Assembly (NCBI GenBank): GCA_016791365.1
Contig: JAEUMT010000050.1
Span: 1-37,097 of the forward strand
DNA length: 37,097 bases
Source: Hyphomonadaceae bacterium
Lineage (GTDB): Bacteria; Pseudomonadota; Alphaproteobacteria; Caulobacterales; Aquidulcibacteraceae
Reading direction: 5' to 3'
Shown: in pieces, positions 1-37,097 of the stretch
Position numbering within the stretch: the stretch's first letter is position 1
How the letters are laid out: every line of letters begins with the position of its first letter
Made by a program: the position numbers and the translations under genes
The notes under the pieces: generated by a model
What the model saw: only the letters and a program-made list of their open reading frames with translations
What the model was told of the DNA's origin: nothing
Databases searched by the model: none

Positions 1-124
1 TGGGCGTGTGGTTGCCGGGGGCTCAATTTTTTTAATTGGCCCCGGGGGGGCCCCGCCGCCGCGGCGGGGGGGGGGCCGCCCCCCCCCCCGACGGTCCATA
101 ATACGCGGCAAGACGGGGGAAATC
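1..124. other. G/C-homopolymer leader upstream of the alkylsulfatase gene
   Basis: No gene is seen here. The stretch holds a T7 run inside a short inverted repeat (24-38), a run of seven G (44-50), a run of ten G (66-75) and a run of eleven C (79-89). CATAAT at 97-102 matches the sigma-70 -10 consensus in five of six positions and lies 22 bases before the start codon, so the C run would fall where the -35 element or spacer should be. Homopolymers of this length are unusual in a non-repetitive GC-rich chromosome. They could be a slippage-prone promoter region or a read/assembly error. Confidence 0.5.
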
Positions 125-2041
125 ATGCGAGCGATCTGGGCGGCGGCTCTTCTATTTGCGTTCACCGGCGCGGCCAGCGCGCAGGTCAGCGACGCAACAC
201 GCGCATCAAATGCCGCGTTCGCGCAAACTTTACCCTGGGCCGATCGCGAGGACGAAGACTTCGCCGCACGCGGCTTCGCCGCCGCTTACGACCAACAGCA
301 AATCCGCACCGCTGACGGCAGCCGCGTCGTCTGGGATTTCAGCGCCTACAACTTCCTGCAAGGCCCGGCGCCTGAAACCGTGAACCCAAGCCTCTGGCGG
401 CACGCGCAATTGCTCGCGCGCGCCGGCCTCTTCCGCGTCACCGACCGCGTCTATCAAATCCGCGGCTTCGACGTCTCGAACATGACCATCATCGTCGGCG
501 ACACTGGCCTCATCGTCGTCGACCCGCTCTCAAGCGCCGAGACCGCCGCGGCGGGTCTGGCCCTCGCACGCCGCACGCTGGGCGACAAACCCGTCGTCGC
601 CGTCATCTACACCCACTCGCACCTCGACCATTTCGGCGGCGTACGCGGCGTTGTGCCCAATCCGGCAGGCGTAGAGATCATCGCGCCCGATCACTTCATG
701 GAGCACGCGGTGACGGAGAATGTCATCGCCGGCAACGCCATGAGCCGCCGCGCGCAATATCAGTTCGGCACGGGCCTGCCGCCTGGTCCGGAAGGGCAGA
801 TGACCTCCGGCATCGGCATCGCCGTCTCAAGCGGCACGTTCACGCTTATCCCGCCAACGCGCTCGATCACGCACACCGGTGAAACCCTCACCATCGACGG
901 CGTCCGCATCGAATTCCAACTCACGCCTGACACCGAAGCGCCGGCGGAGATGAATTTCCTCTTCCCGGATTTTGGCGTGTTGCTCATCGCGGAGAACGCT
1001 ACCGCCTCGATGCACAATATCCTCACGCCGCGCGGCGCGCTGGTGCGCGATGCAAAGGCCTGGGCCGACTACCTCACCGAAGTCTTGCGCCTGTACGGCG
1101 ACCGAACGCAGGTCATGGTCAACAGCCACGCCTGGCCGCGCTTTGGCGGCGATCGCGTCCGTGACTTCATCGCCAGCCACCGTGACGCCTACAAATATCT
1201 CCACGATCAAACCGTGCGCCTGATGAACGCCGGCTACACCGATCGCGAAATCGCCGAGCAGGTGCGCCTGCCGGCGTCGCTCTCCGCCCGCTGGTTCAAC
1301 CACGGCTATTACGGCACGATGATGCACAATTCCCGCGCCGTGTATCAGCGTTACATGGGCTGGTACGACGCCAATCCCGCCAATCTCAATCCGCTGCCGC
1401 CGGCGGAAGAGGGCGTGCGCTTCGTGCGCGCCATGGGCGGCGAAGACCGCGTGCTTGCCGAAGGCCAACGCGCCTTCGATGAAGGCGACTATCGCTGGGC
1501 CGCGCGCGTCTTGAACAATCTCGTCTTCGCCAATCCCAACAACACCGCCGCGCGCCAGTTGCTCGCGCGCACGCATCGCCAAATGGCGTATCAATCGGAA
1601 AGCGCGATTTGGCGGAACATGTATCTCTCCGCCGCCCGCGAACTGGACCAGGGCCCGCCGCAACGCAGCCTGCCGACGCAAAGCGCGGATCTCGTCGGCG
1701 CGACGCCAACGAGCTACATCCTTGATCTCCTGTCCGTCCGGCTCAACCCGGAGCGCCTTGGCGATCGCCAATACGCGTTCAATCTTGTTTTTCCGGAACG
1801 CAACGAGCGTTTTGCCGTCACCATCCGCAACGGTGTCCTCGTTTACGAGCGCGACCAAACCGTCGACGGTCCAACCATCACCTCGCCGCGTGCGGTATTC
1901 CTGCAAGCCATGGCGACGCAATCGATGGCGCGCGCCGTGTTGTCCGGACAAATCCGCATACAGGGCGGCAGAAGGTCCCTTGAAGGTTTGGGCGAGGTAT
2001 TCGACAACCCCGATCCGAATTTTCCAATCGTCACGCCGTGA
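125..2041 (+). CDS. SdsA1-type linear primary alkylsulfatase, metallo-beta-lactamase fold, exported
   Basis: This 638-residue protein hydrolyses primary alkyl sulfates such as SDS to alcohol and sulfate, by family knowledge. I start it at the ATG at 125 because it opens a clean Sec signal peptide (MRAIWAAALLFAFTGAASAQ); the frame stays open upstream through the homopolymer leader but makes no protein-like sequence there. The zinc-binding motif THSHLDH is at residues 163-169. An alkylsulfatase dimerisation region follows, then a TPR-like segment (about 430-510) and a C-terminal SCP2-like lipid-binding domain (about 520-638), the full SdsA1 domain order. Its length is normal for the family. Its last 11 bases overlap the end of the convergent small membrane-protein gene. 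Confidence 0.9.
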   Translation: MRAIWAAALLFAFTGAASAQVSDATRASNAAFAQTLPWADREDEDFAARGFAAAYDQQQIRTADGSRVVWDFSAYNFLQGPAPETVNPSLWRHAQLLARAGLFRVTDRVYQIRGFDVSNMTIIVGDTGLIVVDPLSSAETAAAGLALARRTLGDKPVVAVIYTHSHLDHFGGVRGVVPNPAGVEIIAPDHFMEHAVTENVIAGNAMSRRAQYQFGTGLPPGPEGQMTSGIGIAVSSGTFTLIPPTRSITHTGETLTIDGVRIEFQLTPDTEAPAEMNFLFPDFGVLLIAENATASMHNILTPRGALVRDAKAWADYLTEVLRLYGDRTQVMVNSHAWPRFGGDRVRDFIASHRDAYKYLHDQTVRLMNAGYTDREIAEQVRLPASLSARWFNHGYYGTMMHNSRAVYQRYMGWYDANPANLNPLPPAEEGVRFVRAMGGEDRVLAEGQRAFDEGDYRWAARVLNNLVFANPNNTAARQLLARTHRQMAYQSESAIWRNMYLSAARELDQGPPQRSLPTQSADLVGATPTSYILDLLSVRLNPERLGDRQYAFNLVFPERNERFAVTIRNGVLVYERDQTVDGPTITSPRAVFLQAMATQSMARAVLSGQIRIQGGRRSLEGLGEVFDNPDPNFPIVTP

Positions 2042-2315
2042 CGATGGGCGAGTCCGGGTTTTTGTTCACGCGTCTCTGATGCGCCGATCTCATCAGCGGC
2101 GCGATTTTCCAAGCAATCGGGCCAGACAGCGCCAGGCTGATCAGAATCACAGCAGGGATAAGGTACGCCGCGTGAGCTTTCAGCGGTGTTGCAAGGACGA
2201 CGATCGTGCCGATGCCAAACAGCACACCTTGAACCATCATGAAGATGATAGACGTGATTCGTAATCTGACGGACATGAGCAATTCCTGGTCCAATCTTGT
2301 TCTAACGTCATCCAT
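2031..2315 (-). CDS. Small membrane protein with two transmembrane helices, function unknown
   Basis: The 94-residue product has two hydrophobic helices (about 18-42 and 49-69) and a basic C-terminus. I recognise no family. A second ATG at 2276 (MSVRLRITS) could be the start and would remove a charged N-terminal leader of 13 residues. The gene is convergent with the alkylsulfatase gene and overlaps its 3' end by 11 bases, and it is divergent from pdeM with 59 bases between the starts. The clear hydrophobic pattern supports a real gene; its role cannot be read from context. Confidence 0.6.
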   Translation of the reverse strand: MDDVRTRLDQELLMSVRLRITSIIFMMVQGVLFGIGTIVVLATPLKAHAAYLIPAVILISLALSGPIAWKIAPLMRSAHQRRVNKNPDSPIVTA

Positions 2316-2374
2316 GGCGATGTGTTCCAGGCGCGTCCTGGCGCTCGCAGTAAATCCTCGCTAGCCTTCCCCGC

Positions 2375-3148
2375 ATGCCGCTCCTGTCGCAGCCCGCACC
2401 GAAGCCAGAGCGCCAGCGCCGCAAGGCGGCGGCGCTCGTGCGCCCGTTGCCGCCGATTGCGATTGTCGGCCCCAATGTCGAGATGCGCCTCGGCGATACG
2501 CTGATCACGGCGCTGCCCGACGGCGCGCTCTGGATTGCTGAGTCCAAAACGCTCATCGTTTCGGACATCCACTTCGAGAAGGGCTCGTCCTTCGCGCTGC
2601 GCGGGCAGATGCTGCCGCCGTACGACACGCACGCGGCGCTCTTAAAGCTCACCGATCTCATGCTCCGCCTGCAGCCCGACATCATCGTCTCGCTCGGCGA
2701 CAGCTTCCACGATAGCGGCGGCCCCGCACGCATGGACGCGCGCGATCGCGAATTGCTGCGCTTGCTGATGTCGCGTTGCGACTGGGTCTGGGTCGAAGGC
2801 AATCACGATGGCCGCGCGCCCGAGACACTCGGCGGCGTCTTCAAGGAAACGCTGCACATCGGTTCATTGGTGCTGCGTCACCATCCGACCGAAGCGGACG
2901 CGCCGGGTGAGGTTGCCGGCCACTTGCATCCGTGCGCGAAGGTGTCCGGCCGCGGCCGCGTCGTGCGCCGCCGCTGCTTCGCCACTGACGGCGCGCGTCT
3001 GGTGATGCCGGCCTTCGGCGCCTTCACCGGCGGCCTCAACGTCTGCGACAAAGCCTATGCCAAAATCTTCCCGGCCGGCGCGACAGCGTTTGTGCTCGGC
3101 AAGGACCGCGTCCTGCCCGCGCCAAATGAACGCCTGATCGGCGATTAA
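2375..3148 (+). CDS. pdeM: Ligase-associated DNA-damage-response phosphoesterase PdeM
   Basis: This calcineurin-like metallophosphoesterase belongs to the PdeM family, which in many bacteria is encoded with an Lhr-like helicase, an ATP-dependent ligase and an exonuclease and is thought to act in DNA repair. The metal-binding motifs appear in order: SDIHFEKGSS, LGDSFHD, EGNHDG and GHLHP. The protein is 257 residues. The first 35 are a basic, Pro/Ala-rich extension, and an internal ATG at 2480 (MRLGDTLITAL) would give a length closer to many homologues, so the start is uncertain. None of the usual partner genes lies beside it here, so it stands alone. Confidence 0.85.
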   Translation: MPLLSQPAPKPERQRRKAAALVRPLPPIAIVGPNVEMRLGDTLITALPDGALWIAESKTLIVSDIHFEKGSSFALRGQMLPPYDTHAALLKLTDLMLRLQPDIIVSLGDSFHDSGGPARMDARDRELLRLLMSRCDWVWVEGNHDGRAPETLGGVFKETLHIGSLVLRHHPTEADAPGEVAGHLHPCAKVSGRGRVVRRRCFATDGARLVMPAFGAFTGGLNVCDKAYAKIFPAGATAFVLGKDRVLPAPNERLIGD

Positions 3149-3154
3149 GACCTG

Positions 3155-3273
3155 CTCGCCCTTGATGGGCGAGTTGTCAGCGCGCGACGCGCGATGCCTG
3201 AGTGGGTGACGGCTCAGGTCTGAGGAGACACTACTCCGGCCGCTGCGCGTCCAACCCGCCCATCAAGGGCGAG
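3155..3273. repeat. Structured palindromic element between convergent gene ends
   Basis: Arms of 15 bases, CGCCCTTGATGGGCG at 3157-3171 and its exact reverse complement at 3257-3271, bound a segment with its own palindromes: CGCGCG either side of 3187, and CCTGAG/CTCAGG at 3197-3202 and 3213-3218. Each outer arm can also fold on itself (CGCCC/GGGCG). The element fills the gap between the 3' ends of pdeM and the DUF3429 gene. It could act as a two-way transcription stop, or be a miniature mobile element; no U-tract favours the former. Confidence 0.55.
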
Positions 3274-3284
3274 GAGAAGAAACC

Positions 3285-3761
3285 TCAAAACCGGTGCATC
3301 GCGGTAGCGAGCGGAATGATCATGCAGATGATCATCGATCCTCCCGTCAGCACCTGCCGCAACAGCGGATACCAGGCCGGCGCGCCGGCATCGCGCGCGC
3401 TGCGATAATCCCACATCGCCTGCACAGCAAATATCCCGGCAAAGATCGCGGCGGCGCCTAGCACCGGTGTGAAATAGACAACCGTGGCCGCCAGCGTCCA
3501 ACCCGCCAGCGCCGGCAGCGCGCTGAACATCAACCGCATCCCGCTCGGCGCCTCAGGCGCGCGCATGATCTCAAACCCGCAGCGCACGCCGCCCAAGAAT
3601 GAGAGCAACACCGCCGCATAGAGCGAAAACGCGATTGCGCCTAAACGCGCCGTGCTCGGATGTTCGGAGAGTGAGACGAGCGCCGAAACGCCGAGTGGGG
3701 CGAGCCCCAGAAAGCCCAGGCGGAGCGCGGCGCGCGGAAGGATTGGCGGCGTAGCTCTCAC
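3285..3761 (-). CDS. DUF3429 family membrane protein
   Basis: I take the GTG at 3761 as start, giving 158 residues (VRATPPILPRAAL...), because it overlaps the stop of the upstream TIGR02186 gene as GTGA, the same junction used between the two previous genes of this operon. The longer frame back to 3836 only shadows that gene. The product has five hydrophobic segments and matches the DUF3429 pattern of small inner-membrane proteins with a conserved GG(V/I)R(C)GFE-like turn after the second helix. Function is unknown. It is the last gene of the TSUP/TIGR02186 operon, and the gap after it holds a structured palindromic element. Confidence 0.75.
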   Translation of the reverse strand: MRATPPILPRAALRLGFLGLAPLGVSALVSLSEHPSTARLGAIAFSLYAAVLLSFLGGVRCGFEIMRAPEAPSGMRLMFSALPALAGWTLAATVVYFTPVLGAAAIFAGIFAVQAMWDYRSARDAGAPAWYPLLRQVLTGGSMIICMIIPLATAMHRF

Positions 3762-4552
3762 GGCCGGCGGAATAGCACGGCTGAGCCCCAACCCGCCAAC
3801 AGCGCCAGCAGCACCGTCACAATGCCGTAGAGCCACGAAACATTGGTGGCCATATCGTGGATCGTGCGTTCAACCCCGATGCGCGAAATCGTGATCGGAA
3901 TACGCTGGCGTGAAATCAAACGCCCGTCGCGGAAGAGGTAGGTGTCGGCGTGATATTGCGCGATCGGCGCATTGGCGGGCAGGCGCACCACGGCGCGGAA
4001 CAAGCCGCCGCGATACGCCGTCAGTCCGCCGCGCACGCCTTCTTGCGGCGGCCGCGAGTACCATTGGTAAAGCCCTTGCGCGTGCCGCAAGCGCACCAGC
4101 GCGGCGCGATACGCCGAAGGATCGCCGCCCGCGGGCACCGCGCTTGCAAGCTGCGCCGACGCAGCCGGATCCAATTGGTATCGCCAGATTGATTGCGGGC
4201 TCGCGATCTCCCGCAGCGGCCGATTGCTCAACACCGCAAAGAACGCCGGCGCCTCGCTAAAGCGCACCGGATCGCCGTTGATCCAAAGTCCAAACACGCG
4301 CCGCTTCTGCATCACCGTCGCTTGTTCAGTCGGGCCGCGCAGCACCACCACGATATCACCACGTCCGCGCCGATCCGGGTTCATGCCGAACACCGTGATG
4401 TACGAGCCGCCATAGGTCGAACTGACGCTGATCTGCTCTTCGGCGACGCCCGCCGGCAAATCGTCCGCGACGTCCGCGCCCGGTTGCTGTTGCGCTAACG
4501 CTGGCGCGCCCGCAAGGAGCGCGAAGGCGAGGGTTGCCAGAACGCGCCTCAC
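3758..4552 (-). CDS. TIGR02186 family membrane-anchored protein
   Basis: The 264-residue product starts at the GTG at 4552, which overlaps the TSUP gene stop as GTGA. It opens with a signal peptide (RRVLATLAFALLAGAPALAQ), continues with a beta-rich periplasmic region (about 25-235) and ends with one transmembrane helix (WLYGIVTVLLALLAGWGSAVLF). TIGR02186 proteins are regularly encoded next to TauE/SafE transporters in alphaproteobacteria, and their role is not established. By inference it is a periplasmic partner of the transporter. The frame is open much further upstream (to 5230), but that part is antisense-free shadow of the TSUP gene and has no protein character. Confidence 0.85.
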   Translation of the reverse strand: MRRVLATLAFALLAGAPALAQQQPGADVADDLPAGVAEEQISVSSTYGGSYITVFGMNPDRRGRGDIVVVLRGPTEQATVMQKRRVFGLWINGDPVRFSEAPAFFAVLSNRPLREIASPQSIWRYQLDPAASAQLASAVPAGGDPSAYRAALVRLRHAQGLYQWYSRPPQEGVRGGLTAYRGGLFRAVVRLPANAPIAQYHADTYLFRDGRLISRQRIPITISRIGVERTIHDMATNVSWLYGIVTVLLALLAGWGSAVLFRRP

Positions 4553-5463
4553 CACATGCCCGCCCCGAGGACATAAGCCTCTTGCGGCGGCGCCACGAGA
4601 TCGAACAGGAACTTCGCGCTCGCCGCGACAAGCAGCGCGCCCAAAATCCCGCGCACATATTCCGCTTTCATGCCCGCGCCGACCCGCGCCCCGATCTGCG
4701 CGCCGACAACGCCGCCCGCCATCAACAACAGCGCCAGCACCAGATCGACCGTATGCGTCGCCATCGATTGCAGGATCACGATCAGCGAGGCAATCACCAG
4801 CACCTGAAATTGCGACGTGCCGATGACGACGTTCGTGGGCATGCGCAGAAGATAGATCATCGCCGGGATCAAAATGAAGCCGCCGCCGATGCCCATGATC
4901 GCCGAAAGCGCCCCGATCACAAAGCCGATGCCCAGCGGCGGCAGCACGCTGATGTAGAGGCCCGAGCGCGGGAAGCGCAGACGAAAGGGCAGGGTATGCG
5001 CAGCCGTCTTCAGCGGCCGCCGCAGGATCGAGACACTCTTCGCCGGCCTGCCGCGCCAGAAGCGATAGCTCTCGCGCACCATCAAAAAGCCGACGCTCGA
5101 GAGCAGCAGCAAATAGAGCAGCGACACCAGCAGATCGAGTTGACCAATCCGCAGCAGCCGCTCGAACAACGCCACACCCAGCGAGCTGCCGCCAACGCCG
5201 CCGATCGACAGCAAAAGTCCCATGCGCCAATCAACGGCTTTGCGTCGTGTTTGCGTCATGATGCCGGAGAACGAGGTTGCCGCGATTTGGCTCGCGCCGG
5301 TTGCGACCGCCACGGGCGCGGGCACGCCCATGAAAATCAGTGCCGGCGTCATGATGAAGCCGCCGCCGACGCCTACCAGCCCCGACACAAAGCCGACGGC
5401 GCCGCTCACCAATAGGATAAGCAGCACGGCCACCGGCATTTCGGCGATCGGCAGGTAAATCAA
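4549..5463 (-). CDS. TauE/SafE (TSUP) family sulfite/organosulfonate exporter-like permease
   Basis: This 304-residue integral membrane protein has the twofold internal repeat of the TSUP family. The glycine-rich signature occurs twice: GLVGVGGGFIMTPAL near residue 29 and SAIMGIGGGFILIPAM near residue 187. About eight hydrophobic helices are visible. Family members export sulfite, sulfoacetate or related anions, but the substrate here cannot be told. It is the first gene of an operon with the TIGR02186 and DUF3429 genes. The upstream neighbour on the same strand ends 113 bases away, beyond a hairpin, so it probably has its own promoter. Confidence 0.9.
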   Translation of the reverse strand: MIYLPIAEMPVAVLLILLVSGAVGFVSGLVGVGGGFIMTPALIFMGVPAPVAVATGASQIAATSFSGIMTQTRRKAVDWRMGLLLSIGGVGGSSLGVALFERLLRIGQLDLLVSLLYLLLLSSVGFLMVRESYRFWRGRPAKSVSILRRPLKTAAHTLPFRLRFPRSGLYISVLPPLGIGFVIGALSAIMGIGGGFILIPAMIYLLRMPTNVVIGTSQFQVLVIASLIVILQSMATHTVDLVLALLLMAGGVVGAQIGARVGAGMKAEYVRGILGALLVAASAKFLFDLVAPPQEAYVLGAGMW

Positions 5464-5493
5464 AAACTCTGCTCTGAACTGAGCGCCGCAGCG

Positions 5494-5533
5494 CTACGCC
5501 CGCAGCCCCTTATGAGCAGGGTCGCGGGCGTAG
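5494..5533. terminator. Stem-loop between the PodJ-like and TSUP genes
   Basis: CTACGCCCGC (5494-5503) pairs perfectly with GCGGGCGTAG (5524-5533) around a 20-base loop. It lies 44 bases past the stop of the PodJ-like gene on the minus strand and 31 bases before the TSUP start. It has no clear U-tract, so it is a weak candidate terminator or an mRNA 3'-end stabiliser. Confidence 0.35.
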
Positions 5534-5576
5534 GCAACGTTCGTTTACCGCCAAATTGGGGTTGCGGCGCTTCGGC

Positions 5577-8500
5577 CTACGAGCTTGGCCGGGTGTTCCA
5601 GGCGCGGGCGCCGAACTCACCGTTTGCGACGGCGCTGGCGGCGCGCGGGCGGAAGGACTGAGCGCGGGCTCTGGCTTGCTCCGCCTGCATTGGCGTCAGC
5701 TGCGCCTCGATGGCCGTTGCGCGTGCGCCGGCATCCTGATCGCCTTGCCGCGAGGCGACCTGGAACCAGAACAAAGCTTCCGACACCGAAGCATTCACGC
5801 CGCGGCCTTGCTGGTAGAGGACGCCCAGATTGTACTGGCTGTCCGCCACGCCGAGCTCCGCCGCCTGGCGGAACCAACGGAACGCCGCTGCTTCATCCAA
5901 CGGCGCGCCTTCGCCGCGTGCGAAATAGACGCCAAGATCATGCATGGCGCGGCGATTGCCTGCCGCCGCGGCGCGCTCGGTCCATTGGCGCGCGATTGTG
6001 AGATCGGCCGGGACGCCTTCGCCGCGCTCATAGAGCTTGGCCAGGCGATATTGCGCCATCGGGAAGCCGCGATCCGCCGCCCGGCGCAGCATCGTCACGC
6101 CATCCGCCGTACGGCCGGAGGAGATGCGTTGCAGAGCCAGTTCGTATTGCGCCGTCAGATCACCCGACGTGGCGGCTTGTTCCAGCGATACATTACGCGC
6201 CGGCAGCGGGCCGGCGACGACTTGCTGCGTCGTCGCATTCTGGTTTTGCGCGACCGGCGTCGTCGGCGCTGGCGTGGTTGTTGTCGCGCCTTCAACCGGC
6301 GCCGCGCCGTCCGTCACCGCGTCCTCGACAGGCGCTTCGGCGAAGGGATCAGCCGGCGCAAGCTCCGCCGGCGGCGCAACCGGCGCGGGCGCAGGCTCGG
6401 CGTCCGTCTGCGGCTCGGATGGGGCAAGCTGCGTCTTGTAATAGTAAGCGCCGCCAACGAGCGCCGCGGCCACAAGACCAGCCGCGCCCCAAAGCACAAT
6501 CCGGCTTGACCCGCGCAAGCTCAACTTGGGCGTTTCAACCGCCGGATCAGGACGCGTCTTAGGCAACGACTGCGCTTGCGCGGCTTTGCGCGCATTGGCG
6601 AGATAATCGTTCTTCGAGGGCGCCGCCGCCGTCTGCTCGTCTTCGAAGATTGGCAGGTCAGCCAGATCCGGCATTTCAAGCGCGAGTGGCTCTTCTTCTT
6701 CGGTCCCGTTGGAAAGTGGAATGTCGCTCGCGACAGCCGCCGTTGGCGTCACCAGCGGCGCGACCGCTTCCTCGATCGTCGCCGGCGCCAGATCGTCTTC
6801 CGGCGTCCAGAACGGATCGTCATCCAAAGGCGGCGCGACCGTTTCCAGTTCTTCGATCGTCGGCTCGTCGATCATCAGATCGTCATCCGCCGAAACTTCA
6901 ATTGGCTTATATTCCGGCGGCACGAACGCGTCTCGCGCTGCATCTTCATCGACCAGCAGATCGTCGATCTGATGGTTCTCCTCGGCGAAATAGATGTCGT
7001 GTTCGTTTGGCGCTTCCGCGAATGGCGCACGTGGTGGCAGCGGCGCGGCGCGCACCGGCTGGGCGGCGTCGCGCGGCGAAACGTACGGCTGTGGCTCGGG
7101 ATCGCTTAGATTGAACGCGTTGTCGTCGTCGAAGCTCGGAAAATCTTCCGTGCGGCGCGATGGCGTCGGAAAGCTCTCCGCGGCAGGCGCCGGCATCGGC
7201 GCGGGGCGCTCGCTCTCGAACGCCTCCAGCTTCGAGGCGACATTCGAGACGGCCTTCTGAACCGGCGCGATGGCTTCCTGGCTGTGCTCTTCAACTTCGG
7301 CCAAACGCTGCATGATCGAACTGATAGCTTCCGAAACGCGCTGACCGGCGCGCTCTTCGCTGTCGAGCATGCGTTCGCCCAACTCGCGCGCCATGATGTC
7401 CTGGCGTTGGTTGAAGCGATCGGCCATGCGCGCGACTTGCTCGCCCACGTGCTCGATGGCTTGCGCGCTGCGTTGCTCCACCGCGCCAACGCGCTCTTCC
7501 AGGCGCTCGGAGAGGCGGCCGACTTCGAGGCCCATGCGATCGAACGCGGCGGCTTCGCGCCGCTCGATTTCGTCAAAGCGCTGCTCAAGCGTCGTCGACA
7601 TGCGCGACAGCTCTTCGCGCACCGCCGAGGCGGCCGCGTCGTCATTGCGCGATTCAACCGTGCGCAGACGCTGATCGACCGTCTCCGACATCCGCTTGAT
7701 CTCGATCGAGATCGCTTCGATCGTTTGCGCTTGGCGCCGTTCAGCGGCGGCCAGGCGCGAGGTCACGTCCGCAAGCGCGGTTTCAAAGCTCGCGCCGCCG
7801 CTCATCACGGCCTGCAATTCCTGCGAAACTTCGTCGCGCACCGTTTGCGCCATCGTGTCGAGGCGCTGTTCGAGCATCGCGCGAACGGCTTCGGTTTCTT
7901 CTGCGGCGCCGCCGCCTTGTTCGATGCGGGCGCTGAGCGAGGAGACCGTTTCTTCGATGTGGCGGATCGCGGTGTTCGCCGTCGATTCCGTTTCATCGAG
8001 CTTGTCTTGCAGGCGTTGCAGCGCGCGATCGAGCGATTGCACCGTGTCGCCGATCTCATCGATCTTCGCGGTGTCGCCCGAATGTGCTTCAACCTGTGCG
8101 ATGCGTGCTTCAAACGCCGCCAGCGCGCCGGTGAGCAGGGGGCTGCTATCGCTTCTGCCTTCAAGCGCCGCCAGGCGCTCGGCGATGTCCTCTTGCGCCT
8201 GGCGCACGTCCGTGAGGTCGACCGCGCCCGATTGGCCGGCGACATCCTCAACCTGCTTCACGCGCGCCGAGAGCGTCAGCTGCGCATTGCGCAGATCGGC
8301 GATCGCGGCGCCTGCCGCCTGACGCAGACCCGCCGTGCTCTCGCGTGCGCCCGCCTCAGCGCGTTCGATGCGCGAGATCAGCGTCGCTTGCTCGGTCTTC
8401 AGCGTATCGACGGCGCCAACGCGCTTGGCGATCTCGCCTTCGAGCCGCACCACTTCTTCCAGCAGCGCTTCGCGCGCGCCGCGCGTTTCTGTTGACGTCT

Positions 8501-9329
8501 CGGTGCGCACTTCGGCGACCGCGTTTTCAATCGCGCGACGCGTCGAAGCTTCGCTGTCAGCGAGACGCTCGCTCAGCTCTTCCTGCAAACGGCGCAGTTC
8601 GTTGACCGCGTCCGCTGACGCTTCCATCGCCTGACGCGCGGCTTCCTCAGCGACGGCGCGCGCTTCCGCCAGCGTCTGCGCGACGTTCACATCGCGCCCG
8701 CCCATTTCGCTCGTCAGGTACGACGCCGCGGCCTCGGCGCGCCGCGCAACCTCTTCGGCGACGGCAACCTGATGCTCCAGGCGTTCCTTGACGCCCGAGA
8801 TGTCAGCGGTGGCGCCGTCGAAGGCTTGTTCCGCGCGCTGCAAACGTCCGCTCAGCACATCACCGGCCGAGCGGAATTGATCAAGCGCATCGGAAATGCG
8901 TTCAGCCGCTTCGCTTGACGCCGCTTCCGCATCTTCAATGCGCGCCGCCAGGCCAAGCACGGAGCGGTCGATCGTCGAGACCGCGCGATCAAGACCGGTC
9001 ACCGCGAGTTGCGTGCGTCGCTCGATCGATTCAATGCGTTGCGCGAGACGGGTCGGATCGGTTGGGCGATTGGCGCCGCCAACGTTCCAATCATCTTCGC
9101 CATCGAAATCGGCGTTTGAAAGTCCGTAGCTGCGCGGGCGCGGTGTGCGCGGCGGCTGTTGCGGCGCGTGCTGCGTCTGCGCTTGCGCGCCGCCGCCAAG
9201 CTGACCAGACGCAAGCGCTTGGTTCAAATATTCGCCCAGGCTCATGCCCTGACGAGCCGCAGCTTCTCGCGCTGCTTCCCGCACTTTGGGGTCAATGCCC
9301 TTGACGCTCCAGCTTTGCGCACCGCTCAT
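5577..9329 (-). CDS. PodJ-like polar localisation factor with coiled coil, one TM helix and Sel1 repeats
   Basis: This 1250-residue protein begins with the WSVKGIDPKVREAAREAA segment typical of Caulobacter PodJ, the polar organelle scaffold. Residues about 80-690 are a long Ala/Glu/Arg-rich coiled coil. An acidic Pro-rich region (about 690-930) follows, similar in place to PodJ's disordered linker. A transmembrane helix lies near residues 942-964 (LWGAAGLVAAALVGGAYYY). The periplasmic part has a Pro/Ala linker and four Sel1-like repeats (about 1054-1210, e.g. AQYRLAKLYERGEGVPAD). Unlike Caulobacter PodJ there is no recognisable peptidoglycan-binding domain at the C-terminus. By inference it is a cytoplasmic-to-periplasmic polarity scaffold. 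Calling it orthologous to PodJ is likely but not proven. Confidence 0.85.
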   Translation of the reverse strand: MSGAQSWSVKGIDPKVREAAREAAARQGMSLGEYLNQALASGQLGGGAQAQTQHAPQQPPRTPRPRSYGLSNADFDGEDDWNVGGANRPTDPTRLAQRIESIERRTQLAVTGLDRAVSTIDRSVLGLAARIEDAEAASSEAAERISDALDQFRSAGDVLSGRLQRAEQAFDGATADISGVKERLEHQVAVAEEVARRAEAAASYLTSEMGGRDVNVAQTLAEARAVAEEAARQAMEASADAVNELRRLQEELSERLADSEASTRRAIENAVAEVRTETSTETRGAREALLEEVVRLEGEIAKRVGAVDTLKTEQATLISRIERAEAGARESTAGLRQAAGAAIADLRNAQLTLSARVKQVEDVAGQSGAVDLTDVRQAQEDIAERLAALEGRSDSSPLLTGALAAFEARIAQVEAHSGDTAKIDEIGDTVQSLDRALQRLQDKLDETESTANTAIRHIEETVSSLSARIEQGGGAAEETEAVRAMLEQRLDTMAQTVRDEVSQELQAVMSGGASFETALADVTSRLAAAERRQAQTIEAISIEIKRMSETVDQRLRTVESRNDDAAASAVREELSRMSTTLEQRFDEIERREAAAFDRMGLEVGRLSERLEERVGAVEQRSAQAIEHVGEQVARMADRFNQRQDIMARELGERMLDSEERAGQRVSEAISSIMQRLAEVEEHSQEAIAPVQKAVSNVASKLEAFESERPAPMPAPAAESFPTPSRRTEDFPSFDDDNAFNLSDPEPQPYVSPRDAAQPVRAAPLPPRAPFAEAPNEHDIYFAEENHQIDDLLVDEDAARDAFVPPEYKPIEVSADDDLMIDEPTIEELETVAPPLDDDPFWTPEDDLAPATIEEAVAPLVTPTAAVASDIPLSNGTEEEEPLALEMPDLADLPIFEDEQTAAAPSKNDYLANARKAAQAQSLPKTRPDPAVETPKLSLRGSSRIVLWGAAGLVAAALVGGAYYYKTQLAPSEPQTDAEPAPAPVAPPAELAPADPFAEAPVEDAVTDGAAPVEGATTTTPAPTTPVAQNQNATTQQVVAGPLPARNVSLEQAATSGDLTAQYELALQRISSGRTADGVTMLRRAADRGFPMAQYRLAKLYERGEGVPADLTIARQWTERAAAAGNRRAMHDLGVYFARGEGAPLDEAAAFRWFRQAAELGVADSQYNLGVLYQQGRGVNASVSEALFWFQVASRQGDQDAGARATAIEAQLTPMQAEQARARAQSFRPRAASAVANGEFGARAWNTRPSS

Positions 9330-9348
9330 TTAGCCCTCGCCGCGTTCT

Positions 9349-9402
9349 AACCGTGCGTCCACGGTTCACGCCAACCCCCGGGGCAGACTCGAAGAATTCG
9401 AG
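9349..9402. promoter_or_regulatory. Two inverted repeats in the divergent podJ-like / oxidase promoter region
   Basis: AACCGTG (9349-9355) pairs with CACGGTT (9360-9366), and CTCGAA (9388-9393) pairs with TTCGAG (9397-9402). Both lie in the 151-base gap between divergent start codons at 9329 and 9481, where the two promoters must be. They could be operators or 5'-UTR hairpins of the PodJ-like mRNA. No regulator is recognisable from the sequences. Confidence 0.3.
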
Positions 9403-9480
9403 AATCGCCCACGACTTTGCAGTGTCGATGAAAGGCGTTGGCGTGTTAATGGCGGGTAAAATCGTAAACAGGGATTAGCC

Positions 9481-10665
9481 ATGTCTGACACGCCGCGACA
9501 GTTCGGACCCGAAACGCAAGGCGGCGTGTACCTGCGCGGATTGAGCGGCGCGCAGCCTGAAATCCCGACGAACTTCACCGGTCTTGAAGCGGCGGCGCGG
9601 AAGAAAATGACTCCCGAAGCGTGGGCCTACACCGCCGGCAGCGCCGGATTGGAGACTGGCGCTGACGCAAATCGCGCCGCGTTCAATCGCTTTCCGATCG
9701 CGCAACGCATGCTCGGCGGCGCCGGCACACGAAATCTCGGTTGCGAAATATTCGGCGCGCGCGTTGCCGCGCCGGTGTTTTCATCGCCCATCGGCGTCCT
9801 GGAGATGATGCACCCGGAAGCCGATCTCGCCGTCGCCCGCGCCATGAGCGCGCTCAACCTGCCGATGATCATTTCGTCCCAGGCATCAACGCCGATGGAA
9901 AAGATCGCCGAAGCCAATGGCGACGGCCCGCGCTTCTATCAACTTTACTGGGGCAAGTCGGACGCGCTGGCCGAGAGCTTCGTGAAGCGCGCCGGGGCTA
10001 TTGGCTGCCGCGCTATTTTCATCACGCTCGACACGCTTGTGCTGGGCTGGCGCCCGCGCGATCTCGATCTCGGCTTCTCGCCGTTCCTGCGCGGGCAGGG
10101 TATCGCACAATATACAAGCGACCCTGTGTTCCGCGGGATGCTGTCGCAAACGCCGGAAGAAAACCCGCTCGGCGCCGCCATCCAATTCACGCAGCTCTTC
10201 TCTGATCCGAGCGTCGATTGGAAGCGCATCGCGAAAATCAGATCGTGGACGAAACTACCTGTTGTTCTGAAAGGCATCATCCGCGCCGACGACGCACTGA
10301 AGGCCGTCAGCGAAGGCTATGACGGCGTGATGGTATCCAACCACGGCGGCCGCCAGGTCGACGGCGCGATTGGCGCGCTCGATGCGTTTGCCCAAGTCTC
10401 CGCCGCCGTGAAAGGCAAAGCCAAGCTCTTCTTCGACAGCGGCATTCGCTGCGGCGCCGATATCTTCAAGGCCCTGGCGCTCGGCGCCGACGCCGCCGGC
10501 GTCGGCCGACCTTATGTCTATGGCCTGGCGTTAGGCGGCGACCAGGGTGTCAAAACGGTCATGGAATACCTCCTGGCCGAGCTGGACATCACCATGGCGC
10601 TCAACGGATGCCCGACTCCTGAAGATATTTCTCAAGATTTACTGTCATTTAGCGCAAATACGTGA
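9481..10665 (+). CDS. FMN-dependent alpha-hydroxy-acid oxidising enzyme (lactate oxidase/monooxygenase-like)
   Basis: This 394-residue TIM-barrel flavoprotein oxidises an L-2-hydroxy acid to the 2-oxo acid. The active-site motif SNHGGRQ is at residues 286-292 with the catalytic His at 288, followed by the FMN-phosphate segment (FFDSGIRCGADIFKALALG) and GVGRPYVYGLALGG. Overall pattern and length fit the lactate 2-monooxygenase/lactate oxidase branch better than membrane-bound LldD, because no membrane-anchoring insert is evident. The substrate is not certain. It starts 151 bases from the divergent PodJ-like gene and is followed 78 bases later by the MerR gene of the beta-oxidation operon, from which it seems separate. 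Confidence 0.88.
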   Translation: MSDTPRQFGPETQGGVYLRGLSGAQPEIPTNFTGLEAAARKKMTPEAWAYTAGSAGLETGADANRAAFNRFPIAQRMLGGAGTRNLGCEIFGARVAAPVFSSPIGVLEMMHPEADLAVARAMSALNLPMIISSQASTPMEKIAEANGDGPRFYQLYWGKSDALAESFVKRAGAIGCRAIFITLDTLVLGWRPRDLDLGFSPFLRGQGIAQYTSDPVFRGMLSQTPEENPLGAAIQFTQLFSDPSVDWKRIAKIRSWTKLPVVLKGIIRADDALKAVSEGYDGVMVSNHGGRQVDGAIGALDAFAQVSAAVKGKAKLFFDSGIRCGADIFKALALGADAAGVGRPYVYGLALGGDQGVKTVMEYLLAELDITMALNGCPTPEDISQDLLSFSANT

Positions 10666-10683
10666 CGGGGTCGTCAACTTCGG

Positions 10684-10712
10684 TTGACCCTACCGTAAAC
10701 GGAAACTAGCTT
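10684..10712 (+). promoter_or_regulatory. Candidate promoter with a palindromic operator before the MerR gene
   Basis: TTGACC (10684-10689) could be a -35 element, with TAGCTT (10707-10712) as a weak -10 after a 17-base spacer. The palindrome CCGT-AA-ACGG (10693-10702) sits in that spacer, where MerR-family regulators bind. Autoregulation by the MerR protein encoded 32 bases downstream is therefore plausible. The -10 match is only three of six. Confidence 0.4.
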
Positions 10713-10743
10713 GCGGCCGCTGGGTAAACCCGAGGGACCTCCC

Positions 10744-11199
10744 ATGACGTCATCGAAAGCTGAGCGCACTTACACGATTTCGCAGCTGGCCCGAGAGTTC
10801 GAGGTCACGCCTCGAGCGCTCCGTTTTTATGAGGACAAAGGGCTGCTTACGCCGCGCCGCGACGGCATGAACCGCGTTTACTCGCATCGCGACCGCGCCA
10901 AGCTGCAGCTCATCCTGCGCGGCAAGCGCGTCGGTCTCTCGCTGATCGAAATCAAGGAAATTCTGGACCTCTACAAAGTTGATCAGCGCGCCCAAGCGCA
11001 GACGACGTTGAAGAAGTACCAAGCCCGTATCGTCGCGCTCGAAGCGCAACGCGAAGATGTCGATGCCGCGATCGAGATCCTTCATGAGAGCGTGAAGAAG
11101 CTGCAGGACTTCCTCGCCAAGCCCGCTGCGCCCGCCGCCGTCGCGAATGCGCGCGCGTTTGAAGCAGAAGCCAAGAAGCGGCTCGAAGACGCGCATTAA
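10744..11199 (+). CDS. MerR family regulator of the beta-oxidation operon (LiuR-like)
   Basis: The 151-residue protein has a MerR winged-helix domain (residues about 7-76; YTISQLAREFEVTPRALRFY) and a C-terminal dimerising coiled coil. The start at 10744 follows a GAGG ribosome-binding site; a TTG start further upstream would add 11 residues. It lacks the Cys ligands of metal-sensing MerR proteins. Its sequence and position before an acyl-CoA dehydrogenase resemble LiuR, which controls branched-chain amino acid and fatty acid degradation genes in proteobacteria. It probably senses a CoA-linked or hydrophobic intermediate and controls the genes to 18027, but that is inference. Confidence 0.85.
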   Translation: MTSSKAERTYTISQLAREFEVTPRALRFYEDKGLLTPRRDGMNRVYSHRDRAKLQLILRGKRVGLSLIEIKEILDLYKVDQRAQAQTTLKKYQARIVALEAQREDVDAAIEILHESVKKLQDFLAKPAAPAAVANARAFEAEAKKRLEDAH

Positions 11200-11207
11200 A
11201 GGCAGTA

Positions 11208-11273
11208 GGGAATAGGGAATTGGGAGTGGGGATCGATCCCTCCTCCTTTCCCCACTCCCAATTCCCCATTCCC
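11208..11273. repeat. GGGAATTGGGAGTGGGGA-type inverted repeat
   Basis: A 25-base arm (11208-11232) and its near-perfect reverse complement (11249-11273, one mismatch) flank 16 bases. The element fills the gap between the MerR and acyl-CoA dehydrogenase genes. A related single arm is found at 24325-24349. It has the look of a dispersed intergenic palindrome, and it would fold strongly in the mRNA just before the acyl-CoA dehydrogenase start codon at 11290. Confidence 0.75.
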
Positions 11274-11289
11274 TCGTTCGGAGCGAACG

Positions 11290-13083
11290 ATGCCGACGTA
11301 CACCGCACCGTTGAGAGAGTACCGGTTCCTGCTCAAGGACGTGCTCGACATCGAGCGCTATTCCAATCTGCCGACGTTCTCCGACGCCCCGCTCGATCTG
11401 ATCGATCAGGTGTTGGAAGAGGGCGCGAAGTTTTGCGAAGGCGTGCTCGCTCCGCTGAACAAAATTGGCGATGAACACGGCTGCAAACGCGCCGACGATG
11501 GCTCGGTGACGACGCCGCCCGGTTTCAAGGACGCGTACAAACAGCTCGTCGAAGCCGGCTGGCCGGCGCTCTCAAGCGATCCGAGTTACGGCGGCCAAGG
11601 CATGCCGCACGTCGTGTCGCTGGCGTGGAACGAGATGGTGTCATCGTCGAACATGGCGTTCGGCATGTATCCGGGCCTCAGCCACGGCGCCTACGCCGCC
11701 ATCCATCATCACGGCAGCGACGAACAAAAGCAGACATATCTGCCAAGGCTCGTCACCGGCGAATGGACCGGCACCATGAATTTGACGGAGCCCCATTGCG
11801 GCACCGATCTCGGCATGCTGCGCACCAAAGCCATCCCGCAAGCTGACGGCTCATATCGCATCACCGGCCAGAAGATCTTCATCTCCGCAGGCGAACACGA
11901 TCTCGCGTCGAACATCATTCACTTGGTGATCGCGCGCATCGAAGGCGCGCCGGCTGGCACCAAGGGCATCTCGCTCTTCATCGTGCCGAAGTTCGTCCTC
12001 GATAAGGATGGCAATCCCGGGCAGCGCAACGGCGTCGTCTGCGGCAAGATCGAAGAGAAGATGGGCATCCACGGCAATGCGACGTGCGTGCTCAACTACG
12101 ACGACGCGACTGGCTATCTCGTTGGTCAAGAGAACAAGGGCCTCGCGGCCATGTTCGTGATGATGAACGTCGCGCGCCTCGGTGTCGGCCTTCAAGGTCT
12201 CAGCCAATCGGAAGTCGCGTACCAAAACGGCGTTCTTTACGCGAAGGATCGCCTGCAAGGTCGCTCGATCACCGGCGCGAAAAATCCAAGCGGCCCCGCC
12301 GATCCAATCATCGTCCACCCCGACATCCGCCGCATGCTGATGGACGCCAAAGCCTTCAACGAAGGCGCGCGCGCCTTCACCTTCTGGACCGCGATCTACG
12401 GCGACCTCCTGGAAGTCTCGCCGGATGAAAAAGTCCGTGAGAAGGCCGAAGACTATATGGGTCTGATGACGCCGGTGCTGAAAAGCTATCTCACCGATAA
12501 GGGCTACGCCAACGCCACCAATTGCCAGCAGATCTTCGGCGGCCACGGCTACATCGAAGAGCACGGCATGAGCCAGTTCGTGCGCGATGCCCGCATCGCC
12601 ATGATCTACGAAGGCGCCAACGGCATCCAGGGCCTCGACCTCGTCGGCCGTAAGCTCGGCGCCAATGGCGGCCGCGCCATCTTCGCGTTCTTCAACGAAC
12701 TCGACGATTTCGTGCACAATCACGAAGACGACGCCGACCTGAAAGAATTCGTCGAAGCCGTGAAGGGCGCCAAGGCGCAGCTGCAGGACGGCACGATGTG
12801 GCTGATGCAGAACGGCATGACCAATTTCGACAATGCCGGCGCCGCGAGCCACGATTACCTCAATCTCTTCGGCCTCACCGCGCTCTCCTACATGTGGGCG
12901 CTGCAAGCCAAGGCCGCGCTCGCCGCGAAGAAGAATGGCGGCGCTGGCGATCCTTACTTCGACACCAAGCTGACGACCGGCCGCTATTTCATCCAACGCA
13001 TGCTGCCCGATACCGGCGCGCACCTGGCAAAGCTCAAAAGCGGCGCCAGCCCTGTGATGGCGCTAGCGGCGGAGGCGTTCTGA
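11290..13083 (+). CDS. Acyl-CoA dehydrogenase, large DmdC/FadE-like subfamily
   Basis: This 597-residue flavoenzyme catalyses the first, alpha-beta desaturating step of acyl-CoA oxidation. It has the acyl-CoA dehydrogenase N, middle (GEWTGTMNLTEPHCGTDLG; TGQKIFISAGEHD) and C domains, plus the extra C-terminal domain (about 470-590) of the subfamily that includes 3-methylmercaptopropionyl-CoA dehydrogenase DmdC. The catalytic Glu is probably residue 441 in MIYEGANGIQGLDLVGRK. The position beside thiolase and FadJ-type genes favours general or medium/long-chain fatty acyl-CoA as substrate rather than a DMSP product. The following OsmC gene is separated by a palindromic repeat. Confidence 0.92.
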   Translation: MPTYTAPLREYRFLLKDVLDIERYSNLPTFSDAPLDLIDQVLEEGAKFCEGVLAPLNKIGDEHGCKRADDGSVTTPPGFKDAYKQLVEAGWPALSSDPSYGGQGMPHVVSLAWNEMVSSSNMAFGMYPGLSHGAYAAIHHHGSDEQKQTYLPRLVTGEWTGTMNLTEPHCGTDLGMLRTKAIPQADGSYRITGQKIFISAGEHDLASNIIHLVIARIEGAPAGTKGISLFIVPKFVLDKDGNPGQRNGVVCGKIEEKMGIHGNATCVLNYDDATGYLVGQENKGLAAMFVMMNVARLGVGLQGLSQSEVAYQNGVLYAKDRLQGRSITGAKNPSGPADPIIVHPDIRRMLMDAKAFNEGARAFTFWTAIYGDLLEVSPDEKVREKAEDYMGLMTPVLKSYLTDKGYANATNCQQIFGGHGYIEEHGMSQFVRDARIAMIYEGANGIQGLDLVGRKLGANGGRAIFAFFNELDDFVHNHEDDADLKEFVEAVKGAKAQLQDGTMWLMQNGMTNFDNAGAASHDYLNLFGLTALSYMWALQAKAALAAKKNGGAGDPYFDTKLTTGRYFIQRMLPDTGAHLAKLKSGASPVMALAAEAF

Positions 13084-13100
13084 TGATTGCGCTGTGCCTT

Positions 13101-13161
13101 CAAGGTGGGAGCGCGCGCTTCCAAGCGCGCATGCGGGCTGGAAGCCCGCGCTCCAACCTGC
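13101..13161. repeat. Palindromic repeat of the GGAGCGCGGGC family between fadE-like and osmC genes
   Basis: Arms at 13103-13130 and 13133-13159 are inverted copies with a few differences (AGGTGGGAGCGCGCGC against AGGTTGGAGCGCGGGC). Each arm also folds by itself: GCGCGCTT/AAGCGCGC on the left and GCGGGCT/AGCCCGC on the right. The internal stems differ in sequence but keep pairing. It appears to be a diverged member of the family found at 20130-24273 and sits inside an operon without breaking a gene. Confidence 0.65.
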
Positions 13162-13176
13162 AAACGGAGGCGCGCA

Positions 13177-13647
13177 ATGGCTAGCCACACCGCCACCGTC
13201 ACTTGGCAACGCGGCGACGATGACTTCGCCGCCGGTCACTATTCACGCGCGCACGAAATCGCCTTTGACGGCGGCATCAGCGTGCAGGGCTCTGCTTCGC
13301 CGTCGATTGTGAAAGCGCCGTACTCGCGCGAAGACGCTGTCGATCCCGAAGAATTGCTCGTCGCCTCGCTCTCGACCTGCCACATGCTCTGGTTCCTCGA
13401 TCTCGCGCGTCACGCCGGCTTTGTCGTCGACGCGTACGAAGATCAGGCCTCCGGCGTCATGGGCAAGGACGATCGCGGCAAGATCGCGGTCACGCAGGTG
13501 AAGCTCAATCCGCAGGTGCTCTGGGCCGGTGACAAGCAGCCGACGCCCGAAGAAGTGCGCGAGTTGCATCACAAAGCCCACGAAGCCTGTTTCATCGCCA
13601 ACTCCTTCCGGGGCGACATCGCCATCGGCGGCGGGGAGGCGCACTGA
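13177..13647 (+). CDS. OsmC family peroxiredoxin-like protein
   Basis: The 156-residue product has the OsmC/Ohr fold pattern with the two active-site cysteines in SLSTCHMLWFLDLA and AHEACFIANSF. Such proteins reduce organic and lipid hydroperoxides by thiol chemistry. The ATG at 13177 has a GGAGG site seven bases upstream. Upstream codons of the open frame come from the palindromic repeat and are not protein-like. Being in a beta-oxidation operon it may detoxify fatty acid hydroperoxides, by inference. It overlaps the next gene as TGATG. Confidence 0.88.
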   Translation: MASHTATVTWQRGDDDFAAGHYSRAHEIAFDGGISVQGSASPSIVKAPYSREDAVDPEELLVASLSTCHMLWFLDLARHAGFVVDAYEDQASGVMGKDDRGKIAVTQVKLNPQVLWAGDKQPTPEEVRELHHKAHEACFIANSFRGDIAIGGGEAH

Positions 13648-13871
13648 TGAGCGATCGTCTCGATCTCACGACGCGGCTTGAGCAGAAGATTGCGCTGCGC
13701 GCGCGGCTTGACGCACGCGTCCGCGATGAAAGCGCCGATGAACCGGCTGCCGCCGCAGATCCTGCCGCGCTAAAGGAAATGGATGAAGATCTTGATCGTC
13801 TGCGTCACCAGATCAGCACGCTCGATGTCGAGATCGCCGAACTGGAGCGCGAGCTCGCCGACGGCGCATGA
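13647..13871 (+). CDS. Small coiled-coil protein, function unknown
   Basis: The 74-residue, highly charged product is mostly heptad-patterned helix (LEQKIALRARLDARV near the start and a second coil from about residue 45). I know no function. It is translationally coupled to osmC by a TGATG overlap, which supports a real gene. It ends just before the repeat element that precedes the thiolase gene. Confidence 0.65.
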   Translation: MSDRLDLTTRLEQKIALRARLDARVRDESADEPAAAADPAALKEMDEDLDRLRHQISTLDVEIAELERELADGA

Positions 13872-13963
13872 ATTTACCGCGCTTTGCTCAGCCCGGGCGA
13901 AGCGGTCAGCGGAGTAGGCGGCAACGCCACGGGACGACTCCGGTCCCACGGAGGGTGTCGATG

Positions 13964-14065
13964 CTTCCCACGTGTGGGGAGCTGTCGAGCGAAGCGAGAC
14001 TGAGGGGCGCGTCGACGCGCCCCCTCCGTCGCCTTCGGCGACACCTCCCCCGCAGAGCGGGGGAG
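13964..14065. mobile_element. Inverted-arm hairpin repeat, probable non-autonomous relative of the DUF559 element
   Basis: Two inverted arms meet at a perfect 20-base palindrome (14004-14023). The right arm has CCCCTCCGTC, hairpin 1 (GTCGCC/GGCGAC, 14028-14033 and 14037-14042), ACAC, then hairpin 2 with a 9-bp stem (14045-14053 and 14057-14065). The left arm is the same plan inverted: hairpin 2' at 13964-13981 and an imperfect hairpin 1' at 13984-14000, then GAGGGG. The arms match those bounding the DUF559 gene at 15329-15794 in order, spacing and orientation. The segment 13872-13963 before it holds no gene, only further short palindromes such as GGGAC/GTCCC at 13931-13947. Confidence 0.7.
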
Positions 14066-14086
14066 ATGAAGAGTGGAGTGAAGAGA

Positions 14087-15301
14087 ATGGCTGAGGCCTA
14101 TATTTATGACGCGGTGCGCACGCCGCGCGGCAAGGGCAAGGCGAACGGCTCGCTGCATGAGCAGACGTCGCTGCAATTGGCGACGCAGGTGCTGCAGGCA
14201 ATCCGTGATCGCAACAACCTCGACACCTCGAAAGTCGATGACGTTTACATGGGCGTGCTCTCGCCGATCGGCGAGCAGGGCGGCAACCTGCCGCGCATCG
14301 CCGTGCTCAATGCCGGCTACGCGCAAACCGTCGCCGGCGTGCAGGTCGAGCGCTTCTGCGCCTCGGGCCTTGAAGCCTGCAACATCGCCGCCGCGAAAGT
14401 GAAATCCGGCGAAGCCGAACTCGCCATTGGCGCCGGCTGCGAAAGCATGAGCCGCGTGCCCATGGGCTCGACCGGCGGTTCGTGGGCCACCGATCCGTCG
14501 ATCGCGATGAAATCCTACTTCACCCCGCAAGGTGTCGCCGCCGACGCCATCGCCACCAAGTATGGCTTCTCGCGCACTGATCTCGACAATTACGCCGTGC
14601 AATCGCAACAGCGTGCGGCGCGCTCCTGGAAGGAAGGCCGATTCAAGAAGTCGATCGTGCCGGTGAAGGACCAGCTCGGCGTCACACTGCTCGACCACGA
14701 CGAATTCATGCGTCCGGAAACGACGCTGCAATCGCTCGGCGCGCTTGAGCCGTCATTCAAGGTGCAAGGCGAAGTGATGCCCGGCTTCGACGGCGTCATT
14801 CAGCAGCGCTATCCGGAAATCGAGAAGATCGATCACGTCCACCACGCCGGCAACTCGTCCGGCATCGTCGACGGCGCCGCGGGCGTACTGATCGGCACCA
14901 AGGAAATGGGCCAAGCGCTGGGCCTCAAGCCGCGCGCGCGCATTCTCGGCGGCGCCTCGATCGGCTCAGAGCCGTCAATCATGTTGACGGGCCCCGAGCA
15001 CGTCACCGCGAAACTGATGAAGAAGCTCGGCCTCAGCAAGCAGGATATCGACCTTTGGGAGCTCAACGAAGCTTTCGCGGCTGTCGTGTTGCGTTGGGTG
15101 CAAGCGCTCGATCTCGACATGGAGAAGGTCAACGTCAATGGCGGCGCCATCGCGATGGGACACCCCATCGGCGCCACCGGCGCGATGATCCTCGGCACCA
15201 TGGTCGATGAACTCGAACGCGCCGACAAGGAACGCGCGCTCATCACGCTCTGCATCGGCGCCGGCATGGGCACCGCAACCGTGATCGAACGCGTGAACTG
15301 A
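14087..15301 (+). CDS. Acetyl-CoA C-acyltransferase (thiolase), FadA/FadI type
   Basis: This 404-residue thiolase cleaves 3-ketoacyl-CoA to acetyl-CoA and a shortened acyl-CoA. The nucleophilic Cys91 lies in VERFCASGLEACN; GGAIAMGHPIGATG carries the active-site His and CIGAGMGTATVIE the second Cys. I choose ATG 14087 because homologous sequence begins there; an in-frame ATG at 14066 lies in the edge of the hairpin element. The stop overlaps a following ATG as TGATG, now used by the inserted DUF559 frame. It acts as the last step of the pathway formed with the flanking dehydrogenase and FadJ-type genes. Confidence 0.93.
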   Translation: MAEAYIYDAVRTPRGKGKANGSLHEQTSLQLATQVLQAIRDRNNLDTSKVDDVYMGVLSPIGEQGGNLPRIAVLNAGYAQTVAGVQVERFCASGLEACNIAAAKVKSGEAELAIGAGCESMSRVPMGSTGGSWATDPSIAMKSYFTPQGVAADAIATKYGFSRTDLDNYAVQSQQRAARSWKEGRFKKSIVPVKDQLGVTLLDHDEFMRPETTLQSLGALEPSFKVQGEVMPGFDGVIQQRYPEIEKIDHVHHAGNSSGIVDGAAGVLIGTKEMGQALGLKPRARILGGASIGSEPSIMLTGPEHVTAKLMKKLGLSKQDIDLWELNEAFAAVVLRWVQALDLDMEKVNVNGGAIAMGHPIGATGAMILGTMVDELERADKERALITLCIGAGMGTATVIERVN

Positions 15302-15328
15302 TGAAGGAGCGCGGCGACGCCCCGTTTT

Positions 15329-15371
15329 CTTCCCCCGTAAACGGGGGAAGTGTCCCCGCGAACGCGGGGAC
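15329..15371. repeat. Left inverted arm of the DUF559 element
   Basis: Two perfect hairpins lie in tandem: CTTCCCCCG/CGGGGGAAG around TAAA (15329-15350) and GTCCCCGCG/CGCGGGGAC around AA (15352-15371). They are followed by GATGGGGGC, which contains the likely ATG of the DUF559 gene at 15373. Reverse-complemented, this arm aligns with the right arm at 15743-15794: GCCCCC, a GTC...GAC hairpin, AC(A/C)CT, then a CCCCCG-rich hairpin. Hairpin stems differ in sequence between arms but still pair. Confidence 0.8.
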
Positions 15372-15372
15372 G

Positions 15373-15816
15373 ATGGGGGCGCCGCCGCGCATCCGTTTGC
15401 AAGAGGGCGCCTCACGCATTCTGGCTCGTAAATTGCGGAAGCAACTTACAGACGCAGAAACGATCCTGTGGTCGAGGCTTCGCAGCAAGCAGCTTGATGG
15501 TCTGAAATTCAGACGGCAGCACCCGATCAAAGCGTATGTGGCGGACTTCGCTTGTATCGAAGCGCGCCTGGTCGTCGAAGTCGATGGCGCAACGCATTCA
15601 ACCAACGAAGAGCGTGAGCACGACGCAACGCGTACTCGTGTCCTAAATCGTGAAGGCTGGCGCGTTGTTCGCGTGTCGAACGCCGACGTCTACAAAAACC
15701 TTCACGGCACGCTCGAACTGATTTCGCGTAGCGCCCGCTGCGCCCCCTCCGTCCCGGACTACGTCCGGGACACCTCCCCCGTAAACGGGGAAGGAAAGAA
15801 CAACTGCGAGGAATAG
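15373..15816 (+). CDS. DUF559 family Vsr-like endonuclease-fold protein inside an inverted-arm element
   Basis: The 147-residue product (from ATG 15373; ATG 15301 would add 24 repeat-encoded residues) contains the DUF559 core at about 17-118: ARKLRKQLTDAETILW, LKFRRQHPI, YVADFACIEARLVVEVDG and WRVVRVSNADVYKNL. DUF559 is related to the Vsr/PD-(D/E)XK nuclease fold. Candidate catalytic residues are Glu29, Asp58, Glu69, Asp71 and His75. The last 28 or so codons are read through the right hairpin arm and are probably not functional. It interrupts a beta-oxidation operon between thiolase and FadJ-type genes, with no metabolic link to them. It most likely belongs to a mobile or repeat-processing element. 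Biochemical activity of the family is, to my knowledge, not established. Confidence 0.85.
   Translation: MGAPPRIRLQEGASRILARKLRKQLTDAETILWSRLRSKQLDGLKFRRQHPIKAYVADFACIEARLVVEVDGATHSTNEEREHDATRTRVLNREGWRVVRVSNADVYKNLHGTLELISRSARCAPSVPDYVRDTSPVNGEGKNNCEE
15743..15794. repeat. Right inverted arm of the DUF559 element
   Basis: GCCCCCTCC is followed by the hairpin GTCCCGGAC/GTCCGGGAC (15751-15759 and 15763-15771, loop TAC) and by a second, imperfect hairpin CCTCCCCCG-TAAA-CGGGGAAGG (15773-15794). The arm overlaps the 3' end of the DUF559 reading frame. It has the same orientation and plan as the right arm of the element at 14020-14065. Confidence 0.8.
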
Positions 15817-15819
15817 GGT

Positions 15820-18027
15820 ATGGAAAACTTCAAAATCGACGTCGACAGCGACGGCATCGCGCTCATCACGTTCGACGTGCCGGGCCGCTCCATGAACACC
15901 ATCACCGGTTCGGTGATGCGCGATTTGATCACGCTCGTTGAGACGCTGAAGTCCGACGACAAGATCAAAGGCGCCGTCATCACCTCCGGCAAGACGACCG
16001 GCTTCTGCGCCGGCGCCGATCTCGGCGAACTCAATCAGCGCGGCGCCGCCAAAGAAGAAGCGCCGAAGTCGGAAGAAGAGCGCCTGAAAAAGCAATTCGA
16101 TCAGAGCTTCACGCTCAACCGCTCACTCCGCGCGCTCGAAACCAACGGCAAGCCGGTGGCTATTGCGCTCGAAGGTCTAGCCCTCGGCGGCGGTCTCGAA
16201 ATCGCGCTCGCGTGTCACTATCGCGTTGCTGCCGACAATCCGAAGATCAAGTTCGGCCTGCCTGAATCAAAAGTCGGCCTGTTGCCCGGCGCCGGCGGCA
16301 CGCAACGTCTGCCGCGTCTCATCGGCGTGCAGAACGCCGCGATGATGATCCTGCAAGGCGCTGATAAGTCGCCGCAGGAGGCAAAGTCACTCGGCTTCAT
16401 CAACGAAGTCGTTGAGCCAGGCAAAACCGTCGAAGCCGCGAAGGCGTGGGTGAAGGCCAACCCGAAGGCGATCGCGCCGTGGGATGTCAAAGGCTACAAA
16501 GTCAAAGACGGCCCGTTCACGCCAGGCGGCGCGATGGCGGCTGTCGGCGGCAACGCCATGGTCTCCAAGCAGACCAACCTCAACTATCCCGCGCAGCGCA
16601 ACATTCTCTCCTGCATCTATGAAGGCATGCAGGTGCCGATCGACGCCGCGCTCCGCATTGAGTCACGCTACTTCATCAAGACCGCCAACACGCCGCAAGC
16701 GAAGGGCATGATCCGTTCGCTGTTCGTGAACATGCAAGCGCTCGGCAAAGGCGGAAACCGCCCCGAAGGCATCCCGACCTACGACATCAAGAAGGTCGCC
16801 GTCATCGGCGCTGGCCTGATGGGCGCGGGCATCGCCTACGTACAAGCCAAAGCCGGCATCGAAACGGTGCTGCTCGATGTCAGCCAGGAGAGCGCCGAGA
16901 AGGGCAAAGCCTACTCGCAGCGCATCGTCGATAAGGACATCTCGCGCGGCAAGATCACCAAAGAGAAGGGCGATGCGCTGCTCGCTCTGATCACGCCGTC
17001 CACCGACTACTCGCTCATCAAAGGCGCTGACCTCGTCGTCGAAGCCGTGTTCGAAAACGTTCAACTGAAAGCCGACGTCACCAAGAAGGCCGAAGCCTTC
17101 CTCGGTGAAAACGCCGTCTTTGGCTCCAACACCTCGACGCTGCCGATCACCGGTCTCGCCGAAGCGTCAGCGCGTCCGAAGAACTTCATCGGCATCCACT
17201 TCTTCTCGCCGGTCGAGCGGATGGGTCTCGTCGAACTGATCATGGGCAAGGAAACGACGCCGGAAACGCAAGCCAAGGCGATCGACTACGTCATCAAGAT
17301 TCGCAAGACGCCGATCACCGTGAATGATTTCCGCGGTTTCTACACCTCTCGTTGCTTCGGCACCTATCCGGCCGAAGGCGTCGAGATGCTGATGGAAGGG
17401 ATCGCGCCGGCGATCATCGAAAACGTCGGCCGCCAATGCGGCATGCCGATGGGCCCGCTCGAAGTGTCCGACTCTGTCGGCCTCGATACCGCGCTGAAAA
17501 TCGGCAAGACCAACGCCGAACTCAATCAGCAGGACTACAAGAAGGACCCGCGCGCCGGCATGCTGTCATGGCTCGTGGAAGAAAAGGGCCGCGTCGGCCG
17601 CAAGGGCGGCAAGGGCTATTACGAGTATGGCGAAGACGGAAAGCCAACCCGCATCTGGCCTGGCATCTCCGAGCGCATCGAAGTGAAAACCAAAGAGTGC
17701 CCGCCTGAGTTGAAGACCGAACTCACCAAGCGCTATCTCTTCCGCCAATGCATCGAAGTGGCGCGCTGCTTCGAAGAAGGCGTGATCACCGATCCGCGCG
17801 ACGCTGACGTCGGCTCGATCCTCGCCTGGGGCTTCGCGCCATATTCAGGTGGCTGCATCAGCTACATCGACCTCTTCTGGGGCACCAAGAAGTTCGTCGA
17901 AGAAGCCGATCGTCTCGCCGACACCTACGGCGAACGCTTCCGCCCGAACAAACTCCTCCGCGACATGGCCGCGAAAGGCGAGACCTTCTACGACCGCTTC
18001 GGCGCCAAGACGAAGGTCGCGGCATAA
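15820..18027 (+). CDS. FadJ-type enoyl-CoA hydratase / 3-hydroxyacyl-CoA dehydrogenase fusion
   Basis: This 735-residue bifunctional protein carries out hydration and NAD-dependent oxidation in beta-oxidation. Residues about 1-300 are the crotonase domain, with oxyanion-hole segments around VITSGKTTGFCAGADL and LALGGGLEIALACH and the catalytic Glu region GLPESKVGLLPGAGG. A Rossmann motif VAVIGAGLMGAGIAY starts near residue 325. The dehydrogenase catalytic His is in FIGIHFFSPVERM, followed by the helical C-terminal domains. GAGG at 15808-15811 is its ribosome-binding site, retained just past the DUF559 element. It is the last gene of the operon and ends at the terminator at 18033-18058. Confidence 0.93.
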   Translation: MENFKIDVDSDGIALITFDVPGRSMNTITGSVMRDLITLVETLKSDDKIKGAVITSGKTTGFCAGADLGELNQRGAAKEEAPKSEEERLKKQFDQSFTLNRSLRALETNGKPVAIALEGLALGGGLEIALACHYRVAADNPKIKFGLPESKVGLLPGAGGTQRLPRLIGVQNAAMMILQGADKSPQEAKSLGFINEVVEPGKTVEAAKAWVKANPKAIAPWDVKGYKVKDGPFTPGGAMAAVGGNAMVSKQTNLNYPAQRNILSCIYEGMQVPIDAALRIESRYFIKTANTPQAKGMIRSLFVNMQALGKGGNRPEGIPTYDIKKVAVIGAGLMGAGIAYVQAKAGIETVLLDVSQESAEKGKAYSQRIVDKDISRGKITKEKGDALLALITPSTDYSLIKGADLVVEAVFENVQLKADVTKKAEAFLGENAVFGSNTSTLPITGLAEASARPKNFIGIHFFSPVERMGLVELIMGKETTPETQAKAIDYVIKIRKTPITVNDFRGFYTSRCFGTYPAEGVEMLMEGIAPAIIENVGRQCGMPMGPLEVSDSVGLDTALKIGKTNAELNQQDYKKDPRAGMLSWLVEEKGRVGRKGGKGYYEYGEDGKPTRIWPGISERIEVKTKECPPELKTELTKRYLFRQCIEVARCFEEGVITDPRDADVGSILAWGFAPYSGGCISYIDLFWGTKKFVEEADRLADTYGERFRPNKLLRDMAAKGETFYDRFGAKTKVAA

Positions 18028-18032
18028 AATCG

Positions 18033-18058
18033 AAAGGGCCGCCTCCGGGCGGCCCTTT
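18033..18058 (+). terminator. Intrinsic terminator of the beta-oxidation operon
   Basis: A perfect 11-bp stem (AAAGGGCCGCC at 18033-18043, GGCGGCCCTTT at 18048-18058) with a 4-base loop is followed by T residues up to 18060. It lies five bases after the FadJ-type stop codon and is the clearest rho-independent terminator in the window. Confidence 0.92.
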
Positions 18059-18076
18059 TTGCATCGGGGGCAGGCG

Positions 18077-18568
18077 ATGAGCGATTTCATTCAAACCGCG
18101 GCCAACGTCGCCGTGCTTGCGTCGCTGATCTTCGTTGCGCTGCAAGTCCGCATGGGCGTGGAGATGTTGCGCGACGCCGCCGTGCGCAATCACCTCGAAA
18201 AGACGCAGAGCATCAGCCGTCTGCTCGCGGAGAATGCGCAGCTGGCCGATGTATGGTCGCGCGGCAGCAAAGGCGGTCTCGCAAGTCTCGGCGACGGTGA
18301 ACGCGTGCAGTTCGTCAATTTCTGCACCTTCATGTTCCGCACCATGGAAGAGCTCCACATGCAGCACACGCGCGGGAAGATGGACAACGCGCTCTACATC
18401 TCGAACATCACGATCTTCCGTGACGTTCATCAACTTCGCGGCGCCGCCGAAGCATGGCAGGTCCGCCGCCACCTCTTCACGCCCGAGTTCCAGAGCTTCT
18501 ACGAAAGCTACGTCACCTCAGGCGAAGCCAAGCCGCTCTACGATCTGCCGCCAAGCGCCAACGCTTAG
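18077..18568 (+). CDS. Hypothetical protein with an N-terminal membrane segment
   Basis: The 163-residue product has one hydrophobic N-terminal helix (AANVAVLASLIFVALQV, about 8-24). A mainly helical soluble region follows, with conserved-looking stretches FVNFCTFMFRTMEELHMQH and FYESYVTSGEAKPLYDL. I recognise no named family or function, although similar single-pass proteins of this size are common in alphaproteobacteria. It starts at ATG 18077 right after the operon terminator, so it needs its own promoter, which I cannot identify. It converges with the next small gene. Confidence 0.75.
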   Translation: MSDFIQTAANVAVLASLIFVALQVRMGVEMLRDAAVRNHLEKTQSISRLLAENAQLADVWSRGSKGGLASLGDGERVQFVNFCTFMFRTMEELHMQHTRGKMDNALYISNITIFRDVHQLRGAAEAWQVRRHLFTPEFQSFYESYVTSGEAKPLYDLPPSANA

Positions 18569-18582
18569 ATCTCCGCGCACTT

Positions 18583-18957
18583 CTATTCTTGCGCGCGGTC
18601 TTGCGGCGCGCACCGGATGTTGCTCCGCGCGCAAAACGCATCCAGCTGCGTGCTCCACGCGCCGTTCACTTCGTTAAAGTGCGCAATCGCCGCGTTGTAA
18701 TAGAGCCGCCGGCACTCGATCACTTCATTCATCCGCGCGCGCCATTCGCGTTGACGTGTACTGGCAGCGCTCATCTGTGTCGGGTTGGCGCGCGTATGGT
18801 CAATCGCCGCCGGCTCCTGCGGAAACTCGGCGCATGTGGACGGAGCAGACGTCTCGGGCGTAGGCGCAGGCGTTTCTTCGACCGGCGGTGTCGTTTGAGC
18901 GGATGCCACTGAGACCTGCGCCAACATCAAAGCTGCAGCCAACACAATCCGCATCAC
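18583..18957 (-). CDS. Small secreted protein, function unknown
   Basis: The 124-residue product has a signal peptide (MMRIVLAAALMLAQVSVASAQ), a Thr/Pro/Glu linker (about 22-45) and a helical domain with four cysteines (Cys42, and three in the C-terminal half) that could form disulfides in the periplasm. The motif REWRARMNEVIECRRLYYN is distinctive but I do not know the family. It converges with the hypothetical gene ending at 18568 and diverges from the flavin oxidoreductase gene. Confidence 0.7.
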   Translation of the reverse strand: MMRIVLAAALMLAQVSVASAQTTPPVEETPAPTPETSAPSTCAEFPQEPAAIDHTRANPTQMSAASTRQREWRARMNEVIECRRLYYNAAIAHFNEVNGAWSTQLDAFCARSNIRCAPQDRAQE

Positions 18958-19063
18958 TTCCCCCTAAGTAAGCCTGCGTTCGCAAAATGCGATGGCCGCT
19001 CTCATCCCGCAAGAGTTAGAAAAGAGGGGATGCACTTTCTGCGCGCGTGCCTATCTTCTCGCG

Positions 19064-20125
19064 ATGACCTCACTCACCGACCCGCTCAAATTCCGTTCCG
19101 GCGCTACGCTGAAGAACCGTTTCGTTCTCTCGCCGCTCACCAATCTGCAAAGCAATCCTGACGGCGTCCTCAGCGACGACGAGTATCGCTGGCTCACCAT
19201 GCGCGCCGAAGGCGGCTTTGGCCTCACCATGACCTGCGCCGCGTCGGTGCAAGAAGAAGGCGTAGGCTTCCCCGGCCAACTCGGATTTCATGACGACAAG
19301 CATCTTCCAGGGCTGACGCGCCTCGCCGCCAAGATCAACGAAGAGGGCAGTCACTCGGTCGTGCAACTGCATCACGGCGGCCTGCGCGCGATGAAAAACC
19401 CAAAAGCCCCGAGCGCCGACGAAAAGCTCAAAGCCGAAGCGATGACGTTGGATGAAATCCATCACACGCGCGACAAGTTCATTGAAGCCGCCCAACGCGC
19501 CGAACGCGCCGGCTTCCACGGCGCCGAGCTTCACGGCGCGCACGGCTATCTCATCTGCTCGTTCCTCAGCCCCGAACTCAATCGCCGCGATGACGCCTAT
19601 GGCGGCGACCCCGAACGCCGCGCGCGCTTTCTGTTCGAAATCGTCGATGGCGTCCGCGCCGCGACCAAGCCTGGCTTCTCACTCGGCGTGCGTCTCTCGC
19701 CCGAACGCTGGGGCATCCAAACACTCGAAATTCGCGATGTCGCCCAGCGCCTGATGAACGACGCCAAGACCGACTACATCGACATGTCGCTCTGGGACGT
19801 GAAGAAGGCGCCGCAGGACGAAAGTCTCCAAGGCCGCACGCTCGCTTCCTACTTCACTGAGCTAGAGCGCAACGGCACGCTCCTTGGCGCCGCCGGCAAG
19901 ATCATGTCCGCGCAGGATTGCCGCGATCTCCTCGACGCCGGCTTCGATTTCCCAATCCTCGGCCGCGCCGCGATCCTGCATCACGACTTCCCGAAGAAGG
20001 TCGCCGCCGATCCCAACTTCCAGGCCATCGCCACACCGGTCAGCGAAGCCTATCTCGCAAAAGAAGGCCTCGGCCCCGTCTTCGTGAACTACATGCGCAC
20101 CTGGGCCGGTTTCGTGGAAGGTTAG
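19064..20125 (+). CDS. NADH:flavin oxidoreductase, Old Yellow Enzyme family
   Basis: This 353-residue FMN TIM-barrel enzyme reduces activated alkenes, such as enones or dienoyl-CoA-like compounds, by family knowledge. Typical segments are LKNRFVLSPLTNLQSNPDG at the start, HHGGLRAM, the OYE motif GAHGYLICSFLSPELNRRDD and PILGRAAILH near the end. The start at 19064 (MTSLTDPLKFRSG) matches the usual N-terminus; the frame open upstream is not protein-like. There is no iron-sulfur or NAD domain, so it is not a 2,4-dienoyl-CoA reductase of the FadH type. A perfect palindrome follows five bases after its stop. Confidence 0.9.
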   Translation: MTSLTDPLKFRSGATLKNRFVLSPLTNLQSNPDGVLSDDEYRWLTMRAEGGFGLTMTCAASVQEEGVGFPGQLGFHDDKHLPGLTRLAAKINEEGSHSVVQLHHGGLRAMKNPKAPSADEKLKAEAMTLDEIHHTRDKFIEAAQRAERAGFHGAELHGAHGYLICSFLSPELNRRDDAYGGDPERRARFLFEIVDGVRAATKPGFSLGVRLSPERWGIQTLEIRDVAQRLMNDAKTDYIDMSLWDVKKAPQDESLQGRTLASYFTELERNGTLLGAAGKIMSAQDCRDLLDAGFDFPILGRAAILHHDFPKKVAADPNFQAIATPVSEAYLAKEGLGPVFVNYMRTWAGFVEG

Positions 20126-20129
20126 CCAA

Positions 20130-20197
20130 AATATGGACCGCCGGCGTCCCGCCGGCCAACGCCGGTGCATGCCGGCGGGACGCCGGCGGTCCATATT
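20130..20197. repeat. Perfect 27-bp inverted repeat (TATGGACCGCCGGCG type)
   Basis: The arms 20130-20156 and 20171-20197 are exact reverse complements around a 14-base spacer. Each arm folds internally as GCCGGCG-TCC-CGCCGGC. It begins five bases after the stop of the flavin oxidoreductase gene. Further copies lie at 21822, 21859-21954, 22611-22681, 22693-22751 and 24175-24273. Confidence 0.9.
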
Positions 20198-20426
20198 GGG
20201 CGCCACCTATGCCGCCCGTGTTATTGACTTTTCAAGCATTTCCACCGATATCCGGCCTCAGCGACCGTTCCCGGGCTTCTGAGCTGGTGAACGCGGTCCC
20301 CCGGAACGCCACCATCGACGTTCGGCTTTGAGCGCTAAATAGCTAGCTCGCCGCCTTTCTTCGCCGTCGCATCGTTCCTGAACTGATGAGCCGCACCGCG
20401 GATCGCGGGCGGCTGAAAGTACATTC
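20198..20426 (+). promoter_or_regulatory. Probable promoter and long 5' leader of the DEAD-box helicase gene
   Basis: No gene is seen in this 229-base stretch. TTGACT (20224-20229) matches the -35 consensus in five of six positions, with a weak -10 (GATATC, 20247-20252) after 17 bases. Transcription from there would leave a leader of about 170 bases. Long structured leaders are usual for cold-induced DEAD-box helicase genes, so post-transcriptional control is possible but not shown. Confidence 0.4.
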
Positions 20427-21821
20427 GTGACCACATTCCAAGACCTCGGCGTTAGCGCGCCGATCCTCAAGGCGCTTGACGCCGAGGGCTATACCAAACC
20501 GACCCCGATCCAGATGCAGGCGCTGCCGATCGTGGCCAAAGGCAAGGACCTCATCGGTCTCGCCCAAACCGGCACCGGCAAGACCGCGGCCTTCGCGCTG
20601 CCGATCCTCGATCGTCTGCACAAGGACCGCAAATTTCCGGGCGAGAAGTGCTGCCGCACGCTCGTGCTCGCGCCGACGCGCGAACTCGCCGCGCAAATCG
20701 GCGAAAGCTTCCGCGCCTACGGCAAATTCCTTGGCCTCAGCACCGCCGTCGTGTTCGGCGGCGCCTCGATGCACAAGCAAAAGCAGGCCATGTTCCGCGG
20801 CGTCGACATTCTCGTCGCCACGCCTGGGCGCCTGCTTGACCACGTCAGCCAGCGCAGCGTGCGTCTCGACAAGGTCGAGATCCTCGTCCTGGACGAAGCC
20901 GATCACATGCTCGACATGGGCTTCATCCACGACCTCCGGAAAATCGCGACGATCCTGCCGCGCCAGCGTCAGACGCTGTTCTTCTCCGCCACGATGCCGC
21001 CGGCAATCGAAGAGCTTGCCGCGCAATTCCTCGACAACCCGGAAAAGATCGCCGTCACCCCGGTGAGCTCGACCGCCGAGCGCGTGCAACAAGCCGTCGT
21101 TCACGTCGATCAGTCGAAGAAGCAGGACCTCCTGCACGCAATGCTCGCCGACAAGTCGATCAAGCGCGCGCTCGTCTTCGCCCGCACCAAGCACGGCGCC
21201 GACCGCGTCGTGAAGAAGCTCGAAAGCGCCGGCTTCAATGCTGACGCGATCCACGGCAATAAGAGCCAGGGCCAGCGCATCCGTGCGCTCGATGGCTTCA
21301 AGAAGGGCGCAACGCGCATTCTCGTCGCCACCGAAGTCGCCGCGCGCGGCATCGACGTTGACGACATCACCCATGTCATCAACTACGACCTGCCCAACGT
21401 GCCCGAGCAATACGTCCACCGCATCGGCCGCACCGCGCGGGCAGGGACGGACGGCATCGCCATCTCGTTCTGCGCTCCCGATGAACGCGCCTACCTGCGC
21501 GACATCGAAAAGCTGACCAAGCAACCGGTGCCGGTGCTCGAAACCGACATGTCGCTCCGCGCGCCTCGTGCGGACGAAAAGGTCGTCCGCCCGAAAGGCC
21601 CGGCCGGCCGCTCTGGCTCGGTGCATCCGGCCCGCAAGCACGCGCCCAAGAAGCATCACGCTTCCGATGCACACGGCAAAGCCCACGCCAAGCAAGGCCA
21701 CGCCCCGACGCGCTCGCGCGACGACGGCGACCGCCGCGACCGCAAAGGCAATGCCGTCTGGTCCAACAACGGCGCCCCGCCGAAGTACCGCAAACAAGTC
21801 CGCAAGCCGACCAAAGTCTAA
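20427..21821 (+). CDS. DEAD-box RNA helicase, RhlE-like
   Basis: The 464-residue protein starts at a GTG (20427), the first codon before the conserved FQDLG-like Q-motif region. Helicase motifs in order are TPIQ (Q motif), AQTGTGKT (46-53), PTRELAAQ, TPGRLLDH, DEADHMLDMGF, SATMP, RTKHGADRV, ARGIDVDDI and HRIGRTARAG. The C-terminal 80 residues are rich in Lys, Arg and His (RSGSVHPARKHAPKKHH), as in RhlE proteins that remodel RNA in ribosome assembly or mRNA decay. It is preceded by a long leader and followed directly by palindromic repeats. Confidence 0.93.
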   Translation: MTTFQDLGVSAPILKALDAEGYTKPTPIQMQALPIVAKGKDLIGLAQTGTGKTAAFALPILDRLHKDRKFPGEKCCRTLVLAPTRELAAQIGESFRAYGKFLGLSTAVVFGGASMHKQKQAMFRGVDILVATPGRLLDHVSQRSVRLDKVEILVLDEADHMLDMGFIHDLRKIATILPRQRQTLFFSATMPPAIEELAAQFLDNPEKIAVTPVSSTAERVQQAVVHVDQSKKQDLLHAMLADKSIKRALVFARTKHGADRVVKKLESAGFNADAIHGNKSQGQRIRALDGFKKGATRILVATEVAARGIDVDDITHVINYDLPNVPEQYVHRIGRTARAGTDGIAISFCAPDERAYLRDIEKLTKQPVPVLETDMSLRAPRADEKVVRPKGPAGRSGSVHPARKHAPKKHHASDAHGKAHAKQGHAPTRSRDDGDRRDRKGNAVWSNNGAPPKYRKQVRKPTKV

Positions 21822-21954
21822 TATGGACCGCCGGCGTCCCGCCGGCCTGCGCCAAGCCTATGGAGCGCGGGCGTCCCGCCCGCTTGCAAATGCTGACGAC
21901 GCGCGCTGGCGCTTGTTGTTGCGTATGTCGGCGGGCGGGACGCCCGCGCTCCAT
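21822..21954. repeat. Compound palindromic repeat after the helicase gene
   Basis: A single TATGGACCGCCGGCG-type arm (21823-21848) abuts the helicase stop codon. It is followed by an inverted pair of the TATGGAGCGCGGGCG variant, arms 21859-21883 and 21931-21954, which match over 24 bases. The two variants differ at the stem positions (GCCGGCG versus GCGGGCG), and the facing half changes to match (CGCCGGC versus CGCCCGC). No gene lies between 21822 and 22007. Confidence 0.85.
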
Positions 21955-22007
21955 GATGCGGCTTTGCTCGGTCCGATCTACGCGCTAGCCTGCGCGGGGG
22001 ATTGGTT

Positions 22008-22610
22008 ATGGACTTAATCGTTTGGAGCGCGGCGGGCGCATTGGCGGTCCTTATACCGCTGGCGATCTACTTCCTGCCCGCCAAGACGCGCATCCTCATC
22101 GACACGCCAACCTCAACCGCGCGCGCTGAAGTGCGTCCGCTCTGGGGCATGGGCGCTGCGTTGATCACGCGCGCGCTGCCGCGCAAATCGCACGGCAATC
22201 CGCTGCCTTCGTTTCATGACGTGCGCCGCGTCGGTCACGCTTTGATGACTCCGGGCATCGCGGATGCGGTCTATGCCGCGATCAAGAGTCTCTATGATCT
22301 CAATCCGCGCGTCGCCAAAGTCGATCTGCGCATGAACCTCGCTAACACCTCGCACACACGTGTTGTCCAGACCGCGATTGAAGCCGTGCTCGCCATCGCG
22401 CCCGCGCCGGTCCGCAACAGCGTCCGCGTGTCTCAATGTGAAAACGTCGGCGCCGAAATCAGCGGCGAGTTCGAACTCATGGCGTCGCCCGCCAAGCTGA
22501 ACGCGATCTACGGTCGCCTCAAAAGCGCGCGCGCCGTCCAGGAATTCCGCCGCCGCCTCAATCGCAAACTCAAACCAGACAAACGCCTGCCCGACGTGCA
22601 GGTGAGCTAA
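22008..22610 (+). CDS. Hypothetical protein with an N-terminal membrane anchor
   Basis: The 200-residue product has one N-terminal transmembrane helix (LIVWSAAGALAVLIPLAIYFL), then a soluble alpha/beta region. Within it, KVDLRMNLANTSHTRVVQTAIEAVLAIAP and SVRVSQCENVGAEISGEFELM look like alternating helices and strands. The C-terminus is strongly basic (RRRLNRKLKPDKR). I recognise no family. It is flanked on both sides by palindromic repeats. ATG 22008 is preferred over a TTG two codons earlier. Confidence 0.7.
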   Translation: MDLIVWSAAGALAVLIPLAIYFLPAKTRILIDTPTSTARAEVRPLWGMGAALITRALPRKSHGNPLPSFHDVRRVGHALMTPGIADAVYAAIKSLYDLNPRVAKVDLRMNLANTSHTRVVQTAIEAVLAIAPAPVRNSVRVSQCENVGAEISGEFELMASPAKLNAIYGRLKSARAVQEFRRRLNRKLKPDKRLPDVQVS

Positions 22611-22681
22611 TATGGAGCGCGGGCGTCCCCGCCCGCATCTTTGGTCAACATAGCTGCGGGCGAGGACGCCCACGCTCCATA
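22611..22681. repeat. TATGGAGCGCGGGCG-type inverted repeat
   Basis: Arms 22611-22636 and 22656-22681 are inverted copies with two differences. The element begins at the base after the stop codon of the preceding gene. The internal hairpin GCGGGCG-TCCC-CGCCCGC is intact in the left arm. Confidence 0.85.
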
Positions 22682-22692
22682 CCCCCCACACC

Positions 22693-22751
22693 TCTGGACC
22701 GCCGGCGCCCCCGCCGGCATCTCCGTTTACACGGGGCGCCGGCGCTCCAAG
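22693..22751. repeat. Partial TGGACCGCCGGCGCC-type inverted repeat
   Basis: A left arm (22693-22717, internal GCCGGCG/CGCCGGC pairing) is followed by a shorter right arm (GGCGCCGGCGCTCCAA, 22736-22751) that matches only its outer part. It appears eroded relative to the neighbouring copy. The rest of the gap to 22863 is C-rich and I see no gene or site in it. Confidence 0.65.
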
Positions 22752-22863
22752 CGCACGCATACCCGCACCACCCATCCCACACCGCACCCCAACAAAATCA
22801 CCGGCAAACAGCCCTTCCGCGCCAATCAATCCGACCGCATCACGCCGCCCTTAAACTGCCCGC

Positions 22864-23385
22864 GTGAACGTCGTCCCATCCTTCGTCAGCCAGCATCGCC
22901 TCAAGCGCTTCGTCGCTTGGGCGATGCTGTTGCTGGTCTGGACGATGCAGTTTCTCTTCACCGCGACGAGAACGCGCCGTCGGCACATCGACCAACGCTG
23001 GTTCGGCATCGACCAACTCGCACGTCTCGTCGCCGCGATTGTCTTGATACGCGCCGTGCAATTGGTTCCGATCCGCCGGAGCGCGCGTCGGCATGCCGAA
23101 CGCTTCAATACGAGGGTAGGGTTCCGGCGCCGCATAACCCAAAAAACCCAGCTTCGCGCCATTCTCGGCGCGCGGCTGCGCAAGCAATTCTACGCGCGCG
23201 ATCCATTCCTGCGTCTCGGCCTGCTGATCAATCTGCTGCGCAATCTCGATAGCTTCGCCGTTCTTGTCGGCGCACGCGGGGCGCGTGGCCTCACGCGTTT
23301 GCGCGCGATCTCGCTGGTGCGTCCGCCGCATGACGCTCGTCCGCCGCTTCTGCCGCGTCCCGTCGCCTGCGCCGATTCCTCCTAA
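22864..23385 (+). CDS. Hypothetical basic membrane-associated protein
   Basis: This 173-residue frame starts at GTG 22864. It has two hydrophobic stretches (FVAWAMLLLVWTMQFLFTA, about 19-37, and LARLVAAIVLIRAVQLV, about 52-68) and an Arg/His-rich remainder. I cannot assign a family. A 163-residue frame on the opposite strand (22840-23331) overlaps it. That one is Arg/Gln/Glu-rich without hydrophobic order and looks like its shadow, so I favour the plus strand. The Arg-rich composition means the call remains tentative. Confidence 0.5.
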   Translation: MNVVPSFVSQHRLKRFVAWAMLLLVWTMQFLFTATRTRRRHIDQRWFGIDQLARLVAAIVLIRAVQLVPIRRSARRHAERFNTRVGFRRRITQKTQLRAILGARLRKQFYARDPFLRLGLLINLLRNLDSFAVLVGARGARGLTRLRAISLVRPPHDARPPLLPRPVACADSS

Positions 23386-23441
23386 AACCTTCCGACATTT
23401 TACTTGCTCGTCCGGGGAAGCGCGCCTAAACCGCGCGCCCC

Positions 23442-24173
23442 ATGCGTAAGGACATGAGCAAAGTTATCGTTGAACGGCCGCGCGTAGGCCGGGCGGCGGC
23501 GGGTCTCCGCCCCGGCCGCACGCGCGCGCTTACCGATGATGACGGCGAGCCGATCAAAGCCAAAGGCGCGCGCGAGCCCAAGGGCCGCGAACCAAAGACC
23601 AAGCACTTCAACGAAACGCTCAACCCGCTGAAACGCTATCTCGCCTCAAGCGTCGGCCGCCCGTGGAACAAGGTCTATTCCGAAATCAGCGAACATCTGA
23701 AGCCGACCTCCACCGTCCAACAGCACGTCCGCGATCACCTGCAGGATTTCGTCGCGATCAAGACGCGCATGAAGGCAGGCAAGGTCATGGTCGCATCGCG
23801 TTTTGGCGGCGAGCGCGCGCTTGAGGATGACCACAGCCTCTATTACGTCCATCCGCGCACCGGCCTGTTGCGCAGGAACGAGCACTACCAACGCTTGGGC
23901 GCAAAATGGCGCGCAGCACGTCTCAAGGCGGAAGCCGAACTTGCTAAGCGCATGCGCGTGGTCGACGCCAAGACGCAATTGCATTTGCTGAAGGGCGTCT
24001 GGTGGGAAGTGAAGCTCGCCAGAATTCCGGCGGTGCAGACCTACACGGATGTGGTCCAACGCGCCGGACTTTCGGACATGCCGCTCGAAACCCTCTACGG
24101 CCGCTCGGGCGTGTACGCGCGCGACAAACAACAGCTGTCAAAAGCCGATATGAAGCAGCTGAAGTTGCGCTGA
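23442..24173 (+). CDS. Conserved-looking hypothetical protein, basic, unknown function
   Basis: The 243-residue product has a Gly/Arg/Pro-rich basic N-terminus, then a compact motif-rich region: KHFNETLNPLKRYL, SVGRPWNKVYSEISEHL, STVQQHVRDHLQDFV and LYYVHPRTGLLRR. The regular hydrophobic pattern and aromatic clusters indicate a folded domain. I believe related proteins occur in several distant phyla, but I know no function for them. ATG 23454 (MSKVIVERPR) is an alternative start. The high positive charge suggests nucleic-acid or ribosome binding, as inference only. A palindromic repeat follows its stop. Confidence 0.75.
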   Translation: MRKDMSKVIVERPRVGRAAAGLRPGRTRALTDDDGEPIKAKGAREPKGREPKTKHFNETLNPLKRYLASSVGRPWNKVYSEISEHLKPTSTVQQHVRDHLQDFVAIKTRMKAGKVMVASRFGGERALEDDHSLYYVHPRTGLLRRNEHYQRLGAKWRAARLKAEAELAKRMRVVDAKTQLHLLKGVWWEVKLARIPAVQTYTDVVQRAGLSDMPLETLYGRSGVYARDKQQLSKADMKQLKLR

Positions 24174-24174
24174 A

Positions 24175-24273
24175 ATATGGAGCGCCGGCGCCCTCGCCGG
24201 CATCTTCGTTTCCGCGTGCGAAGGCGGGCGCCGGTTCAAGCGCCGCAGGCCGGCGAGGGCGCCGGCGCTCCAT
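24175..24273. repeat. TATGGAGCGCCGGCGCC-type inverted repeat
   Basis: The arms 24175-24201 and 24249-24273 match perfectly over 25 bases and each folds as GCCGGCG-CCCT-CGCCGGC. The element begins two bases after the stop of the preceding gene. It differs from the 20130 and 21859 copies in stem and loop sequence but keeps the fold and the TATGGA edge. Confidence 0.88.
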
Positions 24274-24324
24274 GAACGCTGCGCTAAACCGGCAATATGG
24301 CGTTGCGCGCTCTTGCGCCCCTGG

Positions 24325-24349
24325 TCCCCAGTCCCTAATCCCCAATCCC
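24325..24349. repeat. Single arm of the GGGATTGGGGA-type repeat
   Basis: TCCCCAGTCCCTAATCCCC and six further bases resemble the right arm of the inverted repeat at 11249-11273. It ends three bases before the phosphatase start codon and may supply part of its leader. Confidence 0.5.
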
Positions 24350-24351
24350 GC

Positions 24352-25131
24352 ATGCATGACCGTCTGATAGAATTCGACCGCGTCCTCAACTTCCGCGATT
24401 TCGGCGGCTGGGAAACCACCGATGGCGCGAAGGTCACGCGCGGCAAGCTCTATCGCTCAGCCGCGTTCAGCGACGCCAGCGACTCCGATCTAAAGCGTCT
24501 CGACGACATGAGCGTGCGCTTCCTGGTCGATCTGCGGCGCCCCGAAGAACGCCGCCACGAACCCAATCGCTGGCCCGGTGAAAGCTGCCGCGTGTTCGTG
24601 AATGACGAAGGCGCCGAAGGCGTCGCGCTGCCGCCGCATATGGTGGCGCTGCTGCAAAGCGATCTCAGCCCCGCATCCACGCGCGCCTACATGATGAGCC
24701 TCTATCGCGAGATCCCGTTCGATCCGCGTTTGATCAACCTTTACCGCAACTGGTTCGCCGAGATGCAAGAGGGCGGCGCGGGAATCATTCATTGCGCCGC
24801 CGGCAAGGATCGCACCGGCATCGGCTGCGCGCTCACCTTGATGGCGCTCGGCGTCGACGAAGAAACTGTCTTCGCCGATTACGAATTCACCAACCAGGCC
24901 GTCGATCTCGAAAAGCGTATGCCGAAAATTCAAGCGCGCATGGAAGAGCGTCTCGCGCGCAAGCTCGATCCCGAAGCGCTGCGCCCAATGCTCGGCGTCG
25001 AGGTCGACTACCTCCGCAACGCGCTGGACGCGATCAATGAACGCCACGGTTCAGCCGAGGCCTACACGCGCGACGTGCTCGGCATAAAAGATGCCGAGCG
25101 CGCCACGTTGCGGCGTCAATTGTTGGATTAG
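24352..25131 (+). CDS. Tyrosine-protein phosphatase, dual-specificity-like fold
   Basis: The 259-residue protein has the Cys-X5-Arg phosphatase loop HCAAGKDRTGIG, with catalytic Cys and Arg, and the N-terminal signature NFRDFGGW plus LYRSAAFSDAS of bacterial MptpB/Siw14-like tyrosine phosphatases. The upstream Asp in FLVDLRRPEER fits the usual pattern. It would dephosphorylate phosphotyrosine proteins or phosphoinositides; the substrate is unknown. The start at ATG 24352 is chosen because the upstream codons come from a repeat arm. Its stop codon overlaps the convergent nrdB stop by four bases. Confidence 0.88.
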   Translation: MHDRLIEFDRVLNFRDFGGWETTDGAKVTRGKLYRSAAFSDASDSDLKRLDDMSVRFLVDLRRPEERRHEPNRWPGESCRVFVNDEGAEGVALPPHMVALLQSDLSPASTRAYMMSLYREIPFDPRLINLYRNWFAEMQEGGAGIIHCAAGKDRTGIGCALTLMALGVDEETVFADYEFTNQAVDLEKRMPKIQARMEERLARKLDPEALRPMLGVEVDYLRNALDAINERHGSAEAYTRDVLGIKDAERATLRRQLLD

Positions 25132-26171
25132 TTCGCGCTGCCCGCGGCTTTGCGCTTTTCAAGCATCTGCTCGAAGTTTGACCACACGCCGCTATCGCCG
25201 TGCCAATCGCCCTTGGTCGCGCCCTTGGAATATTCAGTCGCGCGCGCTTCGAAGAAGTTCGCGTGCTCGACACCGTTCAGGATCGCCGTCAGCCACGGGA
25301 TCGGGTGCTCGGTGACGCCGTAAATCTTCGGCAGGCCAAGCTGCCCCAGGCGCCAATCGGCGATGTAGCGGATGTATTGCTTGATATCGTCCGCGGTCAT
25401 GCCCTGCACGGGGCCCATCTCGAACGCGAGATCGATAAAGCGATCTTCGATGCCAACGACGGTTTTGCAGCACTCGATAATATCGGCCTTCACATCGTCA
25501 GTGAGAGCGCCGGTTTCCTTCGCGAAGGCGTGGAAAAGTTTGATCATGCCTTCGCAATGCAAACTCTCATCCCGCACGGACCATGTTACAATCTGGCCCA
25601 TGCCCTTCATTTTGTTAAACCGCGGGAAGTTCATCAGCATCGCGAACGACGCAAACAGCTGCAGGCCTTCCGTAAACGCGCCGAACATCGCGACTGTGCG
25701 CAGAATGTCGGCTTCGGTCTCGACGCCGAACTTCTGCATATAATCGTGCTTATCGCGCAGAGCCTGGTAGTCCATGAACGCCTGGAACTCGGTTTCCGGC
25801 ATGCCGATGGTTTCAAGCAGCAGCGCGTACGCGGCGATATGCACAGTCTCGATGTTCGAGAACGACGCGAGCATCATCTTGATCTCGGTCGGTTTGAACA
25901 CGCGCGAGTAGCGCTCCATGTAATTGTCGTTCACTTCAACATCGGCTTGCGTGAAGAAGCGGAAAATCTGCGTCAGCAGATTGCGCTCGCCGTCGCTGAG
26001 CTTGGAGGCCCAATCCTTCACGTCCTCGCCGAGCGGGACTTCCTCCGGAATCCAGTGAACTTGCTGCTGGCGGCGCCAAAACTCGTACGCCCACGGGTAG
26101 CGGAACGGCTTGTAGCCAATCGAAGGTGTGCGGAGGCCCGTCAAAGCCTTGCCCCCGTTATCGCCAGCCAT
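25128..26171 (-). CDS. nrdB: Class Ia ribonucleoside-diphosphate reductase beta subunit
   Basis: This 347-residue protein houses the diiron-tyrosyl radical that ribonucleotide reductase needs to make dNTPs. Ligands and radical site can be read: Asp77, Glu108 and His111 in NIETVHIAAY with Tyr115 at the expected +7 from Glu108. Further ligands are in FTEGLQLF and VRDESLHCEGM. The C-terminal tail that docks to NrdA is present. The nrdA gene is not in the window, so the subunits are encoded apart. A probable tandem NrdR operator lies 31-78 bases upstream. The 3' end overlaps the phosphatase gene by four bases. Confidence 0.95.
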   Translation of the reverse strand: MAGDNGGKALTGLRTPSIGYKPFRYPWAYEFWRRQQQVHWIPEEVPLGEDVKDWASKLSDGERNLLTQIFRFFTQADVEVNDNYMERYSRVFKPTEIKMMLASFSNIETVHIAAYALLLETIGMPETEFQAFMDYQALRDKHDYMQKFGVETEADILRTVAMFGAFTEGLQLFASFAMLMNFPRFNKMKGMGQIVTWSVRDESLHCEGMIKLFHAFAKETGALTDDVKADIIECCKTVVGIEDRFIDLAFEMGPVQGMTADDIKQYIRYIADWRLGQLGLPKIYGVTEHPIPWLTAILNGVEHANFFEARATEYSKGATKGDWHGDSGVWSNFEQMLEKRKAAGSAN

Positions 26172-26201
26172 TCGCGCACTCCCTTTCGAAGCCAGAACGT
26201 A

Positions 26202-26249
26202 ACCCTAGATTTAGGGGTTTTGGCGGCGCATTGCCACCATATCTGGCGT
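26202..26249 (-). promoter_or_regulatory. Probable tandem NrdR boxes upstream of nrdB
   Basis: ACCCTAGATTTAGGGG (26202-26217) and CCACCATATCTGGCGT (26234-26249) each match the published NrdR box pattern acaCwAtATaTwGtgt at 11 of 16 positions by my count, including the central C-A-AT-T-G core. Their starts are 32 bp apart, three helical turns, the usual arrangement for NrdR. They lie 31-78 bases upstream of the nrdB start codon. NrdR represses ribonucleotide reductase genes when dATP is high. Confidence 0.65.
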
Positions 26250-26313
26250 ATTTGGGGCTGAGTCTCGTTTAAGAAAGGTTACCAGCCCGGTCGCGGACCA
26301 TGCAGCGATTCAG

Positions 26314-26343
26314 GCCGGGGGTAAGCCAGGATCAAGCCCCGGC
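26314..26343 (-). terminator. Stem-loop after the cyclase/TPR gene
   Basis: GCCGGGG (26314-26320) pairs with CCCCGGC (26337-26343) around a 16-base loop, 12 bases past the stop of the cyclase/TPR gene. No U-tract follows on the minus strand, so it is only a weak terminator candidate. Confidence 0.3.
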
Positions 26344-26354
26344 TTGTGGATAGG

Positions 26355-28382
26355 TCACAGCAAGCGCTGAGCTTCGGCCTGGCAGCGATAGGGCAGGCCC
26401 GCGTCGCGGCAGAAATCCGGCCAATGTCCCGAAAGCCGCCAATAGGCCAGGAGCCCCAAATCCCGCATCAGCGGCATGAAGCGTGGGTCCGTCCGCATCG
26501 GGCGCGTGGCGGCGCCAAAGAGGACGTCCTCGCCGCCGCGACGCTCATCAGCGAAACGCTGACGGGCCAGCGCGAAAGCTTCGTCCATCTGCCCGAGCCG
26601 CGACAATTCCATCAGCGCCTGCGCCGTCGGCAGATCGCCGCTATTGCTGCAATCCATCACCTGGCGAACGCCTGCGGCGCGCGTCGGCGTATTCTGCGCG
26701 GCGCGAAGCGCATCAGCCGCATAGCGCCAACATTCGCGCGCGCGCGTTGAACGGATTTGTGAAGCAGGGGCGTTGATCAGCGCCAACGCGTCGTCATAGG
26801 CGCCGCCCCAGAACGCAACCCGCAGCCGCAACAGCCACAACGCGGAATCGTCCGGCCAAGCATCAGCTAACTCGTCAGCTATATCGCGCGCCGATTCGAT
26901 GTCGCCCTTCTGCAGCAAGATCGACGCGACCACGATCCGCTTGTTGATCGAGAGCGGATCGAGTGTGCTGGCGTTGCGTGCGTAAGCGAGAGCGTCGTCA
27001 AAGCGGCCGACCTCGAAGAGCATGGAAGAATATTCCGCGCTCAACGCGCCGCTGCGTTCGTCGTGTTCCAGTCCTTGTTGCAACGTACGCTCGCGCGCAT
27101 CCCAGCGCCGGCGCGGTTCAATTCGTTCCAGCGCGAGATGTGCTTCGCCGATGCCGCGATCAATGCGCAAGGCGCGCTCCGCATTGTTGCGCACTTCGGT
27201 CCGCAACCCTTCGCGCTGGGCCTCCGATGCGCTGTCCAGGATCGCCGCGGTTTCAGCGGCAAGCATGGCGCGCGCCAGGGCAAGTTCAGGCGCTTGTGCG
27301 ACAGCGCGCGTGAGCGCCTGGCGGTTTTGGTCACGCGCATCGCGATCTTCCGCATGCGCGCAAGCGCCCAATACAAGAGCATAGGTTTCCGCTGCCGCCG
27401 CCGCGCCGATGCGCAGCGCGCACGACAACGCATTGGCGCTGCGCGCCGCCGCTTGCTGGCGTAGCGCCGTCGAAGTCGCGGTCGGCCCCTCAACGGTCTC
27501 CGACCATACCGTTGCGCGATCGGAGGTGCGGGCAACCGAAACGGTGACGCGCATTATCCGGTCGGCGCGTTCCACGGCCCCCTCCAGCGCGAACGGAGCG
27601 CCGGCGCCGCGGGCGCGATCCAGCAGGGCCTCGCGCGGTGCGTCGCTGCCGCTGCCGCGCGCGACCGTATCGATGCCGCGCGCGCGCAGCGCCCCATCGA
27701 CATCTTCGGCGACGCCTTCCGCGATGCCCTGAAGTTCCGCGTCCGCCGCGGCGAGGCTAAGCACGGCCGCGCGCGGTTGCGGTTCACGGGTGAGAAGGGG
27801 CCAGGCGAGGAGAGCGAGTGCAACGACAAGCGCAGTGCCGACGCCGGCAAAGAGATAAAGCTGTTTGCGCGTGAGCGGTCGTTTCAGCAGCGTCCCGGCT
27901 TCAGATGAGAATTCGTAGATCGCCATGCTCTCATCGATCTTCTCAAGCTTGATCGAGCCACGCGGCGTCAACTTCTCGAGCAGCGGCCCGCGCAGCGCCT
28001 TGCGCGCGTCGCCGGAAATCAACACGGAGCCCGGCCGCGCGTGCGCTTGCAGCTGTGCGGCGACGCTGACGGCCCGGCCGAGCAGGTCACCCGTCGGCAT
28101 TGGCGATGCCTCGCCGGTATGAACCGCAATGCGGATGGGCAAGTCCGCGCCTGTCGAGAGAGCGAGGGCGGCATGCGCCGCGCCGAACGGCGTTGAGAAC
28201 TCCATCATTACGGCGTCGCCGGAGGCGTTGAAGATCCGGCCGCCGTGCAACTCGGCCATCTTGCCGCAAAGCTCGCCGAGGCTGGCGACTGCCGCGACGG
28301 CTGCGGCGCCGTCCGCCTCGACCATTGCCGAGAAGCCGTCGACATCCACGACAACGATGTTGGCTAGTTTGGTCGCGCTCAC
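26355..28382 (-). CDS. Adenylate/guanylate cyclase-domain membrane protein with TPR region, active site degenerate
   Basis: The 675-residue protein has a class III cyclase domain (about 5-160), one transmembrane helix (about 175-197; LYLFAGVGTALVVALALLAW) and a long helical TPR-type region (about 340-660) that would be periplasmic. The two metal-binding Asp are kept (Asp13 in VDVDGFS, Asp56 in ASGDAVMMEF). The usual Lys before GD is Asn52, the substrate Asp in LGD is Glu91, and the transition-state Asn and Arg of the NVAARL motif are Ser106 and Gln110 (SVAAQL). It therefore probably does not make cAMP by the normal mechanism and may act as a sensor or scaffold. Confidence 0.85.
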   Translation of the reverse strand: MSATKLANIVVVDVDGFSAMVEADGAAAVAAVASLGELCGKMAELHGGRIFNASGDAVMMEFSTPFGAAHAALALSTGADLPIRIAVHTGEASPMPTGDLLGRAVSVAAQLQAHARPGSVLISGDARKALRGPLLEKLTPRGSIKLEKIDESMAIYEFSSEAGTLLKRPLTRKQLYLFAGVGTALVVALALLAWPLLTREPQPRAAVLSLAAADAELQGIAEGVAEDVDGALRARGIDTVARGSGSDAPREALLDRARGAGAPFALEGAVERADRIMRVTVSVARTSDRATVWSETVEGPTATSTALRQQAAARSANALSCALRIGAAAAAETYALVLGACAHAEDRDARDQNRQALTRAVAQAPELALARAMLAAETAAILDSASEAQREGLRTEVRNNAERALRIDRGIGEAHLALERIEPRRRWDARERTLQQGLEHDERSGALSAEYSSMLFEVGRFDDALAYARNASTLDPLSINKRIVVASILLQKGDIESARDIADELADAWPDDSALWLLRLRVAFWGGAYDDALALINAPASQIRSTRARECWRYAADALRAAQNTPTRAAGVRQVMDCSNSGDLPTAQALMELSRLGQMDEAFALARQRFADERRGGEDVLFGAATRPMRTDPRFMPLMRDLGLLAYWRLSGHWPDFCRDAGLPYRCQAEAQRLL

Positions 28383-28473
28383 AACTCACCCCACGCGGGG
28401 CAGAACATGCCGTTGCAAGAGGCTAAGGTCCAGAGTTTCGGTCTATCTGTAGCGACAAGACGACTTGTGGCGG

Positions 28474-28647
28474 TTAGCGCTGGGACGTTTCGACAGGGAC
28501 CGGTTGAGCTTCGGCTGGCCGGTGATCAAGAAAATCGACAAGCACAAACGCCCCGGCGCCAATGATGACGCCGATGGATATCGGCGGCGCCCATGTGCGC
28601 AGGTTGCGAAGCGTGCGCTTCAATTGAAGTTGCTGTCGGAGATTCAT
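28474..28647 (-). CDS. 57-residue single-pass membrane protein
   Basis: A short frame gives MNLRQQLQLKRTLRNL followed by a hydrophobic helix (APPISIGVIIGAGAFVLVDFL, about 21-41) and a Pro/Glu tail ending in ETSQR. The positive-inside N-terminus, one clean helix and host-like codon use support a real small gene. AAGG three bases before the ATG is a weak ribosome-binding site. It lies 29 bases after the stop of the first paralogous secreted protein gene on the same strand and could be co-transcribed with it. Confidence 0.6.
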   Translation of the reverse strand: MNLRQQLQLKRTLRNLRTWAPPISIGVIIGAGAFVLVDFLDHRPAEAQPVPVETSQR

Positions 28648-28676
28648 GCCCTTGCATCTGCAAGGACCGTGCGCGT

Positions 28677-29372
28677 TTACCGGCGCATCGTGACCGTGAG
28701 GCCGGTGAAGCTCTCGTTTTGATTGAATGTCTGGGTGCCGACGGTGGTCGACTCTTCACGTTCAACATAGGCGAGGGAGGCTTGGACGCCGTTGCGCTCA
28801 TAGGTGACGCCAACGGACATGTCGCCAACGGTCACGCGATCCTGGAGTTGCAGGCGCGAGCCTTGGCCGCCAAGTTCGCTGCGCTGGCCGGGCTGCCAGG
28901 TCAGCGCTTCATTGTCGGAAGCGACGAAAACATATGTGCTCGGTGTGCGATCGCTGGGATCGACATCGTCTTGATCGACGAGGCCGCGGCCGATGCGAAC
29001 TTCCGAGCCACGGCCGGTGCTGTTGACGTCACCGTTCTGCCCGCCGCCGAGAGAGGCGCGCTGGGCAAACGACACGTCTAGGTCTCCGTCACCGGCGGCG
29101 AATTCGACCTCAACGCGCCGCGGGCCTTCGGTGTTAACGTCGTTCGGAGCAGTGGTAGGTGCAAAACGTTGTACGACATCACTGCGCGCTGAAACGTTGG
29201 AGCGACGCAGGACTGTCTGAGTATCGGTGAAGTCAACGCGGCCTTCGGCGGCGGCTGGCTCAGTGGGGGGAGCCGCGACTTCTTGCGCCGACGCCATTGA
29301 AGCGCCGAACAGCGCGGCGACCAGCGCCCCGCCTGCAAAAAGAGACGTACGGTTACTTAACGAACCACCCAT
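28677..29372 (-). CDS. Secreted or outer-membrane protein, paralogue A
   Basis: The 231-residue product starts at ATG 29372 with a signal peptide (SLFAGGALVAALFGASMASAQ). The mature part is rich in alternating polar and hydrophobic residues, e.g. LQLQDRVTVGDMSVGVTYERNGVQASLAYVEREE, and ends in SFTGLTVTMRR. This amphipathic strand pattern and the terminal hydrophobic strand suggest a beta-barrel or other beta-rich envelope protein. It is clearly paralogous to the adjacent gene at 29482-30201. I recognise no family name. The frame upstream of 29372 is not protein-like. Confidence 0.75.
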   Translation of the reverse strand: MGGSLSNRTSLFAGGALVAALFGASMASAQEVAAPPTEPAAAEGRVDFTDTQTVLRRSNVSARSDVVQRFAPTTAPNDVNTEGPRRVEVEFAAGDGDLDVSFAQRASLGGGQNGDVNSTGRGSEVRIGRGLVDQDDVDPSDRTPSTYVFVASDNEALTWQPGQRSELGGQGSRLQLQDRVTVGDMSVGVTYERNGVQASLAYVEREESTTVGTQTFNQNESFTGLTVTMRR

Positions 29373-29447
29373 CACAGCCTCGTGTGTCTTACCGAAGCAG
29401 CAATGCATATTGGCTGCCACGGGTTCCGCATGCTGTAGACCTTTTGG

Positions 29448-29477
29448 TCCGGGCGGGACTTTTTGATCCCGCCCGGA
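29448..29477 (-). terminator. Strong hairpin after paralogue B
   Basis: A perfect 11-bp stem (TCCGGGCGGGA at 29448-29458, TCCCGCCCGGA at 29467-29477) lies four bases past the stop of paralogue B. No U-tract follows on the minus strand. It may end or attenuate transcription between the two paralogues, or protect the mRNA 3' end. Confidence 0.5.
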
Positions 29478-29481
29478 GCCA

Positions 29482-30201
29482 TTAGTGACGCATTGTGATG
29501 GTGAGTCCAGCGAAGCTGTCGTCCTGCGTGAAGGATTGCGAGCCGCTGATAATGGTAAATTCCCGCTCGACGTAAGCGAGCGACGCCTGGATGCCATAGC
29601 GTTCGTAGGTCACGCCGGCCTGCATATCGCCCACTTCGACGCGGTCCTGGAGCGCGAACGAATTGCCGCCTGAGGCGCCAAATTCCGACCGGCTGCCTGG
29701 CCGCCAGGTGAGGGCCTCATCTTCGGATGCGGCAAAGAAGTACCAAGTTGGTTCAGCGGACGGCCGATTGCGGGGCATATCGAGGCCGCGACCAAGCCGC
29801 AGTTCGGATGCCCGGCTGCGCCGGTCGATGTCGCCTTGGTCGTTGAAACCGAAGCCGCCGCGCTGCGCGAACGACACGTTGAGACCGGACATGCCGGGGG
29901 CAACGAATTCGAACTCGTATCCGCGATGGTTGCCGCGGCTGGATGATGTCGTTTCCGTCGGGGCTAGGTTGGCAAAGCGCCCGCCCGCGTCCTCGTTGGA
30001 TGACAGTTGAAAACGACTGGTTAGGGCTTGCGACGGATCGTCGAGAACGACGCCGTCGACAGCGTAGGATGAGGAGCCAGGACCGACCGCATCTTCGGCG
30101 GTTGCGATACTGGCGGCGAAACTTACGAACCCGACCAAACCAACGACCACGAGCTTGCGTAAAAGCATCGCGATCAACCTCCCATGCATGATGAGGATCA
30201 C
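29482..30201 (-). CDS. Secreted or outer-membrane protein, paralogue B
   Basis: The 239-residue product has a signal peptide (LLRKLVVVGLVGFVSFAASIATA); ATG 30168 (MLLRKLVV) may be the true start. It shares with paralogue A the blocks NVSFAQR, SELRLGRGLD, SEDEALTWRPGSRSE, FALQDRVEVGDMQAGVTYER, GIQASLAYVERE and a C-terminal SFAGLTITMRH. The N-terminal third is unrelated between the two. It is likely an envelope protein rich in beta strands, with no known function. A hairpin separates it from paralogue A. Confidence 0.75.
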   Translation of the reverse strand: MILIMHGRLIAMLLRKLVVVGLVGFVSFAASIATAEDAVGPGSSSYAVDGVVLDDPSQALTSRFQLSSNEDAGGRFANLAPTETTSSSRGNHRGYEFEFVAPGMSGLNVSFAQRGGFGFNDQGDIDRRSRASELRLGRGLDMPRNRPSAEPTWYFFAASEDEALTWRPGSRSEFGASGGNSFALQDRVEVGDMQAGVTYERYGIQASLAYVEREFTIISGSQSFTQDDSFAGLTITMRH

Positions 30202-30255
30202 GTAAGTAAGGTTACTGAATCGCTAAGCGTTGTGGGCGCAAACTGCAGTCGAATA

Positions 30256-30277
30256 GCATTGTGCAAGCGCACAATGC
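30256..30277 (-). terminator. Stem-loop after the GNAT acetyltransferase gene
   Basis: GCATTGTGC (30256-30264) pairs perfectly with GCACAATGC (30269-30277) around a 4-base loop, 8 bases past the acetyltransferase stop. Only a short T-poor tail follows, so it is a moderate terminator candidate. It could also affect the paralogue B promoter region downstream. Confidence 0.4.
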
Positions 30278-30285
30278 CCTGAACG

Positions 30286-30846
30286 TTAGCTTTTCGTTGT
30301 GCTGTCGTCGGCTTTTGCGAACGTTAGTGTGCGCTGCATCACGACGACGTCGAGCAGTCGGCCAAACTTTTCCCCGACATTCTTCAACGTGCCGACGTGC
30401 TCAAAACCGAGTTTGCGGTGCAGACCGACAGACGCAGCGTTGTAACTGTCGCCAATGAAGGCCAGGGCTTCCCGGGCGCCGTCGCTGCGCAAGCTCGTTA
30501 ACACTTCGGCAAGCGCTACCGAGCCTGCGCCGCGGCGCAGCGTTGTCGGCCCCGCATAGACAGAGACCTCGAAGGTCTTCTGATAAGCTGCGCGATCGCG
30601 GTACTGGGTCGCGTAAGCGAAGGCGAGGACGCGGCTCATGTCTTCGGGCGGCGAGGCAACCATGTAGGGCCAGCCATTGTCGACGACCTTGCTCCAGCGC
30701 TCGGTGATTTCCTCCAGGCTCGGCGGCACGGTTTCGAAGGAGCCGGTCCCGGTCAGGACGTGGTGGGAATAGATGAGCTGCACGACCTGCAGATCCTGCT
30801 GAAAGCAGGGCCGCACGATCAGGGGTGGGTTCTTCTTATTGGCCAC
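30286..30846 (-). CDS. GNAT N-acetyltransferase, phosphinothricin acetyltransferase-like
   Basis: The 186-residue protein follows the Pat/Bar pattern: QLIYSHHVLTGTGSFETVPP near the N-terminus, VLAFAYATQYRDRAAYQKTFEVSVYA in the centre, then the acetyl-CoA binding region RRGAGSVALAEVL and GLHRKLGFEHVGTLKNVGEKFGRLLDVVVMQR. Chromosomal homologues usually acetylate methionine sulfone/sulfoximine or other amino acids rather than an antibiotic. The N-terminal Arg-X-X-Gly-X-Gly/Ala loop of GNAT enzymes is present as RRGAGS. It diverges from the CHAP gene. Confidence 0.85.
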   Translation of the reverse strand: MANKKNPPLIVRPCFQQDLQVVQLIYSHHVLTGTGSFETVPPSLEEITERWSKVVDNGWPYMVASPPEDMSRVLAFAYATQYRDRAAYQKTFEVSVYAGPTTLRRGAGSVALAEVLTSLRSDGAREALAFIGDSYNAASVGLHRKLGFEHVGTLKNVGEKFGRLLDVVVMQRTLTFAKADDSTTKS

Positions 30847-30970
30847 GCTTTTCGGTGGCGCGGTTGCCGGGGGAGGTCAAGCCGCCTCGTTCTGCGGCTT
30901 ATGATACCGTATGCGTCGGTCCGCCCCATTCACGGGATGCCAACCAGACTGGATTAGGATCGATTCCGAA

Positions 30971-31549
30971 ATGGCGGGATTACTGAAATTCGCTCCGGTC
31001 CGGGCGCTGGGACTGGGATTCCTGGCGTGGGCCCTTGCGGCCTGCGCGACCACGCCTGCGCCGGTCTCAGCCGGCGGCGCCGTATCCGCGCGTTCCCAGG
31101 TCGGGCGGATGCCCAGTTTCGACGGCGAACAGCCGCAAGTCACGGATTACGCCGCCAACCTCCAGTGCGTGCCGTTCGCCAGGCAAGCCTCGGGCGTTGA
31201 AATCTATGGCAACGCCAATACTTGGTGGCGCCAGGCAGCTGGGCGGTATCCGCGCTCGAATTCGCCAGCATACGGCTCGGTCTTCGTGATGCATGGCTAC
31301 AATACATCGGCGCGCGGCCACGTCGCCGTGGTCACCCATGTCGAGTCCAGCCGGTTGATCCGTGTGGATCAGGCCAATTGGCTGAATGGTGGTGAAATCA
31401 GCCGCGGCGTCCCTGTCATGGATGTCTCGCCCAACAATGATTGGACCGAGGTTCGGGTCTGGCACATCCCCGGCGGCCATTGGGGAGGGCGCGTCTATAG
31501 CGCCGATGGGTTCATCCACCCGTTCGTGTTGCAAGCTGCGATGAGCTAA
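30971..31549 (+). CDS. CHAP-domain lipoprotein, paralogue 1
   Basis: The 192-residue product begins with a lipoprotein signal (LGFLAWALAAC, lipobox Cys25). The CHAP amidase/peptidase domain has the catalytic Cys66 in LQCVPFAR, His117 in RGHVAVV and a polar residue in VDQANWLNGGEI. Around them lie GVEIYGNANTWWRQ and the C-terminal WGGRVYSADGFIHPF. CHAP enzymes cut peptidoglycan peptide bonds. ATG 30971 is preferred because it opens the signal sequence directly. It is followed by a large stem-loop and a close paralogue, so the two seem to be a tandem duplication with different membrane targeting. Confidence 0.85.
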   Translation: MAGLLKFAPVRALGLGFLAWALAACATTPAPVSAGGAVSARSQVGRMPSFDGEQPQVTDYAANLQCVPFARQASGVEIYGNANTWWRQAAGRYPRSNSPAYGSVFVMHGYNTSARGHVAVVTHVESSRLIRVDQANWLNGGEISRGVPVMDVSPNNDWTEVRVWHIPGGHWGGRVYSADGFIHPFVLQAAMS

Positions 31550-31606
31550 GAGTTCCGCCGTTAAGCTTTATTGATGCCGCGGCAAGACTAAAGTTAACGG
31601 GAACTC
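31550..31606 (+). terminator. Imperfect stem-loop after CHAP gene 1
   Basis: GAGTTCC-GC-CGTTAA (31550-31564) pairs with TTAACGGGAACTC (31594-31606), apart from a two-base bulge, beginning at the base after the stop codon. It has no U-tract. The rest of the gap to 31765 is AT-richer and includes CCCC-ACG-GGGGCTTTTG (31704-31720), which could be an attenuator or terminator in the leader of the second CHAP gene. Confidence 0.4.
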
Positions 31607-31765
31607 GAGTAAGCTAGAACAATATCTAGTCTTCACTTCGCTCGTTTACCATATGAACTCTCACCTTTCTATTTCTTCAGCTGGGCGTTTAGGTTTTTCT
31701 TAACCCCACGGGGGCTTTTGTATGTCCCAGTTTGGGGCAGAAGCTCGCCTAGGCTCGTAAGAGCA

Positions 31766-32440
31766 ATGTTTGATTCACGCGCGCTCCTCGTAGCGGCTGC
31801 GACGGTGACCGGCTTTGCCGGCCTCCCGTCCGATGCAGACGCGCTGACGCCGTTGTCGCTCGACCTTGCGATCGACCCGACCGTCACCGAGGGACCATCT
31901 GAACACGCTATGCTTGCGCCGAGCTCGTTTGAGCGCGCGCCGGACGAAGCGTACGAGCCGATTGCTCGCGTAACGAATTATCGGTCGCGCCTTCAATGCG
32001 TGCCGTTCGCGCGCAATGAATCTGGCGTCGAGATCTATGGCAACGCCAATACGTGGTGGCGCCAGGCGCAGGGCACGTACGAAACCGCGGAAGCGCCCAG
32101 CGAAGGCGCCGTAATGGTGCTTCACGGCTACAACACGGATACGCGTGGTCACGTTGCGGTTGTGAAAGAGACTGTGTCGCCGCGCATGGTGATCGTCGAT
32201 CACGCCAATTGGCTGAATGGCGGCGAGATCACGCGCGACGTTCCGGTGATGGACGTCTCTGAAGCTGGCGATTGGTCAGCTGTGCGCGTGTGGAATGTTG
32301 TCGGCCGGCACTGGGGTGGTCGCACGTATCGTGTTCAGGGCTTCATCTTGAATATGCTCACCGAGCGCGCGCGCGCCCAACAAATCCGTGAAAGCGCGAT
32401 AGCGCATGAAGCGGGCGGCGAAGCGCTCCCGCTCAGCTAA
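31766..32440 (+). CDS. CHAP-domain secreted protein, paralogue 2
   Basis: The 224-residue product has a Sec-type signal (ALLVAAATVTGFAGLPSDADA) instead of a lipobox. Its CHAP domain shares most motifs with the preceding paralogue: catalytic Cys78 in LQCVPFAR, GVEIYGNANTWWRQA, HGYNTDTRGHVAVV with His129, VDHANWLNGGEITR and VPVMDVSEAGDW. A longer N-terminal linker and a charged C-terminal tail (about 200-224) distinguish it. It probably acts on periplasmic peptidoglycan. A TTG at 31718 is an alternative start but would spoil the signal peptide. It converges with the ribbon-helix-helix gene. Confidence 0.85.
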   Translation: MFDSRALLVAAATVTGFAGLPSDADALTPLSLDLAIDPTVTEGPSEHAMLAPSSFERAPDEAYEPIARVTNYRSRLQCVPFARNESGVEIYGNANTWWRQAQGTYETAEAPSEGAVMVLHGYNTDTRGHVAVVKETVSPRMVIVDHANWLNGGEITRDVPVMDVSEAGDWSAVRVWNVVGRHWGGRTYRVQGFILNMLTERARAQQIRESAIAHEAGGEALPLS

Positions 32441-32692
32441 TCAGCCTTCATTGCCATCGGGCTTGGGGAGACGCTTTTCGCGTGCCGTCCCTGAGGTGAC
32501 GCCGAAATCCTCGGATTTTTGACCGGCGTTTGCGCCGACGAAGCCCTCAGCCGCCAGGCCGCGCTTGAGCAACTCACGCACAGCCGCGGCGCGGCTGGGC
32601 ATTCGGGTCGCGAACCGGAAATCGTCCAACGCCTTAAGCTCCTCCGGCGTCAGCATAATTTGCAGACGCTCTCCGCGCGTCAGATCATTCAT
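32441..32692 (-). CDS. Ribbon-helix-helix domain protein
   Basis: The 83-residue product (ATG 32692) opens with LTRGERLQIMLTPEELKALDDF and MPSRAAAVRELLKRGL, the pattern of small RHH DNA-binding proteins common in alphaproteobacteria. The C-terminal 30 residues are polar and probably disordered. Such proteins serve as transcription factors or antitoxins. A 59-residue frame ends 10 bases upstream of its start on the same strand, but I cannot call that a toxin. Its stop codon directly abuts the CHAP gene 2 stop. Confidence 0.8.
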   Translation of the reverse strand: MNDLTRGERLQIMLTPEELKALDDFRFATRMPSRAAAVRELLKRGLAAEGFVGANAGQKSEDFGVTSGTAREKRLPKPDGNEG

Positions 32693-32702
32693 GGGCCTCA
32701 CT

Positions 32703-32882
32703 CTATGGTGGCGAAGTTCCAGTGCCAACAATGAGTAGAATGCGTCCTGGTTCCATAATGCGCTCTGTTATTACAAAACCAGATATGAGTGCAGTTAAAG
32801 TTTGGGGATTTGTCACGCGGACAAGTATTGCGACAGAAAATGTGATCGGAATCCCGGCCGCATCCGGATCTGTTACTTGCAT
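32703..32882 (-). CDS. Possible 59-residue protein in an AT-richer islet
   Basis: This frame reads MQVTDPDAAGIPITFSVAIL and continues with beta-strand-like hydrophobic stretches, such as TALISGFVITERIMEPGRILLIVG. It ends 10 bases before the RHH start. It has no obvious ribosome-binding site and its codons often end in A or T, unlike neighbouring genes. A 66-codon frame on the plus strand (32722-32922) overlaps it almost completely. The minus-strand product looks more protein-like, but neither is secure. It could be a decayed or recently acquired gene. Confidence 0.35.
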   Translation of the reverse strand: MQVTDPDAAGIPITFSVAILVRVTNPQTLTALISGFVITERIMEPGRILLIVGTGTSPP

Positions 32883-32981
32883 TGTTTCAGGCGAGGTCTA
32901 TCGTTTTCGGCGTCAGCCCTGAGAACGGATCGTTTCCCGATTTAGGCAGGTGAGGCAAAAGCGTCAGAGGACGCCCAGACG

Positions 32982-33164
32982 ATGGCGAAACGACTTAGTC
33001 GCGGCGGAATCCTTGCGGGGATCAGCAGGCTCATGTCGATTGGCCGTGCGCGTTACTCCGCGGATGTGTCGCCTTCGGCCTCCGCCCCGGCGCCGAAGCT
33101 GGAACCCATCGAAAAAATCGTCGCCAACACGGGCCGTGGAGAGTCCACTTCACCTGTGGACTAA
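32982..33164 (+). CDS. Possible 60-residue protein, unknown
   Basis: A short frame from ATG 32982 gives a basic N-terminus with a weak amphipathic helix (AKRLSRGGILAGISRLMSIG) and a Pro/Ala/Ser-rich tail. Codon use is host-like. No motif is recognisable. It ends 77 bases before the ion-channel gene, on the same strand. Confidence 0.4.
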   Translation: MAKRLSRGGILAGISRLMSIGRARYSADVSPSASAPAPKLEPIEKIVANTGRGESTSPVD

Positions 33165-33202
33165 CGGGCGGCGTTTCCTTCGCACATTCCTCTCGCTAGT
33201 TT

Positions 33203-33220
33203 CCGCACGTCGCTGTGCGG
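33203..33220. repeat. Short hairpin in the ion-channel gene leader
   Basis: CCGCAC (33203-33208) and GTGCGG (33215-33220) flank a six-base loop, 21 bases before the channel start codon. A strong ribosome-binding site GGAGGGG follows at 33232-33238. The hairpin may be part of the leader, but its role is unknown. Confidence 0.3.
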
Positions 33221-33241
33221 ACTGCCGGCGTGGAGGGGACG

Positions 33242-34150
33242 ATGTCGAACGCTACAGCGACCGCACAAACGCGCGTGCAGAACAAGCCGAAGGCGAAGCG
33301 CAGGAGCCGCGATGGCATTCCGCTGTTTCGCTGGCTCACGCGTAATTGGGTCTGGGACACCTTCATTCTGCTTTGCATCATCGGCAACGCAGCGATCCTT
33401 GGCATCGATGCACACTATGGTGAGACGGGGCCGTACCACGCTCAAATCGAGCAGTGGAACATGTACTTCCTCTTTATCTTCACCGGCGAACTCGTGCTGG
33501 AGTTTCTGGCGCAAGGTCCACGTAAGTATTTCAGCAATGGCTGGAACATCTTCGACGTCATCGTCATCGGCCTAAGCTACATCGCAACAAGTCCGGCGAT
33601 CTCCGCATTGCGTACATTGCGCGTTATCCGTGTCTTCCGCCTCGTTAGCGCCGTGCCGCAGATGCGGCGCGTTGTTGAAGCGCTGTTTGGCGCGATGCCT
33701 GGCATCCTCGCATCGTTCGCGATCCTGGCAGTGGTTTTCTACATCGCGGCGGTGATGGGCACGACGTTGTTCCACTCCGATCCGGGCTTCAGCGATCTTG
33801 GACAATCAATGCTCTCGCTGTTCGCGCTGTCACAGTTCGATGGCTGGGGCGATACGATCACGCGTCTGCAGCAACAAAGTCCGTACGCGTGGATTTTCGT
33901 GCTCGGTTTCACACTGATCGCGGCGTTCGCGGTGTTGAACCTCTTCATTGGCGTCATCGTCGAGGCGGTGCAGGCCGCGCCGCAGGAGGAGATCAAAGAC
34001 GAAATCGAAGAGGTCCAGGAAGAAGTCGAGGAAATCCAGGTGGCGCAGGAGGATGCGGCTGTCGTGCAGCAACGTATTCTGGACGAGGTGCGCGCGTTGC
34101 GTTCGGAACTGGCCGCACTCCGCGGCGCGGCTCCGCCTCCAAGTGCGTAG
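33242..34150 (+). CDS. NaChBac-like voltage-gated cation channel with acidic QFDGWGD filter
   Basis: The 302-residue protein is a single-repeat six-helix channel that would assemble as a tetramer. S4 carries Arg124, 127, 130 and 133 in LRTLRVIRVFRLV. The pore S5-P-S6 spans about 155-242. The selectivity-filter segment is QFDGWGD (198-204), where bacterial sodium channels have TLESW. After S6 there is a long Glu-rich coiled coil (about 248-295; EEIKDEIEEVQEEVEEIQ), as in the tetramerising C-terminal bundle of BacNav channels. The acidic filter suggests calcium rather than sodium selectivity, by inference. Start ATG 33242 follows a strong GGAGGGG. Confidence 0.9.
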   Translation: MSNATATAQTRVQNKPKAKRRSRDGIPLFRWLTRNWVWDTFILLCIIGNAAILGIDAHYGETGPYHAQIEQWNMYFLFIFTGELVLEFLAQGPRKYFSNGWNIFDVIVIGLSYIATSPAISALRTLRVIRVFRLVSAVPQMRRVVEALFGAMPGILASFAILAVVFYIAAVMGTTLFHSDPGFSDLGQSMLSLFALSQFDGWGDTITRLQQQSPYAWIFVLGFTLIAAFAVLNLFIGVIVEAVQAAPQEEIKDEIEEVQEEVEEIQVAQEDAAVVQQRILDEVRALRSELAALRGAAPPPSA

Positions 34151-34228
34151 TCTTTCGCGCCCAATCGGATTTCGTCGCCGGCGAGAGGTCATCACGACGG
34201 CGCGGTTGTGTCTCGGAAGTTGAGTGCT

Positions 34229-34798
34229 TTAGCGGCCGTTGGCGCTTTGGTTGTGCGCAACCAGAACCGGCGGCGCGAGAACGGTATTGATGCCTTGGAT
34301 AACGCCATTTGATGCATCGATGTCCGGCATGACGACGAGCTGGTCGTTGACGCGCAGGCCGTCGCGGCCGTCAACCGTCACGCGATAGCCGTTTGCGGAT
34401 TCCGGACGCGTGCTGCGCCCGTTGACGCTTGCGGTCGTCACGCGCTCCGGCACGACGTGATAGGCAAGCAGCGCCACGAGTTCGTCGCGGTTCTGAGGTC
34501 GCATCAGGCGCTCGATCTCGCGTTGATCCATTTGGCGAAATGCTTCGTCGGTTGGCGCGAAGATTGTGAACGGACCTTCGCCGCGCAGCGTCTCTTCGTA
34601 GCCTGCCGCTTCGACAGCTTCGAGGAAGCGTGTGAACTGTCCCGTTGCGGCGGCGACGTCGAGAACGTCGCCTTCAGGGTTTGGCGTCTCTGTCTCGGCG
34701 ATGAGGTAGCGATCGGGGTTCTGAGCCATCGCGGTGTGCGGGGCGAGCAGGCATGCTGCGGCGAGCAATGCGGCGCGCAGGGGGCGGTTGCGTGTCAT
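34229..34798 (-). CDS. Secreted fasciclin (FAS1) domain protein
   Basis: The 189-residue product has a signal peptide (LRAALLAAACLLAPHTAMAQ) and one FAS1 domain with its hallmark H1 region GPFTIFAPTDEAFRQM and H2-like region LLAYHVVPERVT, ending in NGVIQGINTVLAPP. FAS1 proteins are envelope or extracellular adhesion-type proteins. The start at 34798 is chosen because it opens the signal peptide. It diverges from the TerB-DnaJ gene with 87 bases between the starts, which must hold both promoters. Confidence 0.88.
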   Translation of the reverse strand: MTRNRPLRAALLAAACLLAPHTAMAQNPDRYLIAETETPNPEGDVLDVAAATGQFTRFLEAVEAAGYEETLRGEGPFTIFAPTDEAFRQMDQREIERLMRPQNRDELVALLAYHVVPERVTTASVNGRSTRPESANGYRVTVDGRDGLRVNDQLVVMPDIDASNGVIQGINTVLAPPVLVAHNQSANGR

Positions 34799-34885
34799 GT
34801 GCGGACAACACCCGGTGGTCGTTCCAGGTTTCATTGTCATCGCATCGGGGTGGCGCGGATGCGCGTCATCAGCGAGAATGCGGCC

Positions 34886-35578
34886 ATGTCCGTCTGGTCC
34901 CGTATCGTTGAATTGGCCGCGCGCGCTTTTGATCCGGAGGCCGATCCGCCGGATTTCGCCGAAGAATGCGCGCCGCGTCCGAACGATGTCGGATTTACCG
35001 CTGCGGTAATCGGGCTCGCGGCCAAGATGGCAAAGGCCGATGGCATGGTCACCGAAGCTGAGCTTCGGGCCGCGGCGCAGGTGTTTCGCCCGCCGCCTGG
35101 CGAGGAGGAGCATTTCCGGCGCGCGTTTTCGCTGGCGAAGCAGACGGTTTTAGGATTTGATTCCTATGCGAAACAGATTGGTCGCAAGTACCGCGCCCGT
35201 CCGTGCCTGCTCGAGGACGTTCTCGACGGGCTTTTCCACATCGCGATGGTTGATGGCGCCGTGGATGCCGCGGAGCTGAAATATCTGGCGGAAGTCGCTC
35301 ACCATTTTGGTTTCAGCGAGATCGAATTCCGCCGCATCAAAGCAACCAATCTCGGCCCCGAGGCGGGCGATCCCTACGCGATCCTTGGTCTGCTGCCCGG
35401 CGCGACGATGGAAGAGGTGCGTCAAGCCTGGCGGCGTGTCGCGGCGGAAAACCATCCCGATCGGATGACGCAACGCGGCGCGCCGCCTGAATTCGTCGCC
35501 ATTGCGCGCGAGAAAACCGCTGCAATCAATGCGGCTTACGCCAAAATACGCGAAGAACTCAGCGTCGGCGCGAAATGA
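34886..35578 (+). CDS. TerB-like and J-domain protein (DjlA-like, without membrane anchor)
   Basis: The 230-residue protein has a TerB-like helical domain (about 35-150; AKMAKADGMVTEAEL, and again MVDGAVDAAELKYL) and a C-terminal J domain (about 162-226) with the HPD motif at 190-192. This order matches DjlA co-chaperones, which stimulate DnaK. No transmembrane helix is seen at the N-terminus, unlike classical DjlA, so it is probably cytoplasmic. An in-frame ATG at 34859 would add nine residues. The J domain guarantees a DnaK-related role; its client is unknown. Confidence 0.85.
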   Translation: MSVWSRIVELAARAFDPEADPPDFAEECAPRPNDVGFTAAVIGLAAKMAKADGMVTEAELRAAAQVFRPPPGEEEHFRRAFSLAKQTVLGFDSYAKQIGRKYRARPCLLEDVLDGLFHIAMVDGAVDAAELKYLAEVAHHFGFSEIEFRRIKATNLGPEAGDPYAILGLLPGATMEEVRQAWRRVAAENHPDRMTQRGAPPEFVAIAREKTAAINAAYAKIREELSVGAK

Positions 35579-35675
35579 TCGCGTAGCTGTTGATGGATCG
35601 GACGCGCCGTAAGGGCGCCGCATTGATCGGCGACGGTTTGCTTCCATATTGTTGGACACGAGGAGTTGTCCGCCC

Positions 35676-35945
35676 ATGAATGCGAACGCCGCCGACTTCG
35701 GATCTACCGCTCTCAGCGCCTTCGCGCGCGCGGCCGGTCTGCTGGTTTTGGCGGTAGGGGCGGCGCTGGCTTTTGTGTTCGCGTTCGCCGCGGCTTTGGT
35801 CGTTGCCTTGATGATTGCAGGCGCCGCGCTTGCGATGCGCGTGTGGCCGCGCCGCAAGGCTGCCGCTGCGCGCGGGCCCGTCGTGCTCGACGCGTACCGC
35901 ACGCCGCAAGGCTGGGTTGTTGAAACCACAGCCAAGCGGAAATAA
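35676..35945 (+). CDS. Small membrane protein, unknown function
   Basis: The 89-residue product has one long Ala/Val-rich hydrophobic stretch (about 17-53; LLVLAVGAALAFVFAFAAAL) that may be two short helices, and a basic, Pro-containing tail with VVLDAYRTPQGWVVET. AGGAG lies 11 bases before the ATG, in the loop of a small hairpin (GGACA/TGTCC). It precedes the amidase gene by 18 bases and is probably co-transcribed with it. Confidence 0.65.
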   Translation: MNANAADFGSTALSAFARAAGLLVLAVGAALAFVFAFAAALVVALMIAGAALAMRVWPRRKAAAARGPVVLDAYRTPQGWVVETTAKRK

Positions 35946-35963
35946 CGCGCCTATACTCGGCGC

Positions 35964-36737
35964 GTGAGTCGATACATCCCAAAACCGTCTCCGAATTTCG
36001 ATGCGCGCACGCGGCCGATCGATCTCGTCGTGCTGCACTATACGGGTATGCAGAACGCCGACATCGCGCTGGCGCGGCTGACCGATCCCGGGCCCGTCGC
36101 GGGCAACTATCCTGGGCCTTGGCAGAGCGACGATGTGGAGGCCGATGCGCCGTTGGTGCGCGTGAGCACGCACTACGTGGTCGACGAAGCAGGACAGGTT
36201 TACTCGCTGGTGGCCGAGGAGCATCGCGCCTGGCATGCGGGCGTCGCCAGCTGGGAGGGCGATGGCGATATCAATGCACGCGCGATCGGGATCGAGATCG
36301 TCAATGGCGGGCATGATTTCGATCTGCCGGATTTCACCGACGCGCAGATTGGATCCGTGATCGCGCTCTTGAAGGAGATCTTCGGGCGTTGGCCGCAATT
36401 GAACGCAAAGCGCGTTGTCGGGCACTCCGATGTCGCGCCGGCGCGCAAGGCCGATCCGGGCGAGAAGTTTCCGTGGCGCCGTCTCGCCGACGCCGGCGTT
36501 TCGTTTTGGCCGCGGCCGACGAGCGACGAACTCGACAATGACGATCCGATATCAGCGGCCCAACAGCAGCTTGCGTTCATCGGCTACGGCGTGACGCAGA
36601 CCGGCTATGCCGATGAAGCGACGAGAGCGGCCATAGTCGCGTTTCAGCGCCGCTTCCGTCCGTCCGATTTGAGCGGCCACCTCGACGAGGAGACGCGCCG
36701 CCTGCTGGCCGCTGTCGCGCGCATCATCAAGCAATAG
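35964..36737 (+). CDS. N-acetylmuramoyl-L-alanine amidase, AmiD/AmpD-like, with peptidoglycan-binding domain
   Basis: The 257-residue protein starts at GTG 35964. It cleaves the bond between MurNAc and L-Ala in peptidoglycan or its turnover fragments. Zinc ligands fit the AmpD scheme: His25 in VVLHYTGM, His154 in VVGHSDVAP and Asp164 in KADPGEKFPW; Glu111 in IGIEIVNGG is the likely catalytic base. The C-terminal domain (about 192-252) is a PG_binding_1 repeat (AQQQLAFIGYGVTQTGYADE). No signal peptide is visible, so a cytoplasmic cell-wall recycling role is more likely than an outer-membrane AmiD role. Confidence 0.9.
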   Translation: MSRYIPKPSPNFDARTRPIDLVVLHYTGMQNADIALARLTDPGPVAGNYPGPWQSDDVEADAPLVRVSTHYVVDEAGQVYSLVAEEHRAWHAGVASWEGDGDINARAIGIEIVNGGHDFDLPDFTDAQIGSVIALLKEIFGRWPQLNAKRVVGHSDVAPARKADPGEKFPWRRLADAGVSFWPRPTSDELDNDDPISAAQQQLAFIGYGVTQTGYADEATRAAIVAFQRRFRPSDLSGHLDEETRRLLAAVARIIKQ

Positions 36738-36774
36738 CGCGCTGGCGCCTTCGCGGCGCACGCGCTAAACAACC

Positions 36775-37097
36775 GGCGCCAGTCGGCTGGACGGCCGCGC
36801 GTGTGCAAACACGCGAGGAAAGTCCGGGCTCCACGCGGATACGGCGGCGGGTAACGCCCGCCGGAAGCAATTCTAGGGATAGCGCCACAGAGAACAGACC
36901 GCCCCTGAGACGCCGCGCAAGCGGCACGATCCGGGGTAAGGGTGAAACGGTGGTGTAAGAGACCACCGCGCCGACCGTAAGGAAGGCGGCACGGCAAGCC
37001 CCGCCGGGAGCAAGACCGAATAGGGACACACGAAGCGCAAGCTTCACGCGCGTCCGCGCGTCGTGTCCGGGTTGGTCGCGAGAACCATGCGGCGACG
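36775..37097 (+). ncRNA. rnpB: RNase P RNA, class A, truncated by the window end
   Basis: The RNA component of RNase P, which matures tRNA 5' ends, is recognisable from its conserved blocks. These are GAGGAAAGTCCGGGCTCCAC (36815-36834), CAGAGAACAGACCGCC (about 36888-36903), GGGTAAGGGTGAAACGGTG, CCGTAAGGAAGGCGGCACGG and AGCAAGACCGAATAGGG. The 5' end is placed at about 36775 from the start of the P1 helix and is approximate. The 3' end, including the strand that closes P1 and P4, lies beyond the window. Confidence 0.95.

Follow-up and report, generated by a model that had tools for sequence, protein, structure and literature searches.

A DUF559 nuclease gene and its flanking triplex-type repeats as the probable parts of one mobile-element system

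In the genome of a Hyphomonadaceae bacterium (GCA_016791365.1), a gene of the family DUF559 lies between two groups of hairpins in inverted orientation, which raises the question of whether gene and hairpins belong together and, if so, how the protein acts on the repeats. The stretch of DNA analyzed here, referred to as the window, comprises 37,097 nt (contig JAEUMT010000050.1, positions 1-37,097). A preliminary description made from its sequence had suggested that DUF559 proteins recognise such hairpins and mobilise or process them. The following features of the window are relevant:

3152 to 3274 (about), no strand assigned: inverted pair without a gene, with stems of the L001 type (GGGCGAG), of which 35 hairpins are present in the home genome
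13963 to 14065, no strand assigned: inverted pair without a gene, with repeats of the kind that forms the arms, upstream of the thiolase gene in the same gene cluster
15329 to 15350, plus strand: left arm, hairpin A (pyrimidine arm, loop, purine arm)
15352 to 15371, plus strand: left arm, hairpin B (sequence variable, pairing ability conserved)
15372 to 15383, plus strand: left arm, G-rich tail, candidate third strand, containing the likely start codon
15373 to 15816, plus strand: DUF559 gene, 147 aa from ATG 15373, Vsr/EDxHD-like nuclease according to Pfam, fold and conserved residues
15740 to 15750, minus strand: right arm, tail, inverted (delimited by reading; the scanner places the motif at 15743-15794)
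15751 to 15771, minus strand: right arm, hairpin B, inverted
15773 to 15794, minus strand: right arm, hairpin A, inverted

The unit is located between a thiolase gene and the next gene, which starts at 15820. Rechecking of sequence and positions confirmed that the DUF559 gene lies between inverted two-hairpin arms, an arrangement of two motifs that was found in none of 200 dinucleotide shuffles of the region 15301-15830, and that the hairpin B stems are unlike each other in the two arms while each is self-complementary. Together, the arms form a 31-nt inverted repeat with 84% complementarity, and both tails face the gene. The likely start codon had been placed two bases past the left hairpins and was corrected to one base past hairpin B, within the tail; an in-frame ATG further upstream at 15301 would read through the left arm as well. 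As described before, the reading frame crosses the right arm, ending at the TAG codon at 15814-15816. Terminal inverted repeats, a feature of insertion sequences and MITEs, are thus present in the unit, and DUF559 is the only gene between them, with no known transposase. A search of the region 13800-16000 against Rfam revealed no structured RNA. Overlooked in the preliminary description were the mirror-image tail, the two gene-less pairs in the window and the fact that the repeat kind is already known.

The window protein was assigned to DUF559 by Pfam (PF04480; 4.4e-36, 123.5 bits against a curated cut-off of 20.6), with MTES_1575 as the only other matching family. In a profile search, the DUF559 structure 3hrl (2.7e-35) was followed by 3r3p (1.5e-5) and Vsr (0.64). 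The same order was obtained by a fold search with a model predicted by AlphaFold2 (pLDDT 75.6 on average and mostly 80-92 in the core blocks), in which 3hrl was followed by 3r3p (2.7e-4, TM 0.78 by target length) and, more weakly, Vsr. 3r3p is described as the catalytic domain of the homing endonuclease I-Bth0305I, and EDxHD enzymes as mechanistic relatives of restriction-type metal nucleases, in the accessible part of the source (PMC3943268). Judged by the predicted model, the closest characterised fold beyond the DUF559 structure itself is therefore that of I-Bth0305I, and then that of Vsr. Five columns (D, E, D, H, D) show no or almost no variation in sets of 30 and 12 sequences, and the residue match made here indicates a similar conserved E, D, H, D set in I-Bth0305I. 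DUF559 differs from this enzyme in lacking the long DNA-binding extension, in its association with dispersed repeats and, in the present case, in its location outside an intron. Vsr and VsrA share the nuclease superfamily with DUF559, whose fold is nevertheless nearer to 3hrl and 3r3p than to Vsr, and we know of no tie of Vsr to repeats.

In antiparallel purine-motif DNA triplexes, the third strand is the mirror of the purine strand, and T is tolerated as third base over C:G. The G-rich tail of the arms mirrors the purine arm of hairpin A. Both window arms pass a relaxed scan, and the left arm also a strict scan, for the combination of a purine 3′ arm and an antiparallel third-strand tail, which is the criterion for the intrastrand-triplex repeats known as PIT/TM; on the basis of their sequence, the arms are assigned to this kind. 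Potential intrastrand triplex (PIT) elements were reportedly described by Hoyne and Maher in about 2000. They were later studied as TM_ECO by Holder et al. (2015), whose paper, as far as its text was accessible, gives 23 copies in E. coli and an occurrence in E. coli plus over 260 genomes, with unknown purpose (PMC4666352). According to the same text, the E. coli motif forms a triplex in vitro and no stable triplex in vivo, it had neither promoter nor terminator activity in an earlier study, and no mobility activities were found in the gene contexts of TM motifs (Holder et al., PMC4666352). A text search of this paper for DUF559, ycjD and endonuclease gave no hit. The described elements (PMC4666352, accessible part) share with the arms the hairpin and mirror tail, the inverted pairs, the intergenic location, the high copy number and the instability between strains. 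They differ in that no enzyme was known for them. The present analysis describes a variant with hairpin B and a third-strand position at which C is met by T.

The third-strand rule was tested by leaving out each position and anchoring the alignment by the other seven, the rule itself having served to find the motifs. In the fetched loci, G in the stem was met by G in the tail in 1945 of 2016 cases, A by A or T in 556 of 570, C by T in 54 of 65 and T by C or G in 34 of 40. Repeated copies are included in these numbers; when each distinct sequence is considered once, C was met by T in 12 of 20 cases. Almost no elements were found in shuffled sequence. Among 225 hairpins B, 201 distinct sequences were counted, with a mean stem of 5.1 bp (3.0 bp after shuffling) and at least 5 bp in 137 of them, so that the stem is retained while its sequence changes, as expected from the proposed covariation. 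The structure recognised is probably the hairpin together with the third strand, not hairpins alone.

The association between gene and motif was analyzed with the relaxed scan, covering about 400 bp on either side of DUF559, and with the strict scan, covering 350 bp. With the relaxed scan, a motif could be found beside 140 of 154 pooled DUF559 loci from several phyla and on both sides of 92 of them, compared to 8 of 147 distal windows and 5 of 154 shuffles. The possibility that most homologues lack hairpins, which would have spoken against the preliminary description, is at odds with this result. GIY-YIG genes of the same taxonomic family, used as control genes, had a motif at none of 26 loci (4 of 30 with short flanks were dropped). 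With the strict scan, a motif was detected near 33 of 37 loci in the family, 25 of 28 in the class and 25 of 26 in the phylum, whereas distal windows gave 6, 0 and 1 and shuffles 1, 1 and 0, respectively. These loci represent the best-scoring DUF559 matches, to which lower-scoring ones were added from several genomes; short or fragmentary loci were dropped (3 of 40, 2 of 30 and 1 of 27, respectively, as well as L195).

Ten full DUF559 copies and one fragment are present in the home genome. All ten full copies have a motif in the relaxed scan, eight of them on both sides, and the strict scan over 400 kb of this genome revealed 45 motifs compared to 2 in the shuffle. Further copies were checked with the strict scan in G071 (7 of 8 with motif), G033 (5 of 7), G309 (4 of 5) and G034 (6 of 7), which includes most of the copies of each genome, and the same scan was positive for 10 of 13 other copies, for 10 of 13 contigs matched by the window protein and for 6 of 8 plasmid copies from Deinococcus, cyanobacteria and alphaproteobacteria. 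Outside Pseudomonadota (Geobacter, Chloroflexi, Bacteroides and relatives, Pleurocapsa, Uhrbacteria, Omnitrophota), 8 of 11 loci carry the motif by strict scan, and the three misses belong to Flavobacteriales. For 14 of the 154 loci the relaxed scan gave no motif; L186, with a long divergent frame, and L188 look bare, and several others show imperfect or AT-rich motifs by eye. The claim that DUF559 genes and hairpin arms belong together is thus borne out in the home genome and in several phyla, and the two are very probably partners.

Furthermore, the arms are specific for the individual copy, and each DUF559 copy has its own stem type. In five multi-copy genomes, left and right arms of the same unit are closer to each other than arms of different units (mean distance 0.60 versus 1.41), a match that none of 5000 permutations reached. 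The stem type also follows protein relatedness. At 68 of 140 loci, the nearest other protein (below 80% identity, same-site pairs removed) shares an identical 8-nt stem, compared to a mean of 15.9 and a maximum of 29 in 300 permutations. L001-type pairs were observed in G033, where this stem occurs at none of the eight DUF559 copies, and in G035, where one of three copies was viewed, which suggests gene loss or cross-use.

At the level of whole genomes, the number of hairpins of one type was correlated with the number of DUF559 genes in 60 genomes of the family (Spearman 0.64; 0.56 within the genus). The median was 4 hairpins in the 13 family genomes without DUF559 and 35 in the 47 genomes with it. 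Exceptions are G052 and G011, with 37 and 36 hairpins and no DUF559, and G031, with 62 hairpins and one DUF559 gene. Among 249 genomes of the phylum, at least three copies of another hairpin type were found in 48 of 62 genomes with DUF559 and in 10 of 187 without, where presence is defined by a best match with an E-value below about 1e-10 and 24 genomes with weaker matches are counted as without. The 10 genomes without full DUF559 have at least five hairpins each, and 9 of the 62 DUF559 genomes have none of the type counted. Since the genomes are related, p-values overstate their independence.

The spread of unit and repeats was followed by comparing occupied, gene-less and empty sites. Among 25 genus genomes, the window site carries the DUF559 unit in four (the home genome G000, G048, G034, G038), with arms visible in each, G034 having only the right part in view. 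A gene-less inverted pair is located there in G056, G043 and G044, and only the left arm, ahead of another gene, in G051. A short gap with neither is present in nine genomes and other sequence in seven, and G059 is unclassified. The site is therefore not always occupied, and no gene without arms was seen at it, contrary to what the preliminary description had named as evidence against its reading. At the ssb site, compared between G000 and 23 other genomes, the unit is found in G000, G037 and G050, and other motif-like sequence was noticed by eye in G056, G046 and G049. The stem type of this unit, L001, also forms gene-less pairs of 120-129 bp (six measured). Of its hairpins, the home genome contains 35; the close relatives G032, G045 and G048 contain none, which indicates that the repeats themselves spread.

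For empty sites, the joined flanks of six gene-less pairs were compared with six relatives; L249 is not among the aligned junctions. The element is absent in relatives at L242 (four relatives), L245 (three) and L247 (three), while other short spacers are present at L256 and the picture at L244 is mixed. Empty sites for gene-less pairs are thus found in relatives. No clean target duplication was seen: insertion ends are blurred by divergence, and a possible 9-nt duplication is present at L242 only, with no clear one at the other sites. Gene-less pairs with facing tails amount to 68 unique sequences with a median of 130 bp, compared to 15 pairs with outward tails (count not made unique). Because facing tails predominate, the DUF559 unit resembles such a pair with a gene in its spacer. 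A fixed rule that joins a C-foot arm to a G-foot arm lacked support overall (29 observed versus 24.9 expected in 68 pairs); in the L001 type, most complete gene-less pairs appear by eye to be mixed C-foot/G-foot.

We propose that DUF559 and the flanking motifs are probably two parts of one mobile-element system, in which DUF559 would recognise, cut and spread the repeats. Each arm consists of hairpin A, in some cases hairpin B, and a tail that matches the purine strand of hairpin A as antiparallel third strand, and may fold when the DNA is single-stranded or extruded as a cruciform. DUF559 would then recognise a folded arm whose stem type is its own and cleave the DNA at or near it, and subsequent repair or copying would spread the unit with its gene, whereas gene-less pairs of about 130 bp may be spread in trans. 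That DUF559 represents a class of mobile-element enzymes recognising intramolecular triplexes in the ends, and with this the missing enzyme of PIT/TM, is a further step that would give triplex DNA a natural function and for which we see the chances as evenly balanced.

The proposed system works like RAYT/REP with unrelated parts. In both, an enzyme gene is flanked by inverted palindromic repeats that are dispersed as well. In RAYT/REP(IN) and TIRYT systems, too, a small gene for the enzyme sits between inverted repeats belonging to it, and in RAYT/REP(IN) gene-less pairs are dispersed and the repeat type follows the enzyme (PMC3733652, in part; see also PMC8266576, PMC3116915). In the work of Di Nocera and co-workers, repeats flank both RAYT and TIRYT genes, and a G-rich motif, GGGGWSAS, is shared by some of the TIRYT inverted repeats (PMC3733652, in part). 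The parallel drawn in the preliminary description therefore holds for function and fails for the enzyme, which is a HuH tyrosine transposase in RAYT and TIRYT and a Vsr/EDxHD-like nuclease here. Membership in RAYT/REP was rejected because neither enzyme class nor tag fits: Pfam gave no HuH (Y1) match, the fold is of the Vsr/homing type, and the GTAG tag is absent from the feet of the window hairpins, while GTAG or its complement occurs at the foot of hairpin A in 9 of 232 nearest motifs. CGTC-tagged REPs have no known enzyme, an 8-9 bp stem starting with A and T and a CCA tail, according to the accessible part of PMC3733652. CGTC marks the tail junction of 31 of the 232 motifs, and the stems of the window arms lack the initial A and T of those REPs. 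Hairpin B of each window arm also has CGTC or its complement at its foot, near 15369 and 15750, respectively. None of the known element classes tested fits the system.

The main rival to a two-part mobile element is a homing-type selfish gene, in which DUF559 cuts repeat-like sites and inserts its own gene by repair, gene-less pairs being remains or by-products. We consider this unlikely. It is consistent with the similarity in fold and sequence to 3r3p, with stop codons within some DUF559 copies and with the gene taking the place of the spacer of a gene-less pair, the hairpin of the nearest motif being on the outside in 90 of 115 upstream and 85 of 117 downstream cases. It accounts less well for the window site, where among the 21 genomes lacking the unit 16 have neither repeats nor gene, four have repeats only and one is unclassified, and for a gene-less stem type that is abundant at home and missing from three close relatives. 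A role in DNA repair, with DUF559 as a Vsr-like very short patch nuclease and the repeats as fragile or tolerated insertion spots, appears improbable, even though a relationship of DUF559 to PD-(D/E)XK is described in the accessible part of PMC1189080 and Caulobacter VsrA, a DUF559 protein, is reported as responsible for an SOS response in a methylase mutant and assigned to mismatch repair in that of PMC12907096. Copy-specific arms and the stem-protein correlation are not predicted by it, nor are the 0 to 11 DUF559 matches per genome within one genus or the lack of repeats in most gene-less genomes.

That the motifs are terminators, spacers or recombination-prone repeats gathering small genes, among which DUF559 hitch-hikes, would agree with the ordinary hairpins in the same intergenic gap of some relatives and with motifs found away from DUF559. 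We regard it as very improbable, since GIY-YIG genes are not flanked and distal windows seldom contain the motif, arms match within units and follow the protein, and the E. coli motif reportedly lacks promoter and terminator activity (PMC4666352, accessible part). The distal-window, shuffle and GIY-YIG controls likewise led to the rejection of ordinary terminators as a full explanation. Least probable of all is that HuH tyrosine transposases (RAYT or TIRYT) move the repeats and DUF559 is incidental. This idea draws on the inverted repeats flanking TIRYT genes, some with GGGGWSAS (PMC3733652, in part), and on three Y1 matches in the home genome. In the 249 genomes, however, hairpins are unrelated to Y1 (31 of 144 genomes with Y1, 27 of 105 without, p 0.45), so HuH transposases were discarded as general mover, while DUF559 predicts hairpins with Y1 (24 of 28) or without a Y1 match (24 of 34), and hairpins occur in 7 of 116 genomes with Y1 only. 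At Y1 loci, the motif was found in 1 of 19 cases by strict and 0 of 19 by relaxed scan (11 of 30 loci with short flanks were dropped).

In a search of the open-access literature, from which subscription papers are mostly missing, no paper linking DUF559 or ycjD to these repeats was found; the parts are each known, and their pairing, its generality and the proposed function appear to be new. If the two-part mobile element is real, an orphan nuclease family found across phyla and a repeat without a purpose would explain each other, a class of mobile elements with a Vsr/EDxHD nuclease would exist outside the known transposase groups, and triplex-forming DNA would gain a biological partner. It would also bear on the reading of DUF559 proteins such as Caulobacter VsrA. 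E. coli K-12 offers a direct test of the idea, since it carries both ycjD, a DUF559 protein gene (L042), and the 23 motifs (PMC4666352, accessible part). By eye, the 3′ side of ycjD shows two motifs, one imperfect and located at the stop codon, the other intact and further along, and the 5′ side a long hairpin of a different, AT-richer kind. Other E. coli lineages carry an efflux operon in the ycjD slot, according to the accessible part of PMC12817139.

Some further observations were made at individual loci. Weak DUF559 matches in frames of 1500-2000 aa (G071, G119, G136 and others) are probably a related domain in large proteins. On Deinococcus plasmids (L192, L193, L194), DUF559 units are located at differing places within paa and hpa catabolic clusters, with tails outward and hairpins inward, opposite to the window. 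In an Omnitrophota contig (L209), the unit lies inside an apparent ribD gene (by eye), the first part of which is repeated past the unit.
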